Part shown: piece after piece, positions 1 through 54,295 of the stretch
Layout: every line of letters begins with the position of its first letter
Numbering within the stretch: the first letter of the stretch is position 1
Origin: Planctomycetota bacterium
GTDB taxonomy: Bacteria; Planctomycetota; Phycisphaerae; Sedimentisphaerales; Anaerohalosphaeraceae
Length of the DNA: 54,295 bases
Assembly: GCA_019456225.1 (NCBI GenBank)
Contig: VRUI01000028.1
Location: 1 to 54,295, forward strand
Direction: 5' to 3'
Program-made: the position numbers and the translations under genes
The notes under the pieces: generated by a model
Databases searched by the model: none
The model's input: the letters and a program-made list of their open reading frames with translations, nothing else
Told to the model about the DNA's origin: nothing

Positions 1-74
1 TCCGGCTAATGGTTCCCGCTGCCGGGCCCATAGAGGACTTTCACCTCCAAGTAAGTGTGCCCTGCCGGGCACAC
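1..74 (-). mobile_element. Group II intron, 5' end only (runs off the left edge)
   Basis: Read on the minus strand from 74 down to 1, the sequence begins GTGTGCCC, continues with a TTGGAGGTGAAAGTCCTC block and then the GGCAGCGGGAACC..TTAGCC segment. As I recall, this is the conserved 5' start of domain I in bacterial class C-like group II introns. It begins about 10 nt beyond the folC terminator stem (85-112), and class C introns typically insert next to terminator hairpins. The reverse transcriptase ORF and 3' end would lie outside the window. This is motif recognition by eye, with no covariance search. Confidence 0.72.
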
Positions 75-84
75 AATTACGAAA

Positions 85-112
85 AAAGCTTCGCCCGAAA
101 GGGCGAAGCTTT
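85..112 (-). terminator. Rho-independent terminator of folC
   Basis: A perfect 12-bp stem (AAAGCTTCGCCC with GGGCGAAGCTTT, 4-nt loop) is followed on the minus strand by TTT. It lies about 58 bp past the folC stop codon. The intron start at 74 lies just beyond it. Confidence 0.85.
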
Positions 113-170
113 CAATAATCAATATGGAACATCCCAGCTTTACGTCGGGAATAAATCTCAAGCTGACCTG

Positions 171-1592
171 TCAACTTGATTGAAGTTGCTCTTTGGCCTG
201 ACCTACGAGATAGAAGCTCCCCGTTACGCATATCAGGTCTTCGCGGCTTACGGCACTTCTTGCTATCTTTGCTGCTTCTCTTAAAGTCATCGCCGTCTGG
301 TACATATTTCCACAGATTTCCGTGTACATATCTGCCAGGTCCTGCGGGAAAACCGCTTTTGGGGAATTGCTTCGCGTAAAGATGACCTTGTCGGCACCGT
401 ATTGCAATTCAGTGAGCATTCCGCGAATATCTTTATCGTTGTTGCATCCGAATATTATGACCATCGAGTCGTACGGAACGTGCTGTCCGATCGCCTGGAT
501 CAGTGCTTTAATACTAGCGGCGTTATGAGCGGCGTCGATGAGAATTCGCGGGTCGTCATTAATGATCTCCATACGCCCCTTGAGGGAAATGCCCTGAAGG
601 CCTGACATTGCTTTTTCATCGTCAATTTCATAGCCTTCGTCTTTTAGTTTGTCGAGCATTGCAAGGGCCAGTCCGCAGTTTAGCGCCTGGTGGGCACCGG
701 GCAGGGGAACACGCAGGTGCTCAAAACGGCTGTTTGGCGTTGTCAGGCAGATCCGCGTATGCGGACCGTGTTCACGTGACGATTCGAATCGACTTGAGAA
801 ATCAATGTCGCACCCGGTGACGCTTAAAGGAGCCTTGACCGACGAAGCATGTTTTTTCAGTACTTTCATTGCGTCTGGTTGCTGGGGGACGGTTATTACC
901 GGCACGCCCCTTTTTATGACACCTGCTTTTTCTTTGGCAATGTGAACGATCGTATCGCCAAGAAGGTTCTGATGGTCGATGCTGATACTGGTAATCCCAA
1001 CCACTGCCGGGGTTATCACATTGGTGCTGTCGAGCCTTCCGCCCAGGCCTGTTTCGATGATAGCGACATCAACTTCCTGGTCGGCAAAGTGCATGAAAGC
1101 AAGAGCCGTTATGATCTCGAAAAATGTAGGGGCGTCATCCTTCTTCTTGAGTTTTTCGATAGTCGCATAGATCCGATTGATCAGCGAAAGCATCTGCTTA
1201 TTGGTGATCATTTCCGAATCTACCGTGATCCGCTCGTGCAGCGAGGTGACATGCGGCGAGGTATAAAGACCGACGCAGTAATCATTGGCTTCGATCATTT
1301 TAGCAAGCATTGTCGCGGTAGAACCTTTACCCTTGGTGCCGGCGATATGAACCGTCTGCACCTTATTATGGGGGTTGCCCAGGTTCTTCAGCAACGCTTC
1401 CATGCGATTGAGGTTGAATGTGGTTACATTGTAGCGCAGCTTCTGCTGCTTTTCGTAATCGGTACTCTTAAAGAGGTAAGACATAGCACTGTCGTAGGTC
1501 CGAAAAGCCACCTTCGGCTTGACTTTTTTGACAGTCGCCTTTTTCTTGCTCTTGTAGACAGACTTTTTAGTTGTTTTTTTAGATACAGTCAT
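171..1592 (-). CDS. folC: Bifunctional folylpolyglutamate synthase / dihydrofolate synthase
   Basis: Mur-ligase family enzyme that adds glutamate to dihydropteroate and to tetrahydrofolates (ATP-dependent, cytoplasmic folate pathway). The 473-residue product has the P-loop GTKGKGSTAT near residue 86, the folate-binding TSPHV segment, ETGLGGRLDSTN, and the Mur C-terminal region (ILIDAAHNAASI..., IIFGCNNDKD). Length fits the family apart from a Lys-rich N-terminal extension of about 25 residues; no strong Shine-Dalgarno sits before the first ATG, so the start is less certain than the frame. It is transcribed alone, with its own terminator. Confidence 0.95.
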   Translation of the reverse strand: MTVSKKTTKKSVYKSKKKATVKKVKPKVAFRTYDSAMSYLFKSTDYEKQQKLRYNVTTFNLNRMEALLKNLGNPHNKVQTVHIAGTKGKGSTATMLAKMIEANDYCVGLYTSPHVTSLHERITVDSEMITNKQMLSLINRIYATIEKLKKKDDAPTFFEIITALAFMHFADQEVDVAIIETGLGGRLDSTNVITPAVVGITSISIDHQNLLGDTIVHIAKEKAGVIKRGVPVITVPQQPDAMKVLKKHASSVKAPLSVTGCDIDFSSRFESSREHGPHTRICLTTPNSRFEHLRVPLPGAHQALNCGLALAMLDKLKDEGYEIDDEKAMSGLQGISLKGRMEIINDDPRILIDAAHNAASIKALIQAIGQHVPYDSMVIIFGCNNDKDIRGMLTELQYGADKVIFTRSNSPKAVFPQDLADMYTEICGNMYQTAMTLREAAKIARSAVSREDLICVTGSFYLVGQAKEQLQSS

Positions 1593-2033
1593 AGCTCAAG
1601 ATAATACCAGACTTTCAGCCCAAAGTCAAGCCTTATGCCCCAATATGGGGGTGTGAAATCACCTCGAAGCCCTTGGTCGCAGTCATAAGTCTTTATCCGG
1701 TATATGCTTAAATGGCCAATAAAAAATCAAAAAGAGTTTTGTAAAAATTGGATTTAGCTTTCATGAGTGGTTTTATCCCTAAGCGATTTTAACGAATATA
1801 CCGATTATAAGGGCGGAAAAAGTTGACATTCCGTACTGTAGGCTGTTCAGGGGAGCGAAATCGGATGGGCAAACCCCCGGTGGTTGGGGCGATTACCCAT
1901 TTTCGGCGGCAATTCCAGTAAAGCTTATCGCCTTGAACCAACATATTTCCATATAATACATTGGTAACCTCTGAGAAATGGCGTTATTATAGGCATGTAA
2001 AAAATAAAACTTAAAATAATAATAATAAATTCC
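1593..2033. other. Intergenic region between folC and the blaI-like gene
   Basis: About 440 bp separate two divergently read genes. I see no coding frame with a credible start and no RNA gene. The last 35 bases before the blaI promoter are very AT-rich (runs of AAT), which could act as an UP element. The rest is unassigned. Confidence 0.5.
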
Positions 2034-2079
2034 TTGACATGTACGACACAGTGTCGTATCGTTACGACAAAGAGTCGTA
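2034..2079 (+). promoter_or_regulatory. Promoter with two BlaI/MecI-type operator palindromes
   Basis: A consensus -35 TTGACA (2034-2039) and a weaker -10 TATCGT (2057-2062) are separated by 17 bp. A 17-bp palindrome, arms TACGACA and TGTCGTA around CAG, spans 2042-2058. A near-copy, TACGACA..AGTCGTA, spans 2063-2079, centre to centre 21 bp or two helical turns. Paired dyads over the promoter are the usual arrangement for BlaI/MecI repressors, so autoregulation of the downstream pair is likely. The sites are seen; binding is inferred. Confidence 0.8.
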
Positions 2080-2107
2080 TTGGATGTTTAAACCTGGAGA
2101 ATTTACA

Positions 2108-2500
2108 ATGAGACTACCTTCATTGGCTAACGCTGAATTGGCTATTATGAATTTGCTTTGGCAAGAGCTGTCGCTGACTGCTCGCCAACTGCGTGAGATG
2201 CTTTATCCCGATACTGCCAGGACACAGCATGGAACCGTCCAGAGATTATTGCAGCGTCTGGAAGACAAGGGCTGTGTCGAGCGTGACCGCTCACAGCCGG
2301 TTCATATTTTCTCTGCTTCGATCTCCCGCCAGGCCTATGCGGCCGGCCAATTGGAATTGCTGGCTAGCCGACTGACGGGCGGTTCGCTTGCTCCGTTGAT
2401 CACGCATCTGGTCGAGGAGAAAAAGATTTCCCGCCAGGAGATCATCCAGATCCGCGCGATACTTGACGGATGCCATGAAGAGGGGGCCGTCAATGAGTAA
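2108..2500 (+). CDS. BlaI/MecI-family transcriptional repressor
   Basis: Winged-helix repressor of about 130 residues. The opening LPSLANAELAIMNLLWQ and the segment around GTVQRLLQRLEDKGCVERDR are typical of the penicillinase-repressor family, in which dimers bind palindromes and are inactivated by proteolysis triggered by an M56 membrane sensor. The ATG at 2108 is chosen because AGGA-like bases (CTGGAGA) precede it by a normal distance; upstream in-frame starts would lie inside the operators. It is followed, with a short overlap, by the M56 gene, so the two form one operon. The target is unknown: no beta-lactamase or resistance gene is nearby. Confidence 0.9.
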   Translation: MRLPSLANAELAIMNLLWQELSLTARQLREMLYPDTARTQHGTVQRLLQRLEDKGCVERDRSQPVHIFSASISRQAYAAGQLELLASRLTGGSLAPLITHLVEEKKISRQEIIQIRAILDGCHEEGAVNE

Positions 2501-5228
2501 TTATCTTTTTCAGATTGCTCTTAGTAACGTCTGCATCTCACTTGTTCTTGCCGTCATGGCGTTAATTGTTGAATCAACCCTCAAACGCCCTCAGCTTGCG
2601 TACTTGTTATGGCTGCTTGTTTTCGTAAAGCTCGTAACACCGCCGGTGATTTCGATTGACGTTATCTCACTGGCCGGAGAGACTGACAGTGTCGCCGTGG
2701 AGGTCGATAATTACTCCCGGCAGGTTCCTGTCGCCGTTGCCGATCATCTGACGGGCATTGACACCCAGCCTGGGGATGCCGAATCAACCCGGCCTTCGCT
2801 GATGAACGGTATATCAACCATCGCCACAGGCGCAAAACCATGGCTGGCGCCAATATGGCTGCTGTCTGCTGTATTCGTTTTTGCCTGGTCAATAATTCGC
2901 ATCTATCGGTTTAACCGTTTGCTGAAGCTGGAGTGCCAGGTCGCTTCGCAGCAATTGCAAACTACCGCCGAGCGTATCGCCGGCCGTCTCGGACTAAAAA
3001 CCGCTCCGACGATCTATACCACCTCGGCAAATCTTTCGCCGATGGTCTGGTGGGTCGGCGGTAAAGTGCGGGTCGTAATACCGGCTGTATTGATCGAACA
3101 AATGGACAGCCGGCAATTGCAATGGGTAATATCCCACGAGTTGGCGCATGTACGCCGTCGAGACTACCTGGTTCGCTGGCTGGAATGGCTGGCGTATGTT
3201 TGTTTCTGGTGGAATCCTGTAATATGGTTCGCGAGAAAGGGCCTTCGGGCAAACGAAGAGATCTGCTGCGATCAGCTGGTACTAAACAGCCTGAGTCCCA
3301 GACCAAAGACCTATGCGAATTCTTTATTGAATGCAATCGAATATCTTGCCTGTCCGATGATCCGTCCTCCGGCAGTAGCGAGCGAAATAAACAGCGGCGG
3401 GGTACTTAGAAGGAGATTTAAAATGATCTTATCAAACAAACAAAACCGTTCAAACTTGCGTTGGCTGCAGATATGCGTGCTTCTGTTGGCCTTTATAATG
3501 CTTCCTTTCGGCATTGCTTTTGCCCACGATTATAAAGCAGTCGAAAAAAGACTCGGCCAGGCCATCGCCGCAGGAGAGATCACTTTCGACCAGGCAGCCG
3601 AAATGCTCGAGGTGCTCAAAGAATCGCACGACGATGATGACGATGACGAAGATGATGACGATGACGAAGATGTCATTGCCGAACTCAAAGAAGAGATGGA
3701 AGAATACGGCGCCAAGCTCAAGGCGGCCGTTAAAAATGGCAGGATCAGCGAAAAAGATGCAATGAAAAGATGGCATCACTTCCTGGATAATGAGATCGCA
3801 TCCGAGCTTAAAGAAGAAGTTAAAGAAGGTGACATCTCCGAAAAAGATGCCGCCAAGTTCTGGAAGGCCATCAAGGGCGAATGCAAAGGAAAAACCAAAG
3901 CCTGTCCCAAAAACTGCACCAAACCCTGCTGCAAACGCAAAGCATGCCCCAAAGGCTGTTCCAAACCATGCTGCAAGTCCAAAGCCGCAGCCCGCACAAA
4001 AGCCCTGGCCGCTGCCGCAGCCCGCGGTAGAGCCGCCGCCGGCGATAGAGCCATAGCCGCCGAAAGAGCCAGAGCTAGAGCCAGAGTCAAAAAGGCAAAA
4101 GCCTGTCCTAAAGGCTGCACCAAGCCATGCTGCAAACGCAAAGCATGCCCCAAAGGCTGTTCCAAACCATGTTGTAAAGCAAAACGCAGCGATGTTGTTG
4201 ATCTCAATATAGCAGGCCGCCGGGTCCGGGCAGCTGTACAGTCCGGTTCGATGACCGCGGAACAAGGCAGAGCAAAGATGGCCGAACTCAGAAAAGCTGT
4301 CGCCGCCAGAAAAGCTCCCGTTAAGAGAAGCGATGACGGTCGCAGGGCAAGATACCAGGCTATCGAAGCGCGTATTCGCGCTGCTGTTAAATCCGGTAGG
4401 ATGTCTCGGGAAGATGCCGGGAAAAAACTAATTGCTGTCCGTAAAGAGATATGGTCAGACAAAAGCAAAGCCAAGGCCAAAAAGCCCGCACCCAAGAAGA
4501 AACCAGCTACCTGCCCTAAAGCTGCCGCTGCCGCAAAAGCTAAGGCCAAACACGGCGCCCACAAGGGACATGCCAAACACGGCGCTCACAAGGGACATGA
4601 TAAGGCCAAACCCCATCATGCCAGAACAGGGGCTACGAAAAAGGCTCCCTCTGCGGCAAAGGGTCGCAAAACCAGGGGCTACGACAAAAAAAGGAAAGAC
4701 GGTTTTGATCTTGATACAATCGGCAAACGGATCAGAGCGGCTTTCACAGCCGGCAAGATCAATGAAAAACAGGCATGGAAAAAATGGAATCTGGTCAAGA
4801 AGAATGAGCTGAAACCCAGGCTCGAAGCAGCCGTCAAAGCAGGTAAAATGACAAGGGACCAGGTCCGTAAGATATGGGAAGGCATCAGAAAAGCAGAGAT
4901 CGGCGTAAGGCTGAAATCATCGGTAGCCAAAGGCAAGATCACCGAAAAACAGGCAAAAGCCAGGTGGGACAAGATCAACAAAAACCGCCGCGATGACGAT
5001 GACGACGATGACGACGATGATGATGACGATGATGACGACGATGATGACGACGATGACGACGACGACCACAGACGCAAACGCAAACCTAAACATGACGATG
5101 ATGATGACGATGACGACGACGACGATGATGATGACGATGATGACGACGATGATGACGATGATGATGATGACGATGACGACGATGACGACGATGACGATGA
5201 CGACGATGATGATGACGATGACAAATAA
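2493..5228 (+). CDS. M56-family (BlaR1-like) membrane metalloprotease sensor with Cys-rich and poly-Asp extension
   Basis: Residues 1-345 resemble the BlaR1/MecR1 signalling module: several membrane helices, zinc-protease motif HELAH at 215-219, a downstream NEEICCD acidic segment, and a last helix at about 324-344. Instead of a penicillin-binding sensor, the outer part (345-911) holds an Asp/Glu stretch (about 379-393), four CPK(G/N)C(T/S)KPCCK units in two pairs (about 470-498 and 536-565), a His/Lys/Gly stretch (about 685-710), helical repeats with the theme AAVKxGKIxEKxAxxxW, and Asp homopolymers of 25 (834-858) and 43 residues (868-910). The ATG at 2493 is preceded by AGAGGGGG and overlaps the blaI stop. 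The fold of the extension is unknown; metal or cation binding is inferred from composition. An N-terminal extension from a TTG at 2463 is possible but unlikely. Confidence 0.85.
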   Translation: MSNYLFQIALSNVCISLVLAVMALIVESTLKRPQLAYLLWLLVFVKLVTPPVISIDVISLAGETDSVAVEVDNYSRQVPVAVADHLTGIDTQPGDAESTRPSLMNGISTIATGAKPWLAPIWLLSAVFVFAWSIIRIYRFNRLLKLECQVASQQLQTTAERIAGRLGLKTAPTIYTTSANLSPMVWWVGGKVRVVIPAVLIEQMDSRQLQWVISHELAHVRRRDYLVRWLEWLAYVCFWWNPVIWFARKGLRANEEICCDQLVLNSLSPRPKTYANSLLNAIEYLACPMIRPPAVASEINSGGVLRRRFKMILSNKQNRSNLRWLQICVLLLAFIMLPFGIAFAHDYKAVEKRLGQAIAAGEITFDQAAEMLEVLKESHDDDDDDEDDDDDEDVIAELKEEMEEYGAKLKAAVKNGRISEKDAMKRWHHFLDNEIASELKEEVKEGDISEKDAAKFWKAIKGECKGKTKACPKNCTKPCCKRKACPKGCSKPCCKSKAAARTKALAAAAARGRAAAGDRAIAAERARARARVKKAKACPKGCTKPCCKRKACPKGCSKPCCKAKRSDVVDLNIAGRRVRAAVQSGSMTAEQGRAKMAELRKAVAARKAPVKRSDDGRRARYQAIEARIRAAVKSGRMSREDAGKKLIAVRKEIWSDKSKAKAKKPAPKKKPATCPKAAAAAKAKAKHGAHKGHAKHGAHKGHDKAKPHHARTGATKKAPSAAKGRKTRGYDKKRKDGFDLDTIGKRIRAAFTAGKINEKQAWKKWNLVKKNELKPRLEAAVKAGKMTRDQVRKIWEGIRKAEIGVRLKSSVAKGKITEKQAKARWDKINKNRRDDDDDDDDDDDDDDDDDDDDDDDDDHRRKRKPKHDDDDDDDDDDDDDDDDDDDDDDDDDDDDDDDDDDDDDDDDDDDK

Positions 5229-5248
5229 GATATTAAGATAATTATCAC

Positions 5249-5290
5249 GGCGGCCACTAATGCAGCAGTATTAGTGGTCGCCTTTTTTTT
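5249..5290 (+). terminator. Terminator of the blaI-M56 operon
   Basis: A 13-bp stem (5249-5261 with 5270-5282, one G.T pair) is followed by eight T residues. It begins 21 bp after the M56 stop codon. Confidence 0.88.
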
Positions 5291-5478
5291 GCGCTTTAAA
5301 TGTTTGTAACCGTTCACAGGTTTTTTTGACAGGATTACAGGATAAAAAAATGATTATGAAAAATCATGTCAATCTAAAAGAAATATTATTGTCAACGACA
5401 CCGTCGTAGTTGAACTGAAATCAGTTATAGAATCGTTAAGGCACATGAAATTCAATTGGTGAATTATCTCGTTAGTAT

Positions 5479-5622
5479 GTGCCAAAGGGAAGCGATATAC
5501 GGATCCTGACAGAAGATCAGATAGAACACATCATGGATCGATTGAATAATCGGCCAAGAAAAACACTTGGCTATTTGACACCAAATGAAGTATTTTATAA
5601 ACGGAAAAAATTAACAGGTTAA
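5479..5622 (+). pseudogene. IS30-family transposase, C-terminal remnant
   Basis: The open frame gives VPKGSDIRILTEDQIEHIM, then DRLNNRPRKTLGYLTPNEVF and a short tail ending in TAA. NNRPRKTLG(Y/F)LTPNEVF is the signature end of IS30-family (DDE) transposases. Only about 47 codons remain: an in-frame stop lies just upstream, and the catalytic DDE domain is absent. The following bases to about 5670 (TTGCACTTGGGAGTTGAATC) resemble an IS30-type terminal repeat. This is a dead insertion, probably a 3' end left by deletion. Confidence 0.85.
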
Positions 5623-5675
5623 ATTAACAGGACTCGACTCAGTTGCACTTGGGAGTTGAATCCGCAAAATACAAA
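5623..5675 (+). mobile_element. Probable right end of the IS30-like element
   Basis: This stretch lies just after the transposase remnant stop and includes TTGCACTTGGGAGTTGAATC, which looks like the outer end of IS30-group elements. The matching left end was not found in the 200 bp upstream, so the element is incomplete. Confidence 0.5.
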
Positions 5676-5710
5676 AAGCCCGCCGATCGGGCAAAACAAG
5701 ACAATATACA

Positions 5711-5899
5711 CCTGGCCGATTACGACGGATCAAACCAACCAAAATTCGCCTGGCCGGAGGAACTGCTAAAGTGGTTCAAAGAATACCAAAAATCGAAAAA
5801 GAAAAAACAGGGATAAAGCAGGATCAAATCCAACCGCTCTGATGGCGGCCGCTGATATTGGAGTATTGGCGGTTGCCTTTGTTTTTGGAGTTTAAATGG
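5711..5899 (+). repeat. Direct repeat, copy 1 (decayed gene end plus terminator)
   Basis: This segment is repeated almost base for base at 6685-6875. It encodes LADYDGSNQPKFAWPEELLK and WFKEYQKSKKKKQG to a stop at 5814-5816, then a hairpin of 15-bp arms (5844-5858 with 5863-5877) and a T-rich run. The reading frame is open upstream through the IS end, suggesting the 3' end of a gene cut by the insertion. The peptide family is not recognised. Confidence 0.75.
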
Positions 5900-5972
5900 G
5901 GCTCTGGGGGTTTGCCAGGTAAGGGAGTTGTTTTTTTTGGGCCACCTTACCTATTCCCCCGGAAACCATATT

Positions 5973-6024
5973 TGGTAAAATAGGCAAAATATCCTTGACT
6001 TTGCCTGGTAAAATAGGCTATGAT
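5973..6024 (+). promoter_or_regulatory. Promoter with tandem TGGTAAAATAGGC repeats
   Basis: TTGACT (-35, 5995-6000), an 18-bp spacer and TATGAT (-10, 6019-6024) form a good sigma-70-type promoter. The 13-bp word TGGTAAAATAGGC occurs at 5973-5985 and again at 6006-6018, 33 bp apart (about three helical turns), one copy upstream of the -35 and one filling the spacer: an operator-like layout. The first codon of the next gene starts 6 bp after the -10, so its mRNA is probably leaderless. Confidence 0.65.
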
Positions 6025-6030
6025 AGGAGC

Positions 6031-6204
6031 ATGATAACTGGTTTTATGGCTTTTGTGCTACGGATAGCCCTGATATTAGCAGTCTGGATGTTTGTCTGGA
6101 GATCAGTGAAACCCCGCACACAAACACTCCGCATTACAAGAGCAGCTCTTCTTGTTTTCATCTTGCTTATAGTATTTGCGACCCTGAGAACCGCCGGGGT
6201 ATAG
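6031..6204 (+). CDS. Small two-helix membrane protein, unknown function
   Basis: 57 residues with two hydrophobic segments (about 5-23 and 38-52) separated by a short basic loop (RSVKPRTQTLR). The ATG at 6031 is chosen because it lies at the expected transcription start of the promoter at 5995-6024; GGAG is only one base away from it, so a leaderless start is more likely than SD-driven initiation. No family recognised. A hairpin at 6242-6263 ends the gene. It is convergent with another small membrane protein (6287-6532). A real gene is likely because of the strong promoter. Confidence 0.55.
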   Translation: MITGFMAFVLRIALILAVWMFVWRSVKPRTQTLRITRAALLVFILLIVFATLRTAGV

Positions 6205-6241
6205 GTGCCCGGAGATAGAGGCAACCCTCAAAAGAAAGAAA

Positions 6242-6268
6242 GGGCGGTTTTGAGTTACCGCCCCTTTA
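6242..6268. terminator. Bidirectional terminator between two small membrane genes
   Basis: A 7-bp GC-rich stem (GGGCGGT 6242-6248 with ACCGCCC 6257-6263) is flanked by CTTT on the plus side and CTTTCTTTC on the minus side. It sits between two convergent stop codons and could serve both genes. Confidence 0.65.
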
Positions 6269-6286
6269 ACTATCAAAAACTGCAGG

Positions 6287-6532
6287 TTAATCGTTGTGAG
6301 ATTCTGCTTTTCTTCTGTTGAAGAAGAATACAACAATCCCCAGAGCAATCAGACCGACAAGGCCATTATCTCCCAATGTAGAGAGCAGACCAGTGATGTT
6401 GGCTACGACTCCGCCAAAGAATGGGACTTCAGAGCCAAAGAGTATTTCCACCACTATCGCCAGAGCAACCAGGAGAAGGGCGATTTCAGTTATCTCTCCG
6501 AGCCATTTCTTCATTTCCTTGAAAATATTCAT
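6287..6532 (-). CDS. Small membrane protein, unknown function
   Basis: 81 residues. An amphipathic start (MNIFKEMKKWLGEITE) leads into a helix (IALLLVALAIVVEILF), a Gly-rich FGSEVPFFGG turn, then a second helix (GLVGLIALGIVVFFF) and a basic tail. AAGGAAC precedes the ATG at normal SD distance. I recall similar small proteins in planctomycete and other genomes, but no function is known to me. It is convergent with the 57-residue gene and shares its terminator. Upstream at 6581-6594, GCCTATTTCGGTAA resembles the inverted form of the 13-bp repeat before 6031, hinting at shared control. Confidence 0.7.
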   Translation of the reverse strand: MNIFKEMKKWLGEITEIALLLVALAIVVEILFGSEVPFFGGVVANITGLLSTLGDNGLVGLIALGIVVFFFNRRKAESHND

Positions 6533-6604
6533 ACTTTGTTCCTTAATTAAAGAATAAAAACAAGTTTTATTAGGTCATTAGCCTATTTCGGTAATAACTA
6601 TGTT

Positions 6605-6790
6605 TTGTCTTTAATTTTTTTTGCTCATCCGGTAAATGCGCAGGTAAATCTGTACAAAAAAAAGCTCCTGAAGCCTTTGATTTTCCTGGCCGATTACGAC
6701 GGATCAAACCAACCAAAATTCTCCTGGACGGAGGAGTTGCTAAAGTGGTTCAAAGAATACCAAAAATCGAAAAAGAAAATACAGGGATAA
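6605..6790 (+). pseudogene. Second copy of the decayed LADYDGSNQPKF gene end
   Basis: The frame starts from a TTG without a good SD and holds 61 codons; the last 35 match the peptide at 5711-5816 almost exactly. The part before (LIFFAHPVNAQ) differs from the other copy. The two copies look like fragments of the same gene end, left by duplication or rearrangement. Not considered a functional gene. Confidence 0.5.
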
Positions 6791-6875
6791 AGCAGGATCA
6801 AATTCATCTGTTTTCTGACGGCGACCGCTGATATTGGAGTATTGGCGGTTACCTTTGTTTTTGGGGTTTAAATGG
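6685..6875 (+). repeat. Direct repeat, copy 2
   Basis: Matches 5711-5899 over about 190 bp with few changes and the same gene end and terminator hairpin (6820-6834 with 6839-6853). The copies are 974 bp apart and enclose the two small membrane-protein genes. Confidence 0.8.
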
Positions 6876-6930
6876 ATGTTTGAGGTTTTTTCCTTGTCTT
6901 TTGAGGTTTTATTCGGAGTGCTTGCGGGCG

Positions 6931-7099
6931 TGTTGCCCAAATACTAAATTCTAATATCTAAATCCTAAACAAATTCAAAATACTAATTACCGAAATCCAA
7001 AACCCCATTTGGGCGCCACCAGAAGTGTTTTGAGCATTTGAATTTAGAAATTCGTGCTTGTTTAGTATTTAGAATTTAGTACTTAGGGATTGGGCAACA
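6931..7099. repeat. Large imperfect inverted repeat
   Basis: The left arm (from about 6931) carries words such as CTAAATTCTAATATC and CTAAATCCTAAACAAATTC. The right arm (about 7040-7099) carries the reverse complement in the same order, ending GGGATTGGGCAAC opposite GTTGCCCAAA. Arms of roughly 50-60 bp can form a long hairpin. Such TAAAT-type palindromes recur in intergenic DNA of many uncultured bacteria. Confidence 0.7.
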
Positions 7100-7172
7100 A
7101 GCCCTTGCGCACTCGCGCTTTTTGGGGGGGGGTTATTGTTTTTTTGTGGGGTTTAGCTTTGTTTTTGAGTCT

Positions 7173-7199
7173 GGGTCCCCGCCTTCGCGGGGATGACAA
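7173..7199. repeat. Short palindromic dispersed repeat, copy 1
   Basis: GGTCCCCGCCTTCGCGGGGA plus TGACA forms a GC-rich hairpin. The same unit occurs inverted at 42011-42036. It is a REP-like intergenic element. Confidence 0.7.
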
Positions 7200-7310
7200 G
7201 TGGTATTTTGCGTATTTACCTTGCATGTGTGGGTGTTTGTTATTATATTGTCCTGACTTGGCTTTTGGCCTGATTTATGTGTTGATTTTTTTCCAATTAA
7301 TAAGGATTTT

Positions 7311-9338
7311 ATGATGAAGGTTACTTTAAACACTAACGGGATGTCGGAACTTGACGAACTTTGTATTCAGACTATACGCTTTTTGTCGATGGAGGGCGTC
7401 CAAGCCGCTAATTCCGGACACCCGGGTATGCCTATGGGGATGGCCGCGGCTGCATATGCTATCTGGACCAAGCATATGAAACATAACCCGAAAAACCCCA
7501 AATGGTTCAACCGCGACAGGTTCGTCCTGTCGGCCGGTCACGGCTCCATGCTGCTTTACTCTATGCTGTATCTTACCGGATATGACCTTGCCCTGGACGA
7601 ACTGAAACAGTTTCGTCAGTGGGGTTCCCGGACTCCCGGGCATCCTGAATTCGGTATGACACCGGGTGTGGAAGTTACTACCGGCCCGCTTGGACAGGGG
7701 CTTGGCAATGCTGTGGGTATGGCGATCGCCGAGAAGTACCTGGCGGCTCGCTACAACAAGCCGGGCTTTGACCTGTTTGACTATGACACTTTCGTAATTG
7801 CCGGTGACGGGTGTTTGCAGGAAGGTGTTTCTTCGGAAGCGTCGAGCCTTGCCGGGCATCTCGGCCTGGACAACCTGATCGTTATCTATGACGACAACCA
7901 CATCACCATCGACGGCAATACGAGCCTGTCGTTCACCGAAGACCGGGCCAAACGCTATGAGGCGTACGGATGGTATGTGCAGGTCGTTCCAGGCGACGGC
8001 ACGGATATCGGTGCACTGGAAAAAGCTATCGAAAACGCAAAAGCCGAAAAGGAACGGCCAAGCATTATCTGCTTCCAGTCGTTGATCGGCTACGGAAGCC
8101 CGAATTTTGAAGATTCGCATAAGGCACACGGCTCGCCGCTTGGTGCCGATGAGATCAAGCTTATCAAAAAGAACTTCGGATGGGATCCTGAAAAGAGCTT
8201 TGAGGTTCCGGCGGAAGTCGCAGAACACATGGGCAAAAGCGTGGCGCATGGTGAAAAACTCGAAAAGATCAGCAGCGATAAATTTGCTGAGTACGCAAAG
8301 CAATTTCCGGAACTGGCTAAAGAGATCAAAGACGCTCTGGCCGGTAAAACTTCGGTTAATATCGATGACATCCTGCCCGAGTTCGAGGCGGGTTCTTCTG
8401 TGGCTACTCGTGTTGCATCCGGAAAAACACTTAATGCTATTATGCCTTCGCTGCCGATGGTTCTGGGCGGATCGGCTGATCTTACTCCTTCCAACAATAC
8501 GTGGTTCGACGGCGCGGAAGATTTCCAGAAGGACACGCCCGGCGGAAGATACATTCGCTATGGTGTTCGTGAGCATGCGATGGCTGCGGTTATGAACGGT
8601 ATTGCTGTTAGCGGGTTGCTTCGGCCGTATGGCGGTACGTTTTTCTGCTTCAGCGATTATATGCGTCCGGCTGTTCGTATTGCGGCTCTTTCGCATTATC
8701 CGACGACGTTTGTGTTTACGCATGACAGTATCGGGCTTGGCGAAGACGGACCTACGCATCAGCCTGTCGAGCATCTTGCGGCGCTTCGGTGCATTCCGAA
8801 TCTTGTTACGTTCCGTCCGGCTGACGCCAACGAAACTACGCAGGCGTGGAAGTGGACTCTTGAGCAGAATACTCAGCCGGTTGCGCTTTGCCTGACGCGG
8901 CAGGGGTTGCCGGTGCTTGACCAGGCGAAATACGGTTCGGCGGCTGAGGGTGTTGCCAGGGGTGCTTACGCTGTTATCGCAGAGGATAAACCGGATGTGC
9001 TTTTGATCGCGACGGGGTCCGAGGTTCAGCTTGCGATGGAAGCGGCTGAGGTTCTTGCAGGCGACGGTATTAAGTCGCAGGTTGTCAGCATGCCTTCGTG
9101 GGAGCTTTTCGAAAAGCAGGATCAGGCGTATAAGGATTCTGTGCTTCCGCCGAGCGTTAAGGGGCGTGTTGGTATCGAGGCGGCTGTCGAGCAGGGCTGG
9201 CACAAATGGATCGGCGACAATGGCAAGTTTATCGGCATGAGCGGGTTTGGTGCTTCGGCTCCGTTTAAGGTTTGCTTTGAGAATTTTGGCATTACGACAG
9301 CAAACATTGTTGCGGCGGCTAAGGAAACGATTAGTTGA
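7311..9338 (+). CDS. tkt: Transketolase
   Basis: Thiamine-diphosphate enzyme of the non-oxidative pentose phosphate pathway, moving two-carbon units between sugar phosphates. 675 residues, the normal length. Visible family marks are [11 protein letters not shown] near the N-terminus, the TPP motif GDGCLQEG (G165-D166-G167) leading to DDN, the central pyrimidine domain with GVREHAM and [16 protein letters not shown], and the C-terminal domain. AAGGA lies just before the ATG; two consecutive ATGs (7311 and 7314) are possible starts. A phosphofructokinase follows on the same strand after a terminator, consistent with a central-carbon cluster. Confidence 0.97.
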
Positions 9339-9360
9339 TAATCTATAATTGCTGAGCGTG

Positions 9361-9400
9361 AATTTAACCATGAAGAACATGAAGGACATGAAGTGATTTA
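9361..9400. repeat. CATGAAG-type dispersed repeat, copy 1
   Basis: TTTAACCATGAAG is followed by further ATGAAG words (GAACATGAAGGACATGAAG). Related copies are at 10663-10705 and 11138-11180, with an inverted one at 11198-11246, always just after a gene. Confidence 0.65.
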
Positions 9401-9402
9401 AT

Positions 9403-9439
9403 AAGGGGATTGGCAAGGGTTGCCGGTCCCCTTTTTTTT
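9403..9439 (+). terminator. Terminator of tkt
   Basis: A 13-bp stem (AAGGGGATTGGCA with TGCCGGTCCCCTT, G.T pairs allowed) at 9403-9415 and 9421-9433 is followed by a T run. Confidence 0.85.
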
Positions 9440-9470
9440 GTTATGATAGTTTTGTTTCGTAGAGTTTTTT

Positions 9471-9492
9471 ATCCCTGCGCTTGCGCTTCGGG
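9471..9492. repeat. ATCCCTGCGCTTGCG-type dispersed repeat
   Basis: ATCCCTGCGCTTGCGCTTCG GG recurs at 13609-13629 and, inverted, at 36351-36375. It is part of the window's short GC-rich intergenic repeats. Confidence 0.6.
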
Positions 9493-9536
9493 CTTTTGTT
9501 TGGGGATATTTTATTTTTTGAAGGGAGTCGGATTTT

Positions 9537-10637
9537 ATGGGTACTAAGAAGATCAAGCGGATTGCTGTTATGACCGGTGGCGGGGATTGTCCGGGGCTTA
9601 ATGCTGTTATTCGGGCGGTTACTAAGACCGCGATCACGAAGTATAAACTTGAGGTGATCGGTATCGCCGATGGGTATCTTGGGCTCATCGAGGATCGCAA
9701 GCGGGTGCTTGACTATACGGATGTCAGTAATATTTTGACTATCGGCGGGACGATACTTGGTTCTTGCAACCGGGCGAATCCTTCGAAGTATCCGGTTGAG
9801 ACTTCTTCGGGCAAAATTATGTATCGCGATATCTCGGGCAAGTGTGTTGAGCGTTTGGCCGACTGGGGGGCCGATGCTTTGATCTGTATCGGCGGTGACG
9901 GGACGATGGCGTCGGCGGCGAAGTTCGCAAAGCTTGGCGTTACGGTTATGGGGGTGCCGAAGACTATCGATAACGATCTGCCGGGGACCGATTTCACGTT
10001 CGGGTTTGATACGGCAGTTACTACGGCGGCAGAAGCGATAGACAAGGTGCATACGACGGCCGGTTCGCATCATCGGGTTATGATCGTTGAGATCATGGGC
10101 AGGTATGCCGGGTGGCTGACGCTTTATTCCGGTGTTGCGAGTGGTTCGGATATTATACTTATCCCGGAGATTCCTTACGATATAGATAAGGTTAGAAAAG
10201 CAGTGCTGGATCGCTCGAAGAAGGGTAAGGGGTACTCGATCATCGCCGTCGCAGAAGGCGCAAAACCAAAGGGCGGCAAGATGACCATTGCAAAGAAGAT
10301 AGCTTCAAGTCCCGACCCGATCAGACTCGGCGGGATAGCCAACATGCTCGCCGAAGAACTTCCAGACGGCAATGACCTCAGCTGCCGGGCGGTGGTGCTT
10401 GGGCATGTGCAAAGAGGAGGTACGCCGACACCGCACGACAGAAACCTCGCAACAATGTTCGGACACACCGCGATTGAACTGCTGATGAAGGGGACAAAGA
10501 ATCATCTGGTTGTGTTTAAGGATGGGAAACTGTCGAGCGTGCCGCTTGCGCGGATCGCCGGCAAGATCAAGACGGTGCCTAAGAATCATCCTCTGATCCG
10601 TGCGGCGAAGGCTGTTGGGACGAGTTTTGGTGTTTAG
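9537..10637 (+). CDS. pfkA: 6-phosphofructokinase (group III; ATP or PPi)
   Basis: Phosphorylates fructose 6-phosphate in glycolysis. 366 residues. GGDCPGLNAVIR is near residue 15, GGDGT at 119-123, PKTIDND with K142, and MGRYAGWLT further on. Family knowledge: in this superfamily Gly at the position of G122 favours ATP while Asp favours pyrophosphate, whereas Lys at the position of K142 is typical of PPi-dependent and group III enzymes. The combination here is that of group III ATP-type enzymes, so ATP is the better guess, although databases often label such proteins PPi-dependent. An AAGGGAG SD precedes the ATG. Confidence 0.93.
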   Translation: MGTKKIKRIAVMTGGGDCPGLNAVIRAVTKTAITKYKLEVIGIADGYLGLIEDRKRVLDYTDVSNILTIGGTILGSCNRANPSKYPVETSSGKIMYRDISGKCVERLADWGADALICIGGDGTMASAAKFAKLGVTVMGVPKTIDNDLPGTDFTFGFDTAVTTAAEAIDKVHTTAGSHHRVMIVEIMGRYAGWLTLYSGVASGSDIILIPEIPYDIDKVRKAVLDRSKKGKGYSIIAVAEGAKPKGGKMTIAKKIASSPDPIRLGGIANMLAEELPDGNDLSCRAVVLGHVQRGGTPTPHDRNLATMFGHTAIELLMKGTKNHLVVFKDGKLSSVPLARIAGKIKTVPKNHPLIRAAKAVGTSFGV

Positions 10638-10662
10638 GTTTTCTTGTGTTCTTAAGCGTGTT

Positions 10663-10705
10663 TTTTACCATGAAGGGCGTGAAGGTAATTGAAGGGCATG
10701 AAGAA
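10663..10705. repeat. CATGAAG-type dispersed repeat, copy 2
   Basis: TTTACCATGAAGGGCGTGAA is followed by GGTAATTGAAGGGCATGAAG. It sits between pfkA and the GxxExxY gene, in the same orientation as copy 1. Confidence 0.65.
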
Positions 10706-10747
10706 AAGAATAAAGAAATAAAAAATATTAATTAAGGAGGACTTTTT

Positions 10748-11128
10748 ATGGCTGGTGCTGAGTTTTGTGGGATTTCTAAAAGGGTTATTGGTTGTGCTAT
10801 TGAGGTTCATAAAATGCTTGGGCCCGGGCTTTTGGAGTCTACCTACCAGCAGTGCCTTGCTCATGAATTGAGGCTTAATGATATTAACTTTGAGTTGGAG
10901 AAGCCTTTGCCGGTTGTTTACAAGGGCATTAAACTGGATTGCGGTTACAGAATTGATTTGTTGATTGAAAACGAACTTGTTGTTGAGCTAAAAAGTGTTG
11001 AGTTTGTCAAGCCTGTTCATGAGTCACAGATTTTATCCTATATGAAGCTGGCTGAAATAAAGCATGGCTTACTGATAAATTTCAATGTTAAATATCTTAA
11101 GGAAGGGCTTAAGAGTTTTATTATGTGA
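10748..11128 (+). CDS. GxxExxY family protein
   Basis: 126 residues. The signature G-LLESTY (GPGLLESTYQQCL, about residues 35-47) and the block IDLLIENELVVELK near 80-95 match the GxxExxY family, small proteins common in planctomycetes and bacteroidetes that carry a PD-(D/E)xK-like core (D..E-L-K). Biochemical function is not established. A strong AAGGAGG sits 7 bases before the ATG. It stands alone between dispersed repeats, as is common for this family. Confidence 0.88.
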   Translation: MAGAEFCGISKRVIGCAIEVHKMLGPGLLESTYQQCLAHELRLNDINFELEKPLPVVYKGIKLDCGYRIDLLIENELVVELKSVEFVKPVHESQILSYMKLAEIKHGLLINFNVKYLKEGLKSFIM

Positions 11129-11137
11129 GCGTGTGAT

Positions 11138-11246
11138 TTACCATGAAGAACTTGAAGGAGAATGAAGAGCATGAAGGAAAAAATGAATTAAAAACAACTT
11201 CATGATCTTTATGTTTTTATCTTCATGTCCTTCATGGTAAATTCCC
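11138..11246. repeat. Inverted pair of CATGAAG-type repeats
   Basis: A forward copy (11138-11180, TTTACCATGAAGAACTTGAA...) faces an inverted copy (11198-11246, ...ATGTCCTTCATGGTAAATT). Together they can form a long imperfect hairpin between the convergent GxxExxY and histidine kinase genes and might act as a transcription stop. Confidence 0.6.
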
Positions 11247-11281
11247 CACTTTCGAATTCATAAGGGGGTTACTCGGACTTG

Positions 11282-13510
11282 TTACAGTTTGAATTTTATT
11301 GTTGCTGTTGTGCCGTGGTTTGGTTTGCTTTGTATGTTTAGTTCGGCGTTGTTTAGGTTCAGGAGTCTTCTTGCGTGGGCCAGGCCCATTCCTCTTTTTC
11401 TTCCGGCTGGTTTCGCCGAGAAGAATGGCTGCATGGCTTTTGCCAGTGTCGGGGTGTCCATTCCGCAGCCGGTGTCTGTTATGCGTACTGTTACGAAGCC
11501 TTCTTCTTTCGGCATGTCGACGGTGATCGTGATCGGACCGTTTTCGCCGGGGTAAGAATCGAGCGAATTTGAGAGTATGTTCTTTATCGCCGCAGCCGTC
11601 TGGTCGATGTCGACATTTACGGCGGGCATTTCGGCGGGGGATTCGAGATTGAGTTCCAGCTTCCTGAGATTGTATTGCTCTTCGGTTTGTCGAACCGCTG
11701 AGCCGATCACTTCTTCTATGCTTATCGTCACCGGGTTCGGAGCGGCGGGTCTTGCAAACTCCATCAGGTCTTCGACGATCTGGGAGACTTCGCCTGCGCG
11801 GGCGTGTATCTGTTTTAGCATCTGCTGTTTGTTCTCGTCGGTCTCTATGTCCATCAGCAGCTGGGTTCTTCCTGAGATTACGGCGAGGGGGTTGTTGAGT
11901 TCATGCGAGGCGCCTGCTGCCATTTCGGCGACACCGGCTAACGAGCGTGCTTCGGTGAGTTTGTCACGGGTGATTTTCAGCTGACCAAGGAGGTCGGCGA
12001 ATTGCTCGGCGAGTGTTTCGTGGTCGCGGCAGATACCGGTCATTGCTATTACGCCTGCTGCTATCGAAGCGGCTGCAGAGAGGCTTTCCGACTGGTCGGA
12101 GGGGTCCGAAGGCGAGCGGTGCTCGAAAACTATCGCACCGACGGCACGTTGTCTCACCAGCAGCGGAATGATCATCGTAGAGGATTTGCACATTTCGAAA
12201 TCGAGCTGGTCGAATATCCATTTTGATGTCTCGGATGCTTTCAGTACAGCAAATTTTTTCCTGATAGCCGGCGGTATTGCATCAGCCGGCGCTGGAACGT
12301 TTACGAGTATTGTTTTTGGTTCGTTCGAATCGTCGACGGTTACCATCTCCAGGGTTGACTGGTCCGGGTCGAACTGCGTATAGATGCAAACGGGGCCGGT
12401 CTGGTAGTGCTTTTGCCAGGCGGCTGCGAAAATTTCGGAAACTTCTATTGTGTCCATCTCTGGCTTTACGGCGAGGAGGGATTCGCAGATCAACTCCATG
12501 TGCGCCGTTGCGGTTGCAAGTGTGCGGTTGCCGGATGCGAGGGTTTTGTAATCGGCCGCGAGTTTTTCGGCGGTTTCCCGGAGGAGCTGCGAGTACGCCG
12601 TGCGGGCGTGAGGGTTAGTCAGGCCGAGAAGATTGCTTTTGGTTTCGACCTTTTCGCCCAGGCTGCGTTTTATCGCTTCGATCTGCTCGTTTGTGATGTT
12701 TAGCGATTGCAGGATTTCCGGTGTGATCGGCTGATGGTCACAGCTGCCCGAAATGCCTATGCCGGAGGCGTTTGCGATGATGTCGGCGAGTGCGACGACT
12801 TGTGTGATCTTACCGGCGGTCATGTTATCGGAGATGGCTTCTGTGTCGCTGTGGTGGAGCCATATCGCCATTACGATCTCTTTGGGGAGGTGCCATTTTT
12901 CGGCAAGGCGTTTTCCGATTATCGTGTGGTCTATGCCTAGATGCTTTTGTTCCGCAGCCTGGTATGACAGGTTCATTTCGATGGCGTCGGCTGCGATCTT
13001 TTCAAAACTTCTGGGCATTAGCTCGGCGATGGCGAGCTTGCCGATGTCGTGAAGCAGTGCCGCAGAGAATGCTATGCTGCGATCCTGGGGCCCAAGGGTG
13101 AGTTTTCCGATTTCGTTTGCCGCACACGCGACTGTAAGGCAATGCAGGGCAAGGGCTTTTACCGGGAGAGGATTTTCTACTTGTTTGGAAGGGCAGTGCC
13201 GCGGCTGGCTGATTTTGAGCGAAAGGATCAACTCGCGAATTAACTCGGCGCCCAGTTTGGCGACGGCTTCTTTTACGGAAGGTTTTTCAGCATCGAAAGA
13301 AACAGACTCGGCATAGGCAAGAGCGAAGACCTTTGCCGTAAGTGCCGCGTCGGATTCGATGATCTCCGTGATCGCGGGTTTGTCGAGTTTGTTTCCGGAG
13401 ACGGTGGCCAAATACGCTGTCGCAACTTCCGGCAGGGTGGAAAGTGAATCCAGCTGCCGAATAATAAGTTCAACCTGACGAGCTGTCGTCGAAATATCTG
13501 TTTTTGCCAC
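11282..13510 (-). CDS. HDOD - GAF - histidine kinase signalling protein
   Basis: 742 residues. An HDOD domain (about 15-210, with ALLHDIGKLAIAELMP and HHSD) is followed by a GAF-like sensor region (about 335-480), then a HisKA dimerisation segment with the phospho-acceptor H536 in ASHELNNPLAVISGR, and a HATPase domain (N-box ILSNSLDS; G-boxes DTGCGMD and GMGLAHARR). No membrane helix is seen, so it is a soluble kinase. The next gene upstream in transcription order is a response regulator on the same strand (13639-14214), its probable partner. The HDOD part is a degenerate HD-phosphodiesterase fold; enzymatic activity is not expected. What the GAF domain senses is unknown. Confidence 0.9.
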   Translation of the reverse strand: MAKTDISTTARQVELIIRQLDSLSTLPEVATAYLATVSGNKLDKPAITEIIESDAALTAKVFALAYAESVSFDAEKPSVKEAVAKLGAELIRELILSLKISQPRHCPSKQVENPLPVKALALHCLTVACAANEIGKLTLGPQDRSIAFSAALLHDIGKLAIAELMPRSFEKIAADAIEMNLSYQAAEQKHLGIDHTIIGKRLAEKWHLPKEIVMAIWLHHSDTEAISDNMTAGKITQVVALADIIANASGIGISGSCDHQPITPEILQSLNITNEQIEAIKRSLGEKVETKSNLLGLTNPHARTAYSQLLRETAEKLAADYKTLASGNRTLATATAHMELICESLLAVKPEMDTIEVSEIFAAAWQKHYQTGPVCIYTQFDPDQSTLEMVTVDDSNEPKTILVNVPAPADAIPPAIRKKFAVLKASETSKWIFDQLDFEMCKSSTMIIPLLVRQRAVGAIVFEHRSPSDPSDQSESLSAAASIAAGVIAMTGICRDHETLAEQFADLLGQLKITRDKLTEARSLAGVAEMAAGASHELNNPLAVISGRTQLLMDIETDENKQQMLKQIHARAGEVSQIVEDLMEFARPAAPNPVTISIEEVIGSAVRQTEEQYNLRKLELNLESPAEMPAVNVDIDQTAAAIKNILSNSLDSYPGENGPITITVDMPKEEGFVTVRITDTGCGMDTPTLAKAMQPFFSAKPAGRKRGMGLAHARRLLNLNNAELNIQSKPNHGTTATIKFKL

Positions 13511-13579
13511 GGTCTGTCCTTTCAGTGAATACCTATGGTATTGCTCACCCTGCTGCTGCTTTAATTACGAATTTTGGAT

Positions 13580-13600
13580 TCGGCCTTTCGGCCGAGGCTA
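13580..13600. repeat. CGGCCTTTCGGCCG palindrome
   Basis: A perfect GC-rich hairpin between the response regulator and kinase genes; the same palindrome occurs at about 28588-28604 before secA. Followed at 13609-13629 by the CCCTGCGCTTGCG repeat. Confidence 0.6.
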
Positions 13601-13638
13601 TTTTTTTAATCCCTGCGCTTGCGTTTCGGTTTTTTTTG

Positions 13639-14214
13639 TTACTGCATTTGCAGTACGCCGGCTATTCTTTCTACCAGTTCTGATATGTTGAACGGTTTTT
13701 TGAGGAAGTCCTCTGCGCCTGCGTTTAGGAGGTCCTGTATCTCGGATTCGTTTACTACACCGCTTACGATTATGATGCGTGTGTTTGCGAATTTCGGGTT
13801 ACTCTTTATTGTCTTACAGACGATGTTGCCGTTGATGTCGGGCAGCATATAGTCCAGTATTATTACCTCCGGGTTGAATGCCTCGGTGGCAATCCCGGCG
13901 TCGTATCCGCTTGCGGCGGTCTTGATGTCGAAGCGTCCGTCCCTGGATAGGACGTCCACCATCAATTCGACGATCTCAGGGTCGTCATCGACGATGAGGA
14001 CCCTTTTCTTGCCGGTTTCGAAAACCTCCAGCGGGATTCCATTATCTTTCATGAACTTTATCAGGCTTTCGCGGGGGATCCGCCTGAATTTTGAGCCGGG
14101 GATCCTGAATCCGTCCAGTCTGCCGGCATCGAAACACCTGATAATTGTTTGCTGACTGAGATTGCATACTTCAGCAGCTTCGCCTGTGGTAAACAAGTTC
14201 TTCAATTTATCCAT
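13639..14214 (-). CDS. Response regulator with N-terminal excisionase/MerR-like DNA-binding domain
   Basis: 191 residues. Residues 5-60 are a helix-turn-helix of the excisionase (HTH_17) type: LFTTGEAAEVCNLSQQTIIR, then GRLDGFRIPGSKFRRIPR. Residues 70-190 are a receiver domain with acidic pair D77-D78, phospho-acceptor D121 (VIILDYMLP), S151 and K172. The order is the reverse of classical response regulators, whose DNA-binding domain is C-terminal. It precedes the HDOD-GAF kinase gene on the same strand, 128 bp apart, suggesting a two-component pair. GGGA sits before the ATG. Target sites are unknown. Confidence 0.9.
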   Translation of the reverse strand: MDKLKNLFTTGEAAEVCNLSQQTIIRCFDAGRLDGFRIPGSKFRRIPRESLIKFMKDNGIPLEVFETGKKRVLIVDDDPEIVELMVDVLSRDGRFDIKTAASGYDAGIATEAFNPEVIILDYMLPDINGNIVCKTIKSNPKFANTRIIIVSGVVNESEIQDLLNAGAEDFLKKPFNISELVERIAGVLQMQ

Positions 14215-14611
14215 TTTTTCCCTTTTAAATTAAATGCGACTCCTTCGCTTATCCCAAATTATCCGGACAGCCTAATTTAACTATCGGACAGGGGGTATGT
14301 CAAGGTTTAATTTTTGAGAAAAAAATGCGTTGTGAATATTGATATTGGTGTTTTTATGAGTCTTTGGGCAGATTGCAGATGGTGAGATATTGTTGGAGAA
14401 AATGCATAAATCGGCGATTTTCGTTGAATTTCAAGGGTTCGGAGCGATTTATTTTGACTAAAACTCCCAGTTTAAAGCATTGTTGGTAATGCGGAGGCGG
14501 ATTTAAAAAAAGCAGGGGATGTGCTGGTTTTACGGCGTTTTTTTGGTGGATTTTGTCAACAGAGCAATGTTAGATGTTTTTTGGATACCGGTCAGGGGCG
14601 GGCCTACATGG
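14215..14611. other. Intergenic, no feature recognised
   Basis: Just under 400 bp separate the start of the response regulator from the end of the lipoprotein gene. No frame with a credible start and no strong terminator hairpin is seen. The sequence is AT-rich with scattered G-runs. Confidence 0.4.
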
Positions 14612-15175
14612 TTATGTTGCCATTGCTGCTTGTTTTATCCAGTTGAATATCTGTGCTGTTATTTCGTCTTTTATTGTGTCGTCGAGGCCGACTGTTTTAA
14701 TCGTTATCTGCGTGTCTTTGTTTTTCGGGGTTTTGAAAGTTAAGTCGAACTTTGCTCCGTAGACTTCTTCGCACTCCCAACTCTCTAAGATGTCTGTGCC
14801 CTTTGTCGGTCTGTCCTTTTTCATGAGGGTATACGACCAGCCGTTCTCAGCGAATATGAATTCGAGCTGGTCTATCATCTTCGATACTCTCTTCGGGGAA
14901 AACTCGGATTTTGCGAGTGTGATGGTACCATTTTTTGAATCGACGGACGCGGCCCGGTCGAAGCGGGTCTGCTTGTCAGTAAGCAGTTTGCCGGTGCCTT
15001 CTATCAGCCCGCCGCCGGCATCAATTATTCCGCTGCCGACACCGGAAGCTATTTCAATTGCTTCGTCGGCGACCCATAGACCGGCAACGATCAGGGCTGT
15101 GGTTGTACACCCGGAACATGCCATGCAAAGCAGCAATGCCGCTATCACAAGCCAATGCTTTATAAAACCTGCCAT
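14612..15175 (-). CDS. Predicted lipoprotein, unknown function
   Basis: 187 residues. The N-terminus has a basic start, a hydrophobic stretch (LVIAALLLCMACSGC) and a plausible lipobox ending at the Cys before TTTALIV, so export and lipid anchoring are likely. The Ala/Gly-rich stretch after the Cys and the later alternating beta-like part recall the DUF3568 type of small lipoproteins, but I cannot confirm membership. GGAG lies before the ATG. It is divergent from trpS. No enzymatic motif is seen. Confidence 0.75.
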   Translation of the reverse strand: MAGFIKHWLVIAALLLCMACSGCTTTALIVAGLWVADEAIEIASGVGSGIIDAGGGLIEGTGKLLTDKQTRFDRAASVDSKNGTITLAKSEFSPKRVSKMIDQLEFIFAENGWSYTLMKKDRPTKGTDILESWECEEVYGAKFDLTFKTPKNKDTQITIKTVGLDDTIKDEITAQIFNWIKQAAMAT

Positions 15176-15254
15176 CTAAGCTCCTGCAAATAAAGACTGT
15201 TGATTATCCATATCATAACACCGTATTTGATTGATTTCAAGGAAAATCGTACCT

Positions 15255-15312
15255 GAAAAAGGGGGACAGGTACAACCTGCCTTCGGCAGAACGTAGCCAG
15301 TCCCCCTTTTTC
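15255..15312. repeat. REP/MITE-like hairpin with GAAAAAGGGGGAC arms
   Basis: GAAAAAGGGGGAC (15255-15267) is repeated inverted at 15300-15312, with an inner GGTAC / GTAGCC pairing and a central CTGCCTTCGGCAG hairpin. It lies between two divergent genes. It resembles elements mobilised by REP-associated tyrosine transposases, but no such gene is in the window. Confidence 0.6.
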
Positions 15313-15372
15313 CAATCTTACAGACGCAGTGAGGGTGAAAAATTTCGGTATTACGCGTTGGCGGGTTCTTGA

Positions 15373-15401
15373 TTGACTTTTGTTTGCTTTATTGGTATTG
15401 T
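15373..15401 (+). promoter_or_regulatory. Promoter of trpS
   Basis: TTGACT (15373-15378) and TATTGT (15396-15401), spacing 17 bp. This would give a leader of about 50 nt before the TTG start of trpS. Confidence 0.5.
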
Positions 15402-15456
15402 GACTGGATTATTGGATGTCGGATTTTAATTTGGACTTTGCTTTAGGAGTAATAAG

Positions 15457-16422
15457 TTGCGGGTTTTGTCAGGAATGCAGCCTTCGGGCAAACTTCATAT
15501 TGGGAATTTCTTCGGTGCTATGCGTCAACATCTGCATTTGCAGGCTGAAAACGATGCTTTTTACTTTATCGCGGACTATCATGCACTAACAAGCAATCCG
15601 TCTGCCGAAGATATTAAGCAATACACAATCGATGTGGCTTTGGATTACCTGGCACTTGGGCTGGACCCTGAAAAGACAGTCTTCTGGAAGCAATCGGATG
15701 TTCCTGAGGTTGTCGAGCTGGCCTGGCTGCTGTCGTGCGTTACGCCGATGGGGCTTTTGCAGCGGTGCACCTCTTATAAGGATAAAGTCGCGCAGGGGAT
15801 TTCGCCTAACCATGGGTTGTTTGCGTATCCGGTTTTGCAGGCGGCTGACATTCTTATCTTTGACAGCAATCTCGTTCCCGTCGGTGCCGACCAGAAACAG
15901 CATATCGAGGTCACCCGGGATATCGCGCAGCGGTTTAACAGCATCTATGGCGAAATACTTGTGCTGCCGACTGAGCATATTCTCGAATCGGTAGCGGTTG
16001 TGCCCGGTGTTGACGGGCGGAAGATGAGCAAGAGCTACGACAATACTATCGGGATTTTCGATACTGATAAAGAGATGAAGAAAAAAGTTATGCGGATCGT
16101 GACCGATTCGTCGGGCGTTGACGATCCTAAGGATCCGTCGACGTGTAATGTGCTGGCGCTGCTCAAGCTGGTTGCGTCGGATGACGAACTTGCTGAGTGG
16201 AAAGAAAAATATACGGCTGGCGGTATGGGGTATGGGACCGTTAAAAAGCGGCTGCTGGAACTGCTGCTGGAATACTTTAGTCCGTATCGCCAAAAGCGCG
16301 ACGAACTTGCAACTGATCCTGGGTATGTCGAGCAGGTTTTAAAGGACGGTGCCGAGCGGGCGCGTGCGGTTGCTTCGGTAACTTTGGATAAGGTTCGCAA
16401 GGCCGTGGGCATCGGAAAATAG
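15457..16422 (+). CDS. trpS: Tryptophan--tRNA ligase
   Basis: Class I aminoacyl-tRNA synthetase charging tRNA-Trp; 321 residues, a normal bacterial length. The HIGH-like motif is in MQPSGKLHIGNF near the start and the KMSKS motif is in GRKMSKSYDN. The start is a TTG at 15457 with TAGGAG 7 bases upstream; starting later would remove the conserved MQPSGKLHIGN strand. It begins a same-strand group with a DUF2007 gene and scpA. Confidence 0.96.
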   Translation: MRVLSGMQPSGKLHIGNFFGAMRQHLHLQAENDAFYFIADYHALTSNPSAEDIKQYTIDVALDYLALGLDPEKTVFWKQSDVPEVVELAWLLSCVTPMGLLQRCTSYKDKVAQGISPNHGLFAYPVLQAADILIFDSNLVPVGADQKQHIEVTRDIAQRFNSIYGEILVLPTEHILESVAVVPGVDGRKMSKSYDNTIGIFDTDKEMKKKVMRIVTDSSGVDDPKDPSTCNVLALLKLVASDDELAEWKEKYTAGGMGYGTVKKRLLELLLEYFSPYRQKRDELATDPGYVEQVLKDGAERARAVASVTLDKVRKAVGIGK

Positions 16423-16440
16423 ATCGAAACGGCAAAAACT

Positions 16441-16472
16441 TAACCACGGATTGCACGGATTTACACGGATTT
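16441..16472. repeat. ACGGATT dispersed repeat
   Basis: AACCACGGATTGCACGGATT plus TACACGGATTT; related units occur at 21771-21800 and 46083-46112. A low-complexity intergenic repeat just after gene ends. Confidence 0.6.
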
Positions 16473-16518
16473 TTAAAACAAAATAATTAACAGATAACAC
16501 TTATAAGAGGAATTTATT

Positions 16519-16809
16519 ATGAGCGACGAACTTGTGACTATTGCGAAATTCAATACTGCTTTTGAAGCAGAGTCTGCTAAGGACAGTCTGGAAGCTAACG
16601 ATATTAAGGCGGCTGTTGTCGGCGATGATCTCGTTACCATGATGGTTCCGATGCCCGAGGTTACCGTTGAGCTGAAGGTTTTTGCCAAAGACGCCGAACG
16701 GGCGAAAGCTGTTCTTGAGACCCATAAGAAGCAATGTCAGGAAGCCGTTGATGCTGAAACTGATGCTGAGGTCGCCGGCGATGATGACGAAACCGTGGAG
16801 GACGCTTAG
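16519..16809 (+). CDS. DUF2007 domain protein (putative signal-transducing)
   Basis: 96 residues. The opening LVTIAKFNTAFEAESAKDSL, then EANDIKAAVVGDD and VTVELKVFAKDAERAKAVLE, fit the DUF2007 ferredoxin-like fold; the last 25 residues are acidic. Family members are thought to have a signalling or adaptor role, with no firm function. AGAGGAA precedes the ATG. Its stop is immediately followed by the TTG start of scpA, so translation of the two is probably coupled. Confidence 0.85.
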   Translation: MSDELVTIAKFNTAFEAESAKDSLEANDIKAAVVGDDLVTMMVPMPEVTVELKVFAKDAERAKAVLETHKKQCQEAVDAETDAEVAGDDDETVEDA

Positions 16810-17805
16810 TTGTCGCAATACAGGGTAAATCTTGATATTTTTGCCGGTCCGCTTGATCTGCTGCTTTACCTGGTGCGCAAGGACGAGGTCGATATTTACG
16901 ATATTCCGATCAAGACGGTTACCGGTGAGTATATTAAATATATCGAGATGCTCAAGCTGTTTGATATCGAGCTTGCCGGCGATTTTCTGGTGATGGCCGC
17001 GACGCTGATGGAGATCAAGTCGGTGATGCTGCTTCCGAGGGTGGAAGAGGAAAGCGATGAAGAAGCCGAAAGCACCGATCCGCGTGCAGAGCTTGTTCGC
17101 CAACTACTCGAGTATAAGAAATTCAAGGACGCTGCCAATATGCTGGACGATTCGGCGGCAGTTCGTAAGCAACGGTTTACGCGGCCAGACGCGATCATCT
17201 CGAAACTCAAACCTCAGGAAGAACCCGAGCTGGACCTTGACGAGGTTAGTATCTGGACGCTGCTCGAAGCGTTTGACGCGATCATGCAGGAGACGGGTAA
17301 CTACCAGAACTTTGAGCATATCCACGATGATACTTCGATCGATTTTTATCAGATCGAGATTCTTCACCGGCTTCAGACGGAAGGGCCGAGAACTTTCGCA
17401 GAGCTGTTTGCCGATAAGACAGACAAACTGCAGATGATCGGGGTTTTACTCGGTCTGCTGGAACTTATGAAGAGCGAGCTTATCTGGGCCGAACAGAGCG
17501 AGTACGTCGGGGAGATTCGGATACGCGCAAAAACGGAGGTGCCTGCAGAAAAGGCTGTACAGGACGCGATCTATAAGAACCAGGAAGAAGAAGCACTCGC
17601 CCAGCAAAATGCGGCGGCGCAACAGAGCAAAAATGCTGAGAAAAGTGACGAAGGTTTCTTACCGGAAAGCAGTTCGGAGATTGACAAGGTCGATACATTG
17701 GAAGAAATTACACCTCCTATTGCCATTGCCGAACTGCCGGCCATCGAGCAGGACGGACAGATCTTGCCTGTTGACAGTGCCCTGGAGCAGGAAAAAAGCG
17801 AATAA
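16810..17805 (+). CDS. scpA: Segregation and condensation protein A
   Basis: Kleisin subunit of the SMC condensin complex, acting in chromosome organisation. The opening YRVNLDIFAGPLDLLLYLVRKDEVDIYDIPI is the classical ScpA start (motif given here across the first 35 residues in shortened form: FAGPLDLLLYLV), followed by GDFLVMAATLMEIKS. The C-terminal winged-helix part contains FAELFADKTDKLQMIGVLLG. 331 residues, somewhat long because of an acidic C-terminal tail (about 270-331). TTG start directly after the DUF2007 stop. scpB, often adjacent, is not in this window. Confidence 0.95.
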   Translation: MSQYRVNLDIFAGPLDLLLYLVRKDEVDIYDIPIKTVTGEYIKYIEMLKLFDIELAGDFLVMAATLMEIKSVMLLPRVEEESDEEAESTDPRAELVRQLLEYKKFKDAANMLDDSAAVRKQRFTRPDAIISKLKPQEEPELDLDEVSIWTLLEAFDAIMQETGNYQNFEHIHDDTSIDFYQIEILHRLQTEGPRTFAELFADKTDKLQMIGVLLGLLELMKSELIWAEQSEYVGEIRIRAKTEVPAEKAVQDAIYKNQEEEALAQQNAAAQQSKNAEKSDEGFLPESSSEIDKVDTLEEITPPIAIAELPAIEQDGQILPVDSALEQEKSE

Positions 17806-17832
17806 TCTCTTTTTTTTGGTCCGAATAAATGT

Positions 17833-17861
17833 TTGACATTTCTGCTTGAAGCGATTAATAT
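17833..17861 (+). promoter_or_regulatory. Promoter of trxA
   Basis: Perfect -35 TTGACA (17833-17838), 17-bp spacer, -10 TAATAT (17856-17861). The thioredoxin gene starts about 60 bases downstream. Confidence 0.8.
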
Positions 17862-17924
17862 GTGTGCGATTGATTGGAATAGTTATTTAAGGATAGCCTT
17901 TTTGAAAATTTGAAAGGATTTGAT

Positions 17925-18317
17925 ATGACTGAAAATATAATTGAATTGACTGATGCGACGTTTGATGAGATCGTAAACAGCTCTGAGATTCCTGTTCTTG
18001 TGGATTTCTGGGCTCCGTGGTGCGGTCCGTGCAAGATGATCGCCCCGCTGGTTGACGAGATAGCCGAGGAATATGCCGAAAAAGCGAAGATTTGCAAGGT
18101 TAACACCGATGAGCACCGCGAGGCGGCTGTAGAGTACGCCATCAACGCGATCCCGACCGTTATACTGTTCCAGGATGGGCAGATCGCAAAGAAGTGGGTT
18201 GGAATGGTCACTAAAAAGGATATGACCAAAGAGATCGATGCAGTCATCAATGAACTTCTGAAAAAAGCAGAAGCAGCAGAAGCAGAAGCAGCGGAAGCAG
18301 CGGAAGTTGAAGAATAA
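17925..18317 (+). CDS. trxA: Thioredoxin
   Basis: Cytoplasmic disulfide reductase; 130 residues. The active site WCGPC (in VDFWAPWCGPCKMIAPLVDE) and the cis-Pro segment NAIPTVILF are intact. About 20 extra residues at the C-terminus form an Ala/Glu-rich tail (AEAAEAEAAEAAEVEE), absent from typical 105-110-residue thioredoxins. The ATG at 17925 has GAAAGGA 7 bases upstream; the upstream in-frame ATG would lack an SD. It has its own promoter and terminator. Confidence 0.96.
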   Translation: MTENIIELTDATFDEIVNSSEIPVLVDFWAPWCGPCKMIAPLVDEIAEEYAEKAKICKVNTDEHREAAVEYAINAIPTVILFQDGQIAKKWVGMVTKKDMTKEIDAVINELLKKAEAAEAEAAEAAEVEE

Positions 18318-18352
18318 TAAAAGGCCTGTCTCGCAGGTACAGGCAAATATTT

Positions 18353-18397
18353 AACGCCGGATAGCGGTTTTTAGTCGCTTACCGGCGTTTTTTTTGC
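18353..18397 (+). terminator. Terminator of trxA
   Basis: A stem AACGCCGG..AGCG (from 18353) pairs with CGCTTACCGGCGTT (18376-18389), with two mismatches, followed by eight T residues. Confidence 0.82.
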
Positions 18398-18468
18398 TAG
18401 ATTTACGTGATCCGAAAATCCCTCAGTTAACCCAATTCACCTAAACCCCCGAAAAAAGCTCCCGGAGC

Positions 18469-18698
18469 TAATGGCACTGTCATATTTTGACGACCCTGTA
18501 TTGACAGCTTAACCATCCGCACGACTGTTTTTTTCAATTTAATCGAACGTTAATGTTTTTCTGCCTCTCTGGCCGATATTTTATGGGACCTCTCCGGCTT
18601 TTCTCTCGATTTTTAAGCCAGAGAGGTTATTATGAATGCAAATCTATCGTCTTACGCTAACAAAGTCAATATTGGATTTATATATGACAGTGCCATTA
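18469..18698. mobile_element. MITE-like element with perfect 17-bp terminal inverted repeats
   Basis: TAATGGCACTGTCATAT at 18469-18485 is repeated exactly, inverted, at 18682-18698. The 230-bp unit has no coding frame and contains an internal perfect 10-bp inverted pair (CCTCTCTGGC at 18564-18573, GCCAGAGAGG at 18617-18626). This suggests a non-autonomous transposon or an insertion-sequence relic. The transposase family and target duplication were not identified. Confidence 0.6.
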
Positions 18699-18802
18699 AC
18701 CTCAGGGGTCGTTTCGTTTGTGTCACATTTGTAAATTTCTTAAATTTAAACATTTATTTCGTGAAATCCGTCAAATCTGCGGTTAAATTACCTTTTCAAG
18801 TG

Positions 18803-18808
18803 TATAAT
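18803..18808 (+). promoter_or_regulatory. -10 box of the hldD promoter
   Basis: A perfect TATAAT lies 42 bp before the hldD start. No good -35 is seen at the right spacing, so only the -10 is supported. Confidence 0.4.
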
Positions 18809-18850
18809 TAAAATCTTACGAATTTGAATACCCTGATTGGAGTTTTAATA

Positions 18851-19828
18851 ATGATCATAGTCACTGGCGGAGCAGGATTTATTGGTTCTGCGATAGTCGC
18901 GGCACTTAACAAAAGAGGTATCACCGACATTCTCATCGTCGACGAACTCGGTACAGACGAGAAGTGGAAAAACCTTCGCAAACTTTCCTATACCGATTAT
19001 GTCGAAGCGGAACAATTCTACGAAGAGCTTTCGGTCGGCAAGATCGAAGACGACGTTCAGGCCGTCTTCCACATGGGCGCGTGCTCGGACACCACCGAAA
19101 AGAACTGCTCGTTTCTGGTAAACAACAACTTCGAATGCACAAAACTCCTGGCTAACCGCACCGTCGAAAATGGCAGCAGGTTCATCTATGCCTCAAGCGC
19201 GGCGACCTACGGCGACGGTGAAAAGGGGTTTGTCGACGACGAAAAAAACATCGGCGATCTCATACCCCTTAACATGTATGGATACTCAAAACAGATGTTC
19301 GACCTGTGGGCAAAAAATCTCGGCCTCTTGGACCGCATCGCCGGCCTGAAATTCTTCAACGTCTACGGACCCAACGAATATCACAAGGGCAAAATGAAAA
19401 GCTTCGTAGTCAAGGCCTTCGAGCAGATCAACGAATTGGGCTACGTAAATCTCTTCAAGTCCTACAAGACAGAATACGCAGACGGCGCCCAGGAAAGAGA
19501 CTTCCTCTACATCAAAGACTGCGTGGACATGACTCTGTTCTTTATGGACAACCCCGAAGTCAACGGCATATACAACCTCGGCACGTCCACGGCCCGCAAC
19601 TGGAACGACCTGGCAAAAGCGACCTTCACGGCGATGGGCAAAGAAACAAAGATCGAATACATTCCAATGCCGGAAGAACTGCAGGGCAAATACCAGTACT
19701 ACACCTGCGCAGACATCACAAAATTGCGAAACGCCGGATACGACAAAGAGACGACATCCCTCGAAAACGCAATAAAAGACTACGTACAGAACTACCTGCA
19801 AAAAGATGAATACCTCGGAGCCGATTAA
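18851..19828 (+). CDS. hldD: ADP-L-glycero-D-manno-heptose 6-epimerase
   Basis: NAD(P)-dependent short-chain epimerase making the heptose donor for lipopolysaccharide inner core. 325 residues (family about 310-330). Motifs: GGAGFIGSAIV at the N-terminus, HMGACSDTTEKN, SSAATYG, MYGYSK (catalytic Tyr/Lys) and FFNVYGPNEYHKG, all typical of RfaD/HldD. The ATG at 18851 is chosen because TGGAG lies 8 bases upstream and the Rossmann strand starts there; an upstream in-frame ATG (18824) lacks this. It implies a Gram-negative LPS-type envelope. Confidence 0.95.
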   Translation: MIIVTGGAGFIGSAIVAALNKRGITDILIVDELGTDEKWKNLRKLSYTDYVEAEQFYEELSVGKIEDDVQAVFHMGACSDTTEKNCSFLVNNNFECTKLLANRTVENGSRFIYASSAATYGDGEKGFVDDEKNIGDLIPLNMYGYSKQMFDLWAKNLGLLDRIAGLKFFNVYGPNEYHKGKMKSFVVKAFEQINELGYVNLFKSYKTEYADGAQERDFLYIKDCVDMTLFFMDNPEVNGIYNLGTSTARNWNDLAKATFTAMGKETKIEYIPMPEELQGKYQYYTCADITKLRNAGYDKETTSLENAIKDYVQNYLQKDEYLGAD

Positions 19829-19839
19829 ACGGAACCATC

Positions 19840-20394
19840 ATGCCTCATCCAGCATACCACATCGGTGTCAACTCGTTCTTCGGCCTTGCCCTTCGCCGCT
19901 GGGTGGACCCGTTCGTCATTGTTGCAGTCAATGTGATCATTGACCTGGAAGTTTTGTTCTCATCAGGCTTTCCAGACTCTCACCGCCACTGGTACTTCCA
20001 TACGTTCCTGGTCGGCGGGATCATCGGTGCGGTGTTCGGGATGCTCTGCTGGTTATTTAGAGGCATCATCAGCCGGGCAATGAAACTTGTCCGAATCCAA
20101 TACAAACCAAAACTCTGGAAAATGTGCGTCGCCGGAACACTGGGAGTCTGGGTGCATGTGCTTATGGACGGATTAGTCAGTTGGGATGTCCAGCCATTTA
20201 GACCATTCACCAACAGCAGAGCACTCTGGAGAATGTTCAAGCACACATACCCGGTCGACCAGGTCCGCCGCTGGATATTCATAATCTCCGTAATCTTTTC
20301 GGTTGCGGCAGTGATACTATATATACTCGCGGTAAAAAAATTCAACAAAAGCAGCGCCGAAGCTAAGGACGTGTCATGCAAATCCGAAATTTGA
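19840..20394 (+). CDS. Membrane protein, metal-dependent-hydrolase-like (YdjM/DUF457 type)
   Basis: 184 residues, about four hydrophobic segments. HxxW-FHT (DSHRHWYFHTFLVGG), the early H (PHPAYHIG) and the segment VHVLMDGLVSWD, with conserved His/Asp at membrane boundaries, resemble the inner-membrane metal-dependent hydrolase family. It begins 11 bp after hldD on the same strand, so the two are probably co-transcribed. Substrate unknown; a role in envelope lipids is conceivable but not shown. Confidence 0.65.
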   Translation: MPHPAYHIGVNSFFGLALRRWVDPFVIVAVNVIIDLEVLFSSGFPDSHRHWYFHTFLVGGIIGAVFGMLCWLFRGIISRAMKLVRIQYKPKLWKMCVAGTLGVWVHVLMDGLVSWDVQPFRPFTNSRALWRMFKHTYPVDQVRRWIFIISVIFSVAAVILYILAVKKFNKSSAEAKDVSCKSEI

Positions 20395-20479
20395 ATATCC
20401 GATAACGAACAAGGAACACCCAATATCCAACAAAGATCGCTTGAAGGTGCCTTTGAGAATATATCGACAATTTCTCCCC

Positions 20480-20508
20480 TTGCAATCGCCCCCCGGAACA
20501 TGTATAAT
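20480..20508 (+). promoter_or_regulatory. Promoter of tyrS
   Basis: -35 TTGCAA (20480-20485), 17-bp spacer, perfect -10 TATAAT (20503-20508). The tyrS ATG is 49 bp downstream. Confidence 0.78.
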
Positions 20509-20556
20509 CATCGGAACCATTAACCGGATATTTTAATATTTTATGAGATTTACCCA

Positions 20557-21762
20557 ATGTCTGACAATATCGCAGAACAGATCAAACTGCTAAAACGCGG
20601 AACCGTCGAGATTTTCCGTGAGGACGAACTGGCCCAGCGTATGACTATCGCCGCCAAAGAAGGCCGCCAGCTCCGTGTAAAGCTCGGAATGGACCCGACC
20701 GCACCGGATATTCACCTCGGCCATACCGTCGTGCTGCGAAAACTGCGACAGTTTCAGGACCTCGGCCATAAGGCTGTGCTGATCATCGGCGACTATACAG
20801 CCCGCATCGGCGACCCCACCGGCCAGAACTCGACCCGTCCGATACTCGACCCCGACCAGATCAAGTCTAATGCGGAAACCTACTTCGCACAAGCCGGCAA
20901 GATACTCGACACATCCGAAGACAAATGCGAAATACGGTACAATGGAGAATGGCTCGCAGGGATGCGGCTTGCCGATGTCATCAAGCTGACCGGCTCGATG
21001 ACCATCGCCCAGATGCTCGAGCGCGACACCTTCGAGCAGCGATACAAAAAAGGCGAACCGATCGGCATACACGAATTCCTTTACCCGCTGATGCAGGGTT
21101 ACGACTCTGTAATGATAAAGAGCGATGTCGAGCTTGGCGGAACCGACCAGACGTTTAACAACCTCGTCGGCCGCGACCTCCAGCGTCAGGACGGTCAGCC
21201 GCCGCAGATCGTTATCACAATGCCGATCCTCGTCGGACTCGACGGCAAGGAAAAAATGAGCAAGTCCAAAAATAACTACATCGGAGTAACCGACGAGCCA
21301 AAGGACATGTTCGGAAAGGCGATGAGCATCTCCGACGAGATGATGGAAAACTACTACACACTGCTGACCGACCTGGGCGAAGAAAAGATCGCAGAGCTTA
21401 TCGACCCGTCAAAGACCCATCCAAAAGAAGCAAAAGTCCTGCTCGGCAAAATGATCGTAAAGCAATTTTACAACGAAGCAACAGCAGAACTGGCGGCAAC
21501 CGAATTCAACAATGTATTCGCACAGAACAAACTACCTGACGACATCCCGGAAGTCGAAATCGCCGCGGAACCGATAACCGCCGCAAAACTCCTGCTCCAC
21601 TGCAAACTGGTCGCAAGCGGAGGCGACGCAAAAAGAATGATAAAACAATCGGCGGCAAGTATAGACGACGAAAAGATCGCCGACCCCAACGCTGAAATTA
21701 ACCCGGCAGACGGAATGATACTAAGAGTAGGAAAAAGAAAATTCGCAAAACTGAAATTATAA
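20557..21762 (+). CDS. tyrS: Tyrosine--tRNA ligase
   Basis: Class I synthetase charging tRNA-Tyr; 401 residues. GMDPTAPDIHLGHTVVLRKL carries the HIGH-type motif, followed by GDYTARIGDPTG. Tyr binding is around HEFLYPLMQGYDSV, the KMSKS loop is KEKMSKSKNN, and the C-terminal S4 RNA-binding domain spans about 335-400 (AAKLLLHCKLVASGGDAKRM). This form matches the TyrZ-like bacterial branch (LGHTVVLRK). It has its own promoter (20480-20508). Confidence 0.96.
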   Translation: MSDNIAEQIKLLKRGTVEIFREDELAQRMTIAAKEGRQLRVKLGMDPTAPDIHLGHTVVLRKLRQFQDLGHKAVLIIGDYTARIGDPTGQNSTRPILDPDQIKSNAETYFAQAGKILDTSEDKCEIRYNGEWLAGMRLADVIKLTGSMTIAQMLERDTFEQRYKKGEPIGIHEFLYPLMQGYDSVMIKSDVELGGTDQTFNNLVGRDLQRQDGQPPQIVITMPILVGLDGKEKMSKSKNNYIGVTDEPKDMFGKAMSISDEMMENYYTLLTDLGEEKIAELIDPSKTHPKEAKVLLGKMIVKQFYNEATAELAATEFNNVFAQNKLPDDIPEVEIAAEPITAAKLLLHCKLVASGGDAKRMIKQSAASIDDEKIADPNAEINPADGMILRVGKRKFAKLKL

Positions 21763-21831
21763 AAAATAATCCGCGTAATCTGCGTAATCCGCGGATAAAA
21801 AACAAAACATGAATATATCTGCGAGCAAAAA

Positions 21832-22413
21832 ATGAATATACCAACAATCGAAAACCCAAATAAATACACAGGTCTTTACGTCGTTGATTTCGGTGAAACT
21901 TCGAGCGTTGGCTTTACCGCCGTCGAAGTTGCCGAACTGCTTGAAAGTGAAAAATACGCCGACATCAAGGTTTACAAAATACACGGAGCGTATCCGGACG
22001 GTAAGATGGAACTGAAAGGGGTGCCGTCTGGAATCTTTCAGCTTGAAATGGGGATGTTCTTCTACGCAGGAACCGAAAGCACATCCGAAAAAGAGTACGA
22101 CAACCTGGTCGCCCTCGCCGAAACAACGCTGCCGCCATGCCGGGCGAAGGTCGAGCTTGCAAAGATAACAGACGACCTTTACACGACGGCGATCATCTAC
22201 CCAGCCGAGTACAACGACGAAGTAAGCAGTTGGCTGATTGAAATCGACTACTCAACGTCAGGCGCAGCTGCCGGCGGAATAGAAGCGGTAACCTCTTTCA
22301 ACGAACAGAAAACCAAAACCATCCAGTCCCATCAATTACACGCAGCCGATGCATACAAAAACAAAACCGGCGAAGAACTGTTAAGCGTAGCCAAACAAGC
22401 GATCCAAAGATGA
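21832..22413 (+). CDS. Conserved hypothetical protein
   Basis: 193 residues; not recognised. It has no signal peptide or membrane segment, an acidic composition, and phrases such as TGLYVVDFGETSSVGFTAVE at the start and WLIEIDYSTSGAAAGG later. Its stop overlaps the ATG of a small basic protein by four bases, so they are translationally coupled. The close coupling, clean codon use and tail ending at a shared terminator argue for a real gene. Function unknown. Confidence 0.8.
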   Translation: MNIPTIENPNKYTGLYVVDFGETSSVGFTAVEVAELLESEKYADIKVYKIHGAYPDGKMELKGVPSGIFQLEMGMFFYAGTESTSEKEYDNLVALAETTLPPCRAKVELAKITDDLYTTAIIYPAEYNDEVSSWLIEIDYSTSGAAAGGIEAVTSFNEQKTKTIQSHQLHAADAYKNKTGEELLSVAKQAIQR

Positions 22414-22604
22414 TCCGCCGCCGAAAAAAAACAGGCTCAATACTTGGCTCTGTCGCCGGGGCAATAATGAACCTGTTCACAAAAAAAACACCCCCGAATC
22501 ACCTCAAAAACGCTGATTTTCCCGCCTCAACCCAAAAAATCGGCATTCGCTTCACAAAAAAAATACGCGACAAATTCAGAAATAAATGGCTTAAAAAAAG
22601 ATAA
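22410..22604 (+). CDS. Small basic protein coupled to the preceding gene
   Basis: 64 residues, strongly Lys/Arg-rich. A short hydrophobic core (GSILGSVAGAIMNLFTK) is followed by the segment STQKIGIRFTKKIRDKFRNK. I recall similar tails (GIRFT..IRD.FR..W) in planctomycete small proteins, but that is memory, not a search. The start overlaps the upstream stop (ATGA). It may bind nucleic acid or the partner protein; this is a guess from its charge only. Confidence 0.7.
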   Translation: MIRRRKKTGSILGSVAGAIMNLFTKKTPPNHLKNADFPASTQKIGIRFTKKIRDKFRNKWLKKR

Positions 22605-22680
22605 CTCCCACCTTTTGCAAAATAATTAAAGAATTTTGCGGCCACCGCCGATAATATAGTTAATAAAGTTTTCTCCCCTC

Positions 22681-22728
22681 AAGAAAACACCGAGAAACCC
22701 CAAGCTTCTCGATGTTTTCTTTTTTTTG
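22681..22728 (+). terminator. Terminator after the 22410-22604 gene
   Basis: A 16-bp stem (AAGAAAACACCGAGAA with TTCTCGATGTTTTCTT, one mismatch) is followed by a T run and lies 77 bp past the stop codon. Confidence 0.85.
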
Positions 22729-22738
22729 CGCCCACACT

Positions 22739-22766
22739 TATTGCTGATTGCTAATCGCTAATCGCT
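22739..22766. repeat. GCTAAT-type dispersed repeat
   Basis: TTGCTGATTGCTAATCGCTA and similar words recur at 36438-36460, 42062-42085 and 42250-42275, always intergenic. The following 22770-22933 holds a GC-rich stretch before the topoisomerase start, with no clear promoter. Confidence 0.55.
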
Positions 22767-22933
22767 CTTTTTGGTTCAGTCTGGCCCAAACCACGCCGAT
22801 ATTAAAAACATCAAAGGCTCTCTGTGCAGGCTAAGCGGCGAGAGGCCGCATTTTATGGGCCGTTGCGTAAAAAGTTATACAAAGTGTGCCGCTCCGCACG
22901 CGATCGCTACAAATACAGGCAGGTAAAACAAAT

Positions 22934-24856
22934 ATGAATTGCAACGACAAAACTCAATCTCTAAGCAGCCTCACCGGAACCGTCCGCGACATGTTCCGCC
23001 AGGCTTTTGTACTTTTGCCATGGTTCTGCAAAAACTGTCCGACAGAAAACTACACCGTAAAAAATTACCAATCGGTACTGGACCCGATCAAATCACTCAA
23101 GCGAAACAAGCCGATGTTTTTCGGCGAACTGGAATTCTTTGACCAGGCAAACGCCGCCCTTGCCGATTTTTATGATTCTTTCAATCCCGAAGGCAACACG
23201 AAATCAAACGCAGAAGCCATCGACACTTATCGCCTGGCGTGGTCAAGCGCCTGGAAAAACAAAATCCACCTGCAGCTCAGAAGCACCGAAACAAAGATCA
23301 TGAAATATCTCTACGAGATTCTCGACGGCGGAAACCATGTCCACCTTCCCGAACTGCAGGCACTGGCCAGGCAGATCGGACCCGACGTTGTCGCGCCCGC
23401 GCGCTGCGTCAGCGTAACCAACGGATGGGATCCCAATGACGCCTTCGCCGGCAAAACAAAGAAACTGAACGCTCTCATCGAAAAAATCTTCCCCGGCGGC
23501 GAAGTTAATTTCGATACACAGCACCACGTAAGAACCAACGAACCTGTAGAATTCAAGAACTACCAGCAGTTGGTAAAAGATCGAAAACACGCCGCCTGGC
23601 TGAGATTCGTCGAAATATTCGATGGCGAGATCTGGCACCCGACCATAGACAGCGCGACCCTGCACAAACGGCTCGTTCAGGAAGGCCTCGAAGACTTTTT
23701 GCCCGCGACATTCCGCGGAAGGGTCGGCGTTGGAGCGGAGGGATACCCGCTAAGATTCTATACATACGCCGGGCTGGAACTGGACGCCATCCCGCTAAAC
23801 GATGTAGAGATGAATATGGATTACGCCGAGACCGACGAAAAATCATCGGGCGACCATCCCTGCGACGACAGTACATTCTACTGCCAGACGACGGCGATGG
23901 TAGGCACTGCAAAAACAAAATACTACACAGTCGATTATCGCCGCCGCGCACGCCATAAAAAATTCGCCAGCATTGAAGAACTCGCAAACTCGATCGATAA
24001 CATACGTCAGCGGCTGAGCATTCACGTAAACTCAAGCCACCGCGACACCGCAGTACGTTCGCTGATGTGCATGTTCATAGACCACACCTGCGCACGGATC
24101 GGAAACATGACATCCGCCAAAGCCGTAAAACAAACGTTCGGCGTAACGACACTGCTCACAAAAAAACACGCAAAGATACTAAAAGACAAGATCAAAATAA
24201 GCTATACCGGAAAACACGAACAACCGCAGATGCACACATTCAGACTGTTCAAAAAACCTGCAGACAAAAGAGCAAACCCGACAGAAGCGATCATCGCCGA
24301 AAAGTTAAAATCACTGATCCAGGAACAAAACGAATACCTCTTTACGAATGAGGACGGAAAACCGTATACACCGCAGCAGGTTAACGAATATTTCCGAGCC
24401 GACGAACCTTCGCCGGAATCGAACCTGCCGGAAGGCGGGGCGAATTCGCCCTGCACGGTGCATTGTTTCAGAAACTTCCATGCAACCCGCATGTTCGACG
24501 AGTTCGCACAGGAATATATCGACTTCGCCGATCAACCGCCATACAAGGAAGTGATCGCCGCATACAACGGACGCAAAGAAACCAAGTCCGCACATGCCGT
24601 TGTGGGAATCCTCCAGAAAATCGCAAACCACCTCGGAAACACGCCGGCGATCTGTAGAAAAGCATACATAGCCCCCGCCTCGCAGCTGCTGCTGTTTACA
24701 AGATTCGGATATCGACCGCCGGACGGACTGCTAAAAGACGTCTTCCACGACGAAATAGACGACCCGTACGGACTCGAAAAACAAAAACAATTCAAGTTCG
24801 CAAAGCAAAGAGCAAACACAGCAAAACGAAGAAAAAGAGTAAAAGCAAACGCTTAA
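22934..24856 (+). CDS. Type IB DNA topoisomerase, long form
   Basis: Relaxes supercoils by a 3'-phosphotyrosine nick. The C-terminal half has the type IB core: R388 in CARIGNMTSAKAVKQTFGVTT, K427 in SYTGKHEQ, R513 in CFRNFHATR, and Y578 in LGNTPAICRKAYIAP, matching the poxvirus/bacterial set of catalytic residues. About 640 residues, whereas bacterial type IB enzymes are usually about 330-380. The first 300 residues are an extra domain of unknown fold with Cys residues (CKNCPTENY). The ATG at 22934 was chosen over an upstream non-ATG start because a GGCAGG-type SD precedes it. The core resembles tyrosine recombinases, but the ICRKAYI ending argues for topoisomerase. Confidence 0.85.
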   Translation: MNCNDKTQSLSSLTGTVRDMFRQAFVLLPWFCKNCPTENYTVKNYQSVLDPIKSLKRNKPMFFGELEFFDQANAALADFYDSFNPEGNTKSNAEAIDTYRLAWSSAWKNKIHLQLRSTETKIMKYLYEILDGGNHVHLPELQALARQIGPDVVAPARCVSVTNGWDPNDAFAGKTKKLNALIEKIFPGGEVNFDTQHHVRTNEPVEFKNYQQLVKDRKHAAWLRFVEIFDGEIWHPTIDSATLHKRLVQEGLEDFLPATFRGRVGVGAEGYPLRFYTYAGLELDAIPLNDVEMNMDYAETDEKSSGDHPCDDSTFYCQTTAMVGTAKTKYYTVDYRRRARHKKFASIEELANSIDNIRQRLSIHVNSSHRDTAVRSLMCMFIDHTCARIGNMTSAKAVKQTFGVTTLLTKKHAKILKDKIKISYTGKHEQPQMHTFRLFKKPADKRANPTEAIIAEKLKSLIQEQNEYLFTNEDGKPYTPQQVNEYFRADEPSPESNLPEGGANSPCTVHCFRNFHATRMFDEFAQEYIDFADQPPYKEVIAAYNGRKETKSAHAVVGILQKIANHLGNTPAICRKAYIAPASQLLLFTRFGYRPPDGLLKDVFHDEIDDPYGLEKQKQFKFAKQRANTAKRRKRVKANA

Positions 24857-24857
24857 G

Positions 24858-24913
24858 AGTCACGACTCACGACTCACGCTTCACGCCTTTCGCTTTTCGC
24901 CTTACGCTTTACG
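24858..24913. repeat. CACGACTCACGC-type low-complexity repeat
   Basis: The run CGACTCACGACTCACGCTTC followed by CGCCTTTCGCTTTTCGCC and similar words lies between two convergent genes; a related run is at 35387-35421, after uvrC. Function unknown. Confidence 0.6.
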
Positions 24914-24915
24914 CT

Positions 24916-27900
24916 CTAATCATCTTTCCCGCAGCACTTCTTGTACTTTTTGCCGCTGTTGCACGGACACGGATCGTTTCTGCCGACCTTTGGCACTTCC
25001 AGGCGAATCTGTTTGACCTTTCGTTCGCCCTGCGGAGCTGTCGCCGCCGCTCGCTGACGTTCGGCCATCTTGAACTGGTTTACTTCCTCATGATTAGTGC
25101 TCGAAACACTCCAGACATCCCGCCGCTGAGCACCGGCTTCTAACCGAACCTTAAAGATAGTATCGGTAACCTTATCCTCGATGCTGTCAAGCATCTCGTT
25201 AAACATCCGGAAACCTTCCTGCTTATACTCGATCTTCGGATCCTTCTCGGCGAACGCACGCAGGAAAATACTCTCCTTAAGATGGTCCATCGCATAGAGA
25301 TGATCCTTCCACGCACCGTCATAGATCTGTATCAGCACATACTTCTCAAGATCGGTAAGCTCCTGCCTCAAAAACGCCATGCCGGCTGCGACGATCTTTT
25401 CACGGGTCGCATCTTCTTCCGTAAGCTCACATCCATACAGTCCATTCGCCCACTCGACAAGCTCGGCCCCGCCAAGGGCACCCATCTTCGCATCGATATC
25501 CTCTTCGAGCTTTCCGCCGTTATACGCCTTGCTAAGTGCCAAAAGCTCTTCGTGTATTTTCTGAGGTTTTGTATTCTGCAGATGCTCGGCATCGAAGCCG
25601 GCGTCATATCTTTTGTTGGCCCAATCGGCAAGCGCCTCAAACGCATAAATATTAGGCTCGGGCTGGCCGAACACCATATTCATCGCAAACTCGACAGGAT
25701 ACTCGATCTCCCGCTGGGCGTATTTCTCATCAACTTCCTCGGAAAGTTTTTTTCGAATTTCGTCAAGGCTCAGATCCTTAATCTCATCAACATCCAGCTT
25801 GATATCAAACCGAATACCGACCCACTGGGCAAAAGTCTTGATCGAATAATCGTCTTTCAAAAACTCAACCAGCTGAGAGCAGTCCTTCTTTTGAATCTGC
25901 TCGACCGCCCCGGTCGCAACCGTCTCTTCGATCTCGTCGGCGTCCATCTGACGAAGCTTATTCGCCGAAACCGAAACCCCAAACGCACTCATCGCCCACT
26001 TGCACAGCGAGTCGATATGCCACGTCTTGCGGTCGTCGTGATCTTCAAGATACTCACCCATCGAAACTGAAATCTCGTTAGCCGTCATCTTCGACGACGA
26101 CGTCTTTATAAGCTTTTCGATCTCATCGATATCCTTACCGGCAAAATTCTTCGCTACAAAATCAACGCCGAAATTCGTACGCGACCATTCGGCGATACAA
26201 ACATTGGGATACTCTTTCGCGAGGATATTATCGCAGCATCCGTTAACAATCGAGACGATCATCTCATTGATCGCTTCCTTAAGATCGACACCCTTGATGA
26301 TTTTTCGGCGGCGCGAATAAAATATCTTTCGCTGGTAGTCCATCACCTCGTCATATTCGAGCAGACTCTTACGAGCCTCAAAGTTTCGCTCCTCAACCTT
26401 CTTCTGTGCCTTTTCGATACCGCGGCTGATAAACTTGTGATGGATCGGCTCGCCTTCTTCCCAGCCGATCCGGCCAAGCGCCTTAACCGTCCAGTCCGGA
26501 GCAAAGATACGCATAAGATCGTCGTCAAAGCACAGGAAAAACTCACTCGACCCGGCATCGCCCTGCCGGCCCGCACGACCGCGAAGCTGGTTGTCAATAC
26601 GCCTGGACTCGTGCCTTTCGGTACCGACAATATGCAAACCGCCAATATCGGGGACGCCTGGACCAAGCTTAATATCAGTCCCGCGACCGGCCATATTAGT
26701 CGCGATAGTCACATTACCCACCATCTTACCGTCACGACGGGCATGCTGGAAACCGGCCTTTTCAACAATATTCGCCTCACGCTGGTGCTGCTTGGCGTTA
26801 AGAACCTCATGGTCAAGGCTGTACTTGCGAGTAAGCGCCGCAGAAATAGCCTCACTCTTTTCGATACTGATGGTACCAACCAGCACAGGCTGACCGGCGC
26901 TGCTTGCATTATAAATTTCGTCGGCGATAGCGTTAAACTTTTCGGGAATACTCTTAAAAATAAGATCGTCCCTGTCGTCACGAATACAAGGCCGGTTCGT
27001 CGGAATAACGATAACCTCAAGCTCATAAATATTCATAAACTCGTCGGCTTCGGTGATCGCCGTACCGGTCATACCCGACATCTGGCCGTAAAGCTTAAAG
27101 AAATTCTGCAACGTGATCGTCGCCAGCGTCTGGGTCTCTTCCTTAACCTGAACGCCCTCTTTCGCCTCTACCGCCTGGTGCAAGCCGTCGGACCACTGAC
27201 GACCTTCCATCAAACGCCCGGTAAATTCGTCAACGATAACGACCTTTCCTTCTTTGACGATATAATCTTTTTCCTTCTCGAAGGTAACATGCGCCCGCAA
27301 ACCCTGATCGAGCATATGCGGCCACTCCATATTCGAACCGGTAAAAAACGAACCAAGCCCGGCGATATCCTGCGCCGCACCGATACCCTCATGCGTAAGA
27401 TGCACAGCCTTGCGGTCATACTCAACCTCATAATACTCCGTCATCGACTCAACCCGCGCCTCATCGGACTCCATCTGTTCGGTATACTTATCGATCACCG
27501 CCTGGGCCTTTTCCATCCGCCCGGAATCTTTTTCCCTCTTGGCATCGGAATACTCACCCTGAGCATTAGCGATAGTGTGACTGGCTTCTTTGATCTTTTT
27601 CTTAATATTGGTATGCCCGGACTGCATCCGCATCAACTCGCGACAAACCGCGTCGGCCTTTTTATACCGGGTAACATCATCCTCCGCAGGCCCCGAGATG
27701 ATCAGCGGCGTCCTCGCCTCGTCGATCAGGATCGAGTCAACCTCATCGATGATCGAAAATTCCAGCGGACCCTGCGCCATATGTTCGATCGAAATCTTCA
27801 TGTTGTCGCGAAGATAATCAAACCCGAACTCGTTGTTGGTGCCATAAGTCATATCGCATGCGTACTGAGCTTTTCTGTCGGCTCCGCGCGTGTCCATATC

Positions 27901-28578
27901 GGCCTGGATAGCCCCGACCGACGCTCCCAGTGCGCCGAACACAGGGGTCATCCACAACGCGTCACGCTTGGCAAGATAATCATTAACAGTAATGACATGA
28001 ACCTTACGTCCGGTAAGGTGAACCAGGTACGCAGCGAGAGTCGCCACCAGCGTCTTACCTTCACCGGTCGCCATCTCCGCGATGGACCCGTCAAAGAGAA
28101 CCTTGCCGCCGATGATCTGAACATCGAAATGCCTGAACCTGAATGGCGGCCGCGACTCCGGGTACAGCTTGCGTATCTCGGCATTGAACTCGACATCGAC
28201 GTCAAGATCGTCAAGTGCAACCCCGCCGTCATACTCTTCTTTAAGCTTATTGTAGGTAACAGAAGCCGGCCCGGAAAGCTGGATCATGTCAAACTCGAAC
28301 TCGTCGACAAAAACGTTGCGAATACCAAGATGCCGGTCCGACGCTTCACGAATAGCCGCAAAAGCATCCGGCAGTATTTCCAGAATATCCTCGCCGCCGG
28401 CAATGCGTTCCTGGAGCTTGCCCGTCATCGAGCCAAGCTCACTATCGCTCATCTTCTGGTACGTATCCTCGACCGCGTTAACCAGCTCAACCATCAGCCA
28501 GTACTTTTTCAAAACACGCTCATTACGAGAACCAAAAATCTTCTGAAGAGACTTACTGATCTTATCAATAACAGCCAT
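24916..28578 (-). CDS. secA: Preprotein translocase ATPase SecA (enlarged)
   Basis: ATP motor of the Sec export pathway, at the inner membrane. Walker A MATGEGKTLVATLAAY, DEAD-like region with IIDEVDSILIDEARTPLIISG, helicase motifs MAGRGTDIKLGPGV and RGRAGRQGD, and a C-terminal SEC-C zinc motif PCPCNSGKKYKKCC are all present. Length is about 1220 residues against 800-900 for most SecAs. Extra sequence sits as a coiled segment around residues 300-385 and a large block between ARKSLLEYDEVM (about 741) and IQIYDGAWKDHL (about 1093). Met at 28578 (MAVIDKISKS) is chosen as the start; the upstream in-frame Met would add a non-conserved stretch. It is followed upstream by efp on the same strand. Confidence 0.96.
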   Translation of the reverse strand: MAVIDKISKSLQKIFGSRNERVLKKYWLMVELVNAVEDTYQKMSDSELGSMTGKLQERIAGGEDILEILPDAFAAIREASDRHLGIRNVFVDEFEFDMIQLSGPASVTYNKLKEEYDGGVALDDLDVDVEFNAEIRKLYPESRPPFRFRHFDVQIIGGKVLFDGSIAEMATGEGKTLVATLAAYLVHLTGRKVHVITVNDYLAKRDALWMTPVFGALGASVGAIQADMDTRGADRKAQYACDMTYGTNNEFGFDYLRDNMKISIEHMAQGPLEFSIIDEVDSILIDEARTPLIISGPAEDDVTRYKKADAVCRELMRMQSGHTNIKKKIKEASHTIANAQGEYSDAKREKDSGRMEKAQAVIDKYTEQMESDEARVESMTEYYEVEYDRKAVHLTHEGIGAAQDIAGLGSFFTGSNMEWPHMLDQGLRAHVTFEKEKDYIVKEGKVVIVDEFTGRLMEGRQWSDGLHQAVEAKEGVQVKEETQTLATITLQNFFKLYGQMSGMTGTAITEADEFMNIYELEVIVIPTNRPCIRDDRDDLIFKSIPEKFNAIADEIYNASSAGQPVLVGTISIEKSEAISAALTRKYSLDHEVLNAKQHQREANIVEKAGFQHARRDGKMVGNVTIATNMAGRGTDIKLGPGVPDIGGLHIVGTERHESRRIDNQLRGRAGRQGDAGSSEFFLCFDDDLMRIFAPDWTVKALGRIGWEEGEPIHHKFISRGIEKAQKKVEERNFEARKSLLEYDEVMDYQRKIFYSRRRKIIKGVDLKEAINEMIVSIVNGCCDNILAKEYPNVCIAEWSRTNFGVDFVAKNFAGKDIDEIEKLIKTSSSKMTANEISVSMGEYLEDHDDRKTWHIDSLCKWAMSAFGVSVSANKLRQMDADEIEETVATGAVEQIQKKDCSQLVEFLKDDYSIKTFAQWVGIRFDIKLDVDEIKDLSLDEIRKKLSEEVDEKYAQREIEYPVEFAMNMVFGQPEPNIYAFEALADWANKRYDAGFDAEHLQNTKPQKIHEELLALSKAYNGGKLEEDIDAKMGALGGAELVEWANGLYGCELTEEDATREKIVAAGMAFLRQELTDLEKYVLIQIYDGAWKDHLYAMDHLKESIFLRAFAEKDPKIEYKQEGFRMFNEMLDSIEDKVTDTIFKVRLEAGAQRRDVWSVSSTNHEEVNQFKMAERQRAAATAPQGERKVKQIRLEVPKVGRNDPCPCNSGKKYKKCCGKDD

Positions 28579-28587
28579 AAAATAGCT

Positions 28588-28610
28588 TCGGCCGAAAGGC
28601 CGAATCCTCA
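28588..28610. repeat. CGGCCGAAAGGCCG palindrome
   Basis: The same perfect GC palindrome as at 13580-13594, here immediately upstream of the secA start (TCGGCCGAAAGGCCGA). It could affect translation of secA or serve as a weak terminator for efp. Confidence 0.5.
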
Positions 28611-28669
28611 AATAATCAATAATCAATTATAAATAATCAATCTCAAACTGACCGACAGGTCTGTTTGAG

Positions 28670-29230
28670 TCACTCTTTAACACGTGTAACATATTCACCC
28701 GTCCGCGTATCGACACGGACCTTCTCGCCGATCTTGATAAACGGAGGAACCTGAACTTCAAGTCCGGTCTCAAGCGTCGCAGGCTTATACTGGTTAGTCG
28801 CCGTCGCCCCTTTAATTTCCGGAGCCGTATCGGTAACTTCCAGGTCAACCGTATTAGGCAATGCAACGATAACCGGAAGACCTTCATACATGCTAACCTG
28901 CAGCTGTTCGTTGGGCTTAAGATACTTGGTCCCATCGCCGAACTGGTCATCGTTAAGCGTGATCTGGTCAAAAGTCTCAAGATCCATCAAAACATGCTCA
29001 CCGCTCGCCGAGTACAGATACTCATATTTGCGGCGGTCAAGATAAGCCTCGTCAATATTCTCTTCCGCGCGAAGGCGAATATCCCGGATGCTCCCGTCCG
29101 AGATCTTCTTAAGCTTGGTCTGAAAAACCGCCCCGCCCTTACCGAGCTTGACATGCTGATAACCGGCTATAACATACAGGACATCGTCAACTGTGACGGT
29201 CATACCTTTTTTCATTTCTGATGCTCTCAT
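28670..29230 (-). CDS. efp: Elongation factor P
   Basis: Helps ribosomes through polyproline stretches. 186 residues, three beta-barrel domains (KOW-like N-domain, OB, C-terminal OB). The tip loop that carries the modified residue in other EF-Ps reads HVKLGKGGA, with K31 at the apex; the usual residue before the Gly is Pro (KPGKGGA), here Leu. Lys suggests a lysine-based modification system (EpmA/EpmB or other), whose genes are not seen here. GGAG precedes the ATG at 29230. It ends 91 bp before the secA start, same strand. Confidence 0.95.
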   Translation of the reverse strand: MRASEMKKGMTVTVDDVLYVIAGYQHVKLGKGGAVFQTKLKKISDGSIRDIRLRAEENIDEAYLDRRKYEYLYSASGEHVLMDLETFDQITLNDDQFGDGTKYLKPNEQLQVSMYEGLPVIVALPNTVDLEVTDTAPEIKGATATNQYKPATLETGLEVQVPPFIKIGEKVRVDTRTGEYVTRVKE

Positions 29231-29505
29231 ATTTTCTCCAGAAAACTAAAATTCTATTTACAAAAACCGTTAATAATTGCCCTTAAAATACGTAACCGAA
29301 CCAGAAAATACACAATTACGCAAATTAAGGCTCCAAGTATCCCAAAAAATAAAAAAAAGTCAAGCCCAATTTATAGTCAGTGAGATTATTCAGGGACTTT
29401 ACTGTCTTCTCGGCCCGTTGAGACCTTAACCAACACCAAAGCAAAAAGCTATCGCCGGCAATTAAGTCAGCAATAGCTTTTTTAAATACTCGCACACTTA
29501 AGATT
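29231..29505. other. Intergenic, with ankyrin-gene terminator
   Basis: Stems AAAAAGCTATCGC (29443-29455) and GCAATAGCTTTTT (29470-29482) form a terminator-like hairpin that serves the minus-strand gene ending at 29506. The rest of the region is AT-rich and unassigned. Confidence 0.6.
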
Positions 29506-32500
29506 CTACGGCGATTTCGGATCGACCAATTCGATCACAACTTCGGGCATATTAACAACGATCTTGTCGGCAGTAACGACCTTCTTGCCGTCATCAAGCA
29601 CAACCTTGCCATCTTTGACAGTGAACACATATTCCCTGCCATCTCTTTTGATGGTACACCCGGCAGGTTCAAAGGTTACTTCCATCTTTTTGTCTTCCTG
29701 TTTAAATTTAAATTGCCCTCTTAGTGCTAGTGCCTTGTCTGAATAACACTTGACATACTCTGGTGCAAGCACATACCAGCGTTTCCACCTGCGGTTATCA
29801 TCCATATCAATACGCAGCCCATCTTTCTGGGCTTTAAAGATGAGCCTGCCGGTTACGCAGTCGCCTTTGCTCGTACTTGAACTGCCGCCGCCAGAAAAAT
29901 ACAGTTTATCCGTAAGCCCGTGCTGATCGTAAATGAAATTCCTGAAATTACTAATCCAGCTCTTATCGAGGGCCAACCGTCCATCGTTTTTTCTAAAGTT
30001 GATGCATTTCCATGTCCCATCCGGATAAAGGAAAAGTCTCAGGCGAGAGAATTTCGATTTCTTTGCTTTTGGCAATGGGATGAGAACATCGGCAGTACCA
30101 TCAACCGTAAACCAGTCAACCCTAATGTTATTGAGCAGATCTTCGTTTCCGGCATAAAGTTCTCCGATCGTTTTTGACCACTTAGGCCATTGATTATACA
30201 TGGTGTCGATACAATGCGATTTGATTGCTTTTGGATCATCCGACAGGATTGCCTTGATGTTGGTTTTCGCAGAATCGGCAAGAGTCTTATTTGTAGCTTC
30301 AAAACGTTCCTTCATATACGGATAAAGGAAATTATAAGTCTCGTCGAGTTTCCTTGCCTTTGCCCAATGCAGTAAGTTTAGTCTGGAATAACCTTGCGAA
30401 AATGTAACGGGCAATGTCCAGGGATCAGCCCCATTGTCCAGCAAAACTTTTGCCAGATCATAGCGTCGTGCTTCGATTGCAATCGTAAGCGGGGAGCAGC
30501 TTCTTCTCATCAGGTTAGGGTTGGCACCCATATCCATAAGGAATTTCAACATCATTACTTGCTGCTTAGCATTTCTTCTTCCGCTGCTGGAAGACGATGT
30601 CGCCAGTTGCAGCATTGTAGCACCATCGTGGCTTTTATTGTATCGGAAATCGATATCAGCACCTGCCTTGACAAGCAAGTCAATAGTATCCTTGTACTTT
30701 TGATTCTTTTTCTCATCACCATAATGTATAGCTTCATTCATGTATTTTCTGACAACTGCTGTTAAAGGTGTATACCCGGATTTATTTACAACATTAAATT
30801 TCGCCCGGCCGGCAAGCAGCTTTTTAACTTTTGCCGCATCCCCTTTTTCAGCCGCATAATGCAATGGCGTATTTTTCCCTTTATACACAACATTAATATC
30901 GACTTTCGCTTTGCGGATATAGTCAGCGATATCATCATGACCATTTTTAACAGCCAGCCCCAGGCAGGATTCCTTCTGCTTATTTATAAAACTTCCGCCA
31001 TGCTTGTGCAGCAGCTTAACCATCTCCAGGCTGCCCGAAGCAACCGCCAGTTCCATCGGACTTGCCCCCGTACCAAAATCAGGTTCCACTTCCCCGCCTT
31101 TACGCAGACATTGCTTAACCTTGTCAATATCCTTTCGATAGATAGCCATATGCAAAGGCGTAAAGCCTGTGTATTCGACAACGACAGGAGCGTTCGGATC
31201 AACTGCAGACTGTCTTTGGACAGCCATATCCTTAGTAAGCTTTCGATAATCAACATAGTTCGGCAGCGATTTCGGATTGGCCAGCGGTTTTAGAGTTTCG
31301 TTCAGGTCAGCAGCATAAATGCGATATTTATTTTGCATGGTCCTTATCGCACGCGGATAATGCATCCCGCCCGGCGTAACCGCAAACTCGGTTATTTCGC
31401 TCGACACCTTACCTTTTTTATCTAGACCGCGGACTGTTAAATAGTTCCGTTTAGGATCAAGGTAGTATTTGCCGCCCGATTTCGTCTGTGTACAGACAAG
31501 TCCGTTTTCCTTTGAATATTCATCTTCGACGATCTTACCCGAAGGCCCGCCCCACCAGCAGTAAGACAGGAACCTGTATTCCCTGCTGCTGGACTGGCTT
31601 ATCCCCATCGGTTTACCATCTTTAATGTCCCAGCCATACGTTTTGTATTCAAAATATTTATCATGAAACCGAATACTGTTGGAACGGATAATGCTGTCGG
31701 GTTTATGGATCCATTTGTAAACACTCTCAAACGAATCGCCCATATCCTTAAGGTATTGATCTTTCCTGGGATAAATATCCGAACTATTGCCGGAAAGTTC
31801 CAGATGGTCACGGCGGCTTAGATCCCCGTCCCGCATAACAAAACTTCCTGGAAGGTCTGAGTCTCTAAAGATGATAGCCGCATACGATTGATAATATTTC
31901 GCCTTGACCGCATTGATCTTATCAATGATCTTCTGTATCTCCCGGCTCGGCCGAGTATCGTTAACCTTTGTATCTTTCGCCACGCCGAGGTCGTAAAGAT
32001 CCCCGGGCCCGAAATCGGAATAATCAAACGCATACCGGATGCTGTTGACAACCGACTCTCTATAACCGTCCTTACCTTTTCTGTGAAGATAATCTTTGTA
32101 CTCACAGATGATCGGCAAGCCGCTTTTAGTATCTACAAGCCAGGTGTTTTGATGCGTGCGTTTGCCCGATCCATCCGGCAGCGTAAGTTCGATCTCGTAC
32201 AGCCAGGCGTGCTTATTATTGTATTTCGCCGCCTTCTTAGTGATAACGGCCCCTTTTTCCTCGTGCGATTCCAACAGACCATTGATCATCGGCAGCCGCT
32301 GACTAAGCCAGCCGTGCGTCTGCTCAAAATTACCAAGACTGCTGATTGTTATCGTATCACTTCTAAATTCAGTCTTCTCACGGGCTTTAAGATCGATCAT
32401 AAACGCAAAAGGCCCTCTATTACTTTTCGCAAAGACCTTTTCTTCTTTGGGGTTGTACCAGTACTCCATCTGAATAGTCCCGGATTTGCGGTCTTCCGAG

Positions 32501-33336
32501 AACATATACACCCACTTCTGGTTTAAAAAACTATCCCGCACGCTAGCAAAAGCAGGAGCAGCCCCATCGATAGACACGCCAAACTGATTTATGCCAAACA
32601 ACGCCGCGACCAATATTACCGCCGCCATAACATATTTTGTTATCTTACTCTGCATTATTATTCTCCACATATCATGATGCAGGCCAGGCTTTGGCGGTTT
32701 TGGTTTGTCTTTTATTTTCGTAAGCTCATCCAGCGGAACCTTCAAGCCGACGACTAACATAGTTATTACAAATGCCAGTGGAAAAATGATATGACTTAGA
32801 ATGAGAAATACCGGGTTTTGGGAATACAGCCAGTATTTACTAAAAAGATACAATACACCCGGTGCGACCAGTAAGGTAAAAAGCCAGAGAGTAATTGTCA
32901 GCATAATAAGGCGAGGCCATCTTATAACACGTTTGCCATTCTTTTTTCCTACGAACATAAATGCAAAACCTCTGTGTTTGCCGTGAACAAGATAACTAAG
33001 CCTGTGAACCTTTTCTCCGCTTTGACGTAACTTTTTATTATGAGGGCGAGCCAATATTATAATCATAGTAAGAAAACTCGAAACAATGACAATCCCTGTA
33101 ACGACAGGTGGTAAGCCAAGGACTCCTCCCAGGATGCCAGCCAATAAACACGCTCCAGGAATGGTAAAACTTAATATCGCGGATATGCCGACTACACGCC
33201 AGTTAAGAGCGTTCAGGTTTTTCTGTTCACTGTCCAGCATTTCTCTGAAAGTCTGGCGTTCGGTTTCTGTAATGCCTGCCGGATCGATGCCGTCGGCCTT
33301 TAATAGCCCCTCAAATAGTTTTTTATCGTTATCCAT
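29506..33336 (-). CDS. Multi-membrane protein with ankyrin repeats, probable anti-sigma or sensor partner of the adjacent ECF sigma factor
   Basis: 1276 residues. An N-terminal cytoplasmic stretch is followed by hydrophobic helices (about 45-95, 140-165, 175-200, and 237-255 before NQFGVSIDG). A middle domain (about 265-720) follows, starting FASVRDSFLNQKWVYMFSE, unrecognised. Next come about six ankyrin units (722-975; GFTPLHMAI, NTPLHYAAEKGD, GYTPLTAVV, SPLTIAIEARRYD) and a C-terminal domain of beta-like character. The start ATG at 33336 overlaps the sigma stop and has GGAGAGG before it. In planctomycetes, sigma genes followed by membrane proteins with this layout are frequent; anti-sigma function is inferred from context only. 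Confidence 0.8.
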   Translation of the reverse strand: MDNDKKLFEGLLKADGIDPAGITETERQTFREMLDSEQKNLNALNWRVVGISAILSFTIPGACLLAGILGGVLGLPPVVTGIVIVSSFLTMIIILARPHNKKLRQSGEKVHRLSYLVHGKHRGFAFMFVGKKNGKRVIRWPRLIMLTITLWLFTLLVAPGVLYLFSKYWLYSQNPVFLILSHIIFPLAFVITMLVVGLKVPLDELTKIKDKPKPPKPGLHHDMWRIIMQSKITKYVMAAVILVAALFGINQFGVSIDGAAPAFASVRDSFLNQKWVYMFSEDRKSGTIQMEYWYNPKEEKVFAKSNRGPFAFMIDLKAREKTEFRSDTITISSLGNFEQTHGWLSQRLPMINGLLESHEEKGAVITKKAAKYNNKHAWLYEIELTLPDGSGKRTHQNTWLVDTKSGLPIICEYKDYLHRKGKDGYRESVVNSIRYAFDYSDFGPGDLYDLGVAKDTKVNDTRPSREIQKIIDKINAVKAKYYQSYAAIIFRDSDLPGSFVMRDGDLSRRDHLELSGNSSDIYPRKDQYLKDMGDSFESVYKWIHKPDSIIRSNSIRFHDKYFEYKTYGWDIKDGKPMGISQSSSREYRFLSYCWWGGPSGKIVEDEYSKENGLVCTQTKSGGKYYLDPKRNYLTVRGLDKKGKVSSEITEFAVTPGGMHYPRAIRTMQNKYRIYAADLNETLKPLANPKSLPNYVDYRKLTKDMAVQRQSAVDPNAPVVVEYTGFTPLHMAIYRKDIDKVKQCLRKGGEVEPDFGTGASPMELAVASGSLEMVKLLHKHGGSFINKQKESCLGLAVKNGHDDIADYIRKAKVDINVVYKGKNTPLHYAAEKGDAAKVKKLLAGRAKFNVVNKSGYTPLTAVVRKYMNEAIHYGDEKKNQKYKDTIDLLVKAGADIDFRYNKSHDGATMLQLATSSSSSGRRNAKQQVMMLKFLMDMGANPNLMRRSCSPLTIAIEARRYDLAKVLLDNGADPWTLPVTFSQGYSRLNLLHWAKARKLDETYNFLYPYMKERFEATNKTLADSAKTNIKAILSDDPKAIKSHCIDTMYNQWPKWSKTIGELYAGNEDLLNNIRVDWFTVDGTADVLIPLPKAKKSKFSRLRLFLYPDGTWKCINFRKNDGRLALDKSWISNFRNFIYDQHGLTDKLYFSGGGSSSTSKGDCVTGRLIFKAQKDGLRIDMDDNRRWKRWYVLAPEYVKCYSDKALALRGQFKFKQEDKKMEVTFEPAGCTIKRDGREYVFTVKDGKVVLDDGKKVVTADKIVVNMPEVVIELVDPKSP

Positions 33337-33865
33337 TATGCCTCTCCATTTCTTTGCGAAGAGATTGCTTAGCGTAATAAATCCTTGAACGAACCGTCCC
33401 GACACTGCAATCGACAACCTCGGCTATCGATTGATACGGCATCTGCTCGATGAAAGACAGCGTAAGCACTTCTCTGTGGTATGGTTTCAATTTATTCAGG
33501 GCGATGTGTAATTTCGCGGCGTCGTCTGCGTCAAAAACCGGTTCATCGCCGCCTGATACGGGAAGTTCTTCTTCCGGCAGCGAAACAAACCTGTCCTTTT
33601 TCCTGAACCTGTCATAGACTTTATTCCTTGCGATACGGTACAGCCAGACATTCAAACAGCGAGCATCTTTCAGCTTCTTGATCTTCTTAAAAACGGTAAG
33701 CCACACATCCTGAAGAGTATCATCAATATTCGTACCGCCGCCGTCCAGCCGACGAACATAATACTTCAGCCTCGGCTGATATATCTCGAACAGCTCTTCA
33801 AAAGCGGACCTTTCGCCCTTCTTACAACGATGCACAATCGATTGAAGCAATTTGTCAATTTCCAT
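33329..33865 (-). CDS. ECF-type RNA polymerase sigma factor
   Basis: 178 residues. Region 2 (FEELFEIYQPRLKYYVRRLD then DDTLQDVWLTVFKKIKKLKD) and region 4 (LKPYHREVLTLSFIEQMPYQ, then VDCSVGTVRSRIYYAKQSLR) are typical of extracytoplasmic-function sigma factors. The ATG at 33865 has AGGGA upstream; upstream in-frame starts extend into non-conserved sequence. Its 3' end overlaps the next gene by 8 bp (33329-33336), coupling it to the ankyrin membrane protein. The signal is unknown. Confidence 0.92.
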   Translation of the reverse strand: MEIDKLLQSIVHRCKKGERSAFEELFEIYQPRLKYYVRRLDGGGTNIDDTLQDVWLTVFKKIKKLKDARCLNVWLYRIARNKVYDRFRKKDRFVSLPEEELPVSGGDEPVFDADDAAKLHIALNKLKPYHREVLTLSFIEQMPYQSIAEVVDCSVGTVRSRIYYAKQSLRKEMERHNG

Positions 33866-34039
33866 ATATGTCCCTTGATGTCTTTCCCGTATCACCAGAC
33901 AAAGACGCAGCCAGACCTGATTAGTTCAAATAAAAATAATATTTTCAAAATTTTATCAGGTTCCACCCCAAAAATCACGAAAAAGGTTATTAGCTAAATT
34001 ATGCTTTTTTTTAATCGCTGCTGCCATTAGAATGTCCTT

Positions 34040-35380
34040 ATGAGCAAAAAAGCTAAAGACAACAAACTTGATTCGATCCGCCAAAAAATCGCCGATTTCC
34101 CAACCGGACCCGGCCTGTACTTTATGAAGGGCCCCGGCGAGGTGGTCCTCTATATCGGCAAGGCAAAGAATCTCCGCTCCCGCGCCGCCAGCTATTTCCA
34201 GCCGTCCGCCGATCTCTTCACCTCCCGCGGCCCGAAGATCGTCGAGATGATCAACAAAACCATCGACGTCACCTATCTCGAAACCCCCAGCGAAGTCGAC
34301 GCCATCCTGCAGGAAGCCCGGCTCATCAAAGACATCCGCCCGCCGTACAACACCTCCCTCGTCGACAGCAAAACTTTCCCCTATCTGGAAATCACAACCC
34401 GCGACGAATTCCCCGGCGTCTACATCACCCGCAACCCAAAGAGCCCGCGAAGCCGCCTCTTCGGACCCTTCACCGGCGTAAGCGATCTCCGCGCAGTCGT
34501 AGTCCTGCTCCAAAAAATCTACAAGTTTAGAACCTGCAAGCTGGACATCAAAGAGTCCGACGAAAAACGCCGCTTCTTCCGCCCATGCCTGCTCTACAGC
34601 ATAAAGCAATGCGTAGCCCCATGCGCCGCAAAGGTCGACCGCAAACAATACCGCCAGCTGATCAACGACCTTGTAAAATTCCTCCAGTCAAAACGCTCAA
34701 CCATCCTCCGCGGCCTGAATAAAAAAATGCAGGAAGCCTCAGGCGCCATGAACTTCGAAGCCGCCGCCATGTACCGCGACAGAATCCGCCTCATCGAAAG
34801 GCTCGACCAGCGAGGAACCGTAAGCGCAAACGTACAACCGGAAGTCTTCGCAGCAGACCCATCCGAGGCACTGGAAAAACTCCGAAAACTATTCGACACC
34901 CCCCAGCCGATCCGCATTATCGAAGGCTTCGACATAGCCCACATCTCCGGCACCGACACCGTCGGCTCACTCGTAAAATTCATAGACGGCCGCCCCTTCA
35001 AAAGCGGCTACAGAAAATTCAAAATAAAAACCGTAACCGGCATAGACGACTACGCCTGCATGAAAGAGGTGCTAACCAGAAGATACAAACACGCCAAAGA
35101 AGGCGAAGAACTTTTCCCCGACCTGATCCTCATAGACGGAGGCAAAGGCCAGCTCCACGCAGCCGAAGACGCCTTCCGCCAGATGAACGCCCCAATGCCC
35201 CTCCTGGCCTCGCTAGCCAAACGAGAAGAAGAGATATTCATCCATGGAAAGGAAGACTCAATAAAACTCCCGGCAAATAATGCGGCAAGAAAACTCCTGC
35301 AATACGTAAGAGACGAAGCCCACAGATTCGCCCAACACTACCACCACATACTAAGAAAAAAGAAAATGCTGGGACAATAA
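34040..35380 (+). CDS. uvrC: UvrC-like excinuclease subunit, short form without HhH domain
   Basis: Makes the two incisions in nucleotide excision repair with UvrA and UvrB. It contains a GIY-YIG nuclease domain (GPGLYFMKGPGEVVLYIGKAKNL), a UVR motif region (about 225-255, MNFEAAAMYRDRIRLIE), and the RNase-H-like nuclease core (IEGFDIAHISGTDTVGSLV; PDLILIDGGKGQL; DEAHRFA). It ends soon after, with HHILRKKKMLGQ. At 446 residues it lacks the usual C-terminal helix-hairpin-helix domain and part of the linker of the normal 590-620-residue protein. No frameshift is seen, so the short form appears to be the intact gene. Confidence 0.9.
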   Translation: MSKKAKDNKLDSIRQKIADFPTGPGLYFMKGPGEVVLYIGKAKNLRSRAASYFQPSADLFTSRGPKIVEMINKTIDVTYLETPSEVDAILQEARLIKDIRPPYNTSLVDSKTFPYLEITTRDEFPGVYITRNPKSPRSRLFGPFTGVSDLRAVVVLLQKIYKFRTCKLDIKESDEKRRFFRPCLLYSIKQCVAPCAAKVDRKQYRQLINDLVKFLQSKRSTILRGLNKKMQEASGAMNFEAAAMYRDRIRLIERLDQRGTVSANVQPEVFAADPSEALEKLRKLFDTPQPIRIIEGFDIAHISGTDTVGSLVKFIDGRPFKSGYRKFKIKTVTGIDDYACMKEVLTRRYKHAKEGEELFPDLILIDGGKGQLHAAEDAFRQMNAPMPLLASLAKREEEIFIHGKEDSIKLPANNAARKLLQYVRDEAHRFAQHYHHILRKKKMLGQ

Positions 35381-35386
35381 TATCTC

Positions 35387-35421
35387 CCCACGCCTTACGC
35401 TTTTCGCCTTACTCTTTACGC
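35387..35421. repeat. ACGCCTTACGC-type low-complexity repeat, second site
   Basis: CACGCCTTACGCTTTTCGCC followed by TTACTCTTTACGCCC lies between the convergent uvrC and the next gene, like the run at 24858-24913. Confidence 0.6.
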
Positions 35422-35424
35422 CCC

Positions 35425-36186
35425 TCACTCCGCCAAATGCCGAACGATCCCAAGCTTGCGAAGCACAACAATATCGGCCTTGCGAACCGGCGTATCTTCC
35501 GATTTCTTATAATCCACATCCATCACTTCGATAAACTCCGCCGTATAATCCTTCAGCACGCCGGCGCACTCAACGATCCTGTCGCCCTTGATAACCTCCA
35601 GCACAATCTTATGCCCGATATACCTCTCCAGCAGCGGCTCATACGAGGTCCCCACCGACCCGATAAGTTCCTGCTTCATCTGCGTGACATATTTGTCCTG
35701 GCTGGTAAGCGTCCCGCCCGCCGTCGAAGTCTTCTTCGCCTTGCTGATCAGCAGGTTCATGATCTCGGCAACCGCATCGCGTATCGTCTTAAAAAAGTTT
35801 TGCGTCTTGCGTTTCACCCTCCGAAAGAAACCCGGATGATAAGTCCGGTCAAGGTCCCGCAGCCGCCGTTTCTTGCCCGCCTCGCTAAGCCCGTCATGAT
35901 AACGAACGAACGCGGCGATATTAGGAAACTCAAATTTATAAACGATATAGCTCGCCTCAAGATGCCCGTCCGCATCGGTCTGCGTCTCCGGATAAGCAAG
36001 CTCGATCCCGGTATTTTCAACCCGAAGCTTACCCCAAACATCCTTGCCTCCCTTTTCCTCAAGCGTAACCATATACCCCGCAAAATCCTTCAAACACTTA
36101 TCCCGGTGCAACTTCTTGATGATCATCCCGACAAAAGTCGAAAGGCCAATAAACATAATCGTAATATAAAAAGCATTATCAAGCAT
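35425..36186 (-). CDS. Membrane-anchored hypothetical protein
   Basis: 253 residues. A single N-terminal membrane helix (AFYITIMFIGLSTFVGMII) is followed by a soluble part. The first soluble stretch (VTLEEKGGKDVWGKLRVENT) looks beta-rich. A basic helical middle follows (YHPGFFRRVKRKTQNFFKTI), then a small barrel-like end (GHKIVLEVIKGDRIVECAGV, KDYTAEFIEVMDVDY). Not recognised. It is convergent with uvrC. Confidence 0.75.
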   Translation of the reverse strand: MLDNAFYITIMFIGLSTFVGMIIKKLHRDKCLKDFAGYMVTLEEKGGKDVWGKLRVENTGIELAYPETQTDADGHLEASYIVYKFEFPNIAAFVRYHDGLSEAGKKRRLRDLDRTYHPGFFRRVKRKTQNFFKTIRDAVAEIMNLLISKAKKTSTAGGTLTSQDKYVTQMKQELIGSVGTSYEPLLERYIGHKIVLEVIKGDRIVECAGVLKDYTAEFIEVMDVDYKKSEDTPVRKADIVVLRKLGIVRHLAE

Positions 36187-36350
36187 AAAAAAACTCCAAA
36201 TAAAATAATAACTGTTTAGCCCCGAATTTTATCAAAAAAAGCGTCAAATGCCCAATAAATAATCAAAATAGACACTCGGTAACACAAGAAATTAAACTTT
36301 GACCTTGATTTAAGGCTCATAATGAGCGATAATGGACTTGACAAACAGAA

Positions 36351-36402
36351 ACCCGAAGCGCGAGCGCAGGGATAAAACCGTAGGGTGGGCCGTGCCCACC
36401 AA
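36351..36402. repeat. Two dispersed repeats in tandem
   Basis: CCCGAAGCGCGAGCGCAGGG (36352-36371), inverted relative to 9471 and 13609, is followed by CGTAGGGTGGGCCGTGCCCACC (36379-36400), a palindrome also at 47455-47476 and 48703-48727. They lie upstream of the sigma-70 gene. A GCTAATTGC run follows at 36438-36460. Confidence 0.6.
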
Positions 36403-36470
36403 ATTGAAATAGTTCCGCCGAAGGCGGTTCAAACAGCTGATTGCTAATTGCTAATTGCTTTAAGTTCAAT

Positions 36471-38108
36471 ATGGCAAAAATTAAAAGCAAAATACTGGAA
36501 GACCTCTTTTCAGAGCTGCGTTTCGCACCCGCCGCCCAGCAGCAAAACCAACTCCGCGCAGCCGGCGAACTCGCCCTCATCATCGAACCCCAAAAACAAT
36601 ACCCATTCGAATTCATCTGCTTCAAACTCACCGGCTACCGCCTAAAGGAAGACCTCTCCGGAAAATTCATCTCCGGCGCCGACCTGACCCACGACCTCCA
36701 GATCATAATAAACAAACTAAGCCGAAAGGTCGCACCCCGCACCGCGGACCTGGGCGAAGAAGTATTCACTGTCGAACAGCTCGCCGCACAGATGAACGTC
36801 TCGACAAAGACAATCCGACGCTGGCGGCAAAAGGGACTCACCGGCTGGATATTCGTTTTTGATAACGAAAAAAAAATGCTGGGCTTTCCGGCTTCATCGA
36901 TTGACGAATTCGCGAAAAAAAATCCCGAAATCACCAAAACCGCGTCAAAATTTTCACAGCTAAACGATACCGAAAAACAGAACATCTTCGACACCGCAAG
37001 GCAAATAGCCCGCACAGAAAACCTAAGCCGTTACCAGGTCATCCTCCAAACCGCGGCCGCTACACACCGATCGAAAGAAACCATCCGCACGCTGCTGATC
37101 GACTTTGAGCAAAGCAGTCCCAAAAAGAAAGTCTTCGCAAAACCCGCCGGCGCAGTAAGCCCCCACGACGCAAAGACTATACATAAACTGTACGCCGAAG
37201 ATACCCCCGTCGCCGACATCATGCAGCGTTTCCATAGAAGCCGCAGCTCTATCTATCGCATAGTAAACCAGCGACGCGCAAAGAACCTCAGCCGCTTAAA
37301 GATCGAATATATCGACAGCCCGCAGTTCGCCGAGCCAAACGCCGCCAAGACGATAGTAACCGCCACCGAACCCCTCTTAGCCGAGCTAGCCAAACTCTCC
37401 AACCCCCTGCTCAACCGCATCCAGGAAACCGAACTGTTCAGACGATATAATTTCCTTAAATACATCGCATGCGCCCACCGCGAACAGATAGTTTACACCC
37501 GCCCTTCCGGGAAACTGCTGAACCGGGCAGAAGCAAATCTAAACGCCGCAGAGCATGTTAAAAAACTGATCATAGAATCGAATCTCGGCCTGGTCATCAG
37601 CATCGCAAGAAAACACCTCCATGGCGCACTAAACATGCCCGACCTCGTCAGCGAAGGCAACATGTCACTCATGCGAGCCGTGGAAAAATTCGATTATTCA
37701 AGGGGCTACCGCTTCAGCACTTACGCGACGCTGGCTATCGCAAAGGACTACGCAAGGAAAATACCCGCAGAAACTTTCCGGCTTGACAGCCCGTCTTCGG
37801 TGGACATGGAAAGCCTCTCACACGACATCCGCGGCGACCACCTCGCAGACATCACCGCGATAGAAACAGCCGCGCAAAGCCTGGACGAAGTAATAGAAAA
37901 CAACCTCACAAAACGACAGCAGTACATAATAAGAAACCACTTCGGCCTGGAGGGAAACAGGATAATAAAGAAAGCAAAAACATTAGAGGAGATAGGAAGA
38001 ACATTAAATTTGTCAAGGGAAAGAGTAAGACAAATAGAACTAATAGCCCTACAGCAGCTCCGCCACAACCTAAGCCCCGAACAATTCGACCTACTAACAA
38101 AAAAATAA
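36471..38108 (+). CDS. Sigma-70-family factor with extra N-terminal helix-turn-helix domains
   Basis: 545 residues. Residues 367-428 are sigma region 2 (LGLVISIARKHL; LVSEGNMSLMRAVEKFDYSR; GYRFSTYATLAIAKDYAR), and 479-533 are region 4 (LTKRQQYIIRNHFGLEG; LEEIGRTLNLSRERVRQIE), typical of the RpoD/SigA group. Before them lie a first domain (1-95) with no match, a MerR/excisionase-like HTH (about 97-125: FTVEQLAAQMNVSTKTIRRW) and a resolvase-like HTH (about 234-270: HKLYAEDTPVADIMQRFHRS). Region 1.1 is not seen. The ATG at 36471 is chosen; an upstream ATG at 36441 is in the repeat. This layout differs from any sigma factor I recall. Confidence 0.85.
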   Translation: MAKIKSKILEDLFSELRFAPAAQQQNQLRAAGELALIIEPQKQYPFEFICFKLTGYRLKEDLSGKFISGADLTHDLQIIINKLSRKVAPRTADLGEEVFTVEQLAAQMNVSTKTIRRWRQKGLTGWIFVFDNEKKMLGFPASSIDEFAKKNPEITKTASKFSQLNDTEKQNIFDTARQIARTENLSRYQVILQTAAATHRSKETIRTLLIDFEQSSPKKKVFAKPAGAVSPHDAKTIHKLYAEDTPVADIMQRFHRSRSSIYRIVNQRRAKNLSRLKIEYIDSPQFAEPNAAKTIVTATEPLLAELAKLSNPLLNRIQETELFRRYNFLKYIACAHREQIVYTRPSGKLLNRAEANLNAAEHVKKLIIESNLGLVISIARKHLHGALNMPDLVSEGNMSLMRAVEKFDYSRGYRFSTYATLAIAKDYARKIPAETFRLDSPSSVDMESLSHDIRGDHLADITAIETAAQSLDEVIENNLTKRQQYIIRNHFGLEGNRIIKKAKTLEEIGRTLNLSRERVRQIELIALQQLRHNLSPEQFDLLTKK

Positions 38109-38125
38109 CCCGCCCGCACGACAAT

Positions 38126-38156
38126 AAAAGCGCGGGAGCGCAAGCTCCCCGATCAG
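38126..38156. repeat. AAAAGCGCGGGAGCGC-type repeat
   Basis: AATAAAAGCGCGGGAGCGCAAGCTCCCCGATCA (shortened: AAAAGCGCGGGAGCGC) recurs inverted at about 49072-49101. Intergenic, just after the sigma-70 stop. The remaining gap to 38312 contains no recognised feature. Confidence 0.55.
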
Positions 38157-38312
38157 ACGCAACAAAAACAATTACCCGCCACAAAAAACAAAATCACCGG
38201 CGTCATTTTTTTTTTTTTCGCCAAACATAAACAAAATCCCCCTCAACCGGAGCCCACCCCGTCATCCCCAGCAACCTCCAAAAGTACAATGGCAAACAAG
38301 TTGCCCATCCGA

Positions 38313-41300
38313 TTATGCTTTCTTCTTTTCTTTCTCTTTCCTCTTCCTCTCTTCTTCCCCCATCCAGCCCTCAATTGCCTCTGCACTATCAAGTACCCCT
38401 TCTTCATTATGCGGAAGCACAACAACCCGAACAAACTCCGCCAATTTCTGGTAACCCTCTTTATTAAATAGCTCTGCTATTTCCTCTCTAACATTTTCTA
38501 ATACTTTCTTCGCCTTTGCCGCCTCGATCTTCGCAACATGCTCTTCCTTAACCAATGCCGCCATACACCTGCCTCGAACCTTCATAGGCCAGTTATGCAA
38601 AAACTCCTGCCAGAATAGCATCTGCAACATGTCAAGCGTACTGCCATCCCCGCCTCTCCCCAACGCCTTCAAAAATCGAAACGAATTGTGAAGCCGCAAC
38701 AATTGTCGCGGATTATTAAACTCGAACAAACCCGCAAGACGGTAAAACTCCACACCTTCTTCAGGAGTGTCTTTTATTTTTCCCCCATTACTATTTTTAT
38801 CCCTTGGCTTTATAAACTGTTTAACCAGTGTCTGCCCGGCCTTCTGGAATGCCTTCTTAAATCTATTGCTGTTGTCCTGTTCTATAGGTTCTTTAACACC
38901 ACTTTTTGACGCCCCCCTGTTTTTCTTTCTGGAAGATTTGGGCTCTTCTACAGGTTCGGGTTTATCCTTAAACTGCTTCCATTCCTTTTCCTTAAAATCA
39001 AATAATTTCCCATATACGTAATTCCTAAGATATTCGTGCTCAATTGGCTCAAGCGTCACAGGAATCTGAATTATTTTTCCTAAGTAATCTCTCGCCACTG
39101 CTGCCGATGTTCTTCTATTCCCATCCTCTTTCTCAGCCAATATATGATAATGCCTTTCAACTGCCTTGAAAGCAATGCGATGATCTATACATATCATAAC
39201 TATCACATTTGCAGTAGGCATCACCAATCGTATCGCATCTAACGTCTCTGCGATACAGTCATGCTTGCACCTATCGAGATCATCAACGAACAATAATAGC
39301 TTTCTATCTTTCCCAATTTTTATTTTTGTGAAAGGAATTCTGATTGCATTGAGCTTCAATTTACACAATATTTTTATGTGCCCTTTAAGTACAGGAACAA
39401 GCCCTAAATGCTTCGAATAATTAGGAAGTTTAAAATATTTTTCCAAATTCGATGGGAGTGGATGTTTTATAAAACTAATTATCATCTTAAACAGATACCA
39501 CAACCCACCAAACCCACTTACCGCTACTGAAGTTGTGAATGGCCAATGCTCCAATAATTCATCTTTTACAAAATTAATGTCCTGTGGCTTTAAATGGTAA
39601 TATAGAAAACAACTAGCTGTTCCACATAGAAGGAACTTAAAAATATCCCAGCGGCTTTCAATTAGATTAAAACAAAACGCCAGCCAAAATTTATGAAGCC
39701 AGCATTTTATCGTATTAAGAATACCATGATAAGGTTCTCCTTTTAACCCTCTAACAACCTCTTGTGCCATCCCCGCGGCTAAGTTGTCAGTTTGTTCGTA
39801 TTCCCACGCATTAAATAAAGCGAAGTCAAATTTACTTGTCCTAATTTTTTGTAGTCCCGAGTTTATAAGCGCCCACAGAACTGGGACCTTGTATTTAACT
39901 CGTTTCTCCTTATAAATTGCCCAAAACCGACCTCTTTCACGAAGCTTCTTTTTGAGTATTTCCATCACCGAGCTTTTACCTTCTCCCCAGTTCCCCATAA
40001 GCGAAAGCGTAAAACCGTTGTTAAATTCTGTGGCTATCAAAGTGTCGGCAAATGCATCAATTAACACATCTCTGCCAAGGGCGTCTACATCAGTGACTTC
40101 ATCACCGCGTAAAGTAGCAAACTTACCAAACACTTTCAGCATTAATTTATGGAAAACATTTACTGCCTTCTCACCGCCTACATTTTCTACACCCAAGTTA
40201 AGAATTTCTCCCAAGGCATTCAATTGTTCAGGAACAGTAACTATTTCTCCATGAATGACATATACTGTGATTTTTTCTCTAGTTCCTTTTTTGGGCAGAT
40301 TACCATTTAACCACGCTTTTTCTCCAGGTATGTTTTTTTTATAACCACTAAGTTCTGTGATTTTGCCCTTGTCAATAAAATCATTAAGTTTCGGCTCTGA
40401 AACCTCAACTCCTTTCATGGGCCCAACTACTGCCAATGCAATTAATTCCCCATACTCCCCATATTTATGAATTTGCGCAACAACATTATCTCTTTTTCCC
40501 GAATCCGCTAATCTCAAGTTCGCATAACTTTCATCCACATCTTCAGCATAAAGTCCAATATTAGGGTCCGCAGCCAAAACGATAATCCTGTCCAATATCT
40601 GACTCCCCTCAATATCGACTCCACTCCTAAATTTTTTAAATAAGCCCAACTGTATGCTAGGAGCCTCTTGCTTTAACTCTTCATATCGCGGAAAGTCTTT
40701 ACATGATATGGCAGAAGTATCGCCAGAAGTCATGTGAAACTCATGAATAATAAATTCTTCGCCCAAGTCAGCTACACCAGGCAACACTAAATAAAATTTG
40801 ATTTCTGAATATGATTCATCATCGATGTAAGTCATAAAGGTATTGTGCGCAAAATGTAAAACTGATTCTTCATCACTCAATCCAAATCCAACAACGGCCA
40901 ATTGTTTTTTATTATTCCGATCAATTATGTCAAGGAGAACCCTTGATATATTTGATCTAAGACCATATTCGAAATTTGAACGATTGTAGCCTTTTTTCTT
41001 ATTAAGAAAATCTGTGAAATCTGTACACAATTTACGTTCATCACTAATTGCTATATCGCCACCTTGAGTTTTAGTTTCTCGTTCCCATTTACTTCTTAAA
41101 ACCTCATAAGGGGGGAATTCATCAGTTGTTACAAAGAGTTGATAAAGTTTATCATTGATTTTGTAAACCTCAAAAGCTTCAGATGATTTATCTTGGCCCG
41201 GACAAACGATAAACATAAATGGATCAGGCTTTCCTAAAAGACCCTCATTACAAAGAAATTCAAGTTTTCTCGTTGCATCAATTAAAGTCTCACTATCATT

Positions 41301-41930
41301 AGAAAGCGCAAATCCAAATATGGCTATAGGTTTCGCGTCTTTGCCAGCAGTAACACATAGATCAACTTGTTGTCCCTTCTTTACAATTTCCTCAATATGG
41401 CCTGAATAACCGTTACTATCTAAAAACTTTGTAAAATCTTTCTCCAACTTATCCTTATCAACTATCTTGTCAAACTTTTTAATTCCTCTAACCGCCTCTG
41501 ATTCAACAGGCATTTCTACAGCTTCCTTTATACGATCCTCAAGAAAATCTAACGTAAAATCAATGTATTGTTCCATTGCTCCACTAACGTAGTCATTTAC
41601 ACCACTAACTTGATCATATTTGACGATACCGTGTTTTCCCGCTAGCTCATTAAGTCTTTCGCCATGACTACATTCGTACATCAGGTATAAGCCAATGCTA
41701 GCGATTTCCTCAAGAGTGCCTGCTTGGGGTGGCCTAACATTACTTGTCCCTTCCAAAAGCGATAGAGTCGGATATTGATCAAAGTGATTCTGTATAATTG
41801 CTCCGATCTTTGGAACAGATTTACAGTATTTAATAAAAGCCCTAATACGCGGATCAACACTTTTTGCATTAACATTAGCAAGTGGCTTGCGTCTATTGCG
41901 AAACTCCTTAAGAACTGATTTATCCATCAT
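38313..41930 (-). CDS. KAP-family P-loop NTPase with tandem N-terminal domains and internal membrane helices
   Basis: 1205 residues. Walker A GNWGEGKSS at 646-654, followed by hydrophobic helices (KFLLCGTASCFLYY; TTSVAVSGFGGLWYLFKMI), then Walker B FVDDLDR with D883-D884: the KAP arrangement, in which membrane segments sit inside the NTPase domain. The N-terminal 500 residues contain two repeats, seen as AKPIAIFGFALSNDSETL (about 200) and KKQLAVVGFGLSDEESVL (about 340), each followed by a PGQD/PGVAD loop and an FP-YE-L end, with a weaker third near 490 (LIALAVVGPMKG). The C-terminus has coiled, basic helices. ATG 41930 is chosen (GGAG 9 bases upstream; 41945 possible). Base composition is AT-rich compared with its neighbours, suggesting transfer. 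KAP NTPases occur in phage defence systems; that role here is inferred. Confidence 0.85.
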   Translation of the reverse strand: MMDKSVLKEFRNRRKPLANVNAKSVDPRIRAFIKYCKSVPKIGAIIQNHFDQYPTLSLLEGTSNVRPPQAGTLEEIASIGLYLMYECSHGERLNELAGKHGIVKYDQVSGVNDYVSGAMEQYIDFTLDFLEDRIKEAVEMPVESEAVRGIKKFDKIVDKDKLEKDFTKFLDSNGYSGHIEEIVKKGQQVDLCVTAGKDAKPIAIFGFALSNDSETLIDATRKLEFLCNEGLLGKPDPFMFIVCPGQDKSSEAFEVYKINDKLYQLFVTTDEFPPYEVLRSKWERETKTQGGDIAISDERKLCTDFTDFLNKKKGYNRSNFEYGLRSNISRVLLDIIDRNNKKQLAVVGFGLSDEESVLHFAHNTFMTYIDDESYSEIKFYLVLPGVADLGEEFIIHEFHMTSGDTSAISCKDFPRYEELKQEAPSIQLGLFKKFRSGVDIEGSQILDRIIVLAADPNIGLYAEDVDESYANLRLADSGKRDNVVAQIHKYGEYGELIALAVVGPMKGVEVSEPKLNDFIDKGKITELSGYKKNIPGEKAWLNGNLPKKGTREKITVYVIHGEIVTVPEQLNALGEILNLGVENVGGEKAVNVFHKLMLKVFGKFATLRGDEVTDVDALGRDVLIDAFADTLIATEFNNGFTLSLMGNWGEGKSSVMEILKKKLRERGRFWAIYKEKRVKYKVPVLWALINSGLQKIRTSKFDFALFNAWEYEQTDNLAAGMAQEVVRGLKGEPYHGILNTIKCWLHKFWLAFCFNLIESRWDIFKFLLCGTASCFLYYHLKPQDINFVKDELLEHWPFTTSVAVSGFGGLWYLFKMIISFIKHPLPSNLEKYFKLPNYSKHLGLVPVLKGHIKILCKLKLNAIRIPFTKIKIGKDRKLLLFVDDLDRCKHDCIAETLDAIRLVMPTANVIVMICIDHRIAFKAVERHYHILAEKEDGNRRTSAAVARDYLGKIIQIPVTLEPIEHEYLRNYVYGKLFDFKEKEWKQFKDKPEPVEEPKSSRKKNRGASKSGVKEPIEQDNSNRFKKAFQKAGQTLVKQFIKPRDKNSNGGKIKDTPEEGVEFYRLAGLFEFNNPRQLLRLHNSFRFLKALGRGGDGSTLDMLQMLFWQEFLHNWPMKVRGRCMAALVKEEHVAKIEAAKAKKVLENVREEIAELFNKEGYQKLAEFVRVVVLPHNEEGVLDSAEAIEGWMGEEERKRKEKEKKKA

Positions 41931-41945
41931 AATTATTTTCTCCAT

Positions 41946-42480
41946 TCAACTCTAAGCTTTAACATCCCCTCTGGTTTTTAATATTCACTTTTTTTAAATC
42001 CGCATAATATTGTCATCCCCGCGAAGGCGGGGACCCGAAATCCGTGGTTAAGAATTTTAAAGCCAATTGCTAATCGCTAATCGCTCCTGACTCTTACAAG
42101 ACCCAATCTAACCGAAAACCAGCAAAATAAAAAGAAAAAAATTAGTCCAAATTACCCCGGCCTGAGCCAACCGAAGGGCGGCAAAGTTTTTAGTTCACTT
42201 GGTTATTCGATATCGAAGATCCGGCAGCAGTGACGGATTCTCTTTTTGCTGTTCGCTGTTTGCTAATTGCTAAATAATTCTCTTTTTCTCCGTGGCCCTC
42301 TGTGCTCTCGGTGGCAAATCTTTTAAAAAAATCTGCGTTAATCTGAGCCTGAAATTTCTTCGTGTCCCTTAGTGTCTTCGTGTCTTGGTGGTGAAAAAAC
42401 ACAAGCAAAACAACACCAAATCCGACCGTTCGTCGTACCCCGTAATAAAGGTATTCTACCTTTGTTGAATTTAGTTTACC
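41946..42480. other. Intergenic with several dispersed repeats
   Basis: Contains the REP-like GTCATCCCCGCGAAGGCGGGG (42012-42032, partner of 7173), GCTAATCGCT words (42062-42085), a run at 42180-42400 that includes CTCTTTTTCTCCGTGGCC and GTGTCTTGGTGGTG words, and GCTAATTGC at 42250-42275. No gene is credible here. Confidence 0.6.
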
Positions 42481-42490
42481 TCTGAATTAG

Positions 42491-42590
42491 GTGTCAAAAA
42501 ATGTTCAAAAGTGCGCCATTTTAGTCAAAATAATTCAAAAAAAGTCAAAATATCGCGATTTATGTCAATTAATTTCAATATATTTCAAAA
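42491..42590. repeat. 10-bp phased TCAAAA array
   Basis: In this 100-bp stretch TCA occurs at 42494, 42505, 42525, 42535, 42545, 42565, 42575 and 42585. From 42505 on the steps are 10 or 20 bp, most copies being TCAAAA or TCAATT. The blocks starting 42511 and 42551 keep the phase but are mutated (GCGCCATT, CGCGATT). A-tracts repeated every helical turn would bend DNA. It ends 366 bp before the nrdJ start. Confidence 0.7.
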
Positions 42591-42956
42591 AAAACGCCCA
42601 AAACGATAGGTGGGAAATGTCGACAATGTCCTGAATGCGGCGTTCCACACCCAAACCAGACAAAAACGGTCCCTTAATTTACACACTTAAATAATACTAA
42701 AACTATATACTGTTAATAAAAAAAAATAAAATTCATTACTCCAAGCTACATAAGGATTAATGAAAAAACTAAACGATTTTAAAGCTTTTTTTTCAGATTT
42801 ATACTTGAAGATTTATGAACACTCATTATTATGGCGTAGGTATTATGTACCAACATCTAGTTAGTTCATTCCATGGCTTGACTATATGTAGTGCTTTTAG
42901 AGAACAGGCCAAATAAGCCGCTGAGTTAATTTTAATCATTTATAAGGAGATAAACG

Positions 42957-45900
42957 ATGACTGAGGATAGGACATCCAAGAGTATCGAAAACGAGTCTGC
43001 AAACAACAAACTGCAAACATGGACAAGCCCGTCCTCAATCCAAAACGCCCCTGGCACTGCCAAAAAGCTCGTTGTAGGCAGAAATTTCTCCAACCCCGCC
43101 GTACACCCCTTCGACCAGATCGAGTGGGAAAAACGCGAAGCAAAGATAGCCGACGACGACGGCACTGTAATTTTCGAGCAAAAAGATATAGAAGTACCTG
43201 CCTTTTGGAGCCAATTAGCCACAAAAGTCGTTGTCAGCAAGTATTTCTACGGCGACGCCTCAGCAGCCGGCCAGCGAGAATCCTCCGTCAAACAGCTGAT
43301 CCACCGCGTATGCCGGACAATCGCCGATTGGGGCAAAGCAGACGGGTATTTCGCAACCAGCGAAGACGCAGAAAACTTCTACGGCGAACTAACCTGGCTG
43401 TGCGTAAACCAGTACGGAGCATTCAACTCGCCGGTATGGTTCAACGTAGGCCTGCACAACATATACGGCGTAGAAGGCGACAAACACAATTTCCACTGGA
43501 ATAACGAGGTCAGCGAAGCGATTCCGAGCGAAAACAGCTATGAAAATCCGCAGGCGTCGGCATGCTTCATCCAGTCGGTTGAAGACTCTATGGAAGACAT
43601 CATGCGGCTGTGCAAGAGCGAAGCGATGCTGTTTAAACTCGGCAGCGGAACGGGCACGGATCTGTCAACGCTCCGCAGCAGCCGCGAAAAACTCTCGGGC
43701 GGCGGCAAACCATCGGGTCCCCTAAGCTTTATGCGTGTGTTCGACCAGATCGCCGGTGTCATCAAGTCCGGCGGTAAGACCCGCCGCGCCGCTAAGATGC
43801 AGTCGCTTCGTATCGACCATCCGGATATCAAAGAATTCATCTGCTGCAAAACCGAAGAAGAGAAAAAGGCCTGGGCCCTTATCGAGCAGGGTTACGGCGG
43901 CGACCTTAACAACGAAGCGTACAACAGCGTAATGTTCCAGAACGCCAACCTGTCGATCCGTGTGATCGATGAGTTTATGGAAGCTGTCAAGAACGATAAG
44001 ATGTGGGCGACCAGAGCGGTTACTACGGGCAAGGAGATGGACGTTTATCCTGCACGCGAGCTTATGGATCTTATCGCCGAGGGCACCCGCATCTGCGGCG
44101 ATCCCGGTATGCAGTATCACTCTACTATTAATAAGTGGCATACGTGTCCCAAGTCCGGTCCGATCAATGCTTCCAACCCTTGCAGCGAGTATATGTTCCT
44201 TGACAACTCGGCGTGTAACCTGGCGTCGCTTAACCTTATGAAGTTCCGCCACGAAGACGGCAGCTTTGATATCGACGGTTTCCAGAATGCTATTCGTATT
44301 TTCATTATCGCTCAAGACATACTTGTCGACAGCGGCAGCTACCCGGAAAAGAACATTACCGAAAACAGCCACAAATATCGTCCGCTTGGTCTTGGGTATG
44401 CAAACCTGGGCAGCTTGATGATGAGTCTTTCTTTGCCGTACGATTCGGACGAGGCAAGGGCGTGGGCCGGTGCTATTACGGCGATCCTGACGGGTACGGC
44501 TTATTGCGTTAGCTCGGAGATGGCTTTGGCGAAGGGCGTTTTCGATGAGTTTGGGTTTAACAGAGAAGACATGCTGCGGGTTATAGGGATGCATCGTGAG
44601 GCTTCACAACATATCGAGGCGGTTCATTGTCCCGATTACCTGTTCAACGCGGCGAAAGATGTCTGGGACGCTGCGTTCGATGAGGGTAACAAGCATGGGT
44701 TCCGCAATGCACAGACTACGGTGCTTGCACCTACGGGCACTATCGGGTTTATGATGGACTGCGATACGACCGGTGTTGAGCCTGATATCGCTTTGGTTAA
44801 GTATAAAATGCTTGCCGGCGGCGGGATGCTTAAGATCGTTAACCGTACCGTTCCGATGGCTCTTGAACGGCTTGGTTACAGTGCCGATGATATTAAGGAG
44901 ATCAGTGACACTGTCGATGTCGACGATACTATCGAGACGGCGGTTAAGCTGCGTCAAGAACATCTGCCGGTGTTTGATTGTGCGTTTAAGCCGGTTAACG
45001 GCAAACGGCATATTCTGTGGCAGGCACATTTGAAGATGATGGCGGCGGTTCAGCCGTTCCTTTCCGGTGCGATCAGCAAGACGATCAATATGCCTAAGGA
45101 AAGTACGACCGAAGAGATCGCCCAGGCATACATGGAAGGCTGGGAGCTTGGGCTAAAAGCGGTTGCGATATATCGTGACGGGTCCAAACGGATTCAGCCG
45201 GTTAACCTTGAAAAGCAAAAGGATAAAGAAGCCAAGGCCAAGGCGGCGAAAGAGGCTCCTCCGGCAAGGCCGTTCAGGCGGAGGCTTAACGAGACTCGCA
45301 ACAGCCTTACGCATAAGTTCTCGGTCGCAGGGCATGAAGGATATTTAACGGTTGGGCTGTATGAAGACGGTCAGCCGGGCGAACTGTTTATTACGATGGC
45401 CAAGGAAGGCAGCACCGTCGGCGGTTTGATGGATGTGATCGGGACGTGTGTTTCGATGTCACTGCAGTACGGGGTGCCGCTGATCACTCTCGTCGATAAG
45501 TTCAGGCATGCACGGTTTGAGCCTGCGGGGATGACGGCGAACAAGCAGATACCGTTTGCCAAAAGTTTGATCGACTATATCTTCTGCTGGATGGGATGCC
45601 AGTTTATTACCGGGTACGCGGAAAAGAATACGCCGCAGCGGGCGACGAAACCGGCGGAAAAGAATAAGAACGCGACGACGGCTAAGCAGCTTGTCGAGCG
45701 GACGAAGGACCTGGCAAAGAAGATCGAAGAGGTTAAAGAGATACAGAGCAAGACGGCTGACAAGAAGGGCGAGGGGCCGGCGGCTATGCCTGCTATGGAT
45801 ATCAAGGATAAACCGCAAACCGGCGACAGGTTTGCAGAATCCACAGCCGATCGTGCGGTAGCGATGGTGACAGCGGCAGTGACCGGCAAGGACGGAACGC

Positions 45901-46052
45901 AGAAGGAGGCAGAAACAATGCACCAGTTCAACGAACAGTTCTCGCACTTCCAGGACGACGCCCCGGCATGCGACGTATGCGGATCGATAACCGTAAGAAA
46001 CGGGACATGCTATAGATGCTTCAATTGCGGGAACAGCATGGGATGTAGCTGA
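42957..46052 (+). CDS. nrdJ: Adenosylcobalamin-dependent ribonucleoside-diphosphate reductase (class II)
   Basis: Makes deoxyribonucleotides from ribonucleotides with B12, with no oxygen needed. 1031 residues. Core marks: SACFIQSV (redox Cys), ASNPCSEYMFLDNSACNLAS (radical Cys and Glu), APTGTIGFMMDCDTTGVEPD, and the ATP-cone-free N-domain. The C-terminus carries a CxxC..CxxC-type tail (CDVCGSITVRNGTCYRCFNCG) that is typical of this class. AAGGAG lies 7 bases before the ATG. Two NrdR-like boxes (CTATATACTG at 42703 and CTATATGTAG at 42882) lie upstream but are weak. Neighbours on both sides are AT-rich accessory genes. Confidence 0.96.
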   Translation: MTEDRTSKSIENESANNKLQTWTSPSSIQNAPGTAKKLVVGRNFSNPAVHPFDQIEWEKREAKIADDDGTVIFEQKDIEVPAFWSQLATKVVVSKYFYGDASAAGQRESSVKQLIHRVCRTIADWGKADGYFATSEDAENFYGELTWLCVNQYGAFNSPVWFNVGLHNIYGVEGDKHNFHWNNEVSEAIPSENSYENPQASACFIQSVEDSMEDIMRLCKSEAMLFKLGSGTGTDLSTLRSSREKLSGGGKPSGPLSFMRVFDQIAGVIKSGGKTRRAAKMQSLRIDHPDIKEFICCKTEEEKKAWALIEQGYGGDLNNEAYNSVMFQNANLSIRVIDEFMEAVKNDKMWATRAVTTGKEMDVYPARELMDLIAEGTRICGDPGMQYHSTINKWHTCPKSGPINASNPCSEYMFLDNSACNLASLNLMKFRHEDGSFDIDGFQNAIRIFIIAQDILVDSGSYPEKNITENSHKYRPLGLGYANLGSLMMSLSLPYDSDEARAWAGAITAILTGTAYCVSSEMALAKGVFDEFGFNREDMLRVIGMHREASQHIEAVHCPDYLFNAAKDVWDAAFDEGNKHGFRNAQTTVLAPTGTIGFMMDCDTTGVEPDIALVKYKMLAGGGMLKIVNRTVPMALERLGYSADDIKEISDTVDVDDTIETAVKLRQEHLPVFDCAFKPVNGKRHILWQAHLKMMAAVQPFLSGAISKTINMPKESTTEEIAQAYMEGWELGLKAVAIYRDGSKRIQPVNLEKQKDKEAKAKAAKEAPPARPFRRRLNETRNSLTHKFSVAGHEGYLTVGLYEDGQPGELFITMAKEGSTVGGLMDVIGTCVSMSLQYGVPLITLVDKFRHARFEPAGMTANKQIPFAKSLIDYIFCWMGCQFITGYAEKNTPQRATKPAEKNKNATTAKQLVERTKDLAKKIEEVKEIQSKTADKKGEGPAAMPAMDIKDKPQTGDRFAESTADRAVAMVTAAVTGKDGTQKEAETMHQFNEQFSHFQDDAPACDVCGSITVRNGTCYRCFNCGNSMGCS

Positions 46053-46082
46053 TTTTCGCCTTCGGCGAAACAAGGTTTATTT

Positions 46083-46112
46083 ATCCGCGGATTACGCGGA
46101 TTACACGGATTT
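46083..46112. repeat. ACGCGGATTACACGGATT dispersed repeat
   Basis: TCCGCGGATTACGCGGATTA plus CACGGATTT follows nrdJ; it belongs to the family at 16441-16472 and 21771-21800. Confidence 0.6.
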
Positions 46113-46122
46113 AGATTTTATG

Positions 46123-46150
46123 CACCCCGGCCTTTGGCCGGGGTGTTTTT
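46123..46150 (+). terminator. Terminator of nrdJ
   Basis: A perfect 10-bp stem (CACCCCGGCC with GGCCGGGGTG, TTT loop) is followed by five T residues. It lies about 70 bp after the stop codon. Confidence 0.88.
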
Positions 46151-46203
46151 GGTTACAGCCCAGTTTTTGTCGGGAGTAACATCTGTATTAGAAGAGGTCG
46201 CCA

Positions 46204-47430
46204 ATGGCTGGAAAAGAATTTAGAAACGATGAACAAAATATTACCGACGTGGACGCCGATTGTCTTATTAATAAGCTTTATCGTTTTTTAGGAATCCATA
46301 ACATTGAAAAAGCTTTGAAAAGACATGAAAACGCTATAAGACTGTCGGGGCCACTTATTACAGAATACACACTTAAAAAAAGACATCCTTGGTTTAATGC
46401 CTTAAGAGAAATTGCCATATTAAAATCAAAAGCTAAGTCAATCAGAAATCATTTGACTCCAGAGATTAAAATGTTAGTTGGGGACGCTAAAAAGGTATCT
46501 ACACTTAGTAAGTATATGCCATTTCCTGTAAAGGAAAAGTATAAACGTGATCTATTAGACCCTAAGAGGGCGTTTGATTACTTATTTGAAATAAAAATGG
46601 CTTGGCATTTTTACTTAAAGGGGCATGAAATCAAATGGTACGAAGATGATGGTGTGAAGCGTCCTGAATTTTTGGTTGCAACAGAAGACTTTGAGTTTAA
46701 TGTTGAGTGTAAGAGAATAAGTGCTGATACTTCACGTAAAGTGAAACGTGAAGACTTTCATAGGTTTTCAGATGATTTATTGTCTAATATTCAAAGTAAA
46801 GGTTATGCAGGAAGTGTGGATATCCTTCTTGATGAACGATTTGAAGGCAATCAAATTAAATCTCTAGTCACGGAAATACTAGAGCGAATTGATTCTGGTG
46901 GGATTAAGAACCAATTTGCAATATCATTAGGAAATATCAAGTTGGACCTGGACGCAAAAAGCAAAAGAAGCGTTAGTATAAATGAACTGGAGAAGAAAGT
47001 ATCTGACGGGCTTGCAAGTGGAAAATACACTGCGTTTACTTTTACCGGCAGGAACAGTAACGATATAATTGACCCTCTCTTAGTAAGTGTTGAGTCTAAA
47101 AAGCCAGACAAGGTTTTAGATGGAATATACGACAAAATCTATAATGCCGCTGACGGCCAATTGTGTAAGTCAATGCCAGGTATAGTCATTTGTTTTTTGG
47201 AAGATGTTTATGATTTAAAAAAACTTGGAAGTAATAGCGGACTTCAAGTGATGACAAATGCGATATTAAGTAAAGAAAAGTTTTCACATCTCATAGGAGT
47301 AGGTTATTCTGCTGAAACTCGGATAAACAGGGTTCCCGGTGTAGAAATATACGACAACGAAGCATTGCTCTTTAGAAATCCAAATTGTAAATTTGAAACG
47401 GCGAAATCTTATATTCACATGTCTAATTAA
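46204..47430 (+). CDS. PD-(D/E)xK-like hypothetical protein
   Basis: 408 residues, not matched to a named family. The segment PEFLVATEDFEFNVECKRIS (E168, K170) has the PD-(D/E)xK pattern: an acidic residue in a strand, then E-x-K. The preceding part (HFYLKGHEIKWYEDDGVKRP) resembles the start of restriction-endonuclease-like folds. The gene is AT-rich compared with neighbours. AAGAGG sits 7 bases before the ATG. It lies between nrdJ and an XRE/ImmA pair; nuclease activity is inferred from the motif alone. Confidence 0.6.
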   Translation: MAGKEFRNDEQNITDVDADCLINKLYRFLGIHNIEKALKRHENAIRLSGPLITEYTLKKRHPWFNALREIAILKSKAKSIRNHLTPEIKMLVGDAKKVSTLSKYMPFPVKEKYKRDLLDPKRAFDYLFEIKMAWHFYLKGHEIKWYEDDGVKRPEFLVATEDFEFNVECKRISADTSRKVKREDFHRFSDDLLSNIQSKGYAGSVDILLDERFEGNQIKSLVTEILERIDSGGIKNQFAISLGNIKLDLDAKSKRSVSINELEKKVSDGLASGKYTAFTFTGRNSNDIIDPLLVSVESKKPDKVLDGIYDKIYNAADGQLCKSMPGIVICFLEDVYDLKKLGSNSGLQVMTNAILSKEKFSHLIGVGYSAETRINRVPGVEIYDNEALLFRNPNCKFETAKSYIHMSN

Positions 47431-47454
47431 AAAAGAATTGGAGTGAAGTATTCA

Positions 47455-47476
47455 GCATGGGCGTAGCCCATCCTAC
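47455..47476. repeat. CATGGGCGTAGCCCATCCTACG repeat
   Basis: Palindromic GGGCGTAGCCCA unit; related to 36379-36402 and 48703-48727. It lies between the nuclease-like gene and the XRE gene. Confidence 0.55.
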
Positions 47477-47572
47477 GAAAGATGGGGAGTCATTCTTGAT
47501 TGTCGGCCTATATGGTCGCCTTTGCTTGCCTCCTTTTTCTTGCGAAATTTATTAAAAATTAAGTTTTTGGCC

Positions 47573-47607
47573 TTTACTTCCGATATGTTATCACGTATGA
47601 TAACATA
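47573..47607 (+). promoter_or_regulatory. Promoter and operator of the XRE/ImmA pair
   Basis: -35 TTTACT (47573-47578), 17-bp spacer, -10 TATGAT (47596-47601). The -10 lies inside a perfect inverted repeat, arms TATGTTATCA (47584-47593) and TGATAACATA (47598-47607) around CGTA. This fits autorepression by the XRE protein encoded downstream. Confidence 0.8.
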
Positions 47608-47654
47608 GATGGAAATATAGTAGGATACATAGTAATTTGGGAAAGGGATTAGCT

Positions 47655-48047
47655 ATGGCAGTGGAAAAAGGTCAATTTGGTAGTTTTTTGAAGGCTCAGC
47701 GGTTGAAAGCCAGTTTTGGGCTTCGGCGGTTTGCTGATCTTATTGAGATGCCAGCATCTAATTTGAGTGCTGTTGAGCATGGGCGGCGGTCGATGCCGGC
47801 TGATAAGGTCATGCTTTCTGCGGAGGTTATCGGGCTTGTTAAGGGTACGGAGAACTGGGATGATTTCTTTGACCTTGCAACTGTCGCCGAGCAGATTCCT
47901 GCTGATGTTCAAAAGATCGTGAATAAGGGATTTGTTCCGGCTCTTTTACGGACCATTGACAATGCGAAATTAACAGACGATGACATTAAGAACCTGATCG
48001 AGGAGATAGAGGGCAAGGATGGCCGCACACAGACAGAACCCAGCTGA
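47655..48047 (+). CDS. XRE-family helix-turn-helix regulator
   Basis: 130 residues. Helix-turn-helix at about 10-55 (FLKAQRLKASFGLRRFADLI, MPASNLSAVEHGRRSMP); the remainder is helical. The ATG at 47655 has AAAGGGA upstream. Its last 29 bases overlap the next gene (48019-48699), an ImmA/IrrE-like peptidase. This pairing, as in phage ImmR/ImmA and other systems, usually lets the peptidase cleave the repressor. A palindrome over the promoter is its likely binding site. Confidence 0.88.
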   Translation: MAVEKGQFGSFLKAQRLKASFGLRRFADLIEMPASNLSAVEHGRRSMPADKVMLSAEVIGLVKGTENWDDFFDLATVAEQIPADVQKIVNKGFVPALLRTIDNAKLTDDDIKNLIEEIEGKDGRTQTEPS

Positions 48048-48699
48048 TAAACTTCGCGAGTATTCCATTACAGAATTAGAACAGATCGCAGAGAAGTTTC
48101 ACGACGGCATAGGTGACCGATTTGAGATACCGGTCGATGTTGACCTGCTGCTTGAGGATATTGATGGAGTTGATCTGGATATCTGGCCCGGTTTGCAGGC
48201 AAACTACAGAATGCTTGGAATGACAGGGTTTAACCGACATACAGGAATTTTGTCAATATACATTGATGACCAGCTAGCGGATTCATCTGCCGGAATACGC
48301 AGATACAGAATGACTGTAGCCGAGGAACTTGCTCATATTATTATACATCGCCCCGCAATAGAAGCAGTTGAAAAACCGGAGGACTTTAGGCACATACAAA
48401 ACCATGATAGGTGGTATCTATATGAGCGTAATGCTAAATGGCTTGCTGCGGCAATCCTAATGCCTGCCTCTCATGTTTTAAGGGATGCTGGAAAAATGTA
48501 CACTGAAATGATATCAGCTTTGCCTGCTGATATGAAATATACTAATCCCGAAGCTATCAAGAAAATGATTACAAGCAAACTTGCTGCAATGTATGATGTA
48601 TCGGTTGTGTCTATGCACTACAGGCTTGAAAAATGGCCTATCAATGTAATAAGCAAAATTGACGAAGCAATGAAAAATCAGTTCGACTTTTTAGAGTAG
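48019..48699 (+). CDS. ImmA/IrrE-family metallopeptidase-like protein
   Basis: 226 residues. The segment RMTVAEELAHIIIHRPA aligns with the HExxH zinc motif, but the first His is replaced by Glu: E102-E103-L-A-H106 instead of H-E-x-x-H. ERNAKWLAAAILMPASHV is the conserved alpha-helix with LAAxxLMP. Overlaps the XRE gene by 29 bp. The missing His may mean an altered or absent protease activity; such EELAH variants are also known to me in related proteins. A TA-like or lysogeny-like regulatory pair is inferred. Confidence 0.82.
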   Translation: MAAHRQNPADKLREYSITELEQIAEKFHDGIGDRFEIPVDVDLLLEDIDGVDLDIWPGLQANYRMLGMTGFNRHTGILSIYIDDQLADSSAGIRRYRMTVAEELAHIIIHRPAIEAVEKPEDFRHIQNHDRWYLYERNAKWLAAAILMPASHVLRDAGKMYTEMISALPADMKYTNPEAIKKMITSKLAAMYDVSVVSMHYRLEKWPINVISKIDEAMKNQFDFLE

Positions 48700-48702
48700 C
48701 AT

Positions 48703-48727
48703 TCAGCGTGGGCACGGCCCACCCTAC
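48703..48727. repeat. GTGGGCACGGCCCACCCTACG repeat
   Basis: Palindromic GTGGGCACGGCCCAC with the CTACG tail; related to 36379-36402 (inverse orientation). Confidence 0.6.
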
Positions 48728-48738
48728 GGGGACGTTTT

Positions 48739-49011
48739 ATGTTTGATGACGATGATGATGACAATCCGTTTGAATTGATGGCTTTTAAGGCTTTTGGGGT
48801 TGGGTTGGTTATTGACCTGGTTGTTCTGTCGATAGTTATCTTGATGGGGTTTGGGGTATGGGGGCTGATATTCTTTTCGGTCGTTGTTGGCGGGCACTTG
48901 CTTATAAGCGGGTGGGTGATGATCTTTCGGTGGGGGTGTATGGAGGATGGCGATTACTTTTTTTTGCGATTTGGGCTGGTGGCGGTGCTGCTGCGGGTAT
49001 TGCTGGGTTAG
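48739..49011 (+). CDS. Small membrane protein, unknown
   Basis: 90 residues: an Asp-rich start (MFDDDDDDNPFE) followed by two to three hydrophobic helices (LVIDLVVLSIVILMGFGVWG; IFFSVVVGGHLLISGWVMIF). GGGGA precedes the ATG at about 6 bases, partly from the adjacent repeat. No family recognised. Possible orphan or a spurious frame. Confidence 0.4.
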   Translation: MFDDDDDDNPFELMAFKAFGVGLVIDLVVLSIVILMGFGVWGLIFFSVVVGGHLLISGWVMIFRWGCMEDGDYFFLRFGLVAVLLRVLLG

Positions 49012-49071
49012 AAATCGGCGCGGGCGTTGGTTCCTGGCTTAAGGTGATGAGTCAATCTTAATTGTTGAGCA

Positions 49072-49101
49072 TGATCGGGCAGCTCGCGCTGCCGCGCTTT
49101 T
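49072..49101. repeat. Inverted copy of the AAAAGCGCGG-type repeat
   Basis: GATCGGGCAGCTCGCGCTGC plus CGCGCTTTTATT pairs with the unit at 38126-38156. Confidence 0.55.
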
Positions 49102-49654
49102 ATTCGGGTTTCCATTTAAGATTTGCTGCTTCACTTTTCTTGACTCGCATGCTGCTGCCTTCGGCTAAGGCCACGTTGCAAACAGGATCCTTATCGGATC
49201 CATGGCGATAGACCATGTCTTCCGGTCCTCCGGTCTGGTTCCAGCCGGTCGGGCCTTCGAACGCCAGAACCACGTCCGGAGGGATGGGGCCCTTTAAATC
49301 ATAGAGATTTTTGTTTAGAATATATGTGCAGGTTTTGGGAGCTTGCTTTTCCAGTGGGCACATGTAAACGCTGTCATCTCCTAAATATTCAATAGTCAGG
49401 TCGTTCCATTTGTCCGGGGTCGGCAGGGAAAGGTTGGTTGGCGTATTAGCGTTTGCATTGTCTTCATAATAAAGGATGACTGACAATGCGATATGCCTGA
49501 GGTTAGTCATGCAGCGAATATTGTGAGCAGGTGGATGACCTCTATGAAACATTGGAGATATTATAAAAAAAATCAGGGCAATTATTGCAATGATAACAAT
49601 TATCTCTAAGACTGTGATCGCCCTTGATGTTTTTATTAAGTTTTCCTGCTCCAT
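49100..49654 (-). CDS. Type IV pilin-like / DUF1559-like pseudopilin
   Basis: 184 residues. An N-terminal prepilin-like segment, AITVLEIIVIIAIIALIFFI, keeps the Glu at the typical fifth position, with a basic leader before it. The following CMTNLRHIALSVILYYEDN resembles the helix after the pilin stalk in planctomycete pseudopilins, and the C-terminal region contains VYRHGSDKDPVCNVALAEGSS, close to the DUF1559 end. Exported and processed by a prepilin peptidase in the inner membrane. Short version, about 180 residues versus 300 for many DUF1559 proteins. Confidence 0.82.
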   Translation of the reverse strand: MEQENLIKTSRAITVLEIIVIIAIIALIFFIISPMFHRGHPPAHNIRCMTNLRHIALSVILYYEDNANANTPTNLSLPTPDKWNDLTIEYLGDDSVYMCPLEKQAPKTCTYILNKNLYDLKGPIPPDVVLAFEGPTGWNQTGGPEDMVYRHGSDKDPVCNVALAEGSSMRVKKSEAANLKWKPE

Positions 49655-49664
49655 GGTTATCTCC

Positions 49665-50348
49665 TTATAATGGTTTTTGTTTTATTGCTTTGTAGGGTCT
49701 TGGGTATTTTTTTGGAGTTGGGGTTATTTTTCGTATCGTTATTATTTGGAGGCTGCTTTCGGTTTCCTCTTCGAGGGCGTAGGGGGTTTGGTCTGTTATT
49801 TGGCCGCCTAATAATTTTATTGCCTGGGTTGCGTTTTTGATCTCTTCGTCTGCCTTTCGGCCTTTCCATGCGAGGAAGTATCCGCCGGGCTGAACGAATG
49901 GGATGCATAGCTCTGAGAGGATGGCGAGGCCAGCTACTGCGCGGGAGACTGCGAAGTCGTATTGCTCTCTGTGGGCCGGATCGTTTGCGATATCCTCTGC
50001 TCTTTTGTTGATGAGGGTTACGTTGGTTAGTTCAAGCTCGGCGGCGGCCTGTTTTTGGAAATTGATTTTTTTTCCGGTTGCTTCTACCGATGTCAGCTGG
50101 ATATTCGGCATGGCTATCGCCAGGGCCAGGCCGGGAAAGCCTGCTCCAGAACCTATGTCTATTATTCTGGGGTTTTTGATTTCGGCGGCGAGTTTGTTGA
50201 TGATGTCTACGGCGGCTAGTGAGTCGGTGAAGTGGCGCTGCTCTATTTCTTTGGGGTCTGTTATCCTGGTGAGGTTGTGGGTTTGGTTTTCTTTGCGCAG
50301 GAGGTCGGATAGTTGGTTGAATTTGTTTTGTTGGGGTTGTGTTAGCAT
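49665..50348 (-). CDS. rsmG: 16S rRNA (guanine-527 N7)-methyltransferase
   Basis: SAM-dependent methylation of G527 of 16S rRNA. 227 residues from Met at 50348 (MLTQPQQNKFNQ), which has AGGAAAAT upstream; the upstream in-frame start is weaker. Motif I IIDIGSGAGFPGLALAI, DFAVSRAVAGLAILSELC, and the RsmG start NLTRITDPKEIEQRHFTDSLA are all clear. The trmB gene follows upstream on the same strand. Confidence 0.94.
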   Translation of the reverse strand: MLTQPQQNKFNQLSDLLRKENQTHNLTRITDPKEIEQRHFTDSLAAVDIINKLAAEIKNPRIIDIGSGAGFPGLALAIAMPNIQLTSVEATGKKINFQKQAAAELELTNVTLINKRAEDIANDPAHREQYDFAVSRAVAGLAILSELCIPFVQPGGYFLAWKGRKADEEIKNATQAIKLLGGQITDQTPYALEEETESSLQIITIRKITPTPKKYPRPYKAIKQKPL

Positions 50349-50357
50349 ATATTTTCC

Positions 50358-50412
50358 TCGTTCTGCGGGCATCCTGCCCGCAGATGCTGTCGGCAGGATG
50401 CCGACAGTACGG
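50358..50412. repeat. Double palindrome between rsmG and trmB
   Basis: TGCGGGCATCCTGCCCGCA and CTGTCGGCAGGATGCCGACAG form two adjacent stem-loops. A dispersed-type intergenic repeat that could also terminate trmB transcription. Confidence 0.65.
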
Positions 50413-50413
50413 A

Positions 50414-51049
50414 TTACGGTTTCTTTGCTGCTATTGTGTTTATTTTTCGGCCTTCTACTATGTATTTTCTTTCGAAGTTTGTTCCTACCGTCTCCCCTTC
50501 CTTTGCGCCGGATGCGCGGGTGAATGGGATTTGCAGGAGGGTTGCTTTTTCAAACTCGATGCTCAGTACCTCTTCCATCTGCTCGAAGTAGTCGGCGTGG
50601 TCGGTTGCGAGGTTGAGGACTCCGCCAGGCTGAAGGCTCCTGATGATCTGCTGGACGTTTTCGGTGCAGATGAGTCGTCTTTTGTTATGGCGGGCTTTTG
50701 GCCATGGGTCGGGGAAATAGATGTGGAACCAGCTTACCGAGTTGTCGGGCAGGTGCTCTGCGAAGAAAAAGGCCGCGTCTGTCCTGATTATTCGGACGTT
50801 TTCGATCTCCCACCTGCCGAGCCGGTCGACGGCGAGTTTGTAATATCTGTTGGCCCATTCGATGCCGAGGTAGTTATTTTCGGGGTGTACCCTGGTCTCG
50901 CTGACGAGAAATGTGCCCTTTCCAGAGCCTACTTCTATGTGTAAAGGAGCTTTTCGTCCGAAAATAGCCTCGAAATCGACGTGTCCTTCAAGGGCAGCCG
51001 GATCCAGCGAGATTTCGGGGTATTCATTAATAATTCTTTTTTTTGCCAC
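50414..51049 (-). CDS. trmB: tRNA (guanine-46 N7)-methyltransferase
   Basis: 211 residues from the GTG at 51049 (VAKKRIINEYPE), with GGAAA upstream; an upstream frame exists but is not conserved in style. Motif I HIEVGSGKGTFLVS, IEWANRYY, DAAFFFAEHLPDNSVSWFHI and the TrmB hallmark FPDPWPKARHNKRRLI are intact. Methylates G46 in tRNA variable loops, cytoplasmic. Located next to rsmG; both methylate N7 of G. Confidence 0.93.
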   Translation of the reverse strand: MAKKRIINEYPEISLDPAALEGHVDFEAIFGRKAPLHIEVGSGKGTFLVSETRVHPENNYLGIEWANRYYKLAVDRLGRWEIENVRIIRTDAAFFFAEHLPDNSVSWFHIYFPDPWPKARHNKRRLICTENVQQIIRSLQPGGVLNLATDHADYFEQMEEVLSIEFEKATLLQIPFTRASGAKEGETVGTNFERKYIVEGRKINTIAAKKP

Positions 51050-51322
51050 AAATTTTCCAATTTTTAAGAAACAAACCGTCCGGCAATGACCCTGTACTAT
51101 TATCAGATGAAGAAAACAACTTTTGCCGTTATCAGGTTCTATTTTGCTGGTATTTGCTCTTAAAGTCAAGTGTTTTACGGTTCGATACTATAATGTCAAT
51201 GCCGGATCGTCACGTATTTTGCGATGATACCGGTTATTTCAGCGATGCTTTAAGAACAATTTTCATACGAATTCCGTATTAGTTACGGTTTAGTGGAATT
51301 TATTTTCGGAAAAGAACAGTCT

Positions 51323-52012
51323 ATGATCAGGCCTATTATTACATTGAGGCGTAAACGGATACTCGTTGATATTGATATTCAGCGGGACGCTTTTCTGGCG
51401 AGCAGCCCTAATTGTATAAAGAATCACCGCCGAGTGCTTGCTAATATCCGGCGGCTTATGGGGTGGGCTCGTCTTAGGAATGTTCGTCAAATCTCGACGG
51501 TTCGGGATTTTTATGAGGACAAAGACCATCATACGCATAACAATCCAGAGTCGAAATATCTCAATAAGATCAGCTATACTGTTCGTGATAAATTCATAAC
51601 CTACAGTGCCGATGGGTGCACCGATCTTCCCCGGGATATTCTTCGTCAATACGATCAGGTTGTTTTGCATAAGCGTTGTGAGAACCCTTTCAAGGAGCCG
51701 CGGGCAGACCGGATGCTAAGCGAACTGCGGGCCGACGAATTTCTGATCATGGGAGCGTTGACCGAAGAGGCGGTAAAAGCGACTGTGCTGGGGCTTTTGG
51801 CGAGGAAGAAATATGTCACGGTTTTGACCGATGCGGTCGGTTCGCGTCAAAAGAATGCCGCCGAGGTCGCACTTCGCCAGATGCAGGCGAAAGGGGCCAG
51901 GCTCATCGAGGTTAAAGCATTGCTTGGGACGTCCTGTCTGCGGCAGGTTGGCGTTTGCGGTTGTGACCGGTGTCTGGGCAAACTTGCCAAACCGCTTGCC
52001 AATACCGGTTAG
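51323..52012 (+). CDS. Isochorismatase-fold protein without the catalytic Cys
   Basis: 229 residues from ATG 51323 (GGAAAAG upstream). The opening RKRILVDIDIQRDAFL supplies the fold's first Asp region; DEFLIMGALTEEAVKATVLG, RKKYVTVLTDAVGSRQKN and AEVALRQMQAKGARLIEV follow the isochorismatase-like hydrolase order. The nucleophile Cys expected in the G.x3.CV.xT segment is absent (here EEAVKAT). Cys residues occur only near the C-terminus (CLRQVGVCGCDRC), an unusual cluster. Probably a non-catalytic or altered protein; function unknown. Confidence 0.62.
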   Translation: MIRPIITLRRKRILVDIDIQRDAFLASSPNCIKNHRRVLANIRRLMGWARLRNVRQISTVRDFYEDKDHHTHNNPESKYLNKISYTVRDKFITYSADGCTDLPRDILRQYDQVVLHKRCENPFKEPRADRMLSELRADEFLIMGALTEEAVKATVLGLLARKKYVTVLTDAVGSRQKNAAEVALRQMQAKGARLIEVKALLGTSCLRQVGVCGCDRCLGKLAKPLANTG

Positions 52013-52138
52013 GCGGGCAACGCGCAAAGCGTGAGGCAATAGAAAAGAAAGCAAGTCACCTTAATCCCCTCGGAAAGTTATTATTCAAAAAACTCAAATA
52101 ACCGCCGATTAACCACGAAAAAATCCGATTCCCCAGAA

Positions 52139-52157
52139 AAAGGTTCCCGGAACCTTT
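52139..52157 (-). terminator. Terminator of the dockerin-tailed protein gene
   Basis: AAAGGTTCC and GGAACCTTT are perfect inverted arms with a tight loop; on the minus strand the stem is followed by TTTTCT. It begins 30 bp past the stop codon at 52187. Confidence 0.75.
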
Positions 52158-52186
52158 AGTTGCCCCTAACAGGCACTTGGAACCTA

Positions 52187-54091
52187 TTATGGGCTCATCT
52201 GGAGCCACTGTTCGGCGAAGATGGTGAAGTCAGATAAGTCGACGAATCCGTTGCAGTTGAGGTCGGCCCTGGCCGGGCAGTAATCGTCGGTAGTGATGAC
52301 AAATGCCAGGTCTATGGAACTGCCCCCGTATGGATGTTCTTCTCTGGGGGGATATCGCAGCTCCTGCCAGTTAAGCGGCTCGTCGGTGCCTACGGCGAAT
52401 ACGGCATCATCGTTGTAATGGTCGGGGTATCGGCGGGTCTTCCAGCCGAACTCGCCGGCATCGGTATCGACACGGATAGCGAGCCAGTAGACGATGGGGA
52501 CCTCGGGTGTTCCCTCCTGGAAAAAGGCTTCTGTCCGGTCGATATACATATCTATCTGCCATATTTGCTTGTCGGCTTGAGGGATGAGTGTGTCGGTGGC
52601 GGGGTCGGGGTCCCACCAGAACCCGCCTGGCTCAAATGTGTGATGCAAGTGTTCGACGAACCGGTCTGGGCGAAAAGCCATCTCCCACAGCAATTTGTCG
52701 GGATTGGAGTATGTGTTTTCAGAATTGCTGCCGCCGTTGCCGACAGGGTCGTCGCTGTAGATGGCTGCATAAATATTTGTGATGTTACCCCTGACATCGT
52801 TTAACCAGGAACCCCAAAGATGGATGTCGGTAATAAGGCCGAACTTTTTGCATTGAAAATCATCGGCTGCGATGCGGGGAATTTTCTGGGTATTAGTAAC
52901 GCAAATGTCTACGCCGTTTTCGGTTTCGTCAGGTAACTGCACCCATTTGATTCCGCAGCGTTCTTTGATCTTGACCGTATGGTCTTCGACTTCTCCGTCG
53001 GTTGCGGGGCCATCGAAGCTTAGAGTGGTATCGGTGGTGAATCGGAATCTGCTGAAGGTTGTTATGTTTGCCGACGCGGTCATGGGGACCTGGAAGACGA
53101 GTGTGTTTACGCCGGTTGTGAGGGGCTGGGCGTCGAAGATCTGATCGCCCGCCTGGGCCCAGCTGTTGTCAGCGCTGAAGTCTATCCATGCGTATAGCAG
53201 GCCGGCGGCTGAAGCGGTCACTTCCACGATCGCGGGCCGGCCGGGGATGAGGGGCCATGTGATGAAGGTAACGCCATCTTCGTCGTCGTTTCCATCATTA
53301 TCATCGCCGATGGCGGCGTTGTTGGGCTGGCCGTCGGACTCGGCGTCGACGGAGGCGCCGAGCATGAAGCCCGGAACGATGGTGTGGTTGGCGCCATTGT
53401 TGGAGGCAAGGGTGGGATAGCGTGCTGCAGCGCCATTATCAGGTGCGTCACCCCAATCGTACTGTACCGGGTTAGGCTCGTATTTAAGCCCAGAGATAAA
53501 AAAGCCTGTGAGGGTACCGTCCCCACTGTAAAGTTGCACAGGATCGCCAGACTGCTGATAAATGTCGCCGTGGGCCGGAGGCTTTTCGTTAATCACGGCG
53601 ATCATATTTACCGGGTCATGGCTGTACAATATAATGCCTATCGTTGTGAATTCCAACTCAACGAATACATCGAAAAAGCTGTTCGCGGTACCGGTTGGTG
53701 TAAAGGGCGGCAAATCGAGGATGCCGGAGGTGTTGTTGGTCGTTTCTTCAATTTCACCCAGTGCCTGCCGTCCCGGATTCAGACGCACCACAACATCGCC
53801 GAAGGAGCTGCCTGTGCCGGCCAGGTTCATGGACACGATTTCGGCCGCTACCTCGTCAAGACCGTTGAGGTTGTCATCGCCGGCATCTCCTTCGGCAGCA
53901 CCTTCAAAGAAGGTGTGAATCTCCGAGGGGCCATATAAATCGATAGTTTCGAATGACCCCTGTGGATCATACAGTTTGATCTGGCCCCACGAATTGACAA
54001 AGGGATCCATTTCGGTAACGTCGGCGAGGGTCGCTGTTGAAGTGGTTAATAATGCTGCGAGCATCCAAATTGTGATTCGCAGATTTCTCAT
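52187..54091 (-). CDS. Exported GEVED-containing protein with dockerin-like C-terminus
   Basis: 634 residues. A signal peptide (MRNLRITIWMLAALLTTSTA ending near residue 23) predicts export. A GEVED-type beta domain lies around residues 285-370 (WIDFSADNSWAQAGDQIF; DGEVEDHTVKI). Another beta-rich domain (380-600, starting CGIKWVQLPDETENG) is not identified. The last 30 residues, CPARADLNCNGFVDLSDFTI and FAEQWL, form a dockerin-like calcium-loop segment (DLNCNGFVDLSDF) common in Phycisphaerae surface proteins. Cell-surface or polysaccharide-related role is inferred. Confidence 0.82.
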   Translation of the reverse strand: MRNLRITIWMLAALLTTSTATLADVTEMDPFVNSWGQIKLYDPQGSFETIDLYGPSEIHTFFEGAAEGDAGDDNLNGLDEVAAEIVSMNLAGTGSSFGDVVVRLNPGRQALGEIEETTNNTSGILDLPPFTPTGTANSFFDVFVELEFTTIGIILYSHDPVNMIAVINEKPPAHGDIYQQSGDPVQLYSGDGTLTGFFISGLKYEPNPVQYDWGDAPDNGAAARYPTLASNNGANHTIVPGFMLGASVDAESDGQPNNAAIGDDNDGNDDEDGVTFITWPLIPGRPAIVEVTASAAGLLYAWIDFSADNSWAQAGDQIFDAQPLTTGVNTLVFQVPMTASANITTFSRFRFTTDTTLSFDGPATDGEVEDHTVKIKERCGIKWVQLPDETENGVDICVTNTQKIPRIAADDFQCKKFGLITDIHLWGSWLNDVRGNITNIYAAIYSDDPVGNGGSNSENTYSNPDKLLWEMAFRPDRFVEHLHHTFEPGGFWWDPDPATDTLIPQADKQIWQIDMYIDRTEAFFQEGTPEVPIVYWLAIRVDTDAGEFGWKTRRYPDHYNDDAVFAVGTDEPLNWQELRYPPREEHPYGGSSIDLAFVITTDDYCPARADLNCNGFVDLSDFTIFAEQWLQMSP

Positions 54092-54198
54092 TTCTTTGCC
54101 TCCATAACAAATCGTAAATAATTATTATACTATAATACCATTATACCACTTTTAGTCATAAATACAAGTCCAAATCCATTTTTTTGTCAAAAAAGAGC

Positions 54199-54295
54199 TT
54201 ATAGGGCCTTGATAAGCGCCTTGTCAGTGAGCTTGGCGACCTGTTCGGCCAGTTCCGCATTCTTCTTGACAAACGTTTCATTGATTTCAACAAGT
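54199..54295 (-). CDS. 3' end of an unidentified gene (runs off the right edge)
   Basis: The minus-strand frame ends ...VEINETFVKKNAELAEQVAK then LTDKALIKAL and TAA at 54199-54201. Only 31 codons are in the window. The peptide is helical and unidentified. The gene would start outside, so identity cannot be given. No terminator hairpin follows before the exported protein gene's upstream region. Confidence 0.5.
   Translation of the reverse strand, partial: LVEINETFVKKNAELAEQVAKLTDKALIKAL

Follow-up and report, generated by a model that had tools for sequence, protein, structure and literature searches.

A conserved planctomycete sigma-70 factor with N-terminal DNA-binding-like heads and without region 3

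Sigma factors and activators are commonly regarded as distinct components. In sigma-70 factors, region 1.1 is acidic and region 3 is the reader of the extended -10 element. The -10 element itself is read or melted in E. coli by residues W434, Q437 and T440 (E. coli numbering). Region 3 is present in the sigma factors of groups 2 and 3. The ECF factors of group 4 have regions 2 and 4 and are without region 3 and the first helix of region 1.2, according to PMC4598750.

In this study, a 54,295-nucleotide stretch of DNA from a planctomycete of the class Phycisphaerae (the window, drawn from an assembly of 152 contigs) was analysed, with the focus on a gene at 36471-38108 on the forward strand. The gene is one uninterrupted frame of 545 amino acids starting at ATG 36471, although the list of open reading frames places its opening at TTG 36441. 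Its product, termed heads-sigma below, comprises four N-terminal domains (the heads, D1-D4) and a C-terminal sigma half, a combination of features that matches none of the sigma groups 1-4. The features are as follows.

36471..38108, + strand: whole gene, 545-residue sigma factor with N-terminal heads (single open frame; orthologs)
36480..36740, + strand: D1, residues 4-90, helical, unmatched, consensus KEYPFEFVCFKITGYRP (AlphaFold; no Pfam match)
36756..36926, + strand: D2, residues 96-152, excisionase/BldC/MerR-like winged helix-turn-helix with VSxKTIxRWRxxGL (Pfam, sequence and structure neighbours)
36948..37145, + strand: D3, residues 160-225, tri-helical, helix-turn-helix-like (AlphaFold; VIA; weakly IS629 OrfA)
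37155..37295, + strand: D4, residues 229-275, resolvase/Hin-like helix-turn-helix (Pfam, neighbours)
37398..37505, + strand: sigma region 1.2, residues about 310-345 (phmmer, PLLxREQE motif, hhalign)
37551..37772, + strand: sigma region 2, residues 361-434, with a changed region 2.4 in which the W434, Q437 and T440 equivalents are replaced (Pfam, alignment)
37773..37838, + strand: short disordered linker at the position of region 3, residues 435-456 (AlphaFold, spacer length)
37839..38075, + strand: sigma region 4, residues 457-535, with an RpoD-like RERVRQIE motif (Pfam, alignment)

An earlier note, made from the sequence alone, had described an unmatched first domain and two helix-turn-helix segments, one excisionase-like and one resolvase-like, standing before regions 2-4 in the place of region 1. 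For the N-terminal half this description was borne out by Pfam, which found an HTH_17/MerR-like sequence at residues 98-149 and HTH_7/HTH_28 at residues 229-273 and reported nothing for residues 1-81. The neighbours of D2 in both sequence and structure are BldC, excisionases, phage terminase small subunits and MerR proteins (Z about 5-7), and D2 is similar to DNA-bound BldC. The fold and motif are thus shared with the BldC, excisionase and MerR-type winged helix-turn-helix proteins, but these are free-standing regulators, whereas D2 is one module within a sigma factor. D4 likewise resembles the DNA-binding domains of resolvases and Hin, but heads-sigma is without a recombinase catalytic domain. 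The earlier note had overlooked a third helix-turn-helix-like domain, D3, whose structural neighbours in VIA are a mixture of helix-turn-helix and winged-helix proteins with middling scores, and which matches IS629 OrfA weakly (E 0.1). When the complete N-terminus was searched with Foldseek, neither the PDB nor the viral models yielded a match at E <= 0.001, and no claim is made on the fold of D1 because the VIA list of structural neighbours scarcely covered it.

The AlphaFold model of the full protein (20 sequences) had a mean pLDDT of 84.5 and a pTM of 0.48, the latter leaving the packing between domains uncertain; the model of the N-terminal part alone (19 sequences) reached a pLDDT of 89.6 and a pTM of 0.70. 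In both models the head units, including the tri-helical D3, are helical and confident. The heads are basic overall, with net charges of +5 in D3 and +6 in D4. When the head profile was compared with residues 1-230 of the genome's own RpoD, hhalign returned a probability of only 0.3%, and none of the solved-structure matches listed, the best relatives being SigA and RpoD, starts before residue 298; the N-terminal part therefore matches no sigma region, a match that the earlier note had named as refuting. We infer that the heads form an array of DNA-binding-like modules, for which sequence-specific binding is suggested by resemblance in predicted fold and in sequence.

Membership of the sigma-70 family is established by Pfam matches to Sigma70_r2 at residues 368-421 (51.2 bits, cut-off 24) and Sigma70_r4 at residues 478-532 (49.7 bits, cut-off 24.1), and all eight further long intact orthologs tested exceed both cut-offs. 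Among the best 25 of 51 NCBIfam rows, only the superfamily model sigma70-ECF passes (85.1 versus 42.9) and no equivalog or subfamily sigma model lies above its curated cut-off. The claim that the heads replace region 1 holds for region 1.1, which was not found, but not for region 1.2, which is recognisable at about residues 310-345. There, the phmmer alignment to mycobacterial SigA begins at residue 313, the PLLxREQE motif marks the region, and hhalign gives the correct register with a weak score; AlphaFold places helices at 291-307 and 316-339, and the Pfam model of region 1.2 was not reported for the protein.

Similarly, regions 2 and 4 of the supposed regions 2-4 were confirmed by Pfam, but region 3 was not. 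No Pfam model of region 3 is reported, residues 434-459 have a pLDDT below 50, and about 57 residues fewer than in the genome's own RpoD separate FSTYA (the end of region 2.3) from the region 4 motif ERxRQ. This spacer measures 89-103 residues (median 96) in those 37 of the 40 intact orthologs for which the script detected both motifs, compared with 153 in both other sigma factors examined from the same genome; region 3 is therefore truly absent rather than just undetected. Region 2.4 is altered as well: across the 40 intact orthologs aligned, the Q437 equivalent is always K or R, the T440 equivalent always A, and the W434 equivalent never W (A in 35). A changed -10 preference together with a kept -35 preference is a reasonable guess from these alignments.

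Heads-sigma is thus like the group 1 and 2 factors RpoD, SigA and RpoS in that regions 1.2, 2 and 4 align and region 4 carries RERVRQIE, but it differs from them in the three helix-turn-helix-like heads, the altered region 2.4, the absence of region 3 and a region 1.1 that was not found; the spacer of 96 versus 153 residues equally separates it from groups 2 and 3. With the ECF factors it shares the possession of regions 2 and 4 and the lack of region 3, but it has a recognisable region 1.2, an RpoD-like region 4 and the additional heads. Heads-sigma is real and conserved, and none of the libraries searched has a separate name for it. In the literature covered, from which most subscription articles and every preprint were missing, no paper was recognised as describing this architecture.

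The distribution of the gene was then assessed, as the earlier note had proposed. In related genomes, the architecture is conserved, mostly at full length and with 35-57% identity; 55 of the 59 relatives have a match with E <= 1e-20, in most cases over the entire length and only once. Heads were found in 287 of the 296 genomes of the class that passed a 90% completeness filter, nearly all with one match, and in 270 of 277 high-quality class genomes. Full-length orthologs also occur outside the class, e.g. in Rhodopirellula, Fuerstiella and Pirellula, and further holders are Candidatus Laterigemmans, Rubripirellula and Bythopirellula. However, heads were present in only 91 of 392 genomes in a sample of the phylum (at 1e-12), so many planctomycete families are without them. 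A scan of named genomes kept 80 loci; the first 22 are titled planctomycetes, 20 of which extend well into the heads, and in the remaining 58 the match is confined to residue 278 onward. When 27 genomes were searched for the gene outside Planctomycetota, two Planctomycetota controls matched strongly, 24 had no match and one, of Ktedonobacter, matched weakly and only in part (3e-6); in the phylum of the latter, 0 of 121 genomes matched at 1e-10 in a search that had no internal positive.

Given the 152-contig assembly, the gene could have been the product of sequencing, binning or gene fusion, and a frameshift artefact had been named as a refuting possibility. This explanation is refuted, since the equivalent frame is open, with identical architecture and similar lengths, in hundreds of separate assemblies, single-contig genomes included. 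A mobile origin was also rejected: matches covering 80% of the protein occurred in none of the 64 phage and 268 plasmid records with a match, and the matches listed (eight each) start no earlier than residue 291. The heads-sigma gene is a chromosomal, usually single-copy gene of the sigma-70 family in Planctomycetota.

In 31 sampled proteins the heads are kept while sigma regions 2 and 4 are stripped of most conserved residues. Thirty of them come from the Phycisphaerae families f8, f10, f11 and f12 and one from f97, outside the class (family labels are codes of the search tool). In 28 of these degenerate proteins, residues conserved in the intact orthologs are kept at 78, 63, 77 and 71% in D1, D2, D3 and D4 (11, 13, 7 and 4 columns scored), compared with 37, 27 and 25% in regions 1.2, 2 and 4 (9, 33 and 20 columns), and region 2 retains at most 16 of its 37 positions in every one of them. 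Among the Pfam matches listed for ten degenerate proteins, region 2 appears once, below the cut-off, and region 4, in place, is above the cut-off in three. A further 20 proteins of the class divided into 14 intact, three intermediate and three degenerate. The 14 intact ones retain 32-37 of 37 conserved columns in region 2 and 19-22 of 22 in region 4, the intermediates (f107, f109) retain 21, 28 and 31 of 37 in region 2. Separately from these 20, the three f9 proteins show a partial change (22-26 of about 36). In a quick tree, the heads required three changes between intact and degenerate labels, compared with 25.6 in shuffles, and at least two of these are forced by well-supported branches, 35 of the 85 inner branches being unsure. 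This indicates that the sigma signatures were lost independently at least twice.

In close pairs, the degenerate tails are still under purifying selection in two of the three families tested. Their dN/dS was 0.14-0.28 in seven pairs from f8 and f12 and 0.75 in a single f10 pair, with high dS throughout; purifying selection on the f8 and f12 tails implies that the product is in use. The tail is better conserved than the heads in close pairs of f8 and the reverse applies to f12, so the stronger constraint does not always fall on the heads. Heads that are kept while the sigma half changes beyond recognition probably matter in their own right, and lineages with heads but without sigma signatures constitute a natural experiment on which half matters.

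A separate short sigma factor, mostly encoded in frames of 300-380 amino acids (L185-L203), occurs in many Planctomycetota. Its sigma part is like that of heads-sigma, without region 3 and matching positions of about 265-550 in the family profile, but it is without D1-D3 and most or all of D4. In a search that scored three candidates per genome, it turned up in 29 of the 30 class genomes that belong to other orders than the window's (absent from G397) and in only one of 11 genomes of the window's own order. We consider it rather unlikely that two or more conversions of a sigma factor into a transcription factor took place, affecting four Phycisphaerae families and one case beyond the class, in which the promoter-choosing heads were kept, the sigma half lost its signatures and was reused, and the short paralog of the same genomes recruits polymerase in trans, such that an ancestral chain was split into chooser and recruiter. 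The pairing is suggestive only, because the short sigma accompanies intact long forms (f9, f35) as well as degenerate ones. In two genomes of f59 (L181:483-1619 and L182:1088-2230), D1 is fused directly to the sigma regions and D2-D4 are missing.

We assign a probability of about 50% to the reading that heads-sigma constitutes a planctomycete sigma subfamily in which docking of the heads on DNA serves to place RNA polymerase, so that sigma factor and activator are united in one chain. Core RNA polymerase would be recruited via regions 1.2, 2 and 4 by a factor that has lost region 3 and changed its -10-reading residues, and the heads would dock on a nearby DNA site and thereby position the polymerase. 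Region 4 would presumably still read a TTGACA-like -35 element, and docking by the heads would decide the choice of promoter. That the heads choose promoters, as the earlier note had proposed, is plausible, and the interpretation in that note is partly supported, as its observations are partly confirmed. In line with it are the co-conservation of the heads with the altered region 2.4, the absence of region 3, and heads that outlast the sigma half. Counted against docking are the middling matches of D3, the lack of useful structural matches for D1, the D1-sigma fusions of f59, the restriction of heads to 91 of the 392 sampled phylum genomes, the better conserved tail in f8 and a conserved upstream site, described below, that may serve another sigma factor; conservation of the heads could instead serve protein contacts. 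If head docking is true, a conserved, single-copy chain without region 3 does the jobs of sigma factor and activator, and its gene offers direct access to the global transcription of a phylum with little-known regulation.

Since the heads occupy the place that region 1.1 has in group 1 sigma factors, they might act as a gate that covers the DNA-binding surfaces of sigma and is opened by a signal or by a DNA site, with promoter choice residing in regions 2 and 4 only. Free sigma factors are naturally compact, as stated in PMC4598750, but the heads are basic rather than acidic, three of their domains resemble DNA binders, and in the 31 proteins that have lost the sigma signatures little is left to gate, which makes this explanation improbable. 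A role of the heads with a job of their own, e.g. as a repressor or a chromosome-organising DNA binder to which sigma activity is secondary, would fit the finding that two or more lineages retain them beside a divergent sigma tail, and the continued use of the f8 and f12 products. However, the intact regions 2 and 4 of the 14 proteins mentioned above, out of 20 additional ones from the class, would be needless for a pure DNA binder, and f59 retains sigma and D1 without D2-D4, so this too is doubtful.

Upstream of the gene, a block of about 48 bases hardly varies among nine genomes of one genus (most in L138) and contains GAACTTTTT-N-CGTC, which we take to resemble an ECF-type promoter. The form GAACTTTTT-N10..12-CGTC stands before L126-L138 and other orthologs of f35 and occurs at background frequency elsewhere in those genomes. 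This conserved site in one Planctomycetia family may serve another sigma factor. GAAC-N15..17-CGTC was found upstream of 22 of 48 orthologs compared with 71 of 1200 control windows, a comparison that is not independent because the motif was chosen after inspection of the upstream alignment; a site of this type is absent upstream of the window's gene. In each of seven genomes a stricter motif is present 2-4 times, about as frequent as its reversed control. One such site lies at the heads-sigma gene in all six genomes other than the window's, and of the 14 other loci several fall within or next to unrelated genes and a few are apparently intergenic. The motif is a lead on the control of the gene and not evidence on the protein's own target. 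Before L014, L021, L024, L028 and L030, a sigma-70-like TTGCxT-N17-xATAAT, read by eye, directly precedes the start codon, which suggests leaderless mRNAs.

The Rhodopirellula baltica gene RB12251 may be a member of the family. PMC2754498 describes it as a 567-amino-acid 'RNA polymerase specialized sigma factor' of pI 9.4 that is repressed, together with many genes for ribosomal proteins, under heat, cold and salt shock, and elsewhere names it rfaY; the ortholog from Rhodopirellula sp. JC639 has 556 amino acids and a pI of 9.1, so that length and pI fit.

Neighbours vary, and among 41 loci compared no conserved operon or anti-sigma partner was found. Recurrent neighbours, of which two representatives each were scanned, are a proC-like gene (13 loci), an electron-transfer flavoprotein (8), a corrinoid protein (7) and an unmatched divergent gene (10). 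The last, encoding 450-590 amino acids upstream on the opposite strand in L040, L041, L043, L044, L046-L049, L051 and L054, had no Pfam match in the two examples. Of the window's own neighbours, only an ECF sigma gene was matched elsewhere, in two of the 41 loci. At 29506-33895 on the reverse strand, an ECF sigma gene overlaps the start of a gene for a predicted 1303-amino-acid ankyrin-repeat protein, and the two are possibly a sigma factor and its partner. A 1210-amino-acid NTPase of the KAP family, which matches the anti-phage protein QatA below the threshold, is encoded at 38313-41945 on the reverse strand, and a UvrC-like protein of only 446 amino acids, above the UvrC cut-off, at 34040-35380 on the forward strand.

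Follow-up and report, generated by a model that had tools for sequence, protein, structure and literature searches.

A mosaic KAP NTPase gene with degenerate nuclease-fold repeats: a candidate receptor-like conflict gene from a planctomycete

Conflict systems linked by effector-associated domains (EADs) have been described (Kaur et al. 2020, 2021; PMC7159879, PMC8195603), and in such modular counter-invader systems a KAP ATPase can substitute for the STAND NTPase (PMC8195603). KAP NTPases have also been described among diversified antigen-sensor genes (PMC10907252), and the purified KAP protein QatA assembles into 7/8-mers and binds DNA (PMC13279940). The gene considered here lies in a 54,295-nucleotide stretch of planctomycete DNA, analysed whole and termed the window, and encodes a KAP NTPase preceded by two copies of a domain designated R and by a further domain, D3. 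The preliminary description of this gene, made from the sequence, knew of no such domain combination. That statement holds for the combination within the open-access literature and databases searched, but the use of KAP in place of STAND had already been described (PMC8195603).

Gene structure and genomic setting

The window gene occupies one uninterrupted frame of 1210 codons on the minus strand (38313-41945) and is single-copy in its own genome of 4.45 Mb. The ATG at 41930 is probably the likelier start, because a GGAG lies upstream at normal spacing and homologue L027 has the same start. The features recognised in the encoded protein are given below; related proteins are cited by handle (L027 is also G765, L026 is G792, L048 is G790 and L028 is G003), and percentages are amino acid identities.

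38313..41945, minus strand: whole gene, mosaic KAP NTPase of 1210 aa, probable start codon at 41930
41496..41945, minus strand: N-terminal all-helical module, residues 1-150, common to L027 (66%, pS 0.29) and G005 (47%)
41073..41465, minus strand: R1, residues 161-291, predicted HsdR-N-like PD-(D/E)xK fold with degenerate motif (VDLCV...IFGFA), nearest G005 R1 (51%)
40662..41048, minus strand: R2, residues 300-428, degenerate motif (LLDII...VVGFG), nearest G003 R2 (44%) and G004 R1 (41%)
40155..40640, minus strand: D3, residues 436-597, alpha/beta domain without family assignment, nearest L048 (51%)
38670..40073, minus strand: KAP P-loop NTPase, residues 625-1092, nearest L026 (60%) and L027 (59%)
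39972..39995, minus strand: Walker A sequence motif GNWGEGKS, residues 651-658
39468..39650, minus strand: region of the membrane hairpin inserted between the Walker motifs, residues 766-826, weak here and clear in homologues
39267..39299, minus strand: Walker B region sequence motif LLLFVDDLDRC, residues 883-893
38691..38714, minus strand: NPRQLLRL, conserved sequence motif of KAP domains, residues 1078-1085

By profile and Walker motifs the window protein is a KAP P-loop NTPase: the Pfam KAP_NTPase family matches residues 625-1092 at E=4.6e-29 and 102 bits, against a gathering cut-off of 20 bits, and inspection of the sequence revealed that Walker A, Walker B and NPRQLLRL are all intact. The membrane helices that had been reported between the Walker motifs are also present in the family, although the hairpin of the window protein is weak, with TM2 at residues 807-826 and a weak TM1 near 766-790; clear TM pairs occupy the same insertion in L026, L027 and G003. 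No sequence match to solved KAP structures was found, and neither RNA elements nor, within the window, tRNA genes were detected.

The AT-richness initially noted for the gene is pronounced. Its GC content is 0.384 and its GC3 is 0.342, compared with 0.60-0.68 for nrdJ, uvrC, secA and tyrS, and in seven of the eight other carriers the R gene is likewise AT-richer than its flanks, L072 being the exception. By contrast, the gene does not sit away from ordinary genes, as had been stated, but between uvrC and nrdJ (7.6 kb apart), with a sigma-like open reading frame and nrdJ as its immediate flanks. A search of 38 genomes of the family located nrdJ in 36 of them, and the family's three other carriers have the R gene and nrdJ on separate contigs; a position conserved in all relatives was not found, the R gene not being next to nrdJ in the relatives searched. 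A clean empty insertion site could not be demonstrated. Since the nrdJ-uvrC interval of three relatives (1.3-5.1 kb) has other content and uvrC is inverted there, the site is read as rearranged rather than as a clean insertion.

Several other features of the window were observed. The sigma-70-like protein encoded at 36441-38108 comprises regions 2 and 4 and extra N-terminal HTH segments; its PADLOC match to MzaA (E=1.2e-26) probably derives from the sigma domains, and among 14 nrdJ loci of the family a single one has a relative nearby, a weak one (30%). Across nrdJ from the R gene lies a second AT-rich cassette, of three genes (46204-48699). Its 408-aa protein (GC3 0.29) matches nothing in Pfam or PADLOC, contains the motif EFNVECKR resembling xExK and has one weak plasmid relative, in Pseudomonas (25%); the other two genes encode an XRE-type HTH protein and an IrrE-like M78 peptidase (PADLOC capP, E=3.6e-10). 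In 14 relatives, the surroundings of nrdJ contained none of these three genes. A eukaryotic-type DNA topoisomerase I (type IB) catalytic core is encoded at 22886-24856 (Pfam E=8.7e-12).

The R repeats and domain D3

The preliminary description counted two to three repeats of an unassigned domain. R is a domain of ∼130 aa present in exactly two copies N-terminal of KAP: a profile built without the window sequences recovered residues 163-292 at 72 bits and 301-427 at 99 bits, the best of 1000 shuffles reaching ∼5 bits. The candidate third repeat (residues about 436-597) is instead D3, a separate alpha/beta domain that differs from R in sequence and topology. That R was unassigned is borne out by Pfam, where it has no match above cut-off. 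D3 has no Pfam or PDB sequence match either, and its best structural match, DR2400 (DUF419/YjbR type), is too weak for use at Z 7.3.

The AlphaFold modelling that had been proposed as a check was performed. A model of R1 built from eight repeat sequences (pLDDT 82, pTM 0.80) has the order alpha-beta3-alpha-beta3-alpha and was matched by VIA-align to BsaXI (Z 9.1), BpuSI (8.2) and Hjc resolvases (7.6), followed by a restriction-endonuclease-like protein (7.3) and the DrdV and SPARDA nucleases (6.5). In a 600-residue model, R1 matched HsdR 3h1t at Z 10.9, and R2 matched BsaXI at 9.9 and EcoR124I HsdR at 9.6 (VIA); the models behind these matches were predicted from alignments of eight rows, and the longer one has a pTM of 0.38. 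Given that the list is coherent and consists mostly of PD-(D/E)xK nucleases, assignment of R to the HsdR-N-like PD-(D/E)xK fold is supported at the level of predicted structure, where HsdR and the type IIG/IIB enzymes match its core at Z 8-11. In direct sequence comparison, hhalign of R with four HSDR_N_2 rows returned a probability of 1.8%, providing no sequence-level link, and the Pfam HSDR_N_2 match in L027 R2 is sub-threshold (E=0.02).

The catalytic positions of R are occupied in the window protein by D, G and A (R1) and by L, G and G (R2), so that neither copy retains the triad and nuclease activity is predicted to be lost from both. The complete D...DxK set is intact in four of 15 R copies, namely G003 R1, L027 R1, G672 R1 and G004 R2, and the three residues co-occur above column shuffles (p=0.004), a value that is indicative because the rows are related. 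In a tree of the R copies, a weak split separates an R2 type, in which every copy is inactive, from an R1 type, to which the intact copies belong. The suspicion of a degenerate nuclease fold thus agrees with both the structure comparison and the relatives that retain D...DxK.

Carriers and module histories

Of the 161 genomes of the order, nine carry R, each in a single protein; these nine proteins are the only ones of the order in which R was seen, and D3 was seen there in six of them alone. The carrier genomes are 78-96% complete, such that a second R partner protein could be missed, and the sample as a whole comprises few sequences from mostly metagenome-assembled, incomplete genomes. An earlier genome-wide scan with a three-row R alignment found none; it was judged insensitive, since R carriers later surfaced through a KAP scan. 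The partners of R are KAP domains of three types and, in one protein, a TIR-like domain with TPRs; the architectures are as follows.

Window protein and L027: helical N-terminal module, R1, R2, D3, KAP
G005: N-terminal module, R1, R2 and D3 as in the window protein, a further module, another KAP type
G003: wHTH-like domain, R1, R2, the further module of G005, window-type KAP
G672: N-terminal part of G003, R1, R2, NB-ARC-like P-loop, G005-type KAP
G667: Clp_N, LRR, R, D3, third KAP type
L026: P-loop, R, D3, KAP
L048: P-loop, R, further region, D3, KAP (protein cut by the contig end)
G004: TIR-like domain, R, TPR, R, without KAP

The TIR assignment in G004 is a sub-threshold Pfam match (E=0.048), and a PDB sequence search detected no TIR in this protein. 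The module common to G003 and G005 (L013:8470-9100 and L014:8280-9010; 50% amino acid identity) carries the conserved pattern CIYDFL.DK.GIDKGMK.GEVC..CLER and is not found in the window protein or the other family genomes searched. KAP of the window type occurs more widely with other N termini, in Balneolaceae, Gammaproteobacteria and Nitrospinaceae. Standalone KAP NTPases were also observed in six Marinomonas records (L039, L041-L043, L045 and L049), in differing gene neighbourhoods in at least L039 and L043.

The nearest relative of the window protein differs from one of its five modules to the next. The N-terminal module is nearest to L027 (66%; synonymous difference 0.29), and for the remaining modules identity drops from the nearest relatives listed above to a next best of 29% for R1, 32% for R2, 40% for D3 and 48% for KAP. 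Comparison with L027, which belongs to another family of the order, gave a dS of 0.34 for the N-terminal module and 2.15 for the KAP module; synonymous distances are biased in AT-rich genes, but this contrast is internal to one gene pair. For nrdJ, the window genome differs from its own family by 72-81% at synonymous sites, which is saturated.

Sharp boundaries are also seen between other carriers. L026 and L048, from the same genus, occupy one site beside ymdB (91% DNA identity) and are 79% identical over 783 nt across the gene start, after which amino acid identity drops to 24-37%. L026 and L027 share a KAP stretch of 1786 nt at 85.5% identity and have unrelated N termini. Between G003 and G004, a KAP protein and a TIR-like/TPR protein, the sole DNA-level sharing is one inactive R copy (82%), for which dN/dS is 0.44. 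In G005, whose KAP domain is of a different type, a 67%-identical remnant of a window-type KAP C terminus directly follows the stop codon (L014:6600-6781, minus strand); as judged from this sequence, a new KAP module has taken the place of an earlier one, part of which was left behind. Taken together with the distribution of nearest relatives, these patterns are read as exchange of modules by recombination between genera and families. The R genes of the carriers are solitary and lie at various sites. The view of the gene as mobile is consistent with its composition, patchy occurrence, changing positions and mosaicism.

Proposed role and comparison with known systems

The mosaicism, the patchiness (9/161), the low GC3, the HsdR-like fold, the PADLOC matches and the presence in G672 of an Abi_2 gene (L071:6866-7807, minus strand; Pfam E=9.4e-58) two genes upstream of the R-KAP gene together point to a horizontally shuffled, single-gene conflict NTPase of NLR/STAND-like type with a membrane-associated KAP switch, a reading to which a probability of roughly 55% is assigned. 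A trypsin-like peptidase gene was also observed next door to that Abi_2 gene. Of the possible functions, defence against phages is considered the most probable. The variable middle (R1, R2 and D3) would recognise an invader-derived ligand, most likely a nucleic acid or a nucleic-acid/protein complex, upon which KAP may oligomerise at the membrane in an NTP-dependent manner. Oligomerisation would in turn activate the exchangeable N-terminal module (a helical domain here; wHTH, P-loop or Clp_N with LRR in relatives), damage the membrane, or both, and the infected cell would be lost. Three KAP relatives combine an intact R1 with a dead R2, and in these the R1 nuclease might itself be the killing activity; in the window protein, a binding role alone is predicted to remain. 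The oligomers and DNA binding of QatA fit this mechanism by analogy.

Several observations count against the conflict-NTPase reading. No recognised defence partner adjoins the window gene, the KAP relatives that stand alone in Gammaproteobacteria and Balneolaceae have housekeeping genes as neighbours, and searches of phage, plasmid and IMG/VR sequences with the N-terminal part of the protein found no relatives. Moreover, one R protein per genome was found, and the fold derives from models (pTM 0.38 over 600 residues), with an empty hhalign comparison to HSDR_N_2 and a sub-threshold TIR match in G004.

The main rival is allorecognition, in which a polymorphic mosaic membrane NTPase would tell kin from non-kin cells, or from incoming conjugative DNA, in the manner of fungal heteroincompatibility STAND proteins. 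Such a role would suit the abrupt transitions between modules, the variability of the middle domains and the replacement seen at a single site within one genus, and allorecognition has likewise been put forward as an alternative for the diversified NTPase systems found in multicellular bacteria (PMC10907252). On the other hand, no partner gene of a secretion or contact-dependent system was recognised adjoining the window gene, and the nuclease fold suggests nucleic acid; allorecognition is considered unlikely. Similarly improbable is that the gene is the decaying leftover of an ATP-driven, membrane-linked restriction factor whose two nuclease domains have died. Although the catalytic residues are gone from both window copies and persist in the four intact copies of relatives, the frame of 1210 codons is open, the NTPase motifs are intact, dN/dS is 0.15-0.58 across all module pairs tested, the inactive R copy included, and inactive R copies have been transferred between different proteins. 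That an ordinary housekeeping membrane NTPase is AT-rich by chance would accord with a gene standing alone among ordinary genes, as Marinomonas and other KAP relatives also do, but is very unlikely given the restriction of R to nine genomes, its absence from beside nrdJ in the relatives searched, the foreign composition in most carriers and the mosaic histories.

Tentatively, and at somewhat below even odds, the carriers may constitute a previously undescribed planctomycete family of KAP NTPase receptors that are anchored in the membrane and built from cassettes. In these, a restriction-derived pseudonuclease would serve for recognition or as an adaptor and would pass as a module between proteins of the NTPase and TIR types, yielding an NLR-like repertoire from recombined single-gene cassettes. 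If so, bacteria outside well-studied lineages recombine whole modules within one gene into NLR-like receptors and give a dead restriction nuclease a new use in sensing or as an adaptor. Naturally occurring chimeras (different middles at one site; replaced KAP with remnant) are ready pairs for telling the specificity module from the killing module, and alignments of the two unlisted domain families (R and D3) and the N-terminal module defined here can seed further searches.

Among named systems, the PADLOC comparison that had been suggested placed QatA, PifA and PDC-S20 nearest to the window protein. Taken together, NCBIfam and PADLOC name QatA and PifA as the closest families. The QatA score is far below the equivalog cut-off, at 77 bits versus 600, and Qat membership was rejected on this basis and because the gene is solitary, without qatB, qatC (QueC-like) or qatD (TatD). 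PifA and QatA of qatABCD have the KAP domain in common with the window protein, and the R and D3 modules fall outside the matches of those models. In predicted fold, R is like the N-terminal nuclease domain of HsdR (HSDR_N/HSDR_N_2) and the type IIG/IIB enzymes BpuSI, BsaXI and DrdV, whose PD...DFK-like motif is kept in the R copies of four relatives and lost in the window copies; in contrast to those enzymes, the window protein contains no helicase/translocase or methylase.

The EAD-linked STAND/KAP systems are likewise built on a modular NTPase with exchangeable N termini, TIR, TPR and nuclease-fold companions. R itself occurs both in KAP proteins and in the TIR-like/TPR protein, with 82% identity at DNA level, but the TIR match of the latter is sub-threshold. 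Published EADs are non-enzymatic, whereas R has an enzyme (nuclease) fold, and no second R-bearing partner was found in the same genome in any of the nine carriers (78-96% complete); the window gene is set apart from a classical EAD system. The tripartite logic of an exchangeable effector, an NTPase switch and a variable recognition part is that of Avs proteins and NLRs, with the differences that KAP replaces STAND, the variable part is N-terminal to the NTPase and a membrane insertion is present. Given the published descriptions of KAP in place of STAND (PMC8195603) and in antigen-sensor genes (PMC10907252), the kind is already known, and the window protein adds a new variant to it.
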